Part shown: positions 1 to 41,106 of the stretch, one piece after another
Layout: each line of letters opens with the position of its first letter
How positions within the stretch are numbered: position 1 is the stretch's first letter
Assembly (NCBI GenBank): GCA_036399815.1
Contig: DASWMK010000265.1
Span: 1 to 41,106 of the forward strand
Direction: 5' to 3'
Length of the DNA: 41,106 nucleotides
Source: Acidimicrobiales bacterium
GTDB lineage: Bacteria; Actinomycetota; Acidimicrobiia; Acidimicrobiales; DASWMK01
The notes under the pieces: generated by a model
The model's database searches: none
Seen by the model: only the letters and a program-made list of their open reading frames with translations
What the model was told of the DNA's origin: nothing
Translations under genes and position numbers: made by a program

Positions 1-3000
1 GACGACGAGCGCCTCGGCTGGGTCGAGCGGCGTGAGCTCGACCAGCTCCGCGTTGGTCATGCGTGGCAGGCGCATGCGCGGATCGTGCACGTAGGCGCTG
101 CCGCCGGTCATGCCCGCGGCAAAGTTGCGACCGACGTCGCCGAGCACCACCACGGTGCCGCCGGTCATGTACTCGCAGGCGTGGTCGCCGGCGCCCTCGA
201 CGACGGCGACGGCGCCCGAGTTGCGCACGGCGAAGCGCTCGCCGACCGCGCCGGCGACGAACAGCTCGCCGCCGGTCGCCCCGTACAGGCACGTGTTCCC
301 GGCGAGGACGGGGACGCCGTCGCCCGGCGCGTCGTCGCCCGGCCGCACGACGACGAGCCCGCCGCCCATGCCCTTGCCGACGTAGTCGTTGGCCTCGCCG
401 ACGAGCTCCAGCTCGACGCCGTCGGTGAGGAAGGCGCCGAAGCTCTGCCCGGCCGAGCCGTCGAAGCGGGCGAACGCCGTCCCCCTCGGCCGGTGCTCGC
501 CGAACTCGAGGGCCAGCGCCCCGCCGAGCGCGGCGCCGACGGCCCGGTCGCCGTTGGTGATCGGGTAGCGGAGCTCGACCTCGTCGCCCTCCCAGACGGC
601 CCGGAAGGCGTCGGCGGCGAGGCGGTCGCCGAGCGGCGAGCGGGGGTCCTGGAGCGGGACCCGGGCCTCGAACCGGCGGGCCGCGCCGGGGGCCGGCGGC
701 GCCAGCAGCGGGGTGAGGTCGACGGCGTCGGCGCGGGCGTCGCCGGTGGCGCGCTGGCGCAGCAGGTCGGCCCGCCCGACGGCCTCGTCGAGGGACCGGA
801 GCCCGAGCGAGGCCAGCAGCCGCCTGACCTCCTCGGCGACGAACAGGAAGTAGGCCGCGACCCCCTCGGGGGTGCCGGCGAAGTTGGCCCGCAGGTGGGG
901 CCGCTGGGTGGCGACCCCCGGCTTGCAGGTGTCGCGGTGGCAGGCCCGCAGCATGATGCAGCCCTCGGCGATCATCGCCGCCGTCCCGAACGAGAACTCG
1001 TCGGCGCCGAGGAGGGCGGCGACGAGCACGTGGCGGCCGGTCATCAGCCCGCCGTCCACCCGCAGCCGCACCCGGCCCCGCAGCCCGTTCTCGGCCAGGG
1101 CCTGGCGGGTCTCGGCCAGGCCCAGCTCCCACGGCAGGCCGGCGTGCTTGATCGACGACAGCGGGCTGGCCCCCGTGCCGCCCGACGCGCCGCTCACGTG
1201 GACGACGTCGGCCAGCGCCTTGACCACGCCGGCGGCCACCGTGCCGACCCCCGACTCGGCCACCAGCTTCACCGACACCTCGGCCCCGTTGACCTGCTTC
1301 AGGTCGTACACGAGCTGGGCGAGGTCCTCGATCGAGTAGACGTCGTGGTGGGGCGGCGGCGAGATCAGGCCGATCCCCGGCTGGGTGTGGCGGAGCCGGG
1401 CGATCTCCCTCGTCACCTTGTGGCCCGGCAGCTGGCCGCCCTCGCCCGGCTTGGAGCCCTGGGCCATCTTGATCTGGAGCTCGTCGGCGTGGGCCAGGTA
1501 CTCCGGGGTGACCCCGAACCGGCCGGAGGCGACCTGCTTGATGCGCGAGTCGCGGTCGTCCCGCCCGAGGCCCCGCGTGGGGAAGCGGGCCGGGTCCTCG
1601 CCGCCCTCGCCGCAGTTGGACCGGCCGCCGAGCAGGTTCATGGCCCTCGCCAGGTTCTCGTGGGCCTCGGCGGACAGCGAGCCGTGGGACATGGCGCCGG
1701 TGGAGAAGCGGCGGGCGATGGCCGACGCCGGCTCGACCTCGTCGAGGGGGACCGGGTCGCCGGCCGGCACCGGCTCGAGCAGGTCGGCGAGCTCGAGCGG
1801 CGGGCGGCCGTTGACGAGGGCGGCGTAGGCCTCGTAGCGCTCGTCCGAGCCCTCGTGGATGGCCCGCTGGAGGAGGTGGGCGGCGGTCATCGCCGCGAGG
1901 GCGTCGACGGTCTCCTTGTCCTTGCCGTGGCGCTCGCCGCCCTTGCGCACCCGGTAGAAGCCGGGCGACTCGAGGTCGGCGGCCCGCCGGGCGTGGCGGG
2001 CCAGCACGTCCTCGCCGAGCGCCTCGAAGCCGAGGCCGCCCACCACCGACGGCGTGCCCGGGAAGCAGGCGTCCACCACCTCGCCGGCCAGGCCGACGGC
2101 CTCGAACACCTGGGCGCCCCGGTAGGAGTCGACCGTGCTGATGCCCATCTTCGACATCACCTTCAGCAGCCCGGCCTCGAAGGCGGCCTGGAGGCGGTCC
2201 TGGGCCTCGGCGCTGACCGCCGTCGGGTCGTCGCCGGCGTCGGCCTCGGCGGCGACGGTCTGGAGGGCGAGGCGGGGGCAGACGGCGTCGGCCCCGTAGC
2301 CGACGAGGGCGGCGAGCGAGTGGACGTCGCGCACGTCGTCGGCCACCACGACGAGCCCGGCCGCCGACCGCCGCCCGGCGGCGACGAGGCGGGCGTGGAC
2401 CGCGCCGGCGGCGAGGAGCGACGGCACCGGGGCCCGGTCGTCGCCGACGGCGCCGTCGTCCACCACGAGCAGCCCGGCGCCGCCGTCGACGGCGGCCTCG
2501 GCCTCGGCCGCCAGCCGCTCGACGGCCCGCCGCAGCCCTGGGGCCCCGTCGGCCGCCGGGAAGGTGGCGTCGAGGACGACCGCCGGGAACGGGCAGCAGC
2601 CCGGGGCGGCGAGCGCGTCGACGGCCGACGGGAACAGCACCGGCGAGCGCAGGACGGCGAGCCGAGCCGCCTCGGGCCCCTCGGACAGCAGCGGGCGGCG
2701 GGGGCCGAGCAGGGTGCGCAGGCTCATCACCGACCGCTCCCGCAGCGAGTCGATCGGCGGGTTCGTCACCTGGGCGAAGCGCTGGCGGAGGTAGTGGGCG
2801 ACCGGCCGGGGGCGGCCGGCGAGGTGGGGGAGCGGCGAGTCGTCGCCCATCGAGAACGTCGGCTCGGCGCCCTCGGAGGCCATCGGCCGCAGCACCATGG
2901 CCACCTCCTCCTTCGTGTAGCCGTGGGCGGCCTGGCGGGCGGCGAGGTCGTCGGGCGTCTCGTCGAGCGGCTCGCCCCGGCTCACGGGCAGGAAGCCGTC

Positions 3001-4215
3001 GGCCGCCCAGCGGGCGTAGGGGGCGGCCGCGGCCAGCCGGAGCTTGCAGTCCTCGTCGGTCAGCAGGCCCCGCGTCGGGTCGACGAACAGCATCTGGCCC
3101 GGCCCCAGCCGGCCCCGCTCCACCCGCCCGTGGCCGGCCAGGTCGACGGCGCCCGCCTCCGAGCAGCACGCGACGAGCCCGTCCTCGCAGGCCGCCCACC
3201 GCATCGGGCGCAGGCCGTTGCGGTCGAGCACGGCGCCCACGCCGACCCCGTCGGTGAACACGAGCGCGGCCGGCCCGTCCCACGGCTCCATCAGCGCCGA
3301 GTGGTAGCGGTAGAAGCCCCTCACCTCCGGGTCGAGGTGGGGGTCGTGCTCCCAGGCCGGCGGCACGACCATGGCCATGGCGTGGCGCACGTCCCGGCCT
3401 CCGAGCGTGAGCAGCTCGACCATGGCGTCGAGCTTCCCGGAGTCGGAGTCGTCGCCCTCGAGCAGCGGCGTGAACAGGTCGTCGGGCCCGAGCCCGGCGG
3501 CGGCAGTGCCGAGCGGCCCCCGGCCGGCGACCCGCAGCTCGTTGCCGCGGATGGCGTTGATCTCCCCGTTGTGGCACAGGGTGCGGAACGGCTGGGCCCG
3601 CTCCCAGGCCGGCGCCGTGTTGGTGGAGAACCGCTGGTGGAAGACGGCGAACGGGGCGGCGAAGCGCTCGTCGGCCAGGTCGAGCCAGAACCGCCCCAGC
3701 CCGTCGGCGGCGACGAGGCCCTTGTAGACGACCGTCCGGTACGAGCAGGAGGCGACGTACGTGCCGGACGGCGCCGTGGCGGCCACCCGGCGGCGGAGCC
3801 GGTAGGCGGCCCGCTCGGTGCCCGCGGCCGGGGCGGCACCGGGGGCGGGCTCGAACACGGCCTGGAGGAAGCGGGGCCGGCTGGCCAGAGCCTGCTCGCC
3901 GAGCTCGGCGTCGTCGGTGGGCGGCACCCGCCAGTCGACCACCCGGATGCCCTCGGCGGCGGCGGCCGCCTCGACCGCGGCGCGGGGGTCGTCGCCCCGC
4001 ACGAACAGGGCGGCGACCCCCCGCCCGGCGCCGAACACGGCGGGCGGGAGGGGGACGAGGAGGCCGGAGCCGTCGGCCGACCTCGTGTCGGCCAGGATCG
4101 CCCCCCGGTGCTTGACGGCGGCCAGGCCGGCGAGGGCAGCGGTGACGACGGCCCTCGACGGCCGCCCTCCGGCGTCGGCGACGAAGCCGATCCCGCAGGC
4201 GTCGTGCTCGCGCAT
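1..4215 (-). CDS. gltB: Glutamate synthase (GOGAT) large subunit, 3' end missing
   Basis: Makes two glutamates from glutamine and 2-oxoglutarate, working with a small GltD-type subunit that is not in this window. The protein begins MREHDACGIGF. Cys7 is the expected N-terminal nucleophile of the class-II glutaminase domain once the short propeptide is removed. After the glutaminase domain (about 1-390) come the central domain (about 400-700), the FMN-binding synthase barrel (about 770-1150) and the start of the C-terminal beta-helix domain. The 3Fe-4S ligands are Cys1086, Cys1092 and Cys1097 in CIMLRACHRDTC, the C-x5-C-x4-C pattern of the family. 1405 codons are present and about 100 residues are missing beyond position 1. 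The ATG at 4215 has GGGAGG about 11 nt upstream. It is divergent from the YceI gene. Confidence 0.95.
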   Translation of the reverse strand, partial: MREHDACGIGFVADAGGRPSRAVVTAALAGLAAVKHRGAILADTRSADGSGLLVPLPPAVFGAGRGVAALFVRGDDPRAAVEAAAAAEGIRVVDWRVPPTDDAELGEQALASRPRFLQAVFEPAPGAAPAAGTERAAYRLRRRVAATAPSGTYVASCSYRTVVYKGLVAADGLGRFWLDLADERFAAPFAVFHQRFSTNTAPAWERAQPFRTLCHNGEINAIRGNELRVAGRGPLGTAAAGLGPDDLFTPLLEGDDSDSGKLDAMVELLTLGGRDVRHAMAMVVPPAWEHDPHLDPEVRGFYRYHSALMEPWDGPAALVFTDGVGVGAVLDRNGLRPMRWAACEDGLVACCSEAGAVDLAGHGRVERGRLGPGQMLFVDPTRGLLTDEDCKLRLAAAAPYARWAADGFLPVSRGEPLDETPDDLAARQAAHGYTKEEVAMVLRPMASEGAEPTFSMGDDSPLPHLAGRPRPVAHYLRQRFAQVTNPPIDSLRERSVMSLRTLLGPRRPLLSEGPEAARLAVLRSPVLFPSAVDALAAPGCCPFPAVVLDATFPAADGAPGLRRAVERLAAEAEAAVDGGAGLLVVDDGAVGDDRAPVPSLLAAGAVHARLVAAGRRSAAGLVVVADDVRDVHSLAALVGYGADAVCPRLALQTVAAEADAGDDPTAVSAEAQDRLQAAFEAGLLKVMSKMGISTVDSYRGAQVFEAVGLAGEVVDACFPGTPSVVGGLGFEALGEDVLARHARRAADLESPGFYRVRKGGERHGKDKETVDALAAMTAAHLLQRAIHEGSDERYEAYAALVNGRPPLELADLLEPVPAGDPVPLDEVEPASAIARRFSTGAMSHGSLSAEAHENLARAMNLLGGRSNCGEGGEDPARFPTRGLGRDDRDSRIKQVASGRFGVTPEYLAHADELQIKMAQGSKPGEGGQLPGHKVTREIARLRHTQPGIGLISPPPHHDVYSIEDLAQLVYDLKQVNGAEVSVKLVAESGVGTVAAGVVKALADVVHVSGASGGTGASPLSSIKHAGLPWELGLAETRQALAENGLRGRVRLRVDGGLMTGRHVLVAALLGADEFSFGTAAMIAEGCIMLRACHRDTCKPGVATQRPHLRANFAGTPEGVAAYFLFVAEEVRRLLASLGLRSLDEAVGRADLLRQRATGDARADAVDLTPLLAPPAPGAARRFEARVPLQDPRSPLGDRLAADAFRAVWEGDEVELRYPITNGDRAVGAALGGALALEFGEHRPRGTAFARFDGSAGQSFGAFLTDGVELELVGEANDYVGKGMGGGLVVVRPGDDAPGDGVPVLAGNTCLYGATGGELFVAGAVGERFAVRNSGAVAVVEGAGDHACEYMTGGTVVVLGDVGRNFAAGMTGGSAYVHDPRMRLPRMTNAELVELTPLDPAEALVV

Positions 4216-4318
4216 CGTGGCGCACACCTCCCAGATCCGGTGGGTCGGTCGGTGGCGCCGTTGCCAGTCGGAGGAGCGTAGTGGAAACCATCGGCCGCTC
4301 CGCTCCGTAGAAAGGGGC

Positions 4319-5032
4319 ATGAGCCGTCGCCGCAGGACGTGGACGATCGTCGCCGCCGTCACCGTCGTGCTGCTGGTCGCGGCCGGCGTCGTGTTCTGGT
4401 GGAACTTCCTCAGGGACGACAGCCCGCCGCCGGTGGCGCTGTCGACGTCCGGGGGGTCCTCGACGTCCGGGGCCGCGGCCGCGGACGCCAGGGCGTCGGC
4501 CGACGGCGACTGGCAGGTGGCCGAGGGCGACTCGTTCGCCGGCTACCGGGTGACCGAGACCTTCGCCGGGTTCGGCTCGCCGTCCGACGCCGTCGGCCGG
4601 TCACCGGCGGTGGAGGGGACGCTCACCGTCGAGGGGACCTCCGTGCCGGAGGCGCAGCTCGAGGTGGACATGACCCAGCTGCGGAGCGACACGGGGGCGA
4701 GGGACGCCGCCCTGCGGGGCCGGGGGCTCGAGACGTCGGAGTTCCCGACGGCGACCTTCCGCCTCACCGAGCCGGTCGACCTCGGCGGGGAGCCGACCGT
4801 CGGGGAGGCGGTGGAGGCGACGGCCACCGGCGACCTCACCCTGCACGGCACGACCCAGCCGGTCGACATCCCGATCGAGGCGGTGTGGACCGGCGACCGC
4901 ATCGAGGTCGTCGGCAGCCTCGAGCTCGACATGCGCGACTACGGCATCGAGCCCCCGACCACCGGCAGCGTCGTCAGCATCGAGCCCGTCGGCATCCTCG
5001 AGTTCCAGCTCTTCTTCGAGCCGGCCGCCTAA
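4319..5032 (+). CDS. Membrane-anchored YceI-family protein
   Basis: 237 residues. A basic start (MSRRRR) is followed by one hydrophobic helix (about 9-30), so the protein is anchored with its bulk outside. A Ser/Gly/Ala linker leads to a YceI-like domain from about residue 60: WQVAEGDSFAGYRVTETFAG, then LETSEFPTATFRLTEPV, then TGDLTLHGTTQPVDIPIEA. YceI domains are lipocalin-like barrels that bind isoprenoid or other hydrophobic ligands; the ligand here is unknown. The ATG at 4319 was chosen because GAAAGGGG lies just upstream and it places the transmembrane helix at the N terminus. Its TAA overlaps the stop of the convergent GrpB gene. Confidence 0.85.
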   Translation: MSRRRRTWTIVAAVTVVLLVAAGVVFWWNFLRDDSPPPVALSTSGGSSTSGAAAADARASADGDWQVAEGDSFAGYRVTETFAGFGSPSDAVGRSPAVEGTLTVEGTSVPEAQLEVDMTQLRSDTGARDAALRGRGLETSEFPTATFRLTEPVDLGGEPTVGEAVEATATGDLTLHGTTQPVDIPIEAVWTGDRIEVVGSLELDMRDYGIEPPTTGSVVSIEPVGILEFQLFFEPAA

Positions 5033-5565
5033 CCCGGGGCGTCGAAGAAGCGGTCCTTGGCCTGCTGGTAGGCCGCCGGGTCGGTCGTCTCCTCGGCCAG
5101 GATGCGGCGCTTGTGGGCCTCGTAGGCGGCCCGCAGCTCGGGGTCGGACCGGAGGCGGTCGCGAAAGGCGCGCAGGCGGGCGGCCTCGCCGCTCGTCGCC
5201 GGGACGACGTGCACGTGGAGGCCGAAGACCCTGCCGTCGTGCTCGATGCCGCCGCGGAGCATCGGGCGGGTCGGCGGGAAGGCGTCGGCGGCGGTCTGCG
5301 GGCCGAAGCCGAGGTCGAGCAGGACGCCGGCGATGGCCGGCACGTCGGCAGGGTCGGCCTCGATCAGGAGGTCGACGACGCCCTTGCCGGCCAGGCCGGG
5401 CACCGACGTCGACCCGACGTGCTCGACGACCGTGCCCGGCCGGGCGTCGGCGACCATGGCGGCGACCCTGGCCGCGACCTCGACGGCGCGGGGGTCCCAG
5501 GGCCGCACGAGGTCGGCGACCTCGGGCTTGTCGACGATCAGGCGGTGGCGGTCGCCGGGGTCCAC
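5029..5565 (-). CDS. GrpB family protein (nucleotidyltransferase fold)
   Basis: 178 residues. The segment VVEHVGSTSVPGLAGKGVVDLLIEA contains the HVGST(S/A)VPGL-K--(I/V)D signature of the GrpB/UPF0157 family, a nucleotidyltransferase-like fold whose reaction is mostly uncharacterised. The length is typical. No ATG fits the frame; the GTG at 5565 lies inside the end of the patatin gene (28-nt overlap), so translation is probably coupled to it. There is no clear ribosome site. It is the last gene of the leftward operon, and its stop codon overlaps that of the convergent YceI gene (TAG/TAA sharing 5030-5031). Confidence 0.85.
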   Translation of the reverse strand: MDPGDRHRLIVDKPEVADLVRPWDPRAVEVAARVAAMVADARPGTVVEHVGSTSVPGLAGKGVVDLLIEADPADVPAIAGVLLDLGFGPQTAADAFPPTRPMLRGGIEHDGRVFGLHVHVVPATSGEAARLRAFRDRLRSDPELRAAYEAHKRRILAEETTDPAAYQQAKDRFFDAPG

Positions 5566-6425
5566 GCGTTCAGGAAGGCGTCGGTGGCGGCCCTGCCCCT
5601 GGCGATCAGCTCGTGCTTCTGGTCGTCGGTGATGGCGAACTCGGTGGCCTTGATGCCGAGGTCGTCGACCACGACGGTCCGCTCGACGTCCGCGCCGCTG
5701 CGCCGGTAGAAGTCGGTCTGCACCATCGACATGGCCTCGTAGAGCGCCTTGACGTACTCGACCACGTCGCCGACGTGGCTCGGGGGCCGGGGCGCGGCCG
5801 ACGTGTTCTCGAAGCGGAACCCGAGGGTGGCGACGTTCGGGCCGCCCGTGTCGAAGATCTCGACCGGGTAGTTCCACACCGCGCCGCCGTCGACGTAGAC
5901 GCTGCCCTCGTCCTGCACCGCGGCGAAGAAGAACGGGATGGACATCGACATGCGCACGGCGTGGGCGACGGCGACCGTCGGGCTGGTGGACGGCGAGAAG
6001 ACCCGCGGCACCTGGGTCGCCAGGTCGGTCGCCACCACCCGGAGGTCGGGCCGGCCCTGCGCCGCCAGGTCGGCGAAGGTGGCGTCCGGCGAGCCGACCT
6101 TGGCGGCCACCTGCTCCCGCATCCAGTCGAGGAACGCCTCTCCCTTGTAGAAGCCGTACTTCTCGACCAGCCGCACCGGTCCCTCGAGCTTGCCGTCCTC
6201 GAACTTCCGGAGGTCGAGGGCGAGCATCGTCTCGGTCAGCTCCTCGGGCGTGTACCCGACGGCGACCAGGGCGGCCGTGATCGCCCCGGCCGACGTGCCC
6301 GCCACCGCCGTCACCCTGGGCAGGACGTCGCGCTCGGCGAGGACGGCGAGGGCGCCGGCGTAGGCGATCCCCTTCACCCCGCCGCCCTCGAACACGAGGT
6401 TGGTGAACGGGTAGCTGGTCGTCAT
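5538..6425 (-). CDS. Patatin-like phospholipase
   Basis: 295 residues, predicted cytosolic serine acyl hydrolase acting on phospholipid or acylglycerol esters. Motifs in order: the oxyanion-hole glycine loop FEGGGVKGIAYAG (about 11-23), the nucleophile elbow GTSAG (about 43-47), and the catalytic DGG of YVDGGAV (about residue 178), giving the Ser-Asp dyad of patatins. No signal peptide. It starts 17 nt after the small unknown gene at 6443-6757 and overlaps the GrpB gene downstream, so it is probably part of the lipid operon. Together with the PlsC-type acyltransferase in the same operon it could act in acyl-chain remodelling (inference). Confidence 0.92.
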   Translation of the reverse strand: MTTSYPFTNLVFEGGGVKGIAYAGALAVLAERDVLPRVTAVAGTSAGAITAALVAVGYTPEELTETMLALDLRKFEDGKLEGPVRLVEKYGFYKGEAFLDWMREQVAAKVGSPDATFADLAAQGRPDLRVVATDLATQVPRVFSPSTSPTVAVAHAVRMSMSIPFFFAAVQDEGSVYVDGGAVWNYPVEIFDTGGPNVATLGFRFENTSAAPRPPSHVGDVVEYVKALYEAMSMVQTDFYRRSGADVERTVVVDDLGIKATEFAITDDQKHELIARGRAATDAFLNAWTPATATA

Positions 6426-6442
6426 CGCGCCAGGTTGGCAGG

Positions 6443-6757
6443 TCAGTGGGGGCCGAGGGCGGCGAGGTCGATGTCGACGACGATCGGCTTCGCCCTGGCC
6501 CACTGCTCGAACGTGAAGGCCAGGCTGACCGTGCCCCGCTTGGTGTGGGTGCCCCGGTCGCCCTTCCACCAGATGTGCACGACGATGCCGAGCGGCTCCC
6601 GCACCTGGCGCACCCGGGTGACGAGGCGCACCGGGAAGCGGGCGACCACCTCGCCGTCCCTCGCCACCCCGACCGTCGTCCCGTCGAACGCGAGCACCCG
6701 CCCGAGCAGCGCCTCCGCCCGCCGCTCCCGGTTCAGCGGGTGCCCGGCCGGCGTCAC
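6443..6757 (-). CDS. Small hypothetical protein
   Basis: 104 residues from a GTG at 6757. I do not recognise the family. The middle is beta-rich (GRVLAFDGTTVGVARDGEVVARFPV), with a WWKGDRGTHTKRGTVSL stretch and no signal peptide, membrane helix or Cys cluster. The frame stays open upstream, so the start is uncertain. The chosen GTG overlaps the TGA of a 21-codon open frame (6819-6754) whose first residues duplicate its own (see the repeat entry). It lies between the PlsC and patatin genes. Confidence 0.55.
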   Translation of the reverse strand: MTPAGHPLNRERRAEALLGRVLAFDGTTVGVARDGEVVARFPVRLVTRVRQVREPLGIVVHIWWKGDRGTHTKRGTVSLAFTFEQWARAKPIVVDIDLAALGPH

Positions 6758-6823
6758 CGCCGGTCCTCGCGCGTCTCGCCGTCGCCCTCGCCGCTCGGCG
6801 GGTGGCCGGCCGGCGTCACCGCC
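6736..6823. repeat. 26-bp near-perfect direct repeat at a gene start
   Basis: Copies at 6736-6761 and 6798-6823 match at 25 of 26 bases, 62 nt apart. On the minus strand each copy encodes GTG-Thr-Pro-Ala-Gly-His-Pro. The upstream copy starts a 21-codon open frame whose stop overlaps the GTG of the small protein gene. This may be a local tandem duplication that created a leader frame. Confidence 0.7.
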
Positions 6824-6854
6824 CCGGCCTCCGGCGCCCGCCGCGCCGCGCCGG

Positions 6855-7754
6855 TCAGCGGAGGTCCGGCCACCTCGGCCTCGGGCGGCGGCGGCCCCGG
6901 TTGCGCTCGCCGAGCGACCAGGCCCGGCGCCAGGCCCCGGCCGACGGGCCGGACAAGGACGGGGTGGCGCCGGCGTGGGCCCGCCGCCGCGCCGTCCACC
7001 AGTCGGTCGTCGCCTCGTCGCCGAGCGCGGCCACCTCCCGCTCGATGCGGGCCGCGAACCGCCTCGTGTCCTCGCCGTCCACCGGGCGCAGGGGCGTCCC
7101 GAACGTCACCGTCGTCGACCCCGGCACCGGCAGCCGGTCGCCCTTGCGCAGCACGCCGCCCGTGCCGGCGAGGTGCACGGGCACGACCGGCACGCCGCAG
7201 CGGGCCGACAGGTAGGCGGCCCCGCCCCGGAACGGCTGGCCCCACCCGTCGGGGCTGCGCCCGCCCTCAGGGAAGATCAGCATGCTCCACCCCTCGCCGA
7301 TCAGCGAGGCGGCCAGGTCGGCCGAGCGGCGGGTCACCTTGGTCCGCTCGATCGGGATGGCGCCCATGGCGAGCGCGGACACGGCACCGCTCACCCGGCC
7401 GGCGAAGAAGTAGTCGGCCGCCGCGCCCACGACCAGGCGGTGCCGCCACGGCTCGGGGATCGACGTCAGCATCAGCGGCGTGTCGAGGTGGCTGTGGTGG
7501 TTGGCGGCGAAGATGGCCGGCCCCTCCAGCCCGTCGAGGCGGTCGAGCCCGCACCGCTCGGGCGAGCCGAGCACGGCCACCGCCGGCCGCATCAGCCCCT
7601 CGACGGCGAGCACCCTCGCCACCCTGGCCGGCCACCGCCTGGCCCACGCCGTGTCGTAGTCCGGCCCCGTGCGGCGCACGGCCGGCCGGCGCTCGACGGT
7701 CGTCGGGTGGGTCGGCGCCCGGTACGGGAACCCGAGCGAGCCGAGCGTCTTCAC
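6855..7754 (-). CDS. PlsC-type 1-acylglycerol-3-phosphate O-acyltransferase
   Basis: 299 residues. Transfers an acyl chain to a glycerophospholipid precursor or related hydroxyl. It has the catalytic block NHHSHLD (H86-x4-D91), a later FPEGGRSPDGWGQPF block that binds the phosphate, and PVVPVHLAGTG. A moderately hydrophobic stretch (about 47-63) precedes the catalytic block and may anchor it to the membrane. The C terminus (about 255-299) is Arg-rich and looks disordered. The GTG at 7754 overlaps the TGA of the LarA-like gene by 3 nt within GTGA, so the two are probably translationally coupled. The true acceptor is unknown; the fatty acyl reductase in the same operon makes an unusual lipid possible. 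Confidence 0.9.
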   Translation of the reverse strand: MKTLGSLGFPYRAPTHPTTVERRPAVRRTGPDYDTAWARRWPARVARVLAVEGLMRPAVAVLGSPERCGLDRLDGLEGPAIFAANHHSHLDTPLMLTSIPEPWRHRLVVGAAADYFFAGRVSGAVSALAMGAIPIERTKVTRRSADLAASLIGEGWSMLIFPEGGRSPDGWGQPFRGGAAYLSARCGVPVVPVHLAGTGGVLRKGDRLPVPGSTTVTFGTPLRPVDGEDTRRFAARIEREVAALGDEATTDWWTARRRAHAGATPSLSGPSAGAWRRAWSLGERNRGRRRPRPRWPDLR

Positions 7755-9334
7755 GTCACGTCCGCCATGAGGATGGGCGGGGCGTGGAAGTGGGTGACGC
7801 TCGGGTCCGGGCCGACCACGTCGGTCGCCATCTCCAGCGCGTCCGCCAGCGTCGACGCCGGCTTGAACCCGAGCCGGCGCACGGCCCGCTGGTTGCCGCC
7901 GACCACGATCACGCCGCCGAGGTGCTGGAGGGCGTGGGCGCCCCAGTACCACATGTAGAACGGGTGGACGCCGTGGTAGGCGTACGAGGTCCGGTACAGG
8001 TGGCGGTACCACTCGTCGGTGGCGAAGGACTCCTCGTACTTGGACTCGATCTCCACCGGGTCGGTCGTCTCGGCCAGCACCTGCTCGAAGAAGTCGATGT
8101 AGCTCGGGTGGTGGACGGGGTGGAACTCCCACGGCGTCGGGTGGCTCATGATCAGCACCCCGCCCTGGCGGACGAGCGGCCGGCCCCGGTACAGGTTGAA
8201 GAAGTAGCCGAGCCCGAGGCACATCACGAGCACCGGGTTCATGATCGAGTGGACGTTGTACGGGCTGATGTAGGGCAGCCCCATCGTCAGCACGTCGGTC
8301 TGGCCCTCGACCGGCACGAGGTGCTGGCGGTGGACGTGCTCGGTCGTCAGGCGGTGGACGGCCTCGATGTCGCCGGCCTGCACGGACGTCATCTGGTGGG
8401 GCGACTCGATCGAGTGGAAGATCGACCGGGCCAGCTTCGGCGGCGTGCGGTCGAGCGCCTTGGAGGAGGCCACGAACGTCGCCCGGTCCCTCGCCGACCA
8501 CTCCCACTCCCGCTTCTGCAGGAAATGGAACGGCTCGGGGAACGTGTTCGTGTTGAGCGTCGTCTCGATCTGGAAGATCCGCACGCCCGCGTCGCGGATG
8601 ACCTTGCCCATGCGCCAGTTGGACGAGTGCAGCTCGCTGCTGTGCTGGTCCATGAACGACCGGCTGTGCTGCATGGTGCGGACGTTGTGGTGGTGGCGCA
8701 GGCTGCGGTAGCTGGCGAGGCCGGTGGCCGTCGACTTGTGGCCCCCGTCCATGGCGACGAGGTTGATGTTGACGTAGACGAGCAGGTCGCTCTCGGCCGC
8801 CCGCCGGTTGATCTCGACCTCCTCGCCCCGGTCGGTGGTGCCGAGGAAGGCGAGGGCCGACGGGTCCTCCGCGTCGTGCTGGGTGAGCAGGCCGTGCGGG
8901 GCGAAGGCGTCGTAGACCCGGTCGCCGAGCGCGTGGCGCAGCTCCGACTCGGTCATCCGCCGGTGCAGGGCGAGCGCGGCGATCAGCACGACGTCGTCCA
9001 CGCCGGCCTCGGCGGCCAGGTCGAGCACGGCCTCGATCACCCGCTGGCGCACGTCCGGCCGGCGCATCTTCGGCAGCGGCAGCGACACGTCGTCGAAGGC
9101 GATCGTGAGGCGCATGCCCGGGCGCAGCAGGGCGGGGAGGGGCTCGCAGTCGAGCGGGTGGAGGAGCGCGTCGCGGATGGCCTGGTCGGGGTCGCGCAGG
9201 GCGTCGAGCGGCTCGGGCGGGTAGACGACCCGCGACCCCACCGGGAGGCGCTCCAGCCGGAAGCCCTCGCCGTGGTGGAACAGGGTCGGCGGGGTCGACC
9301 GGTCGACCTCGAGCACGAAGCCGGGGCGGGGCAT
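7751..9334 (-). CDS. LarA-like nickel-pincer racemase/epimerase family protein (DUF2088)
   Basis: 527 residues. The N-terminal half resembles lactate racemase LarA, which uses a nickel-pincer nucleotide to racemise 2-hydroxy acids. Likely cofactor and catalytic residues are conserved: H124 in ALHRRMT, H153 in QHDAEDP, K200 in GGHKS (the lysine that carries the cofactor in LarA) and a His cluster at 214-216 where LarA has a nickel ligand. The protein is about 100 residues longer than LarA, and the C-terminal half carries many His and aromatic residues. No cofactor genes (larB, larC, larE) are in the window. It overlaps the dehydrogenase upstream by 1 nt and the acyltransferase downstream by 4 nt. 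Family membership is clear; the substrate, perhaps a long-chain 2-hydroxy acid, is inference. Confidence 0.85.
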   Translation of the reverse strand: MPRPGFVLEVDRSTPPTLFHHGEGFRLERLPVGSRVVYPPEPLDALRDPDQAIRDALLHPLDCEPLPALLRPGMRLTIAFDDVSLPLPKMRRPDVRQRVIEAVLDLAAEAGVDDVVLIAALALHRRMTESELRHALGDRVYDAFAPHGLLTQHDAEDPSALAFLGTTDRGEEVEINRRAAESDLLVYVNINLVAMDGGHKSTATGLASYRSLRHHHNVRTMQHSRSFMDQHSSELHSSNWRMGKVIRDAGVRIFQIETTLNTNTFPEPFHFLQKREWEWSARDRATFVASSKALDRTPPKLARSIFHSIESPHQMTSVQAGDIEAVHRLTTEHVHRQHLVPVEGQTDVLTMGLPYISPYNVHSIMNPVLVMCLGLGYFFNLYRGRPLVRQGGVLIMSHPTPWEFHPVHHPSYIDFFEQVLAETTDPVEIESKYEESFATDEWYRHLYRTSYAYHGVHPFYMWYWGAHALQHLGGVIVVGGNQRAVRRLGFKPASTLADALEMATDVVGPDPSVTHFHAPPILMADVT

Positions 9335-10497
9335 CAGCGGTTCCTCTCTCGGCGCAGGTCGAAGGCGATCTTCACGGCGCCCCGGCGGCCGGCCTCCGCG
9401 GCGTGGGCCAGGGCCTCCTCGTAGCGGTCGAGCGGGTAGGTGGCCGACACCAGCCTGCCCAGCCGGGCCGCCCGCACCAGCTCGAAGGCGAGGTCGAACG
9501 TGCGCCGCCCGCCCTGCTCGGTGCCGTAGGCGTACGCGCCCCGCAGCTCGATCTCCCGCTGCCAGAGGGGCGTGAGGTCGACCGACACCTCGCCGGGCAT
9601 GCCGGCCAGCACCACCCGGCCCCGGGGGCGGGTGACGGCCAGCGAGTCGGCCACGCTGCCGGCGCTGCCCACGCAGTCGACGACGGCGTCGGCCCCGCCG
9701 GCCAGGCGGCCGTCGACGACGAGCGTGCCGGTCGCCCGGCGGACGCCCCTCGCCACCTCGCCGGGGGCGACCACCACGTCGGCGCCGAGGTCGAGGGCGA
9801 GCGCCCGCTGCTCGGGGTGCTTGGCCACGGCGAGGAGGGTGGCCGGCGGCCGGAAGCGGCGGAGGGCGGCGACGGCGCAGAGGCCGATCGTCCCCGCGCC
9901 GAGCACGACCACGACGCCGGCGGCCTCGGACACGGCCAGCGCGGCGTGGACGGCGCAGGCGGCCGGCTCCACCATCACCGCGGCCTCGTCGGCCAGGTCG
10001 TCGGGGACGGGGTGGACCTGGCTGCCGTGGGCGACCAGCTCCCGGCCCCAGCCGCCGCCGGTGTCCGCGCAGAACCCGGTCTGGAGGCCGGGCCTCAGGT
10101 GGCCGTGGGCGATGCGCTCGCAGTTGCCGAGCCGGCCGGCGGCGCAGGCCGGGCAGGGCGGGTCGACGCCGCGGGCGGCGCAGCCGAGCACCGGCTCGAT
10201 CACCACCCGGCCGCCGTCCTCCAGGTCGCCGACCACCTCGTGGCCGGGCACGAACGGGAAGCTGACGATGGGCTCGAACCAGCGCGAGCTGACGGCGTCG
10301 ATCGTGGCCAGGTCGCTGCCGCAGATGCCGGCCAGCCGGGGCCGCACCCGCACCCAGCCCGGGCCGGGCAGGTCGGGCGGGTCGACGTCGTCGAGGGACA
10401 GCGGCCCGACCCTCGCGCCCCGGCCCGGCGCCAGGCGGCCGGCGACCCTGGCGGCGGCGAAGCGGGGGAGCGACCGCTCGAAGACCAGCGCCCTCAC
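9334..10497 (-). CDS. Zinc-dependent medium-chain alcohol dehydrogenase
   Basis: 387 residues. An MDR-family NAD(P)-dependent oxidoreductase. It shows the catalytic zinc site (CGSDLAT, then PGHEVVGD), a cysteine-rich lobe (CAARGVDPPCPACAAGRLGNC) matching the structural zinc site, and a Rossmann glycine motif VVLGAGTIGLCAV. The likely substrate is an alcohol or aldehyde made by the reductase encoded just before it. The GTG at 10497 lies 4 nt after the stop of the reductase/HAD gene, and the TGA overlaps the ATG of the LarA-like gene. The N terminus has an unusual 45-residue lead-in before the first zinc motif. Confidence 0.9.
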   Translation of the reverse strand: MRALVFERSLPRFAAARVAGRLAPGRGARVGPLSLDDVDPPDLPGPGWVRVRPRLAGICGSDLATIDAVSSRWFEPIVSFPFVPGHEVVGDLEDGGRVVIEPVLGCAARGVDPPCPACAAGRLGNCERIAHGHLRPGLQTGFCADTGGGWGRELVAHGSQVHPVPDDLADEAAVMVEPAACAVHAALAVSEAAGVVVVLGAGTIGLCAVAALRRFRPPATLLAVAKHPEQRALALDLGADVVVAPGEVARGVRRATGTLVVDGRLAGGADAVVDCVGSAGSVADSLAVTRPRGRVVLAGMPGEVSVDLTPLWQREIELRGAYAYGTEQGGRRTFDLAFELVRAARLGRLVSATYPLDRYEEALAHAAEAGRRGAVKIAFDLRRERNR

Positions 10498-10501
10498 GGC
10501 C

Positions 10502-12832
10502 TCACGGCACCTTCGCCGTGCGCCGGGGCGCGAGCGGCAGGAGCGGCTTCACCCCGCCGGGCGCGGCGGCGAAGTGCTCGACCAGCCAGCCCCGCTTGCG
10601 GGCGATGGTGGCCAGGCGGGTCTCCGGGTTGACGGCCACGGGGAAGCCGACCGCCTCGAGCATGGGCAGGTCGCTGGCGCTGTCCGCGTAGGCCACGCCC
10701 TCGGCCACCGACAGCCCGTGCTCGTCGGCGTAGTCGGCCATGGCCTGGGCCCTGGCCTCGCCGGTCGGCGGGGCGGCGGTGAGCTCGCCGGTGTAGCGGC
10801 CGCCGGTCGCCGTCATCCGGGCGCACACCACGTCGTCGAACAGCGGCCCGAGCGGCTTCACCACCCACTCCAGCGCGCCGGTGATGAGCACCGTCCGGTG
10901 CCCGAGGGCCCGGTGCTCGCGGACCCGGCGGATGGCGGCCGGGAACGACTTGGTCAGCAGCAGCGCGGAGAACAGCTCGGCGGCGTCCTCGTCGAGCTGG
11001 GCGACGGGCGCGCCCTCGTAGCGCCGGTAGAAGTGGCGGAGGAAGTCGCTGCGGTCCCGGCGGTCGAGGGCGAGCAGCGACGGCGCCTCCCACAGCGTGC
11101 GCAGCACGAAGCGGAGCTTGTCGTCCGAGCGGAGCCGGCGGGTGGCCAGCCAGGCGTAGCTCTCGACCACGTTCGAGGCGATCAGCGTGTTCTCGAGGTC
11201 GAAGGCGGCGAAGTGGCGGTCGGGCGACAGCACCTGGGCCCGCAGCCGCTCCTCGCGGTTGGCGCCCGTGCGGGTCGACGGCCCGGTCCGCACCCGGCCG
11301 TGCTCGACCACCGACGGCAGGTGCACGTCCCGCACGTACGGGCCCCACTCGACGACCCGGGGGTCGAAGCAGAAGTCCCGCCGGTCCTCCTGGTCCAGCG
11401 CCTCCCACCGGGCCAGCAGGCGGTCGACCCCGAACACCGCCTCGCACTCGGCGTACGCGCCGTACAGCTCCACGTAGCCCATGGCCCGGTCGATCTGCTC
11501 GCGCCGGTCCTCGATGCGGGCGCTCACGTCGGCCTGCTTCCCCCGCAGCGGCAGGGTGGCGAGGGCCCGCTCGGCCCGCTCCAGCGACGTCCTGGCCCGG
11601 TGCAGCTGGGCCTGCACCCGGCCCCGGCCCGGGAACGACCACTCGGGCACGACGATGGGCTGGCCCTGGCTGTCGTACAGCGGGTGCTCGGTGAACCAGC
11701 CGCTGACCAGGTCGACCAGGCGGCGGTAGCGCAGCGGGTTGACCGAGCCGGACGCCACCTGGACGACGGTCGGCTCGGGCGGGGGCGGCGAGGCGGCGAC
11801 CTCGACGATGGCCGCGGCCACGAGGTCGACGGGGATCACGTCGACCACGCCCTCGGGCACGCCGGGGAAGTCCTTCAGCAGGCCCTTGGCGAACGAGATG
11901 ATCACCGGCTCGGCCATGCGGAAGCCCCTGATCCAGCCGGGCTTCGGCTCGGCGAGGGCCGACTCGATGATCGACGGCCGCACGATCGTCACCGGCAGGT
12001 CGCCCCTCGTCTCCAGCAGGGCGACCTCGCCGAGCGCCTTGGTGTAGGCGTAGGCGTCGGGCCAGCCGAGCGACGCCGCCCTGGCCCGGCCGGCCTCGAC
12101 CAGCCGGTCGCCCACCCAGCGGGCCCGGCGCTGCTCGGTCTTCTCGGCGAGGAGGGGCACGCCCGCCGCGCCCAGCTCCCGGTGGGCCTCCTTGCGGAAG
12201 CGGGCCAGCATCTCGGGGGTGCGGCTCTCGGCCTCGGCGTCGGCCCTGGCCCGGCGGGCGGCGGCCACCTCGGCCCGCCAGTCGACGTCGACCCAGAACG
12301 GGCTCGCCGTCACCGGCTCCTCGGGGGCCGAGCCCCGCCGGTTGCCGGCCACGTAGCAGGTGGAGACGGCGACGAGGTGGGCCCGGGAGCCGAGGTCGTG
12401 GAGGGTGGCGGCCACCCGGGACGGGCCGAGCAGGTTGACCTCGACGGCGGCGTCGAGGGGCGAGTCGAAGGCGACCGAGGCGGCCGAGTGGAGGACGGCG
12501 TCGCAGGCGGCCAACGCCTCCCGGCCGGCGTCGTCGAGGCCGAGGCCGTCGGTGCCCACGTCGCCCTTCACCACGGTGAGCCGGCGGGCCATCTCGGCGT
12601 CGAACCGGTCGCCCAGCTGGCCGCGGAGGCGGTCGAAGGCGTCGTTGCGGAGGACCTCCCGCTTGACCCGCTGGGCCGGCGAGGACCGCCGGCCGCCCCG
12701 CACGAGCAGGACGAGCTCGCAGCCGGGCACCGAGCGCAGCAGCCGCTCGACCAGCGCGGTGCCGAGGAACCCCGTGCCGCCGGTGACGGCCAGGCGCCGG
12801 CCGTCCAGCGCGTCGCGGATCATCGCCCCCAT
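10502..12832 (-). CDS. Fatty acyl-CoA reductase-like SDR fused to a HAD-IB phosphatase domain
   Basis: 776 residues, first gene of the leftward operon. Residues 10-380 are an extended SDR of the fatty acyl-CoA/thioester reductase type: GGTGFLG (18-24) binds NADP, Y261-AYT-K265 is the catalytic YxxxK, and TIVRPSIIES plus PGWIRGF are typical of alcohol-forming reductases. A helical Arg/Glu-rich linker (about 400-530) follows. The C-terminal HAD-IB domain has motif I FDLENTLI (D545), motif II LITGA (T651) and motif IV ADSASDLPML (D717/D721). In motif I the usual second Asp is Glu547. The expected role is reducing an acyl thioester to aldehyde or alcohol and removing a phosphate from a related intermediate. 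The start is the ATG at 12832, or the next at 12823. An operator-like palindrome abuts it. Confidence 0.88.
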   Translation of the reverse strand: MGAMIRDALDGRRLAVTGGTGFLGTALVERLLRSVPGCELVLLVRGGRRSSPAQRVKREVLRNDAFDRLRGQLGDRFDAEMARRLTVVKGDVGTDGLGLDDAGREALAACDAVLHSAASVAFDSPLDAAVEVNLLGPSRVAATLHDLGSRAHLVAVSTCYVAGNRRGSAPEEPVTASPFWVDVDWRAEVAAARRARADAEAESRTPEMLARFRKEAHRELGAAGVPLLAEKTEQRRARWVGDRLVEAGRARAASLGWPDAYAYTKALGEVALLETRGDLPVTIVRPSIIESALAEPKPGWIRGFRMAEPVIISFAKGLLKDFPGVPEGVVDVIPVDLVAAAIVEVAASPPPPEPTVVQVASGSVNPLRYRRLVDLVSGWFTEHPLYDSQGQPIVVPEWSFPGRGRVQAQLHRARTSLERAERALATLPLRGKQADVSARIEDRREQIDRAMGYVELYGAYAECEAVFGVDRLLARWEALDQEDRRDFCFDPRVVEWGPYVRDVHLPSVVEHGRVRTGPSTRTGANREERLRAQVLSPDRHFAAFDLENTLIASNVVESYAWLATRRLRSDDKLRFVLRTLWEAPSLLALDRRDRSDFLRHFYRRYEGAPVAQLDEDAAELFSALLLTKSFPAAIRRVREHRALGHRTVLITGALEWVVKPLGPLFDDVVCARMTATGGRYTGELTAAPPTGEARAQAMADYADEHGLSVAEGVAYADSASDLPMLEAVGFPVAVNPETRLATIARKRGWLVEHFAAAPGGVKPLLPLAPRRTAKVP

Positions 12833-12834
12833 TC

Positions 12835-12850
12835 TCTACCATCTGGTAGA
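12835..12850. promoter_or_regulatory. 16-bp palindrome, probable TetR operator between divergent starts
   Basis: TCTACCATCTGGTAGA has perfect 7-bp arms around a central TC. It lies between the ATG of the reductase/HAD gene (12832, minus) and the original ATG of tetR (12850, plus), overlapping the first base of the latter. A repressor bound here would block both starts. The position beside tetR fits autoregulation plus control of the lipid operon; binding is inferred. Confidence 0.7.
12837..12842 (+). promoter_or_regulatory. -10-like TACCAT of the original tetR promoter
   Basis: TACCAT lies 7 nt before the original tetR ATG at 12850, the spacing seen for other leaderless promoters in this window. 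It sits inside the palindrome. It now drives only the truncated tetR remnant. Confidence 0.45.
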
Positions 12851-12987
12851 TGGGCACGCGAGAACGGGCGCTCGACGCCGCGCTCGTGTCGTTCGCCAGC
12901 CGGGCGCTCGGCGCTGCGCCTGTCTATCGCTTTCGCTTCGGCGGTGGAGGAGGTCCAGGGTCAACGGAAAGCTCCGGGAATACTTGA
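12850..12987 (+). pseudogene. 5' remnant of interrupted tetR
   Basis: The original tetR start: ATG then GTRERALDAALVSFASR, identical to the N-terminal helix of the intact copy at 14566-15210. At 12905 the sequence departs into the insertion and the frame ends in TGA at 12985-12987 after 28 unrelated codons. A 45-residue peptide could still be made from the old promoter but has no complete DNA-binding domain. Confidence 0.85.
12854..12904. repeat. 51-bp direct repeat, left copy
   Basis: Identical over 51 bp to 14615-14665. This copy is joined to the original upstream side of tetR (promoter and ATG). It marks the left end of the 1.7-kb insertion and could be an attachment site or a long target duplication. 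Confidence 0.95.
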
Positions 12988-14489
12988 TCGGACGGAACCC
13001 ACGAGGACGCGCTAGGGAGCTTACTTTTATCGGTTTCTACGAGTGACCGGTAGAACTCTCCATTCGCTGCATAGGTAGTCGCCCTGAGAGCCGCTCGCTG
13101 AGCTGCAGTGACGCTCTCAGAAGGATCAACGTCGGCGACTGCCATATCGGTTAGCTCATCGTAAAGCGCCCATCGCTCCTTGCCATCACGAACCTCGTAG
13201 TAGAGGTGGACTCGGTTAGGATCGCTCCCGGGAGGCGGCGGCTTAGGGTCCGACGCAAGCTCGACGCGTCGACGCCAGCGATGGAAGGTACTTATCCAAT
13301 TTGGCTGCGATTGATCGTTAACGAAGGACTCGAAGCGCTTACTCCAACGACCTCGCCGGCGTAGACCGCTCTCGCCTGCCCACAGGAATGCGGTCCTCGG
13401 GTAGCGGTAGAGCACCGTCGGCGCCGAAAGGCAATCGCCGATATGGCGCTCTAGGCCATTCAGCGCCTGCCAAGCGCGCTCCATGTCCTCGACCGTTGGG
13501 TTATGCCCAGCGTGGACAACCCGGTGACGCAGATTCACAAGCCGTTGAAAATATTCGCCGACTGGGCCCCGTCCGTTCGGGTCCCAGTCCCCCCCGAGTC
13601 GAGGAGGAAACGCGGATAGTACCTTCGCCTGGTGCCCCGTTCTACGACCGAGCAACTTCACCGCATCCAGCGGTGTCGTCCCTTCTTCCCAAGCCAGCTG
13701 CAGAAGAAGGCTATCTAAGAGGACTTCGCCTGTTGTGGCGAGAGTAACCACAGTAAGGCGGGCGCTGCCATCTAACCTCCGCTGGACGATGGCCTCCCGC
13801 CTCAGGTCACTAGCTAGAGCGTACGGGTGGCCGCGTGAGAACTGGTCCAGTGTAAGGCTCACACGCCGAAGCTGGGCATCGGACAACGGGGAAGCATCGA
13901 GGCCGAACAGTTGAGGGGCAGCCGAGCCGGTGACTCGGTGTGAAACCGGTTCGCCGAAATTCGGACGCGAACCATCGAGGTGTATGTGGCCGGGGAAAAC
14001 TGTTATGACTGGAGGAAGGTGAGAACGGGTGATGATTCTCACCGGTAGACGGGACACCTCGCCGACTGCCCGTTGTACTCCCGCAACCGCCTCAAGTGCT
14101 AGATCGAGCGCTATGTCAATAGCGCGTTCATCCTGAGGCACAGCAGTTGGGACGCAAGCTTCTATAATCGTCAGGCCCGCTTTGAGTGACGTCATATCCG
14201 GCGGAGGAAGGCGTTCGCCCCCCGGAGGAGTAGATGGCGACGCCGCTCCTCGGACGCAGGCGGCCGCATACGACGTGACGTCAACAATGTCGCTGACTAG
14301 AACGTTCGCAGTACGTTCGATCTGGTGAACCATTAGCGAACAGTGCAATCCAATCGGTGGGCGCGACTGTAGACGATCCATTTCCTCAGGACTGACGCCC
14401 CACTGTCCCACCCACCCGTGCGGTAGGCCGATGGGGTGTGGAAGAGGCAGGAAAAACCAAAGGCAAGGAACTCCGTCGCTCGCGTTCAC
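12924..14489 (-). CDS. Unknown protein with HEPN-like RxxxxH motif, insertion cargo
   Basis: 521 residues, no family recognised with certainty. The most telling segment is EYFQRLVNLRHRVVHAGHNPT: R321-HRVV-H326 fits the Rx4-6H active-site motif of HEPN domains, many of which are RNases in defence and toxin systems, and the flanking helices (QALNGLERHIGDCL follows) fit a HEPN bundle. The N-terminal 300 residues are mixed alpha/beta with no motif I can name; about 360-520 is charged and ends PPPPPKRKR. No signal peptide or membrane helix. The GTG at 14489 was chosen because GGGGAG lies about 8 nt upstream; the frame stays open to 14618. Codon use is more AT-rich than the neighbours, which fits transfer. 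A nuclease or abortive-infection role is inference from one motif. Confidence 0.75.
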   Translation of the reverse strand: MNASDGVPCLWFFLPLPHPIGLPHGWVGQWGVSPEEMDRLQSRPPIGLHCSLMVHQIERTANVLVSDIVDVTSYAAACVRGAASPSTPPGGERLPPPDMTSLKAGLTIIEACVPTAVPQDERAIDIALDLALEAVAGVQRAVGEVSRLPVRIITRSHLPPVITVFPGHIHLDGSRPNFGEPVSHRVTGSAAPQLFGLDASPLSDAQLRRVSLTLDQFSRGHPYALASDLRREAIVQRRLDGSARLTVVTLATTGEVLLDSLLLQLAWEEGTTPLDAVKLLGRRTGHQAKVLSAFPPRLGGDWDPNGRGPVGEYFQRLVNLRHRVVHAGHNPTVEDMERAWQALNGLERHIGDCLSAPTVLYRYPRTAFLWAGESGLRRRGRWSKRFESFVNDQSQPNWISTFHRWRRRVELASDPKPPPPGSDPNRVHLYYEVRDGKERWALYDELTDMAVADVDPSESVTAAQRAALRATTYAANGEFYRSLVETDKSKLPSASSWVPSDQVFPELSVDPGPPPPPKRKR

Positions 14490-14565
14490 GCTCCGCTCCC
14501 CGGCAGTCCGACGACGGGCTATGGTAAAGTAACCAGCCAGGTCCCGGCTACCTGCTGTGCTCTCG
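14490..14565. promoter_or_regulatory. Divergent intergenic region inside the insertion
   Basis: 76 bp between the HEPN-like gene (minus, from 14489) and the new start of tetR (plus, 14566). It contains TATGGT at 14520-14525 as a possible plus-strand -10. The palindrome found at the original tetR start is absent here, so tetR may have lost autoregulation. Confidence 0.4.
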
Positions 14566-15210
14566 ATGAGAAGCGTCTCCTCCCTGCCGCAGCGAACCGC
14601 ACACGCGCATCTCCGCACGCGAGAACGGGCGCTCGACGCCGCGCTCGTGTCGTTCGCCAGCCGGGGCTACGAGGCGACCTCGCTCGACGCCCTGGCCGCC
14701 GAGCTGGGCGTGCGCAAGCAGACGATCCTCTACTACTTCCCGTCCAAGGAGGCCCTGCTCGGCGCCGTGGTCGACCGGTCGGCCGGGGAGCTGTCGGCTG
14801 CCCTCGAGTCGGCGCTGGCGACGGCCGGCACCGGCTGGGCCAGGGTCGAGGCCGTCGTCCGCTCGGTGTTCCGGCTGGCGGCCCGCCGCCCCGAGCTGCT
14901 CGGCCTGCTGCGGGAGGTCAGCCGCCTCGGCCCGCCGGCCGCCACCCGCCTGGCCGACGCCCTCGAGCCCCTGGTCGACCGGGCCAGGTCGTTCCTCGAG
15001 GCGGAGATGGACGCCGGGACCATGCGCCGCCAGGACGCCCGCCTCCTGCTCCTGTCCGCCTACTCTGCGGTGATCGGCGTCGCCACCGAGGTCGAGGTGC
15101 TCCGCGCCCTGGGCGTCGAGCCGACGTCCCGCTCCCTGGTCCGCCGGCGGTCCGAGCTGCTGGCGTTCCTGCGGTCGGCGCTCGTGGCCGAGCCGGTGCC
15201 GTCGCGGTGA
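14566..15210 (+). CDS. TetR-family regulator, with insertion-supplied N terminus
   Basis: 214 residues. The DNA-binding helix-turn-helix is complete: RERALDAALVSFASRGYEATSLDALAAELGVRKQTILYYFPSKEALL. A ligand-binding helical domain follows. The first 16 residues (MRSVSSLPQRTAHAHL) come from the insertion, after which RTRERAL replaces the original GTRERAL in frame, so the repressor is probably still functional. An alternative GTG start lies at 14557. It probably controls the lipid operon through the palindrome at 12835-12850, now 1.7 kb away. The gene is convergent with the FG-GAP gene, 7 nt apart. Confidence 0.88.
   Translation: MRSVSSLPQRTAHAHLRTRERALDAALVSFASRGYEATSLDALAAELGVRKQTILYYFPSKEALLGAVVDRSAGELSAALESALATAGTGWARVEAVVRSVFRLAARRPELLGLLREVSRLGPPAATRLADALEPLVDRARSFLEAEMDAGTMRRQDARLLLLSAYSAVIGVATEVEVLRALGVEPTSRSLVRRRSELLAFLRSALVAEPVPSR
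14615..14665. repeat. 51-bp direct repeat, right copy
   Basis: Identical to 12854-12904. This copy is joined to the rest of tetR and is read as its codons from RTRERAL to ASRG. It forms the right end of the insertion. Confidence 0.95.
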
Positions 15211-15217
15211 AGGGCAG

Positions 15218-16828
15218 CTAGCCGAGGGCGTGGGCGAAGCGGTCGTCGGCCTCGTACCGGTCGAGGAACGTGCCGCCCTGCCAGATGCACTGGTCGCCGA
15301 CCGTCCCGAGGCCGCCCGCCGTCCCGTACAGCACGTGGAGGATGCCGGCCTGGGAGTGCGACCCCGTGGCGTCGGCGATCGTCTCGTAGGGGGCGCCGAT
15401 GGCGAGGTCGGCGTGGCCGTCGGCGGTGAAGTCCCTGGCCAGCACGGCCCACCCGAAGTGCTCCACGCCGGTCGCCACCTCGCAGACGCCGGCGGTGTCC
15501 TGGTGCCACAGCTGGTCGTCCGGCGCCGTCGACTGGAGGCCGGCCGGCGAGCCGTGCAGGACGGCGACGGCGCCCGTCTGGGCAACGCCGCCGACCGTCT
15601 CGTAGGGGATGCCGACGGCGAGGTCGTCGCGCCCGTCGCCGTCGAAGTCCCCGGCCGACACGGCGAACCCGAACCGGTCGCCGGCCTCGGGGATCCCCCG
15701 CACGCCGGCGCCGCCCTGGCCCCACACCTGGTCGTCCGGCGCCGTGGCCTGCAGGCCGGCGGCCGAGCCGTGGAGGACGGCGACGACGCCGCTGTCGGCG
15801 AGCCCGCTGCGGTCCTCCTGGGGGACGCCGACGGCGAGGTCGCCGAACCCGTCGCCGTCGAAGTCGCCGATCGCCAGCCGGTCCCCGAACTCGTCGCCCA
15901 CCTCGGCGCTGTCCCGCACGCCGGCGCTGTCCTGGTGCCACAGCTGGTCGGCGGGGGCCGAGCCCTGGAGGCCGCCCGAGGAGCCGTGGACCACGGCGAC
16001 GGCGCCGTCGTCGTCGACGGTGACGTCCTCCTCCGGCACGCCGACCGCGAGGTCGGCGAACCCGTCGCCGTCGAGGTCGCCGGCGGCCAGGGCCTCGCCG
16101 AACCGGTCGCCCACCTCCGCCGCGTCGTCGACCCTCGCCGTGTCCTGGGTGAGCAGCAGGTCGTCCGGCGCGTCCGCCTGCAGGCCGCCGGCCGACCCGT
16201 AGAGGACGGCGACGGCGCCCGCGACCACGACCGCCCCGACGTCGTCCGACGGGACCCCGACGGCCAGGTCCACGTACCCGTCGGCGTCGAAGTCGGCGGC
16301 GGCCAGGGCCGAGCCGAACCGGTCGGCCGAGTCGGCGGTGCCCCGCACGCCGGGCGTGTCCTGGGTGAGCGCCTGGTCGTCGGGCGCCGACGCCTGGAGG
16401 CCGTCCGGGCCGCCGTACAGCACGTGCACGGCGCCGGCGTCCACGGCCGCCCCGACGTCCTCGTCCGGGACGCCGACGGCGAGGTCGGCGTGGCCGTCGC
16501 CGTCGAAGTCGCCGCTCGCCAGCGGCTCGCCGAAGCCGTCGTCGGCCTCGCCGGCCTCGGCGAGCCCCTGGCGGCCCTGCGACCAGAACTGGTCCTCGAT
16601 GCTGCCGGGCGGGCCGTCGTCGAGGGCGCCGGGAGCGGCGTAGACGACCTGGACGGCGCCGGCGTCGTCCACGCCGTCGACGGTCTCGCCGGCCACGCCG
16701 ACGGCGAGGTCGGGCAGGCCGTCGCCGTTGAAGTCCCCCGGCGCGGCGGGTCCGCCGCCCGCCTCGGCCGGCCCGGCACCGGCCGCCGCGGCGAGCAGGG
16801 CGACGACGACGCCGACGGCCCTCACCAC
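15218..16828 (-). CDS. Secreted FG-GAP (integrin-alpha-like) repeat protein
   Basis: 536 residues. A signal peptide (VRAVGVVVALLAAAAGAGPAEA) is followed by about seven repeats of 60-70 residues. Each has a calcium-binding loop (DFNGDGLPDL, DFDGDGHADL, DFDADGYVDL, DLDGDGFADL, DFDGDGFGDL, DFDGDGRDDL, DFTADGHADL) followed by AVGVP or AIGAP, and a V(V/L)(Y/H)GS strand. This predicts an extracellular beta-propeller for adhesion or scaffolding; no catalytic residue is visible. The GTG at 16828 is preceded by TACAGT with 6-nt spacing, suggesting a leaderless mRNA. Confidence 0.9.
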   Translation of the reverse strand: MVRAVGVVVALLAAAAGAGPAEAGGGPAAPGDFNGDGLPDLAVGVAGETVDGVDDAGAVQVVYAAPGALDDGPPGSIEDQFWSQGRQGLAEAGEADDGFGEPLASGDFDGDGHADLAVGVPDEDVGAAVDAGAVHVLYGGPDGLQASAPDDQALTQDTPGVRGTADSADRFGSALAAADFDADGYVDLAVGVPSDDVGAVVVAGAVAVLYGSAGGLQADAPDDLLLTQDTARVDDAAEVGDRFGEALAAGDLDGDGFADLAVGVPEEDVTVDDDGAVAVVHGSSGGLQGSAPADQLWHQDSAGVRDSAEVGDEFGDRLAIGDFDGDGFGDLAVGVPQEDRSGLADSGVVAVLHGSAAGLQATAPDDQVWGQGGAGVRGIPEAGDRFGFAVSAGDFDGDGRDDLAVGIPYETVGGVAQTGAVAVLHGSPAGLQSTAPDDQLWHQDTAGVCEVATGVEHFGWAVLARDFTADGHADLAIGAPYETIADATGSHSQAGILHVLYGTAGGLGTVGDQCIWQGGTFLDRYEADDRFAHALG

Positions 16829-16834
16829 GGGGCG

Positions 16835-16840
16835 ACTGTA
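16835..16840 (-). promoter_or_regulatory. -10-like TACAGT, leaderless promoter of the FG-GAP gene
   Basis: TACAGT on the minus strand, exactly 6 nt before the GTG at 16828. It is one of several same-spaced hexamers in the window. Confidence 0.5.
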
Positions 16841-16850
16841 CGCCCGGTGG

Positions 16851-17240
16851 TCAGCGGCCCGCCGGCCCGGCCGCGGCGTGCTCGTCCCTCCGGCGCTCGG
16901 CCCGCACGGCGAGGCCCGCGTAGCCGGCGACGACGGCCGCGGCGGCGACCGCCCTGAGCGGAGCGGCCAGCGACTCGGGGTAGACGACGCCCTCGACGTA
17001 GCGGTCGACGAAGCCGCCGTCGTAGGCCCCGGCGTCGCCCAGCCGGCGCAGCAGCTTCTCGAGCGGGGTCAGCGGGTAGGTGAACCCGACCGTGAGGATG
17101 GCGACCGCGTAGACGACGGCCGGCACGTGCGCCCACACCAGGCGGGGCCACCGCCAGGCCAGCAGGCCGCCGAGCGCGACGAACAGGATGAAGCCGAGGT
17201 GGACGATCACGACGGCGTCGGCCAGCAGTCCGTACCCCAT
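16851..17240 (-). CDS. DUF2784 family membrane protein
   Basis: 129 residues, three or four hydrophobic helices. The sequence MGYGLLADAVVIVHLGFILFV, then WPRLVWAHVPAVVYAV, then the signature YPLTPLEKLLRR and a C-terminal GGFVDRYVEGVVYP match the DUF2784 family of small inner-membrane proteins of unknown function. The C-terminal tail is charged. The ATG at 17240 begins the family-typical N terminus. Confidence 0.85.
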   Translation of the reverse strand: MGYGLLADAVVIVHLGFILFVALGGLLAWRWPRLVWAHVPAVVYAVAILTVGFTYPLTPLEKLLRRLGDAGAYDGGFVDRYVEGVVYPESLAAPLRAVAAAAVVAGYAGLAVRAERRRDEHAAAGPAGR

Positions 17241-17309
17241 CCCGGCTGGGCACGGTACCGGCGGGCGGTCGGATCGCTGGCCCCGTTCACCTGGCCGTCG
17301 GTCATCGCC

Positions 17310-17575
17310 GTGCTCGCCGGCGGGATGGCGGCGATGGTGGTCGGGTCGCGCCTGCCCCCGGCGCCGGCCGTCGTCGCCCCTGGCCGCCGGCTCGCTCCCT
17401 GGGCGGCGACCGCCGCCGCCCTCGTCGCCTGGGAGTTCGTCGCCTGGTCACGGTCGCCCGGAGCGGACAACCCCACGCTCACCTCCCTCGCCAACGACGT
17501 GCTCGACCCCCACCCGGTGCGGGCAGCGGCGTTCGTCGCCTGGCTGGCCGTCGCCGCCTGGCGGCCCGGTGGTGA
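17310..17575 (+). CDS. Small membrane protein, probable frameshift near the 3' end
   Basis: Two hydrophobic segments (VLAGGMAAMVVG and AATAAALVAWEFVAW) and NPTLTSLANDVLDPHPVRAAAFVAWLAVAAW resemble the upstream partner of small DUF6186-type proteins. In the starting frame the sequence then runs into a long Arg-rich stretch to 17855. A single lost base near 17560 would instead bring in a TGA at 17573-17575, overlapping the next gene's start, the arrangement expected for such pairs. The start is uncertain (GTG 17310 or nearby ATGs). Confidence 0.4.
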
Positions 17576-17766
17576 CCAGGGCGGCCGGCTACGCCGCCGT
17601 CGTCGCGACCGCCGTCGCTCTCCAGGTCGCCGCCGCCACCACCCGCCTGCCGACGCTCGGCTCGACGGTGGGGGCCGCCGTCCGCCGGCGGCCGGTGCTG
17701 CGCTCGCTGCTCCTGGCCGGCTGGCCGTGGGTCGGCTGGCACATGTTTGCCAGGGCCGACTTCTGA
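17569..17766 (+). CDS. Small DUF6186-like membrane protein
   Basis: 65 residues from GTG 17569 (or 17572). One hydrophobic helix (GYAAVVATAVALQVAA), then LPTLGSTVGAAVRRRPVLRSLLLAGWPWVGWHMFAR. The last motif, (G/A)W-WVGWH-FAR, is typical of these short actinobacterial proteins of unknown function. It follows a probable sister gene of similar layout. Confidence 0.65.
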   Translation: MVTRAAGYAAVVATAVALQVAAATTRLPTLGSTVGAAVRRRPVLRSLLLAGWPWVGWHMFARADF

Positions 17767-18018
17767 CCCCGATCCACGGGCGCGGTGCCGTGCCTGCCGG
17801 CCGGCGAGTCGCACGGGTGTGGTCGCCAGTGCGTTGGCGTCGAGCTGGGCTGTGACCGACGCGCGTAGCCGCCTCGGCTATGCGGGAGTGCGAGGACCGG
17901 GCCGCCATCGCTCAGTTCGAACCGTTACGCCAATCGTCCGCCGATTGTGTAGTCTGCCCAGCCGGGCGCGCGCGGCACGCTGTGACGATCGGTGGGGGGA
18001 TGGGTTAGGAATGGGTGG
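17767..18018. other. Intergenic left border of the second island
   Basis: 252 bp without a convincing gene; base composition shifts here from very GC-rich to more balanced. TAGTCT at 17950-17955 could be a -10 element for the oxidoreductase gene, which has a leader and a ribosome site (AGGA at 18007-18010). No long direct repeat shared with the right border (22309-22425) was found, only a weak similarity around GTTGGCGTCGAGCTG / ATTGGCGTGGGAGCTG. Confidence 0.5.
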
Positions 18019-19362
18019 GTGACCTTCGCGCAATACGTTGAACAGCGAGCCTTGTCGCATCAGCGATTGTTTGAGCTCCAACCCTTCACTTCGTCGCTGA
18101 CTGCACTCGTGGAAGGTGCCGGGGACTGGGTCACCAAGGCATATCGGCCGGCATTGGAAAAGGTCAACCAGCTATGGCCGGTTCGCGTCGTCTACGCAGA
18201 CGCAACTGGTGGAACCCGGCGGAGGCCGGGGTGGGCTAGTAGTGAGACACTACATTCGTGGGAGGTGTATCTCGACAAGGACGAGCGGAGGGGTCGCGAG
18301 ATTTACGACAGCCTGCGGCCCGACGTAGTGTTCGTTGCGACGCCTTCGGACAAGCACGTCGAGGTCACCTTAGCCTGGCTTGGTAAGACGCCGCTCGTTT
18401 TTGTTGAGAAGCCCGTTGCAGAACGCGTGTCAGAAATCGATCGACTCCTCCACGAGTGGGCAGACTATACAGCTACCGGTAATGGTACTCCTCTAACGTC
18501 AGTATTCGGCGTGGACCATTACCAACTGTATAGTGTCCCACTATTTCATCATCGTGAGGAAGTAGATGACCATGTCTCGGGAGTCCTCACAACGGCTCAC
18601 TTCGCCATGACAGAAAGTCATCCGGTCGAGGCGCGACGGGTTACCTCACTCGCTGCTGGTATGACGGTTGACATGTGGCCTCACCTTCCGGCGCTTATGG
18701 CGTTGTTCGGCGCACTAACCTCGATCGACGAGATCGAGCTGGTGGACGCCGCCATCTATGATCCTCCCATAGCTTGCGACGTCGATCCTGATACGGGCGA
18801 GTGGAAGAACGTCATACCTCTTAGCCCTCGCTTCACCGCGGAAACGTATAGCGAATCATCGTGCGCGTTCAGTCCTGCGGGTCAGGCCATGCCGATTAAG
18901 GTCGAGGCGACAGTTGGCAAGGGAGTCGACACGCCCTCCAAGTTCTTTGAGGTTGCAACGAATCATGGACATGCCGTCCGCGTGGACTTCGGCGCCTCTG
19001 AGGCGAATGGGGCGTACCCGTCAGGAACGGTGATGCTGCTCTGTACAAAAGGGGACAGCAGCTGCGACCACGGCCATCGGCCCTTTGACGACCCTCATGG
19101 TGTGTATCTTAGCGTCTCGTGCGTCGTCAACCACGACGGGTCACTGGCCGCTTGGCCGATCGCGCGCGACCGCTACGTGGACTTGGTAACGGACTTATGT
19201 GCCGGGACCACGGGCGCGCTCGCAAACATCCTCACAGTGCAGGAGGCGCGAGACATAGTGCGGGCCATTGAGCGCTTACGGTCACTTATGCCTGAACAAT
19301 CGGAGCTTCGCAAGTACGACCTCGCAGGTGCGGACGTGCTACGCACCACTGGGGACGAGTGA
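18019..19362 (+). CDS. Gfo/Idh/MocA-family oxidoreductase-like protein
   Basis: 447 residues, first gene of a three-gene operon. The Rossmann domain (about 28-165) shows EGAGDWVTKAYRPAL as a glycine loop, PDVVFVATPSDKHVEV, and the hallmark VFVEKPVA (E130-K131-P132). The C-terminal domain has GMTVDMWPHLPAL (D218, H222), the family's catalytic Asp/His pattern. Such enzymes oxidise or reduce sugars and related metabolites with NAD(P). The extra N-terminal 25 residues and the CTKGDSSCDHGHRPFDDPHG segment (about 335-356) are unusual. The GTG at 18019 has AGGA 8 nt upstream. More AT at third positions than its neighbours suggests transfer. Co-transcription with a kinase and receiver suggests a sensory role rather than plain metabolism (inference). 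Confidence 0.82.
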   Translation: MTFAQYVEQRALSHQRLFELQPFTSSLTALVEGAGDWVTKAYRPALEKVNQLWPVRVVYADATGGTRRRPGWASSETLHSWEVYLDKDERRGREIYDSLRPDVVFVATPSDKHVEVTLAWLGKTPLVFVEKPVAERVSEIDRLLHEWADYTATGNGTPLTSVFGVDHYQLYSVPLFHHREEVDDHVSGVLTTAHFAMTESHPVEARRVTSLAAGMTVDMWPHLPALMALFGALTSIDEIELVDAAIYDPPIACDVDPDTGEWKNVIPLSPRFTAETYSESSCAFSPAGQAMPIKVEATVGKGVDTPSKFFEVATNHGHAVRVDFGASEANGAYPSGTVMLLCTKGDSSCDHGHRPFDDPHGVYLSVSCVVNHDGSLAAWPIARDRYVDLVTDLCAGTTGALANILTVQEARDIVRAIERLRSLMPEQSELRKYDLAGADVLRTTGDE

Positions 19363-20738
19363 CTGTGTCGGCGGCCCTTCCGTCGGCTCAGAACATGGGA
19401 CACGCCCGGCTACACCGCCGTACAGCCGTTCTCGCGCGAGCGAGAGAACCATGGTATGGGCTGGCTGACTCGTTGAGCGTCCTCAACAAACGCGCGCTTC
19501 GAGAACTGACGAGCGCTACTCCTAATTGGGACATGGTGTACAGCCACGCTGCCGAAACGGTTCGAGCCTCGTCTCGTCGCGCCGACATCGTCGCTATCCG
19601 GTTGCGAAAATCGCCCAACGATCGGCTTGAATACAAGTTCGTAGTGCCAAAGAGTGCAGGGCGGTCGCTGACGCGACTGGAAATTTATGATGAGAGCACC
19701 GGGACCACGCACCCGGCGCACAAATCGCTCCTTCGCAATGCAACCGTATATGAACGCTACGACACTTCCACCGAAGTAACACTGGAGGCAGTGCGTTCGA
19801 TTATGGCCGCGCCGATAGCAACTGACCAGGATCCTCCTTACGGGGTGCTAGAGGTCCATTCGGTCCATCCGTCCGGGCTGGATCGGTTCTGCCGCACGGC
19901 AGCGAAGCGAGTAGCGGAGCAACTAGGAATGTTCTCATTCCTCGCCTACCGCGTCGAAGAGTTACAGACTACAAATGCGGCACTCGAAAAAACGAAGCGC
20001 GAACAGGCGAACGCCGTTGAGTCGCTAAAGCATCAACTCGAGAGCCCGCTCGTTGCCGCAAGGAATTGGGTTGAAGATACGATCGATGGTATGGCGCATT
20101 CTCTAACGAGCGACGACCGCCACAGACTGCGGGTCGCGCTCAGCCTAACGAACAAGGCGCTGTGGGTGGCACGGAGCCTCGAGATCTTCGCTAAACTTGA
20201 GAGAAATGAATCGCTAGGCGAGGCCGCATGGGAGAAGGTCTCGGCCGACAGGTTTTGGTCGCGGATTGAGGGCCTTGCACGCGACCAGGATATTACGCAA
20301 AGCAAGGCGGGTAGGGTGCGCGTCTTAGTCGATGCAACGACGAAGAGATTCTTGCCAAACACGTTCTACATCGATTTTCGCTACCTCGACCAAGCAGTCA
20401 TGGCGGTTCTTGACAACGCCTGTAAATATAGCTTTCCGGACACTACGGTGCGGGTGCACGTCGAACGGCAAACGCGCAAGCGCCCGACGTTCAGCGTTGT
20501 CGTCTCTAATATCGGCATCCGACTTGAACAACGGGAGATTCCGTACTGCACTATGCGTGGGTGGCGAGGCAACGAGAGCTACTGGCATCCCGGTACGGGG
20601 ATCGGGCTGTGGTTAGCGTCTAACGCCATGCAGGCACTATCGGGCCGTCTCGTCATATCGCCCACGAGTGCCGACGACGTTACGCGCGTCGAGCTTATGG
20701 TCGGGCAGCCAACACAAATTCCCCGGGAGGCACCGTGA
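19359..20738 (+). CDS. GAF-domain sensor histidine kinase, soluble
   Basis: 459 residues, overlapping the oxidoreductase gene by 4 nt. No membrane helix. A GAF-like domain (about 55-195) with SIMAAPIATDQDPPYGVLEVHS is followed by a coiled coil (about 198-225), a DHp-type helix with ESLKHQLESPL (H225 as likely phosphoacceptor) and an HATPase_c domain with the N box LDNACKYS (N353) and G box PGTGIGLWLA (411-420). The phosphoacceptor box is divergent (HQLESP rather than HELRTP). It probably senses a small molecule or a partner protein and phosphorylates the receiver encoded next. Confidence 0.85.
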   Translation: MTVSAALPSAQNMGHARLHRRTAVLARAREPWYGLADSLSVLNKRALRELTSATPNWDMVYSHAAETVRASSRRADIVAIRLRKSPNDRLEYKFVVPKSAGRSLTRLEIYDESTGTTHPAHKSLLRNATVYERYDTSTEVTLEAVRSIMAAPIATDQDPPYGVLEVHSVHPSGLDRFCRTAAKRVAEQLGMFSFLAYRVEELQTTNAALEKTKREQANAVESLKHQLESPLVAARNWVEDTIDGMAHSLTSDDRHRLRVALSLTNKALWVARSLEIFAKLERNESLGEAAWEKVSADRFWSRIEGLARDQDITQSKAGRVRVLVDATTKRFLPNTFYIDFRYLDQAVMAVLDNACKYSFPDTTVRVHVERQTRKRPTFSVVVSNIGIRLEQREIPYCTMRGWRGNESYWHPGTGIGLWLASNAMQALSGRLVISPTSADDVTRVELMVGQPTQIPREAP

Positions 20739-21217
20739 CCCAGGCAGCCCAACGGCGCGGCAGGATAGCGTTTCTCGAGGATGACGACAACCACTATCGG
20801 GTCCTTTGTCGGAGCCTGCGTCGTCAGATTCCGGAACTCGAGTGCGTGCAGTACTCGAGCGAACGGGAATTCATGTCAGCGCTTGTTGAGATGCGGCGCG
20901 ACCCACCGGACTTATTCGTCGTCGACATGATGGTCGTGGCGGATCGCCCCCAGCGCAACTCAACCACTTCCGTGATCGCGCAGTCGGACTTCTTCCAGGC
21001 GGGAGCTCGTTGTATCAACGTGGTCCAGAACGACGTCGTTCTCGCGACAGTGCCGGTCGTAGTTTATTCTATTCTAAGTCGGCCGGAGCTCGTGGACGAT
21101 CTAAGCAAGCTCACGCGACCGGTCCATCTAATAAACAAGACGGAGCCGTTTCGTGAAGTTGCGACGACGATTCGCACAGAGTTTCTTGACGCGACTGGTC
21201 GGAAACGGCGCGCCTGA
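20735..21217 (+). CDS. Single-domain response regulator
   Basis: 160 residues. Receiver features: acidic cluster EDDD (15-18), phosphoacceptor D64 in LFVVDMM, conserved S112 in VVVYSIL and K135 in LINKTEPF. No DNA-binding output domain is attached, so it should act through protein contacts, perhaps with one of the island's oxidoreductase-like proteins. A roughly 25-residue insertion after D64 (DRPQRNSTTSVIAQSDFFQA) is atypical. The GTG at 20735 overlaps the kinase stop by 4 nt; the stop lies in a hairpin shared with the convergent gene. Confidence 0.85.
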   Translation: MTQAAQRRGRIAFLEDDDNHYRVLCRSLRRQIPELECVQYSSEREFMSALVEMRRDPPDLFVVDMMVVADRPQRNSTTSVIAQSDFFQAGARCINVVQNDVVLATVPVVVYSILSRPELVDDLSKLTRPVHLINKTEPFREVATTIRTEFLDATGRKRRA

Positions 21218-21229
21218 AATCCTCAGGCG
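21211..21229. terminator. Symmetric bidirectional hairpin between convergent genes
   Basis: CGCCTGA-AATCC-TCAGGCG: perfect 7-bp arms with a 5-nt loop. The TGA of the receiver gene is the end of the left arm and the TGA of the minus-strand gene is the end of the right arm, so it can serve both directions. Confidence 0.7.
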
Positions 21230-22308
21230 GGTATGAGCATCGCTTCGCGTTGCAGTAGACTCGCGGTTTTGTCGAGCACCGGCCACCCGAAGGAGCGCAG
21301 GACGTGCGCGATCACCGCGAGTCGCGCTCGGTCGCTGCTATATGGGTTGGATCGTAACGTCAATGTGATCGTGTTCTGAACCGCGTGCAACAATCGGTGC
21401 AAGTCGCCGCTGACCAGTGCAGAGAAATAGTGCTCGTTCCAGCGCGAACCCCGCTCGACCGTATCCGGGTCGTCGCGGAGCAGCTGGCGGAACCCTGACC
21501 AGACGAGGGCGGGGATACGAACGCCGCTATTGGTTTCCGGGATATAGTAGTGCGCAAAGCCGTCGGGCACCCAGTACGGCCAATCGTGTTCTTCGGCTGT
21601 ATCGACCATCCAGCTTCCCCATCCGGGTGCTGGTCTCGGTGCATTGCGCTGCGCGATCCCAACGGTCTGTGCAAGCAGCGTGCGCTTAGCGGAATCGTGC
21701 CGCAAGCGCCCGATCTCGGCGTCGATGAAGTGCGTAACCGGGTCGAGCTCTGGTATGGGCTGTCCAGCGGAGACGAGAGCGTCTGACGTCAACTCGATGA
21801 AGGTCGGAATGTGGGCCGTAGTCGCAGTATCGAGAAGCTGCCTCGGGGGGTGTGTCGCTCGGCCGATGATAAGTGCACTCGTCCTAAGGAAGAAGTGTCG
21901 TATGGTCGAGACGGCGTCGGGAGCGTCGGGGGGTATGTAGACGAGGTCCGCCTTTAGGTTGTCATAGATGCGCCGCTCAACGTTGTCGCATAGGTTGATG
22001 ATCGTGCACCGGGCGCGTGTGGTCTCGGAGCATGTCTCGCTGCTACTCTTTGTCAGCCAAATAACATCATTTGAGGTGAGAGCTTGCGCGAGAGTGGAGA
22101 GAACGGGCCGATGACGCCGGCGTCGTGGTTCGTGGTGGGCGACGACGGTCAGCGGAAGGCCGTGCACGCGTCGCCTTAGGCCGTCGAGGAGAACTTCGGG
22201 AGCAAGACGCGGCTGATCGAGGAGTTCTCGGATATCAGGGTCGCGCGTAGTGGCGACCGGTCCGCGCGTGCGGGCGCGTCGGCCCGTCGAGTGAGCGTCT
22301 TGTGTCAC
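21223..22308 (-). CDS. Degenerate Gfo/Idh-like protein, partner of the island operon
   Basis: 361 residues. The N-terminal half can be aligned by eye with the oxidoreductase at 18019-19362: HRPVLSTLAQAL against YRPALEKVNQLW, ERRIYDNLKADLVYIPPDAPDAV against GREIYDSLRPDVVFVATPSDKHV. The glycine loop is lost and the EKP motif is replaced by GRATHPP, so it should not be an active dehydrogenase of that type. The C-terminal half (GSWMVDTAEEHDWPYWVPDGFAHYYIPET, then helices to the end) is unrecognised. The start is uncertain: GTG 22308 has AGGAG 5 nt upstream, while the frame reaches an ATG at 22395. It may be a regulatory or binding partner of the active homologue (inference). Confidence 0.72.
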   Translation of the reverse strand: MTQDAHSTGRRARTRGPVATTRDPDIRELLDQPRLAPEVLLDGLRRRVHGLPLTVVAHHEPRRRRHRPVLSTLAQALTSNDVIWLTKSSSETCSETTRARCTIINLCDNVERRIYDNLKADLVYIPPDAPDAVSTIRHFFLRTSALIIGRATHPPRQLLDTATTAHIPTFIELTSDALVSAGQPIPELDPVTHFIDAEIGRLRHDSAKRTLLAQTVGIAQRNAPRPAPGWGSWMVDTAEEHDWPYWVPDGFAHYYIPETNSGVRIPALVWSGFRQLLRDDPDTVERGSRWNEHYFSALVSGDLHRLLHAVQNTITLTLRSNPYSSDRARLAVIAHVLRSFGWPVLDKTASLLQREAMLIPA

Positions 22309-22425
22309 CACAGCTCCTATGGTACCCAACCGATCCGGTGCCAGCGACGCATTGGCGTGGGAGCTGCGCGGGATCGTTGTATCGATTCGGTGCATCGGTG
22401 ACGACGGTCTGACCGCTCCTGCTAG

Positions 22426-23001
22426 CTACGCGCCGACGTGGACGGTGCGGTCGTCTTCGAAGGGCAGGTGCAGGGTGAGGCGGAGGGTGGCGCCGGCCGA
22501 GGCCGCCAGGCGGGCCAGCGGGGCGGGGTCGTCGACCACGGCGGCCAGGGCGGCGTCGAGCAGGGGCCCGTCGGCGGCCGGGACGGCGGCGCGCACCTCG
22601 GCGGGCGGGCCGACCAGCACCAGGCCGGGCCCGTCGTCCGGCGTCCCGGCGACCCGGACGGCGGTCGCCTGCACGAGCGCGGCGCCGGCCGGGGCCGGGT
22701 CGAGGTCGCCGGCCAGGGCGCCCACCGCCGACGTCACCGCCTCGGGGACGGCGCCGGCGAGAGCGACGAGGAAGGCCGGGTCGAGCGTCCCGCCGGCCGC
22801 CGGCACGCCTCCGACCACCACCTCCAGGCGGACCTGGGCCTCCTCGGCCAGCTTGGCCGCCATCTTGTCCCGCTTGCCCTGGATGGCGTCCCGCATGAGC
22901 TGCATGCCGGGCCGGGTGGCGGTGTCCGGGTCGTCGAAGACCTGGAGGGCCCGCTCCAGGCCGGCCAGCTCCTCGCGCTGGCGGGCCTCCCGTCCGCTCA
23001 C
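22426..23001 (-). CDS. Hypothetical protein paired with the DUF6932 gene
   Basis: 191 residues. The N-terminal 65 residues are helical and charged (REARQREELAGLERAL and QGKRDKMAAKLAEEAQ), followed by an Ala/Gly/Val-rich alpha/beta part. No family recognised, no signal peptide. The GTG at 23001 overlaps the stop of the DUF6932 gene by 4 nt, so the two are probably made together. Confidence 0.65.
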   Translation of the reverse strand: MSGREARQREELAGLERALQVFDDPDTATRPGMQLMRDAIQGKRDKMAAKLAEEAQVRLEVVVGGVPAAGGTLDPAFLVALAGAVPEAVTSAVGALAGDLDPAPAGAALVQATAVRVAGTPDDGPGLVLVGPPAEVRAAVPAADGPLLDAALAAVVDDPAPLARLAASAGATLRLTLHLPFEDDRTVHVGA

Positions 23002-23477
23002 GCGGCGACCTCGACGAAGCCCTTCTCGGCGCCGTCGCGGGTGTGGCCGAAGTAGCTCTCCCACCGGCCGGCCACCACCAGCGAGGCCTGGTACCCGAGG
23101 TCGCCCTCCGGGTAGCGCAGCAGCGGGTTCGAGTCGCAGGCCCAGAACTGCTCGGTGTACGTGCCCTCGATCATCGACGCCACCAGCAGCCGGCGGTGGC
23201 GGGGGAGGTCGTCGAAGGCCGGGCCGTCGATCACGGTGACGAGGTCGAGGTCGGCCGGGTCGAGCTTGTCGGTGGTGAAGCTGCCGTCGAGCCACTGGGC
23301 CCGCACGGGCACGAGCTCGTCGAGCGCCTCCCGCAGGTCCAGCCAGTACGAGAAGATCGCCGCCCGGGTGGAGGAGCCCTCGAACGCCTCGACGAGCGAC
23401 GCCCGCACGTCGTCGACGGTGGCCTCGTGGCGCCCGGCCGGGAGCAGGCCGCCGTCGCCGAAGGCGGGGATCGGCAT
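22998..23477 (-). CDS. DUF6932 family protein (minimal nucleotidyltransferase-like)
   Basis: 159 residues. FGDGGLLPAGRHEAT at the N terminus, WLDGSFTTDKLDPADLDLVTVID in the middle, and a late YFGHTRDGAEKGFVEV segment fit the DUF6932 pattern. The GS...DxD arrangement is that of minimal nucleotidyltransferases, seen in some toxin pairs; the activity is unknown. Its ATG overlaps the stop of the D-Ala-D-Ala ligase gene by 1 nt and its own stop overlaps the next gene, giving a three-gene minus operon. Confidence 0.75.
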   Translation of the reverse strand: MPIPAFGDGGLLPAGRHEATVDDVRASLVEAFEGSSTRAAIFSYWLDLREALDELVPVRAQWLDGSFTTDKLDPADLDLVTVIDGPAFDDLPRHRRLLVASMIEGTYTEQFWACDSNPLLRYPEGDLGYQASLVVAGRWESYFGHTRDGAEKGFVEVAA

Positions 23478-24589
23478 CAGCCCTCGGGGAGGGCCGGGCC
23501 GCGGTGGGTGGCGTCCCGGAAGCCGGCCCGGCGGGCGTGGCGCTCGAGGGCCAGCTCGACCAGCCGGTCGACGAGGTCGGCGTAGGTGAGGCCCGACGCC
23601 AGCCAGAGCTTCGGGTACATGGAGATCGGCGTGAAGCCGGGGATCGTGTTCACCTCGTTGACGAGGATGCCCCGCCCGCCCTCCTCGTAGAAGAAGTCCA
23701 CCCGGGCCATCCCCTCGACCCGCAGGGCGCCGGCCGCCGTGGCCGCCATCGCCCGCACCTCGTCGGCCACCGCCGGGTCGAGCGGGGCGGGGACGAGCAG
23801 CTGGGCGCCGTCGACGACGTACTTGTCCTCGTAGTCGTAGAAGTCGCGGCTGGGCACGACCTCGCCGGGGACCGACGCCTCGTAGGGGCCGTTGCCGAGG
23901 ACCGAGCACTCGATCTCCCGCCCGGCGATGCCCTCCTCGACGACGACCCACTCGTCGTAGGCGAAGGCCAGGTCCAGGGCGGCCGCCGCCGCCTCCTCGT
24001 CGTCGGCCCTCGACACGCCGACCGAGCTGCCGAGGTTGGCCGGCTTCACGAACACCGGCCAGCCCAGCTCCTCGCCGGCCCGCCGGGCGGCGCCCCGGTC
24101 GTCCACGCCCCGGCGCACCGCGAACCAGCGGCCCTGGGGGATGCCGTGCGCGGCGAGGACGGTCTTCGCCATCGCCTTGTCCATGGCCACGGCCGACCCG
24201 AGCACGCCCGAGCCGACGTAGGGCACCCCGGCCACCTCGAGCAGGCCCTGGACGGTGCCGTCCTCGCCGAGCGGGCCGTGCAGCAGCGGGAACACGACGA
24301 CCGGGCCGGTGGCCTCGCCCTCGGCCAGGGCCGGCAGCGGGTCGACGGCCGGCCCGGCGGCGGTCAGCTCGGCCGGCGCCGGCGCGCCGGGCCCGAGCGC
24401 GGCCTGGCCCTGCTCGGACACCACCCACTCGCCCTTGCGGGTGATGCCGACGGGCAGGACGTCGTAGCGGGCCGGGTCGAGGGCCCGCAGCACGTGCGCC
24501 GCCGACACGCACGACACCTCGTGCTCCGCCGACCGGCCCCCGAACAGCAGGAGCAGGCGGATGCGGCCCGTGGGGTCCTCGGCGGCCAT
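23477..24589 (-). CDS. ddl: D-alanine--D-alanine ligase
   Basis: 370 residues. Joins two D-alanines with ATP for the peptidoglycan pentapeptide. The N-terminal LLLLFGGRSAEHEVSCVSA is the family signature, followed by the ATP-grasp fold: FVKPANLGSSVGVS, then EMARV-like GMARVDFFYEEG, and ILVNEVNTIPGFTPISMYPKLW, which supplies metal and substrate ligands. The ATG at 24589 was preferred over the GTG at 24598 because TACAGT lies 7 nt before it, fitting a leaderless start. It is divergent from murF, whose product adds this dipeptide, so the two are logically paired. Confidence 0.95.
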   Translation of the reverse strand: MAAEDPTGRIRLLLLFGGRSAEHEVSCVSAAHVLRALDPARYDVLPVGITRKGEWVVSEQGQAALGPGAPAPAELTAAGPAVDPLPALAEGEATGPVVVFPLLHGPLGEDGTVQGLLEVAGVPYVGSGVLGSAVAMDKAMAKTVLAAHGIPQGRWFAVRRGVDDRGAARRAGEELGWPVFVKPANLGSSVGVSRADDEEAAAAALDLAFAYDEWVVVEEGIAGREIECSVLGNGPYEASVPGEVVPSRDFYDYEDKYVVDGAQLLVPAPLDPAVADEVRAMAATAAGALRVEGMARVDFFYEEGGRGILVNEVNTIPGFTPISMYPKLWLASGLTYADLVDRLVELALERHARRAGFRDATHRGPALPEG

Positions 24590-24596
24590 GCCGGCC

Positions 24597-24602
24597 ACTG
24601 TA
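24597..24602 (-). promoter_or_regulatory. -10-like TACAGT of ddl
   Basis: TACAGT on the minus strand, 7 nt before the ATG at 24589. It matches the leaderless pattern of other genes here. Confidence 0.5.
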
Positions 24603-24638
24603 GGCAGCGCCCTCCGCGCACCCGCGGAGCACCCCGGG

Positions 24639-24644
24639 TACGGT
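24639..24644 (+). promoter_or_regulatory. -10-like TACGGT of murF
   Basis: TACGGT, 9 nt before the GTG of murF at 24654. Only 64 bp separate the ddl and murF starts, so the two promoters lie back to back. Confidence 0.45.
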
Positions 24645-24653
24645 CCCGGTCCC

Positions 24654-25982
24654 GTGAGGTTGCGAGCGACGGAGGTGGCGGAGGCCGCCGGGGGCGAGCT
24701 GGCCGGGCCCGAGGTGGAGGTGGACGGGGCGACCGTCGACTCCCGCGCCGTGCGGGGCGGGGAGCTGTTCGTGCCGGTCGTGGCGGCCAGGGACGGCCAC
24801 GACTTCGTCCCCGCCGCGCTGGCCGCCGGCGCCGCCGCCTACCTCACGTCCCGGCCGCCGGTGGGCGGCACGGCCGTGGTCGTGGCCGACACGGCCGCCG
24901 CCCTGACCCGCCTCGGCGCCGCCGCCCGGGCCCGGCTGCCCGACCGGGTCGTCGGCATCACCGGCTCGGTCGGCAAGACGTCGGTGAAGGACCTGCTGGC
25001 CGCCGTCCTCGCTCGCCCGTTCCGCACGGCGGCCAGCCCCCGGTCGTTCAACAACGAGCTGGGCCTGCCCCTCACGCTCCTGAACGCCCCGGCCGACGCC
25101 GAGGCCGTCGTCCTCGAGATGGGCGCGAGGGGTCGGGGCCACATCGCCGCGCTGTGCGAGGTGGCCCGGCCGACGGTCGGGGTCGTCACCACCGTCGGCA
25201 TGGCCCACACCGAGCTGTTCGGGTCGGTGGAGGAGGTGGCGGTGGCCAAGGGCGAGCTGGTCGAGGCCCTGCCGCCGTCGGGCACCGCCGTGCTCAACGC
25301 CGACCAGCCGCTGGTGGCGGCCATGGCCGGCCGCACGAGGGCGACCGTCCTGCGCTTCGGGGTGGCCGGCGACGTCCGGGCCGAGCACGTGGAGGTGGGC
25401 GACGACCTGCGGGCCCGCTTCACGCTCGTGTCGCCGTGGGGCGCCGTCCCCGTCCGCCTCGCGGCCAGGGGCGAGCACCAGGTGGCGAACGCGCTGGCGG
25501 CCGCGGCGGCCGCCGTCGCCGCCGGCGCCACCCTGGACGACGTCGCCGCCGGGCTGTCCGAGGCCGCCGTGTCGGCGTGGCGGATGGAGCTGGTGACGGC
25601 GCCTTCGGGGGCGGTGGTGCTGAACGACGCCTACAACGCCAACCCCGTGTCCACGGCCGCCGCCCTGCGGTCCCTGGCCCGGTTGCCGGCCCGCCGGCGG
25701 GTGGCCGTCCTCGGCGGGATGGCCGAGCTGGGGGAGGGGTCGGCCGCCGCCCACCGGGAGGTCGGCGACCTGGCCCGGTCCCTCGGCGTGCGCATCGTGG
25801 CCGTCGGCGCGCCCGACTACGGCGGCGAGGACGTGCCCGACCTGGCCGCCGCGCTCGCCGCCCTCGGCCCGGTCGGCGAGGGCGACGCCGTGCTCGTGAA
25901 GGGCAGCCGGGTCCACGGCCTGGAGCGGCTGGCCGAGACGCTCGTTTCCGGCGGCGCCGGCGCGGGAACGCAAGGGGCGTAG
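24654..25982 (+). CDS. murF: UDP-N-acetylmuramoyl-tripeptide--D-alanyl-D-alanine ligase
   Basis: 442 residues. Adds D-Ala-D-Ala to the UDP-MurNAc tripeptide in the cytoplasm. The Mur ligase layout is complete: N-terminal substrate domain (VDGATVDSRAVRGGELFVPV), the P-loop GITGSVGKTS (about 100-109), RSFNNELGLPLTLL, EMGARGRGHI, the nucleotide-domain TVGMAHTELFGS, and the MurF signature NDAYNANPVST. The GTG at 24654 was chosen because the conserved N terminus begins there and a -10-like element precedes it; the open frame upstream has no support. The other mur genes are not in the window, so it is detached from a classical dcw cluster. Confidence 0.94.
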   Translation: MRLRATEVAEAAGGELAGPEVEVDGATVDSRAVRGGELFVPVVAARDGHDFVPAALAAGAAAYLTSRPPVGGTAVVVADTAAALTRLGAAARARLPDRVVGITGSVGKTSVKDLLAAVLARPFRTAASPRSFNNELGLPLTLLNAPADAEAVVLEMGARGRGHIAALCEVARPTVGVVTTVGMAHTELFGSVEEVAVAKGELVEALPPSGTAVLNADQPLVAAMAGRTRATVLRFGVAGDVRAEHVEVGDDLRARFTLVSPWGAVPVRLAARGEHQVANALAAAAAAVAAGATLDDVAAGLSEAAVSAWRMELVTAPSGAVVLNDAYNANPVSTAAALRSLARLPARRRVAVLGGMAELGEGSAAAHREVGDLARSLGVRIVAVGAPDYGGEDVPDLAAALAALGPVGEGDAVLVKGSRVHGLERLAETLVSGGAGAGTQGA

Positions 25983-26018
25983 CCGGGCCGGGGCTGGCGG
26001 CGGAGGCGCCGGCCCGGC
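25982..26018. terminator. 10-bp perfect hairpin after murF
   Basis: GCCGGGCCGG at 25982-25991 is exactly complementary to CCGGCCCGGC at 26009-26018, with a 17-nt loop. It begins on the last base of the murF stop codon and lies between convergent genes. No T-run follows, as is common in GC-rich actinobacteria. Confidence 0.65.
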
Positions 26019-26037
26019 CGAGGCGTCCCCGGCCGCC

Positions 26038-26721
26038 CTAGCCCGACTGGGTGGGGACGACCGAGCGGATCCAGGCCTCGAGCGCCGACGGGTTGCGGCT
26101 CTGGGTCATCACCCACCCGGGGCCGGTGAAGTCGAACACCAGGCCCTCGCCCGACTTGAGGGTGGCCATCATGCCCGTCGCCACCTTGCGCAGCTGGCTG
26201 GTGACGGTCGGCCCGAAGGCGACGACGTGGCCGCTGTCGATCGTCACCGACTCCCCCGGGCCGAGCGTGATCGTGTCCAGGGCGCCGTAGCAGGCGAGCA
26301 CGACGGTGCCGTGGCCCATGGCCCGCACGAGGAACCCGCCCTCGCCGCCGACCAGGTTCTTGAACCCGCCCCACTTGGTGTCGAGCTCGACGCCGGCGGA
26401 GGAGGCCAGCCACGAGCCCCGGGTGATCGACATCGGCTGGTCGGGGGTGACGCCGGCGGCGAGCACGTCGCCGGACAGGTGGTGGGCGACGTCCACCCAG
26501 CCGCCGGCCGGCGGCGCCGTGTAGGTGGTGATGAACAGGCTCTCGCCGCCGAGGACCGAGCGCTTCAGGCCCTTGAGCAGCCCGCCCTGGGTGCTGGCCT
26601 CGACGGCGACCCCGTAGGAGGTCGCCATCATGGCGCCGGACTCGGCCTTCACCTGCTCCCCGGGGTCGAGGCCGACGCGGGCGACGGCGAATGACGGGTT
26701 GTGGCGGACGTCGACGTGCAC
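26038..26721 (-). CDS. AIM24 / TIGR00266 family protein
   Basis: 227 residues. It has the beta-rich AIM24 pattern: VKAESGAMMATSYGV, GGLLKGLKRSVLGGESLFITTYTAP, then GFLVRAMGHGTVVLACYGALDTITLGPGESVTIDSGHVVAF. This is a widespread domain of unknown biochemical role, linked in yeast mitochondria to membrane organisation. It ends with MTQSRNPSALEAWIRSVVP. The GTG at 26721 was chosen because TACGGT stands exactly 6 nt before it; the frame stays open to 26784. Confidence 0.88.
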   Translation of the reverse strand: MHVDVRHNPSFAVARVGLDPGEQVKAESGAMMATSYGVAVEASTQGGLLKGLKRSVLGGESLFITTYTAPPAGGWVDVAHHLSGDVLAAGVTPDQPMSITRGSWLASSAGVELDTKWGGFKNLVGGEGGFLVRAMGHGTVVLACYGALDTITLGPGESVTIDSGHVVAFGPTVTSQLRKVATGMMATLKSGEGLVFDFTGPGWVMTQSRNPSALEAWIRSVVPTQSG

Positions 26722-26727
26722 CCGGCG

Positions 26728-26733
26728 ACCGTA
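26728..26733 (-). promoter_or_regulatory. -10-like TACGGT of the AIM24 gene
   Basis: TACGGT on the minus strand, exactly 6 nt before the GTG at 26721. Confidence 0.5.
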
Positions 26734-26899
26734 ACGCGGCCCGGCCGCCCGGTGGCCTCGCCGCACTCGTCCCGGATTCGTCACACGACCGCAACCTCGA
26801 CTACGGTTCCGTCATCTTCCCGGCCCCGCTGCCGATGGTGACCGGGTCGGGACCAGGGGGCGAGCCGTCCGGCCCGCCGGGGTGTGAGGAGTCGTACGA

Positions 26900-27241
26900 G
26901 TGCGTTGGAGACTGGGGCTGGCCGCCGTCGTGGTCAGCGTGCTGCTGCTGACCGGGTGCACCACCGAGGAGATCATCCACGTGTGGTTCGACCGGTACGG
27001 CGCCACCATGCAGGACAAGGAAGACGCCATCGACGTGGCGCGCTGCGAGTCGGGCCTGAACGAGGAGGCCCGCAACGGCGACTACTACGGCCTCTTCCAG
27101 CTGAGCAAGACCTACCACGAGGCCAGGGCCAGGAGCCTCGGCTACACGTGGTCGGACATGCTCGACGCCGGCCCGAACTCCCACGTGGCGGCCAGCCTGT
27201 GGTCCGAGCAGGGCTGGCGGCCCTGGGCCTGCGCGCCCTAG
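26900..27241 (+). CDS. Lysozyme/transglycosylase-like lipoprotein
   Basis: 113 residues. A lipoprotein signal (VVVSVLLLTGC) places Cys19 as the lipidated residue, so the mature protein sits on the outer face of the membrane. The mature part resembles a small SLT/lysozyme-like domain: DVARCESGLNEEARNGDYYGLFQLSKTYH, where the Glu of RCESG is the likely catalytic acid and YGLFQ is the usual substrate-groove motif, ending in ASLWSEQGWRPWAC. It probably cleaves peptidoglycan. The GTG at 26900 has GAGGAG about 11 nt upstream. Confidence 0.88.
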   Translation: MRWRLGLAAVVVSVLLLTGCTTEEIIHVWFDRYGATMQDKEDAIDVARCESGLNEEARNGDYYGLFQLSKTYHEARARSLGYTWSDMLDAGPNSHVAASLWSEQGWRPWACAP

Positions 27242-27245
27242 CCAC

Positions 27246-27277
27246 GGCCCTACCGGCCTCTTAGCCGGCCGGGGGCC
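27246..27277. terminator. Possible terminator after the lysozyme-like gene
   Basis: Nested complementarity: CCGGC (27253-27257) with GCCGG (27264-27268) around loop CTCTTA, and outer GGCCC (27246-27250) with GGGCC (27273-27277). It starts 5 nt after the stop. Confidence 0.45.
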
Positions 27278-27300
27278 TTCGCTTAACCGAGCCCGTCGTT

Positions 27301-27315
27301 ACCTTCGCCGAAGGT
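27301..27315. promoter_or_regulatory. 15-bp inverted repeat upstream of the VCBS gene
   Basis: ACCTTC-GCC-GAAGGT with perfect 6-bp arms, 31 nt before the GTG at 27347. It could be an operator or an mRNA leader hairpin; no regulator is identified. Confidence 0.35.
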
Positions 27316-27346
27316 CCCGGAGGGCGAACGAGCGAGGGGTGACGCG

Positions 27347-29575
27347 GTGGCGAGGCAGTGGACGTGGAGGGCGGCGGTGGCCGGCCTCGTGCTCGGGGCG
27401 GTGGCGACGGTGGCGCCCGGCTCGGCGTCGGCCGCGGCGGCCGGTCCCCGGTTCGTGGTCCCCGACCGCACGCCCGGCGGCGGCGTGCTGCCCCAGGACG
27501 TCGCCACCGGCGACTTCACCGGCGACGGCCGGGCCGACGTCGTCGTCGCCAACCTCGGCCCCGACGCCTTCACCGGCGGCGTGGCCGTGCTGCGCGGCGA
27601 CGGCGCCGGCAACCTGGCCGACCCCGTCCGCACGAGCGTCGGCATCCAGAACGGCACCCAGGAGGTCGCCCCGGGCGACTTCGACGAGGACGGCAAGCTC
27701 GACGCCGCCGTCGTCACCGGCACGACCGGCGGGGCCGGCCCCATCCGCATCCTCCTCGGCACCGGCACGGGCACGTTCACGCTCGGCCAGACACTCCTGG
27801 CCGGCGACGGCCACATCGAGGTCGCCGACTTCACCGGCGACGGCCACCTCGACCTCGTCTTCCTCTACGAGGGCGGCGCCGCGACGGTGAAGCTGTTCAC
27901 CGGCCTCGGCACCGGCCGGTTCTCCGCCGCCGTCGACCTGCCCCGCTCGTGGGACGCCTACGACCTCGAGGTCGCGGACGTGAACGGCGACGGCCGGCCC
28001 GACCTGGTCGGCGCGGCCGGCGGCCCCATCTGGTCCATGCTCAACCAGGGCGGCGGCGCCTTCTCCGAGCAGGTGTTCGACATGGGCAGCGGCCTGTCCG
28101 GCATGGAGCTGGCGGTCGCCGACCTCAACGGCGACGCCGTGCCCGACCTCGCCCTCGCCACCGGCTCGAACGGCGACGTGCAGATCGGCCTCGGCCGGGG
28201 CGACGGCACCTTCGCCGCCGGCCCCACCTACCAGGACGTCTCCTTCGCCACCGGCTCGATCGCCGCCGGCGACTGGACCGGCGACGGCGTCGCCGACCTC
28301 GTCGTCAACAACGACTACGCCGAGGAGAGCAACATCGTCGTCCTGCTGCGGGGCAACGGCGACGGCACCTTCGGCGGCAGCACCTACTGGACGACCGGCA
28401 ACGACGACCCGACGCCGGTCCACCTCGACGGCGACGGCCGGCTCGACCTCGTCGCCTTCTCGTCCGACCCCGGCCTCGTCTACGCCACGCTGAACGCCGG
28501 CAACGGGAAGCTCAAGGCCCCGCAGTCGACGGTCACGACCGCCCTCGGTGCCCCCGAGACCGGCGACGTCAACAACGACGGCCTCGCCGACGTCGTCACC
28601 CTGAGCTCGCGCATCGCCGCCCACCTCGGGCGGGGCGCCGGGCGGTTCACGTCGGTCGTCGGCACCAACGGCGTGTCCGAGGGCGTCGGCCAGATCCGCC
28701 TCGCCGACCTGAACGAGGACGGCAGGCTCGACGTGGTCGCCGGCCTGACCCACATCGGCCCGCTGCCCAACAACCTGGCCGTCTTCACCGGCAACGGCGC
28801 CGGCGGGTTCTCCGGCCCGACCCGGCTCGCCACCGGCGACTGGAACGCCAGCAACGAGTCCGTGGCGGTCGGCGACGTGAACGGCGACGGCCACGTCGAC
28901 ATCGTCGGCCGCACCAACACCCAGGTCGCCGTCCTGCGGGGCAACGGCAACGGCACCTTCCAGGCGCCCCTGCTGTCCGGCGTGGCCGCCTTCTCCCAGT
29001 ACGGGACCCACCTCCTCGAGGTGACCGGCGACGGCGTCGTCGACCTCGTCCACATCGTGAAGACCGGCGGCCCGGACTTCGGCAACGGCTACATCCGGGT
29101 CCTGCGGGGCAACGGCGACGGCACGTTCACGTCGGTCCAGACGCTCGGCTTCGACGGCAACCCGTCCACCCCCGGGCTCGTCGCCGACCTGAACGGCGAC
29201 GGCCGCCTCGACGTGGTGGCCAGCGGCACGAGGGGCTCGAACGGCGGCCGCAGCGGCATCCGGGTGAGCCTCGCCACCGGCACCGCCCTCGGGCCGATCA
29301 CCTTCTACCCGTACCCGCCCTTCCCGATGGGGGACATCGACGCCGCCGACTTCGACGGCGACGGCGACCTCGACGTCGTCGGCGGCGGGTTCGCCTCGCT
29401 CGCCGTCGCCGTCAACGACGGGACCGGCACGTTCACCGGCCCGGTCGAGCTCATCGCCACCTCGTCCACCGCCAGGGTCGTCGCCGACTTCACCGGCGAC
29501 GGGCGCCCGGACGTGTTCTCGATCAACCCGACCGACCGCGGCCTCTACAGCGTCTACGTGAACCGGGCCCGCTGA
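27347..29575 (+). CDS. Secreted VCBS/FG-GAP repeat protein, about 14 calcium loops
   Basis: 742 residues. A signal peptide (ending near GSASAAAA, about residue 32) is followed by about 14 calcium-binding loops of the form D(F/V/L)(T/N/D)GDG--D(L/V)V, for example DFTGDGRADVV, DVNGDGRPDLV, DLNGDAVPDLA, DVNNDGLADVV, DVNGDGHVDIV, DLNGDGRLDVV and DFDGDGDLDVV, interleaved with LRGNGDGTF-type strands. This predicts two beta-propellers outside the cell. No catalytic domain, LPXTG sorting signal or membrane anchor is visible. GAGGGG lies about 7 nt before the GTG start. Role unknown, perhaps adhesion. Confidence 0.9.
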   Translation: MARQWTWRAAVAGLVLGAVATVAPGSASAAAAGPRFVVPDRTPGGGVLPQDVATGDFTGDGRADVVVANLGPDAFTGGVAVLRGDGAGNLADPVRTSVGIQNGTQEVAPGDFDEDGKLDAAVVTGTTGGAGPIRILLGTGTGTFTLGQTLLAGDGHIEVADFTGDGHLDLVFLYEGGAATVKLFTGLGTGRFSAAVDLPRSWDAYDLEVADVNGDGRPDLVGAAGGPIWSMLNQGGGAFSEQVFDMGSGLSGMELAVADLNGDAVPDLALATGSNGDVQIGLGRGDGTFAAGPTYQDVSFATGSIAAGDWTGDGVADLVVNNDYAEESNIVVLLRGNGDGTFGGSTYWTTGNDDPTPVHLDGDGRLDLVAFSSDPGLVYATLNAGNGKLKAPQSTVTTALGAPETGDVNNDGLADVVTLSSRIAAHLGRGAGRFTSVVGTNGVSEGVGQIRLADLNEDGRLDVVAGLTHIGPLPNNLAVFTGNGAGGFSGPTRLATGDWNASNESVAVGDVNGDGHVDIVGRTNTQVAVLRGNGNGTFQAPLLSGVAAFSQYGTHLLEVTGDGVVDLVHIVKTGGPDFGNGYIRVLRGNGDGTFTSVQTLGFDGNPSTPGLVADLNGDGRLDVVASGTRGSNGGRSGIRVSLATGTALGPITFYPYPPFPMGDIDAADFDGDGDLDVVGGGFASLAVAVNDGTGTFTGPVELIATSSTARVVADFTGDGRPDVFSINPTDRGLYSVYVNRAR

Positions 29576-29598
29576 GCGGGCGGCGGCCCGCGGCGCCG

Positions 29599-29604
29599 TA
29601 GGGT
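29599..29604 (+). promoter_or_regulatory. -10-like TAGGGT of the Ppx/GppA gene
   Basis: TAGGGT exactly 6 nt before the GTG at 29611, the leaderless pattern. Confidence 0.5.
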
Positions 29605-29610
29605 GGCGCC

Positions 29611-31155
29611 GTGGACCGTCCCACGGTGCTCGCGGCCGTCGACGTCGGGACCAACTCGTTCCACCTGCTCGTCGCCAGGGTGGCGGGCACGGGCCGGTTC
29701 GAGGTCCTCGCCAGGGAGAAGGAGGTCGTCCGGCTCGGCTCCGGGTCGGGCGACATGAAGCGCCTCGCCCCGGACGCCGTCGACCGGGGCGTCGCCGCCC
29801 TCGCCCGCTTCCGCCAGGTCGCCGAGATCTTCGGCGCCGACCTGCGGGCCGTCGCCACGAGCGCCGTGCGGGAGGCCGAGAACCGGGCCGACTTCCTCCG
29901 CCGGGCCCGCGACGAGGCCGGCGTGGACGTGGACGTCGTGTCCGGCGTGGAGGAGGCCCGCCTCATCCACCTCGGCGTCCTCCAGGCCCTGCCCGTGTTC
30001 GACCGCCGCCTGGTGCTCGTCGACATCGGCGGCGGCAGCACGGAGGTCGTCGTCGGCCAGCAGGGCGAGGTGCTCGAGGCCCGCAGCCTGAAGCTCGGCG
30101 CCATCCGCCTGACCGACCGGTTCTTCGCCGAGGAGCCGGTGCGGCGCAAGGCCGTCGACGAGTGCCGCCGCTACGTCCGCTCGATGGTGATCGGCGTGGC
30201 GCGCGAGGTCGGCCGGCTCGGCTTCGAGGTCGCGGCCGGCAGCTCGGGCACGATCCTCAACGTCGCCGAGATGGTGCAGGCCCGCCGGGGCGGCCCGCCG
30301 CTGCGCTCGGTCAGCGGGGCGACGATCACGAGGGCCGAGCTCGACGCCGTCGTCGCCTCGCTCGTCAAGGCGCACACGGCGAAGGACCGGCTGAAGGTGC
30401 CCGGCCTCGACCCCCGCAGGGCCGACATCATCCTCGGCGGGGCCGTCCTGCTCGAGCAGGTCTTCGCCGAGCTCGGCATCACCGAGATGGTCGTGGCCGA
30501 CTCCGCCCTCCGCGAGGGCATCCTCCTCGACACCATCCAGCGCCGCCAGGACGAGGGGCTCCACCACCTGCGCGACCTGCGCGAGCGCAGCGTCCGCCAC
30601 CTGGCCGACATCTACCCGGAGGAGCGGGAGCACGGCGAGCACAGCGCCGAGCTCGCCCTCCAGCTCTACGAGGGGCTGGCCGACCGGCACCGCCTCCCCG
30701 AGGTGTGCGAGGAGTGGCTGGAGGCGGCCGCGCTGCTCGCCAACGTGGGGCTGTTCATCGCCCACAGCCGCCACCACCTGCACGCCTACTACATCATCCG
30801 CAACGCCGAGCACCTGACCGGGTTCACCGACTCCGAGGTCGAGGTCATCGCCCAGGTCGCCCGGTACCACCGCAAGAGCGCGCCCAAGCCCAGCCACCAC
30901 GAGTTCGCCGCCCTCGACGCCGAGGACCAGCACGTCGTGCGGGTGCTGGCCGGCATCCTGCGCATCGCCATCGCCCTCGACCGGAGCCACGCCGGCGTGG
31001 TGCGGGGGGTGTCGGTGGCCCGCTCGGGCCGCCGGGTGGCGATCCACCTGAAGGTCGACGGCGACGCCGGGCTCGAGGTGTACACGGCCGAGCAGCGGGC
31101 CGGCCTGCTCGAGGACGCGCTCGGCGTGCGCGTGCGCTTCGTGGTCGACGAGTGA
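29611..31155 (+). CDS. Exopolyphosphatase / guanosine pentaphosphate phosphatase family
   Basis: 514 residues. Removes terminal phosphate from polyphosphate or pppGpp. The ASKHA fold is complete: AAVDVGTNSFHLLVARV, AVATSAVREAENR, VVSGVEEARLIHLGV (catalytic Glu region), VLVDIGGGSTEVVV and GSSGTILNVAEM. The C-terminal helical part (about 330-510) is HD-like but reads LLANVGLFIAHSRHHLHAYYII, so the His-Asp pair of true HD phosphohydrolases is absent, as in Ppx proteins generally. This C-terminal extension makes it longer than the short actinobacterial Ppx1 type. The GTG at 29611 follows a leaderless promoter. Confidence 0.92.
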   Translation: MDRPTVLAAVDVGTNSFHLLVARVAGTGRFEVLAREKEVVRLGSGSGDMKRLAPDAVDRGVAALARFRQVAEIFGADLRAVATSAVREAENRADFLRRARDEAGVDVDVVSGVEEARLIHLGVLQALPVFDRRLVLVDIGGGSTEVVVGQQGEVLEARSLKLGAIRLTDRFFAEEPVRRKAVDECRRYVRSMVIGVAREVGRLGFEVAAGSSGTILNVAEMVQARRGGPPLRSVSGATITRAELDAVVASLVKAHTAKDRLKVPGLDPRRADIILGGAVLLEQVFAELGITEMVVADSALREGILLDTIQRRQDEGLHHLRDLRERSVRHLADIYPEEREHGEHSAELALQLYEGLADRHRLPEVCEEWLEAAALLANVGLFIAHSRHHLHAYYIIRNAEHLTGFTDSEVEVIAQVARYHRKSAPKPSHHEFAALDAEDQHVVRVLAGILRIAIALDRSHAGVVRGVSVARSGRRVAIHLKVDGDAGLEVYTAEQRAGLLEDALGVRVRFVVDE

Positions 31156-31160
31156 GGTCG

Positions 31161-31181
31161 CCCGACCGCCGCTAGGTCGGG
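31161..31181. terminator. Bidirectional hairpin between the Ppx and copper oxidase genes
   Basis: CCCGACC (31161-31167) and GGTCGGG (31175-31181) form a perfect 7-bp stem with a 7-nt loop that contains the stop codon of the minus-strand gene. It lies between convergent genes. Confidence 0.65.
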
Positions 31182-32719
31182 ATGACCTTCACGAAGCGGG
31201 CCACGGACGGCACGCCGTCTCCATTCAGCAGGAAGAGCATGTACCAGCCCGCCGGGGCGGACCCGCCCACCGGCGCGGTCGCGGTGATGGCGCCCGGCGC
31301 CGACGTGAACTTCAGGTCCACGTGGCGCTGGTTCATGTCGAGGGCGTGGGTGGTGGCCGCCGGCCGCACGAGCACGGCCCTCGTGATCGTGTCCGGCGTG
31401 GACACCGTGAACTGCTGCCCCCACGCCACCTCGGCGGGCGCGTCGGTGATCGTCGGCCTCGCCCCGCGGAACAGGTACGGGGGCGAGTACACCTCGAGGC
31501 GGGGGCCGCCGCCGCCCCTGGTGGTGTCGCCGGCCGACAGCACGCGGCCGTCGGGGAGGAGCACGGCCGTCGAGTGGTAGCGCCGGGCCTCGGCCTGGGT
31601 GGCCATCGGCTGCCACGTGTCCGACGACGACGAGTACCGGAGGGTCTGGCGCGTCGGTCCGACGGCGTTGCCGCCGCCGACGAGGAGCACGGCGCCGTCC
31701 GGGAGGATGGCGGCGTTGGACCACGCCCTCGGCTCGGGCAGCGACGCCCTCGACCGCCACTGGCCCGACGGGTGGGTCGAGTCGTACCACTCGCAGCTCG
31801 CGGTCGGCCCGCCGGCCGACGACGAGCGGGTGCCGTTGCCGCCGATCACCATGATCTCGTGGGGGAGCCCCTCGGCGTTCGGCATGATGACGCACGGGCC
31901 GTTGTGGTGGCGCTCGTTCATCCGCCGGATCGAGGTGCGGGACCAGTCGCTCGGGTCGATGATCGCCGCGTCCCTCGGCTCGGGGCCGGTGACGACCACC
32001 CGGCCGTCGGGGAGCACGTGCTGCTTCGGGTACAGCTCGAACGCCTTGGACAGCACCCGGGTGACGGTGCCGCCGTCGTACAGGTCGACGGCGCCGTTGA
32101 TGGTGCGGCCGTCCTCGAGCATGCCGCTCGTGATGATCGCCCGGCCGTCGGCCAGGGTGGTCACCGTCGGGTACCAGCGGCCGCCCCGCATGTCCGGCCA
32201 GTGCGTCCACTCCAGGGTGACGGGGTCGAAGGTGACGACGTGCTTGGCGCCCCTCGGGTTCACGCCCTCGCGGCCGCCGGCGAACAGCACGCTGCCGTCG
32301 CCGAGGACCGCCTGCCCGGCGCAGAACACGTCGACGGGCGGGTCGCAGCGCAGCGAGGAGCCGCCGACCGGGTCCCACACGCAGGCGTCGGGGCCGCGGA
32401 GGAGGAGGACCCAGCCGGTGTGGAGCACGACCGTGTGGACGGCCGTGACCCGGAATGGCGGCAGCCAGGACGCGCTCCACTGGCCGACCAGCGCGGGGTC
32501 CCCGGAGGGCGGCGGGTCGACGAGGCCGGTGCGGACGGCCTGCTGGGTCTCGAGCTCGCAGGCCCACTCGTCGACGGTGTCGCCGGCGGCCCAGGCGCGG
32601 TCGCCGATGAGCCAGCGCGCGTGCACGGCGGCGACGCCCACGCCCATCCTGGCCAGCAGCTGCCGGCGGCTCAGCCGGCGCCCCTCGTCCCGACGCGAAC
32701 GGTCGCCCGGGTCCTCCAT
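31172..32719 (-). CDS. Tat-exported galactose oxidase / GlxA-like copper radical oxidase
   Basis: 515 residues. The Tat-type signal RRLSRRQLLARMGVGVA leads to a Kelch beta-propeller and a C-terminal DUF1929 E-set domain. All copper radical oxidase active-site positions are present: C133 (DVFCAGQ) and Y183 (GRWYPT), which should form the Cys-Tyr cross-link, the axial Tyr and a His ligand in ARRYHST, and the second His in ATTHALDMNQR. Such enzymes oxidise a primary alcohol or aldehyde and release hydrogen peroxide; GlxA acts on glycan or glycolaldehyde-like substrates in Streptomyces development. The ATG at 32719 was preferred over 32758 because GGGAGG lies 7 nt upstream. Tat export fits a folded protein loaded with copper. 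Confidence 0.9.
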   Translation of the reverse strand: MEDPGDRSRRDEGRRLSRRQLLARMGVGVAAVHARWLIGDRAWAAGDTVDEWACELETQQAVRTGLVDPPPSGDPALVGQWSASWLPPFRVTAVHTVVLHTGWVLLLRGPDACVWDPVGGSSLRCDPPVDVFCAGQAVLGDGSVLFAGGREGVNPRGAKHVVTFDPVTLEWTHWPDMRGGRWYPTVTTLADGRAIITSGMLEDGRTINGAVDLYDGGTVTRVLSKAFELYPKQHVLPDGRVVVTGPEPRDAAIIDPSDWSRTSIRRMNERHHNGPCVIMPNAEGLPHEIMVIGGNGTRSSSAGGPTASCEWYDSTHPSGQWRSRASLPEPRAWSNAAILPDGAVLLVGGGNAVGPTRQTLRYSSSSDTWQPMATQAEARRYHSTAVLLPDGRVLSAGDTTRGGGGPRLEVYSPPYLFRGARPTITDAPAEVAWGQQFTVSTPDTITRAVLVRPAATTHALDMNQRHVDLKFTSAPGAITATAPVGGSAPAGWYMLFLLNGDGVPSVARFVKVIPT

Positions 32720-32840
32720 CGTCTCGCCTCCCGCTGGGCTCCCTCCAGCGATCGCCATAGTGCCACGCGACCACTGTGCGTAAACAGAAGAACCCGAAGA
32801 ATCACGGATCGCGGTACCGCAGCCACGAAAACGCCGGGCC

Positions 32841-32846
32841 TAGGGT
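32841..32846 (+). promoter_or_regulatory. -10-like TAGGGT of the lipoprotein hydrolase gene
   Basis: TAGGGT exactly 6 nt before the ATG at 32853. Confidence 0.5.
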
Positions 32847-32852
32847 GGCCCC

Positions 32853-34892
32853 ATGCGGGCTGCGGGCCGGTGCCGGGTCGTCGTCGTGGCGGCCGTGCTG
32901 GCCGCGTGCACGGGGTGCACGGGGTCGGCGGGGGAGGGCGACGACGCCGGCGAGGCCGCCACGTCGACCACGACGGCGCCGGCCGTGGTCGCCGACCTCG
33001 AGGTGCCCGACGCCGACCACTGCGACCCCCTCGACCCGGCCCACTGCCTGCTGCCGTTCCCGAGCTCGCGCTTCGAGGCGCCCGACGACGGCGCCGACAC
33101 CGGCGTCCGCCTCGCCAACCCCGAGGCGGCCAAGCCGGCCAACGCCGGCGGCACCCCCGTCGACCCGGCGGCGTGGGCCGGCAACGACGGGTGGAGCCCG
33201 TCGACGCCGATCCTCGCCGTCGTGCCCGGCGTCGACCTGGAGGCGAGCGGTGCCGCCCCGGTCACCGACGTCGCCGCGTCGCTCGACGAGGACGCCCCGA
33301 TCGTGCTCGTGGACGCCGACACCGGCGAGCGGTGGCCGTACTGGGCCGAGGTCGACGTGGCCACGGCCGGCACGGCCACGCCCGTCGTCACCGTCCACCC
33401 GGCCGTCGCCCTCGCCGAGGGCCACCGGTTCGTGGTCGGCCTGCGGGGCCTGGTCGACGGCGACGGCGAGGCGATCGCGCCCGGCGAGGTGTTCGCCGCC
33501 TACCGGGACGGCACGGCCACCGACGTGCCCGAGGTCGAGGACCGCCGCCCGGCCATGGAGGAGGTGTTCGCCGCGCTGGCCGACGCGGGGGTCGAGCGCG
33601 ACGACCTGTCCCTCGCCTGGGACTTCACCGTCGCCAGCGCCCGCAACCTCTCCGAGCGGCTGCTGCACATGCGGGACGACGCGCTCGCCTCCTTCGGCGA
33701 CGGCGGGGCGCCGCCGTTCACGGTCACCGCCGTCGAGCCGGCGCCCGGCCCGGGCGTGGCCCGCCGGGTGACGGGGACCTTCGACGTGCCCCTGTACCTC
33801 GACGGCGACGGGGCCAGCGGGTCCCGCATGGTGCTCGGCGACGACGGCCTGCCCGAGCGCCAGGGCGACTACCCGGCCCGGTTCGTGTGCCTCGTCCCCG
33901 ACGCCGCGCTCGCGGCGCCCGGCCAGCCGGTCGTGTACGGGCACGGGCTGCTCGGGTCGGCGGAGGAGGTCGACTCGTACGGGGAGCTGGCCGACGAGGG
34001 CGACCTCGTCCTCTGCGCCACCGACTGGATCGGCATGTCCGGGGAGGACCTCGGCACCGTGGCCGGGATCCTGGCCGACCTGTCCCGCTTCCCGACCCTG
34101 GCCGACCGCACCCAGCAGGGCATCCTGAACACGGTCGTGCTCGGGCGGCTGCTGAACAGCGAGGACGGGCTGGCGAGCGACCCGGCGTTCCTCGGCGACG
34201 ACGGCCGGCCCGTGCTGCGGGTGGGCGACACGGCGTTCGACGGCAACAGCCAGGGCGGGATCATGGGCGGGGCGGCGACGGCCGTGTCGACCGAGTGGAC
34301 GAGGGCCGTGCTCGGCGTGCCGGGCATGGGCTACGCCACCCTGCTGCCCCGCAGCGTCGACTGGGACCCGTTCTCCGACCTGCTCGACGACGCCTACCCC
34401 GACCCGCTCGACCGGGCCGTCGGCCTCGGCCTGATCCAGGTGCTGTGGGACCGGGGCGAGTCGAGCGCCTACGCCCGCCACATGACGGACGACCCGTACG
34501 AGGGCACGCCGGCCCACGACGTGCTGCTCGTCGAGGCGTTCGGCGACCACCAGGTGGCCAACGTGGGGACCGAGGTGATGGCGAGGACGATCGGCGCCGC
34601 CGTGCGCCAGCCGGCCCTGGCCGACGGCCGCAGCACCGACGACGAGCCGTTCTGGGGCATCGAGGCCGTGCCGTCGTTCCCCTACGACGGCTCCGCCCTC
34701 GTGGTGTGGGACTTCGGCACGCCGGCCCCGCCCACCGGCCCCGAGCCGCCCCGCCCGCCCGAGTACGGCGAGGACCCCCACGGCATGGCCAGGGGCGAGC
34801 CCCGGGCGGTCGAGCAGGTGCTGGCGTTCCTCGCCCCGGACGGGGCGCTCGTCGAGGTGTGCGGCGACGACCCCTGCCGGTCCGAGCCGTAG
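32853..34892 (+). CDS. Large alpha/beta-hydrolase lipoprotein
   Basis: 679 residues. A signal peptide with a lipobox-like end (VLAACTGC) is followed by a Thr/Ala linker. The N-terminal 330 residues form a domain I cannot name; it opens with DHCDPLDPAHCLLPFPSSRF, a motif seen in some large bacterial esterases. The hydrolase core has the oxyanion strand VVYGHGLLGSAEE, the nucleophile elbow GNSQGG (S466) and a late GDHQVANVGTE segment with the likely catalytic His. The substrate is probably an ester at the cell surface. Two Cys near the C terminus (VCGDDPC) may form a disulfide. Confidence 0.82.
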   Translation: MRAAGRCRVVVVAAVLAACTGCTGSAGEGDDAGEAATSTTTAPAVVADLEVPDADHCDPLDPAHCLLPFPSSRFEAPDDGADTGVRLANPEAAKPANAGGTPVDPAAWAGNDGWSPSTPILAVVPGVDLEASGAAPVTDVAASLDEDAPIVLVDADTGERWPYWAEVDVATAGTATPVVTVHPAVALAEGHRFVVGLRGLVDGDGEAIAPGEVFAAYRDGTATDVPEVEDRRPAMEEVFAALADAGVERDDLSLAWDFTVASARNLSERLLHMRDDALASFGDGGAPPFTVTAVEPAPGPGVARRVTGTFDVPLYLDGDGASGSRMVLGDDGLPERQGDYPARFVCLVPDAALAAPGQPVVYGHGLLGSAEEVDSYGELADEGDLVLCATDWIGMSGEDLGTVAGILADLSRFPTLADRTQQGILNTVVLGRLLNSEDGLASDPAFLGDDGRPVLRVGDTAFDGNSQGGIMGGAATAVSTEWTRAVLGVPGMGYATLLPRSVDWDPFSDLLDDAYPDPLDRAVGLGLIQVLWDRGESSAYARHMTDDPYEGTPAHDVLLVEAFGDHQVANVGTEVMARTIGAAVRQPALADGRSTDDEPFWGIEAVPSFPYDGSALVVWDFGTPAPPTGPEPPRPPEYGEDPHGMARGEPRAVEQVLAFLAPDGALVEVCGDDPCRSEP

Positions 34893-34906
34893 CCGAGGAG
34901 GCGCAG

Positions 34907-35284
34907 ATGGATCGACCGGAGATGTCGTTGACGTCGGCGGTGCTCGGGGCGCCGGACCCGCAGGCGCTCGGCCGGTTCTACGAGCGGCTGCTCGGGTGGT
35001 CGATCGGGACCGACGAGCCGGACTGGGTGACGTTGCGCCCGCCGGGCGGCGGCACCGGGCTGTCGTTCCAGCTGGAGGACGCCTACGAGCCGCCGGTGTG
35101 GCCGCCCGAGCCCGGTGCCCAGCAGATGATGGTCCACCTCGACGTCGAGGTCGCCGACCTGGAGGCGGCCGTCGCCTGGGCCGTCGACGCCGGCGCCCGG
35201 GTGGCGGGGTTCCAGCCCCAGGAGGGGGTCAGGGTCATGCTCGACCCGGCCGGCCACCCGTTCTGCCTGTTCGCCGACGGCTGA
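34907..35284 (+). CDS. VOC (glyoxalase/bleomycin-resistance fold) protein
   Basis: 125 residues. The fold shows in AVLGAPDPQALGRFYERLLGWSIG and, in the second half, HLDVEVADLEAAVAWAVDAGARVA followed by VMLDPAGHPFCLF. One VOC unit binds metal as a dimer; the His of MVHLDVEV is a likely ligand, the others are less clear. The substrate is unknown. GAGGAGG is well placed before the ATG, and the gene follows the lipoprotein hydrolase by 14 nt, so they probably share a transcript. Confidence 0.88.
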   Translation: MDRPEMSLTSAVLGAPDPQALGRFYERLLGWSIGTDEPDWVTLRPPGGGTGLSFQLEDAYEPPVWPPEPGAQQMMVHLDVEVADLEAAVAWAVDAGARVAGFQPQEGVRVMLDPAGHPFCLFADG

Positions 35285-35292
35285 GCCGGGCG

Positions 35293-35308
35293 GCCCCCCG
35301 CTAGGGGC
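35293..35308. terminator. Weak hairpin between convergent genes
   Basis: GCCCC and GGGGC around loop CCGCTA, overlapping the stop of the epimerase gene. Confidence 0.35.
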
Positions 35309-36335
35309 GCTGGCCGATGCCGGTGGCGAGCTCGTGGGAGCGGGCCGGGCCGCTCGTCTCGGCGGCGAGCGGCGGGGTCTCGGCCGTGTCGCCGCCCCGG
35401 AGGCCGGCGACGAGGTCGTCGACGGCCTCGTCGGCGGTGTGGGCCGGCATCCAGCCGAGCTCGGTCCTCGCCCGCGTCGTGTCGAGGAGCGGGGTGTGCT
35501 GCACGAGGTCGACCCAGCCGGGGTCGGCCGGCTGGAGGTGCAGGGCCCAGGCGGCCCTGGCCGCGCCGCGGGCGGCGGCGAGGAAGGGCCGGTTGCGGTC
35601 CTGGCTGCCGAGGACGGGCTCGGCGGCCAGGTTGAACGGGCCCCGCACGTCCCGCACGCAGGCGAGGTGGAACGCCTCGCCGCCGTCGTCGGCGTGGAGC
35701 ACCTGGAAGCGGGCCGGCGCCTTGCGGATGGCCGTCGCCAGCTGCTGGGGGAGGACGCGGTTGGGCAGCAGCGGCCCGAGGAACAGGCGCCGCACGCCGG
35801 TGGCGGCCTCGCCCTTCAGCATCAGCCCGGGCCGCAAGCGCACCACCCGCACCTCGGGCCAGTCCCGCTCGAACACGTCGAGCAGGCGCTCCACGTACGC
35901 CTTCTGCCACGAGTAGGGCGAGGTGGCGATCCCGTCGGTCGGCCAGGACTCGTCCACCGGCTCCTTCGGCCCGGGGGAGTAGGCCCCGACCGAGGAGGCG
36001 TGGACGAGCGCCGGCACGCCGGCGGCGGCGACCGCCTCGAGCACCCTGCGGCTGCCGACCACGTTGGCCTTCCACAGCACGTCGACCCGGTGGGACGGCT
36101 GGATGAGCCAGGCCAGGTGGACGACGGCGTCCGCGCCCCGGAAGGCCTCGGTGAGCCCGTCGCCCTCCGCCACGTCGGCCTCGACCCAGGTGGCCTTGGC
36201 CCACCGGCCCGACGCCTCCGGCCCCGGCTGCCGCCTGGCCACGCCGACCACCGACTCGACCTGCGGGTCCCGCTCGAGGGCGTCGAGCAGGCTGGTGCCG
36301 ACGTTGCCGGTGGCCCCGGTGACGGCGATCCTCAT
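35301..36335 (-). CDS. NAD-dependent epimerase/dehydratase (extended SDR)
   Basis: 344 residues. RIAVTGATGNVGTSLLDAL is the NAD-binding loop (GxxGxxG), DAVVHLAWL follows, and SPYSWQKAYVERLLD contains Y-SWQ-K as the YxxxK catalytic pair with the Ser of HASSVGAYS. Such enzymes act on nucleotide sugars or other ketones and hydroxyls; the substrate is not evident. The ATG overlaps the TGA of the zinc dehydrogenase by 4 nt, forming a two-gene minus operon. The C-terminal 25 residues are variable and probably not structural. Confidence 0.88.
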   Translation of the reverse strand: MRIAVTGATGNVGTSLLDALERDPQVESVVGVARRQPGPEASGRWAKATWVEADVAEGDGLTEAFRGADAVVHLAWLIQPSHRVDVLWKANVVGSRRVLEAVAAAGVPALVHASSVGAYSPGPKEPVDESWPTDGIATSPYSWQKAYVERLLDVFERDWPEVRVVRLRPGLMLKGEAATGVRRLFLGPLLPNRVLPQQLATAIRKAPARFQVLHADDGGEAFHLACVRDVRGPFNLAAEPVLGSQDRNRPFLAAARGAARAAWALHLQPADPGWVDLVQHTPLLDTTRARTELGWMPAHTADEAVDDLVAGLRGGDTAETPPLAAETSGPARSHELATGIGQRP

Positions 36336-37474
36336 GCGCCCGGCTCCAGGACCACCTTGATCGTGCCGTCGGTCTTCTGCTGGAACTGCTCGTAGGCCTT
36401 CGGCGCGTCCGACAGCGGGACGCGGTGGGTGACGAGGTCGTGGACGCCGAGGGGGTCCTCGTCGGTCAGCAGCGGCATCAGGTCGTCGACCCAGCGGCGC
36501 ACGTTGGCCTGCCCGACCCGCACGGTGATCTGCTTGTCGAACACGTCGCCCAGCGGATAGAGCGGGTAGTGCCCGAAGTACACGCCGCTGATCGACAGGG
36601 TGCCGCCCCGCCGCACCGAACCGATGGCGTTGCGCAGCACGTTGAGCTTGTCCGGCTGGACCTTGACGGCCTGGAGCACGGAGTCGACCGTGGACCCGCC
36701 GCCCTCGGTGCCGACCGCGTCGATGACCGACTCGGCGCCGCCGGAGGTCAGGTCGAACAGGGCGTCGGTGACGTCGTCGACGGCGTTCGGGTCGAGGGTC
36801 TCGATGCCGTGGCGCTCGGCCATGGCCCGCCGCTCGGGGACGGGGTCGATGCCGATCACCCGCTCCTGGCCGAGGTGGCGGGCGATGCGGGCCGACATCT
36901 GCCCGATCGGGCCGAGGCCGAACACGACCGTGGTGCCACCCGGCTCGAGGTCGGCGTAGTCCACGGCCTGCCACGACGTGGGCAGCACGTCCGACAGGAA
37001 CAGGAACCGGTCGTCGGGCGGGCCCTCGGGCACCTTGATCGGGCCGAAGTGGGCCTGGGGGACCCGCAGGTACTCGGCCTGGCCGCCGGCCACCCCGCCG
37101 TACAGGTGGGTGTAGCCGAACAGGCTGGCGCCCTTGCGCACCGTCCGGTTCTGGGTGGTCTCGCACTGCGAGTAGTAGCCCCGCCGGCACGTGTGGCAGT
37201 GCCCGCAGGAGATGTTGAACGGGACCACGACCCGGTCGCCGGGGGCGATCCCGGTCACCTCGGGGCCGACCTCCTCGACGACCCCCATGGGCTCGTGGCC
37301 GACGATGTCGCCGTCCTTCATGCCGATGGCGATGCCCTTGTAGAGGTGGAGGTCGGACCCGCAGATGGCGGTCGAGGTGATCCGCACGATCGCGTCGGTG
37401 GGCTCCTCGATCCTCGGGTCGTCGACCTCGTCGACGGAGAGCTGCTCTTTCCCGTGCCACACGACGGCCTTCAT
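36332..37474 (-). CDS. Zinc-dependent alcohol/formaldehyde dehydrogenase-like MDR
   Basis: 380 residues. Catalytic zinc site CGSDLHLYKG and VGHEPMGVVEEVG; structural zinc loop CGHCHTCRRGYYSQC with four Cys; Rossmann motif VFGLGPIGQMSARIA. The sequence with an extra loop around PTSWQAVDYADLEPGG is closest in layout to the glutathione-independent formaldehyde dehydrogenase group of MDRs, which often act on small alcohols or aldehydes. GGGGTGG precedes the ATG. It is divergent from the cyanophycinase gene, 57 bp away. Confidence 0.9.
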   Translation of the reverse strand: MKAVVWHGKEQLSVDEVDDPRIEEPTDAIVRITSTAICGSDLHLYKGIAIGMKDGDIVGHEPMGVVEEVGPEVTGIAPGDRVVVPFNISCGHCHTCRRGYYSQCETTQNRTVRKGASLFGYTHLYGGVAGGQAEYLRVPQAHFGPIKVPEGPPDDRFLFLSDVLPTSWQAVDYADLEPGGTTVVFGLGPIGQMSARIARHLGQERVIGIDPVPERRAMAERHGIETLDPNAVDDVTDALFDLTSGGAESVIDAVGTEGGGSTVDSVLQAVKVQPDKLNVLRNAIGSVRRGGTLSISGVYFGHYPLYPLGDVFDKQITVRVGQANVRRWVDDLMPLLTDEDPLGVHDLVTHRVPLSDAPKAYEQFQQKTDGTIKVVLEPGA

Positions 37475-37519
37475 GCCGCCACCCCTGCCCCCGTGCCGGG
37501 CGGTCAAAACTGGCAGCGG

Positions 37520-37525
37520 TACGCT
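37520..37525 (+). promoter_or_regulatory. -10-like TACGCT of the cyanophycin operon
   Basis: TACGCT exactly 6 nt before the GTG of the cyanophycinase gene at 37532. Confidence 0.5.
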
Positions 37526-37531
37526 GCCCCG

Positions 37532-38494
37532 GTGCCCGGCGCGCTCATCGCCATCGGAGGCGCCGAGGACAAGCTCGGCCGCCGCAAGATCCTCGGCGAG
37601 TTCGTCCGGCTGGCCGGTGGCGCCGACGCCCGCCTGGCCGTGATCTCCACGGCGTCGGCCCTCGGCGACCAGGCCACGGAGGTCTACCGGTCGGTCTTCT
37701 CGGGCTACGGCGTGTCCGACGTGCGGGGCCTGCGGCCGGTCACCCGGCAGGAGGCCGGCGACCCCGCCACGGTCGGCCAGCTCGACGGCGTGACCGGCGT
37801 GTTCATGACCGGCGGCAACCAGGTGCGGCTGTCGACCGTGGTCGCCGGCACCGCGCTCGGCGACGCCCTCCTCGCCGCCAACGCGGCCGGAGCGGTGGTC
37901 GGCGGCACCTCGGCCGGGGCCAGCGCGCTCACCTCGCACATGGTGGCGTTCGGGGCCGGCGGCGCCGTCCCCCGCCAGCGGATGGCCCAGCTCTGCGCCG
38001 GGCTCAACCTGCTGCCCGGCATGATCATCGACCAGCACTTCGAGCAGCGGACGAGGATCGGGCGGCTGATGGCCCTGGTCGCCCTGTCGCCCAGCCTGCT
38101 CGGCATCGGCGTGGACGAGGACACGGCCGCCGTCTTCCCGCCCGACGGCACCTTCCACGTGATCGGCAAGGGCGCGGTCACGGTGGTGGACGGGCGCGAG
38201 GTGGAGTCCGACGCCTACGAGGCCAACCAGACGGCCAGGATCATGGTGTCCGGCGCCGTGCTGCACTCGCTGCCCGCCGGGTGGCGCTTCGACCTGGCGG
38301 CGAGGAAGGTGGCCGGCCGGGCGGACGCCGGGGACGAGGACCGCCCGCCCCGGGCGCGGACGGGGGTGGCGCCGACGGCGGCCCGGCTGGCCCGGCGGAT
38401 GGCGGCCGAGGGCGCCGACGACCGGGTGGTGCAGCGCAACGCCCGCCAGCGGGCCCGCCGGGCGGTGGCGCGAGAGGAGGAGGCCTCGGAGTGA
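37532..38494 (+). CDS. cphB: Cyanophycinase
   Basis: 320 residues. A serine peptidase of the S51 family that cuts the Asp-Arg polymer cyanophycin into beta-Asp-Arg dipeptides. It shows ALIAIGGAEDKLG at the N terminus, FMTGGNQVRL, the nucleophile elbow GGTSAGASA (S127) and DQHFEQRTRIGRL. The catalytic Ser, the GGxE start and the overall length to about residue 270 fit cytosolic cyanophycinase. A 50-residue Arg/Ala-rich tail (about 270-320) follows and is not typical. Its stop overlaps the start of cyanophycin synthetase by 4 nt, so degradation and synthesis are encoded together. Confidence 0.93.
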   Translation: MPGALIAIGGAEDKLGRRKILGEFVRLAGGADARLAVISTASALGDQATEVYRSVFSGYGVSDVRGLRPVTRQEAGDPATVGQLDGVTGVFMTGGNQVRLSTVVAGTALGDALLAANAAGAVVGGTSAGASALTSHMVAFGAGGAVPRQRMAQLCAGLNLLPGMIIDQHFEQRTRIGRLMALVALSPSLLGIGVDEDTAAVFPPDGTFHVIGKGAVTVVDGREVESDAYEANQTARIMVSGAVLHSLPAGWRFDLAARKVAGRADAGDEDRPPRARTGVAPTAARLARRMAAEGADDRVVQRNARQRARRAVAREEEASE

Positions 38495-41106
38495 GCGAGT
38501 CGACCACGGGGCGGCAGGTCGACCCTCGGCACCGGGGCGACGCCACCGACGAGCCGTCGCCGCGCGCCGCGACGGCGGCCGACGGCGAGCGCCCGCCGGC
38601 CGCGCCCGACCTGAAGATCCTGCGCACCCGGGTCTACCGGGGCCCCAACTACTGGTCCTACGAGCCGGCCGTCCACCTGCTGGTCGACCTCGGCTCCCTC
38701 GAGGACTGGCCGACCAACACGCTGCCCGGGTTCACCGACCGGCTCCTCGAGCTGCTCCCCGGCCTCCACGACCACGCCTGCTCGCGCGGCCGGCCCGGCG
38801 GGTTCGTCGAGCGGCTCCGGGAGGGCACCTGGCTCGGCCACGTCGCCGAGCACGTCGCCCTCCAGCTCCAGCGGGAGGCCGGCTCGGAGATCCGCAGGGG
38901 CAAGACGAGGGGCGCCGGCCCGAGGGGTCAGTACCACGTCATCTACGGCTACGGCGACGAGACCGTCGGCGTCGCTGCCGGCGAGCTGGCCGTCCGCCTG
39001 GTCAACCACCTCGTCAGCGCCGAGGACGGGTTCGACTTCGAGGCCGAGCAGGAGCGGCTCATCCTCACCGCCGAGCGGGCCGCGTTCGGCCCGTCCACCC
39101 AGGCCATCCTGGACGAGGCCGCGCTGCGGGACATCCCCTGGCTGCGGCTGAACGACCACTCGCTCGTCCAGCTCGGCCAGGGCGTCTACCAGAAGCGGAT
39201 CAGGGCGACGATGACGTCGCAGACCTCGGCCCTCGCGACGGACATCGCCAGCGACAAGGAGCTCACCAACAAGCTCCTGTCGGCCGCCGGGCTGCCCGTG
39301 CCCCGGTCGATCCCGGTGCGCACGGAGGACGGCGCCGTGCGGGCGGCCGAGCGCATCGGCTACCCGGTCGTCGTCAAGCCGCTCGACGGCAACCACGGGC
39401 GGGGGGTCGCCCTCGACCTGCGGGACGAGGCCGCCGTCCGGGCCGGGTTCGCCGGCGCCCGCGAGGAGGCCCGCAGGGGCTGGGTGGTGGTCGAGACCTA
39501 CGTGCACGGCAACGACTACCGGGTGCTGGTCGTCGGCGGGCGGATGGTCGCGCTGGCCGAGCGGGTGCCGGCCCACGTGATCGGCGACGGCCGCCAGACC
39601 GTCGCCCAGCTCGTCGCCGAGACCAACGCCGACCCCCGCAGGGGCATCGGCCACGAGAAGGTGCTCACCCGCATCCGGATCGACGACGCCGCGGTCGAGC
39701 TGGTCCGCAGCCAGGGCTTCGAGATGGACGACGTGCCCCCGGCCGGCCGGATGGTGAAGCTGACGCTCACCGCCAACATGTCGACCGGCGGCATCTCCAT
39801 CGACCGGACCGAGGAGGCCCACCCCGACAACGTCGAGATCGCCGAGGAGGCCGCCCAGGTCGTCGGCCTCGACGTCGCCGGAATCGACTTCGTCGCCCCC
39901 GACATCACCCAGCCGGTGCGGGAGGTGGGCGGGGCCATCGTCGAGGTGAACGCCGCCCCCGGGTTCCGCATGCACACCCACCCGACGGTGGGCGAGCCCC
40001 AGTACGTCGCCAAGCCCGTGCTCGACCTGCTGTTCCCGCCGGGCACGCCGAGCCGCATCCCGATCGTCGCCGTCACCGGCACCAACGGCAAGACGACGAC
40101 GGCGCGGATGATCGCCCACATCTTCAAGGGGATGGGGCGCACGGTCGGGATGACCTCGACCGACGGCATCGTCGTCGACGAGCGCCTCGTGCTCCGGGCG
40201 GACGCCTCCGGGCCGAAGTCGGCGAGGATGGTCCTGCAGAACCCGCGGGTCGACCTGGCGGTGTTCGAGGTGGCGAGGGGCGGGATCCTGCGCGAGGGCC
40301 TCGGCTACCAGCGCAACGACGTCGGGGTGGTGCTGAACGTCAGCGGCGACCACCTCGGCCTCGGCGGGATCGAGACGCTCGAGGACCTGGCCGACGTGAA
40401 GCAGGTGGTGGTCGAGGCCGTCCCCCGGGACGGCTTCGCCGTGCTCAACGCCGACGACCCGCTCGTCGCCGGCATGCGCCGGGCGTGCAGCGGCCAGGTG
40501 ATCTGGTTCTCGATGCGGCCGGACTCGGAGCTGGTCGACGACCACTGCCGGCGGGGCGGCCGGGCCGTCGTGCTCGAGCCCGGCTCGCTCGGGGACATGA
40601 TCGTCATCCGCCACGGGCGCAAGTCGATGCCGCTCGCCTGGTCGCACCTGCTGCCGTCGACGTTCGAGGGCCGGGCCCGCATGAACGTGCAGAACGCGCT
40701 CGCCGCCGCGGCCGCCGCCTACGCCGCCGGCGCCCACCTGCACGACATCCGCCAGGGCCTGCGCACGTTCACCACGTCGTACTACCTGGCCCCCGGCCGG
40801 CTGAACGTGTTCGACCTGCACGGCGTGCGGGTGGTGATCGACTACGCCCACAACCCGGCGGCCATGCGCCTGCTCGGCGACTTCGTGGAGCAGATGGCCG
40901 AGCCCCCGCCCGGCGACATCGAGGTCCACCGCCGCATCGGGGTGATCGCCACGGCCGGCGACCGGCGGGACGAGGACATGCGGGAGCTCGGCAAGGTGGC
41001 CGCCCGCCACTTCGACCACGTCGTCACCCGCGACGACCGGAACCTGCGGGGCCGGGCGCCGGGGGAGACGCCGGGGATCATCGCCGAGGGCGTGCGGGCG
41101 GCCATG
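38491..41106 (+). CDS. cphA: Cyanophycin synthetase, 3' end missing
   Basis: 872 codons present; the gene runs off the right edge. It makes the multi-L-arginyl-poly-L-aspartate storage polymer from Asp, Arg and ATP. Layout: a 45-residue variable start, an N-terminal domain beginning LKILRTRVYRGPNYWSYEPAVHL, an ATP-grasp domain (about 240-480: DKELTNKLLSAAGLPVPRS, PVVVKPLDGNHGRGV, IVEVNAAPGFRMH) and a Mur-ligase-like domain with P-loop VTGTNGKTTT (about 530). The later DYAHNPAAM motif is typical of Mur ligases. The GTG start overlaps the cyanophycinase stop. The 45-residue lead is longer than usual, so an internal start is possible. Confidence 0.94.
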   Translation, partial: MSESTTGRQVDPRHRGDATDEPSPRAATAADGERPPAAPDLKILRTRVYRGPNYWSYEPAVHLLVDLGSLEDWPTNTLPGFTDRLLELLPGLHDHACSRGRPGGFVERLREGTWLGHVAEHVALQLQREAGSEIRRGKTRGAGPRGQYHVIYGYGDETVGVAAGELAVRLVNHLVSAEDGFDFEAEQERLILTAERAAFGPSTQAILDEAALRDIPWLRLNDHSLVQLGQGVYQKRIRATMTSQTSALATDIASDKELTNKLLSAAGLPVPRSIPVRTEDGAVRAAERIGYPVVVKPLDGNHGRGVALDLRDEAAVRAGFAGAREEARRGWVVVETYVHGNDYRVLVVGGRMVALAERVPAHVIGDGRQTVAQLVAETNADPRRGIGHEKVLTRIRIDDAAVELVRSQGFEMDDVPPAGRMVKLTLTANMSTGGISIDRTEEAHPDNVEIAEEAAQVVGLDVAGIDFVAPDITQPVREVGGAIVEVNAAPGFRMHTHPTVGEPQYVAKPVLDLLFPPGTPSRIPIVAVTGTNGKTTTARMIAHIFKGMGRTVGMTSTDGIVVDERLVLRADASGPKSARMVLQNPRVDLAVFEVARGGILREGLGYQRNDVGVVLNVSGDHLGLGGIETLEDLADVKQVVVEAVPRDGFAVLNADDPLVAGMRRACSGQVIWFSMRPDSELVDDHCRRGGRAVVLEPGSLGDMIVIRHGRKSMPLAWSHLLPSTFEGRARMNVQNALAAAAAAYAAGAHLHDIRQGLRTFTTSYYLAPGRLNVFDLHGVRVVIDYAHNPAAMRLLGDFVEQMAEPPPGDIEVHRRIGVIATAGDRRDEDMRELGKVAARHFDHVVTRDDRNLRGRAPGETPGIIAEGVRAAM

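Follow-up and report, generated by a model that had tools for sequence, protein, structure and literature searches.

A compositionally foreign cassette of histidine kinase, putative receiver and Gfo/Idh/MocA-type oxidoreductase genes, with one orphan gene, in an Acidimicrobiales bacterium

The window examined here, a stretch of 41,106 nucleotides on a single contig of an Acidimicrobiales genome, carries a compact block of four genes, all with intact reading frames. Genes 1 and 2, and likewise genes 2 and 3, overlap by the four nucleotides GTGA (at 19359-19362 and 20735-20738, respectively), and gene 4 runs head-on into gene 3 from the opposite strand. Only 5 nt separate the stop codons of the two convergent genes, and both stops fall within a short inverted repeat with a predicted RNA folding energy of -16.4 kcal/mol (z -2.4) and no T run; judged from its position and fold, this repeat is a possible two-way terminator for genes 3 and 4. 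The four open reading frames, the two overlaps and the converging fourth gene all lie where an earlier, sequence-only reading of this DNA had placed them. The coding of the cassette is not a product of chance: its longest stop-free runs measure 480, 447 and 361 codons, and none of 200 shuffles went beyond 326. No promoter above chance level was found.

Table 1. Genes and other features of the cassette, in window coordinates.
Feature	Position	Strand	Length	Description
Gene 1	18019..19362	+	447 aa	Divergent Gfo/Idh/MocA-type NAD(P)-dependent oxidoreductase
Gene 2	19359..20738	+	459 aa	Soluble histidine kinase
Gene 3	20735..21217	+	160 aa	Putative stand-alone receiver domain, without output domain
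Gene 4	21223..22308	-	361 aa	Orphan ORF, GTG start after AGGAG
Inverted repeat	21211..21229			Perfect 7-bp CGCCTGA-(5)-TCAGGCG, arms 21211-21217 / 21223-21229, covering the stop codons of genes 3 and 4

The cassette stands out sharply from its surroundings in composition, as the sequence-only reading had remarked. Its GC content drops from a mean of about 0.75 to about 0.57-0.63, against 0.73-0.79 over most of the window, and the third-position values (GC3) of genes 1 to 4 are 0.643, 0.646, 0.671 and 0.702, against 0.96-0.99 in the flanking TetR, FG-GAP, DUF2784, DUF6932, Ddl and MurF genes. Codon composition is uniform across the four genes, gene 4 included. Exceptions among the flanking frames are the ORF at 17188, with a GC3 of 0.845, and those at 10494 and 12924, which are also atypical; the former of these two is probably read in the wrong frame, and the latter looks foreign in its own right. 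A binning error is unlikely, since the block lies within one contig and has host-like genes on either side.

From these compositional features the cassette is best read as a horizontally acquired accessory block. No integrase, transposase or other mobility gene was found near it in the window, the window contains no tRNA, and no direct repeat of at least 8 nt is common to the intergenic stretches at its two edges. The flanking genes are not conserved in the relatives compared, none of which comes from the same family. At a distance of 3.4 kb from the cassette there is another foreign gene, which has a HEPN-like motif; the genes between the two are ordinary host genes.

Gene 1 had been called Gfo/Idh-like, and this assignment is borne out. 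Residues 93-146 match PF01408 above the gathering score (E=1.3e-9), and residues 21-223 align with a Gfo/Idh profile, built from 14 proteins of the family, at 96.8% probability (hhalign). The protein has a GAG at position 33 resembling a coenzyme-binding loop, the EKP motif at 130-132, and Asp218 and His222, whose DxxxH spacing faces the LGDxGAH of the family in the profile alignment. With EKP and DxxxH both retained and aligned in this way, the enzyme looks catalytically intact. A relationship to glucose-6-phosphate dehydrogenase, suggested by DHY and GK motifs picked out by eye, was rejected: the DxxxH spacing and every profile match are those of Gfo/Idh, and no glucose-6-phosphate dehydrogenase model matched.

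Gene 1 thus shares the Rossmann half, the EKP motif and DxxxH with the Gfo/Idh/MocA enzymes (PF01408; inositol 2-dehydrogenase IolG, levoglucosan dehydrogenase and others), and its nearest characterised matches in NCBIfam are ordinary sugar dehydrogenase families, for example inositol 2-dehydrogenase. It differs from them in scoring far below the threshold that any of the named NCBIfam subfamilies sets, in a C-terminal half for which no recognisable relative was found in plasmids or IMG/VR, and in its setting, no sugar pathway genes being found around it. A structure model computed from the single sequence reached a pLDDT of 33.

The kinase assignment of gene 2 is likewise upheld. Its product matches HATPase_c (Pfam, E=6.9e-8) and carries the expected boxes, with the phospho-acceptor His225 in HQLESPL, an N-box DNACKYS at 352 and a G-box GTGIGL at 412; His225 aligns with the catalytic histidine of solved kinases (phmmer). 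The maximum Kyte-Doolittle value is 1.1, with no membrane segment, and in the other cassette proteins too a hydropathy and residue check showed none. The sensor region, comprising the N-terminal 200 or so residues, has no assignable domain type. The GAF domain proposed earlier was a label given by eye and is not confirmed, as residues 1-214 have no Pfam match even at E<=10 and no match in the PDB.

The identity of gene 3 is more delicate, and we infer it from its residues. The hallmarks of a receiver are in place, with an acidic cluster (Glu15, Asp16, Asp17), the phospho-acceptor Asp64, Ser112 and Lys135, and these residues fit the proposed stand-alone receiver; Pfam matches no domain in the protein, Response_reg included. 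Alignment of residues 8-67 with a receiver profile gives P=0.0019 but a probability of 14%, a weak similarity that covers the first half only. Matches to gene 3 in other genomes are weak, and those inspected are ordinary receivers. Gene 3 is probably a divergent receiver whose third and fourth strands are set far apart in the sequence. As the earlier reading had it, the cassette has no DNA-binding output: Pfam scans found no DNA-binding domain in any of its proteins.

In combining a soluble kinase with a stand-alone receiver in adjacent genes, genes 2 and 3 resemble cytosolic two-component systems with single-domain response regulators, and differ from them in the coupling to an oxidoreductase, in a receiver to which Pfam is silent and in a sensor region without domain match. 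A similar pairing is known from the HEF_HK / Response_reg_2 systems (PF19191/PF19192), in which a soluble kinase-like protein lies beside a receiver protein without further domains (PMC8011034). The likeness is in the pairing of kinase and bare receiver; PF19191 and PF19192 match neither gene 2 nor gene 3, and the cassette has no restriction-modification genes.

Gene 4 is, on the strength of its sequence, a real open reading frame whose family is not recognisable, with no match in Pfam, NCBIfam, PHROGs, PADLOC or the sequences of the PDB. It had been described as resembling gene 1 and as a degenerate oxidoreductase partner that had lost the EKP motif. The likeness comes down to a single 19-residue stretch, REIYDSLRPDVVFVATP in one protein and RRIYDNLKADLVYIPPD in the other. 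The Smith-Waterman score of the two whole proteins is equalled by 174 of 2000 shuffles and is thus at chance level; hhalign gives 3.2% for the two single sequences, over 19 residues, and 0.1% for gene 4 against the Gfo/Idh profile. A 70-residue window yields about 0.7%, a figure that is suggestive at most, the window having been picked after the match was seen. A degenerate copy of gene 1 is therefore unproven, and the picture of two Rossmann proteins, one active and one dead, is not supported, gene 4 showing no detectable similarity to Gfo/Idh. Its structure model, of low confidence (pLDDT 37), shows strand-helix repeats, with an alpha/beta first half and a helical last 80 residues, and finds no fold match in the PDB at E<=0.001.

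The sequence-only reading had proposed looking for the four families together in other genomes. No second four-gene set was found in the whole-genome, plasmid, phage, IMG/VR and GTDB searches, a negative that counts only in part against the proposal of a new system, since remote relatives are easily missed by such searches and their coverage differs by gene; with the same differing coverage, no relatives of genes 1, 3 and 4 beyond generic family members came to light. Gene 1 was searched for in 397 genomes across the phylum, in 148 of the order (partly overlapping with these) and in 188 from a different class within it. Besides itself, nothing appeared in those sets to which a limit of E<=1e-6 was applied; the matches in the phylum set were weak, generic or spurious. 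It was also searched for in plasmids, phages, IMG/VR and, by exact peptide patterns, GTDB, one of the GTDB pattern searches using only an altered 240-residue piece of it. For gene 2, the phylum genomes yielded a single ordinary kinase at E<=1e-12, and plasmids yielded generic kinases only; IMG/VR was searched as well. The searches for gene 3 covered the phylum set, plasmids and IMG/VR, and those for gene 4 its own genome, plasmids, phages and IMG/VR. Motif patterns chosen with artificially altered copies of the query found no family relative.

Candidate loci were discarded on inspection. One match (locus L002) has an internal stop and reads as unrelated sequence; a kinase match (L028) is a membrane kinase of the ordinary kind, accompanied by a DNA-binding regulator, and two receiver matches (L024, L026) are ordinary receivers. 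Gfo/Idh genes on Embleya and Paraburkholderia plasmids lie in ordinary sugar-type neighbourhoods, three GTDB loci (L037-L039) are generic Gfo/Idh genes matched over the EKP region only, and two IMG/VR loci (L061, L062) are chance matches inside a phage structural-type protein. Because the pattern scans catch close relatives only, and had no positive control for the family, we take the negative result to mean that the cassette is rare or fast-evolving rather than unique. A cassette of kinase, receiver and oxidoreductase with one orphan gene is real and unusual; with one example known, it is a lead rather than a system.

The lack of a second example also bears on whether the four genes belong together. 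Genes 1-3 could form one operon and gene 4 could be an unrelated gene that merely came along from their donor, with some or all of the genes decaying; the position of gene 4 on the opposite strand and the absence of any detectable family in common with gene 1 fit such a chance assembly. It is nevertheless rather doubtful, given that all frames are intact, that the codon composition of gene 4 matches that of genes 1-3, and that the stop codons lie 5 nt apart in a hairpin common to both.

A cassette that is foreign, self-contained, cytosolic and devoid of DNA-binding output also invites comparison with defence systems, and a defence module had been suggested. Detocs is a defensive two-component system of three genes (PMC11249213), and in a module of this kind the relay would trigger an effector on infection. 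That effector could be the oxidoreductase or the product of gene 4, and it might act by using up NAD(P) or some other metabolite. The cassette is like Detocs in having a three-gene block with a relay and a candidate enzymatic effector, and genes 2 and 3 supply a kinase and a receiver as Detocs has them, the receiver weak by profile; the likeness is one of working principle and not of family membership. Unlike Detocs, the cassette has no PNP domain and no other known effector domain (Pfam, PADLOC), PNP being the one Detocs effector known to this comparison.

The PADLOC matches are to the models PDC-M43B for the kinase (E=1.1e-10) and, weakly, PDC-M60B (0.013) and PglZ (9e-4) for the receiver. 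PDC-M60B is a generic receiver model that rings in 120 of 130 genomes, and we discount it as a link to defence; PDC-M43B and PglZ may be generic too. PDC-M43B was counted at E<=1e-20 only, and its 0 matches in 199 genomes and 14 controls have no bearing on whether it is generic or specific. The foreign gene with the HEPN-like motif might be taken as a further hint of defence, but ordinary host genes separate it from the cassette, the cassette itself contains no recognisable defence gene, and the set did not recur in plasmids or phages. A defence role appears quite unlikely.

What holds up is a self-contained, foreign two-component relay that lacks DNA-binding output and is translationally coupled to an oxidoreductase. 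The reading we prefer, at a probability of roughly 35%, is that a horizontally acquired, cytosolic His-Asp relay controls the co-expressed oxidoreductase by phosphorylation-dependent protein contact. The kinase would sense an internal signal and autophosphorylate on His225, and the phosphate would pass to Asp64 of gene 3. Since it has no DNA-binding part, the receiver would act through contact with another protein, for which the co-translated oxidoreductase of gene 1 is the likeliest candidate; the 4-nt overlaps favour production of this enzyme in fixed proportion with genes 2 and 3. Binding would then switch an NAD(P)-linked reaction in which the enzyme converts a small metabolite, probably one resembling a sugar, with gene 4 as a presumed accessory protein. 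Besides the overlaps, the uniform codon composition, the residues His225, Asp64, Ser112 and Lys135, the EKP and DxxxH motifs, and the lack of membrane segments and DNA-binding domains argue for such control; the absence of relatives of the set, the weak profile similarity of the receiver and a sensor region without domain match argue against it.

Coupling within an operon does not prove that the receiver binds the product of gene 1. It is common for stand-alone receivers to work on partners far removed from them, and the kinase-receiver pair may instead control a host protein elsewhere. The Gfo/Idh enzyme would then be no more than a metabolic gene that arrived in the same operon and that, for example, makes or removes the sensed signal. 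The ordinary sugar dehydrogenases among the nearest characterised matches of gene 1 are in keeping with this alternative; against it, genes 1-3 are tightly coupled in translation and were transferred jointly as a foreign block, and we regard it as possible, if on the unlikely side. Control of the oxidoreductase could, on a bolder and improbable extension, represent a signalling module not described before: a cytosolic His-Asp relay would gate an NAD(P)-linked oxidoreductase directly, with an orphan protein as partner, and the module would have spread horizontally and might serve in the response to stress or phage.

The targets of stand-alone receivers are hard to find because they are usually encoded elsewhere, and a receiver that is translationally coupled to an enzyme offers a concrete candidate target. 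Should gating of the oxidoreductase by the relay prove true, the cassette would tie two-component signalling directly to NAD(P)-dependent metabolism.

The DUF6932 gene adjoining the foreign four-gene cassette is host-like in composition (third-position GC, GC3, 0.994), and a search of 39 relatives from the same order returned no match to it. A TetR regulator adjoins the FG-GAP repeat gene.

Features in and around the cassette
Feature	Coordinates	Strand	Remarks
Second foreign-looking ORF	12924-14618	-	564 aa; GC3 0.60
FG-GAP repeat protein	15218-16828	-	at least 7 repeats; integrin-like
Inverted repeat, perfect, 7-bp	21211-21229		holds stop codons of both convergent genes (3 and 4)
DUF6932 gene	22998-23465	-	cassette neighbour

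Searches of Pfam, PADLOC and PHROG yielded no family for the second foreign-looking ORF, which contains a motif, RHRVVH, judged by eye to be HEPN-like. Relatives of this ORF, sharing 24-29% identity with it (best E=5e-20), are plasmid-borne in the actinobacteria Gordonia, Rhodococcus, Corynebacterium, Kocuria and Arthrobacter; in Rhodococcus the adjoining gene encodes an ADP-ribosylglycohydrolase, with HNH endonuclease genes nearby.
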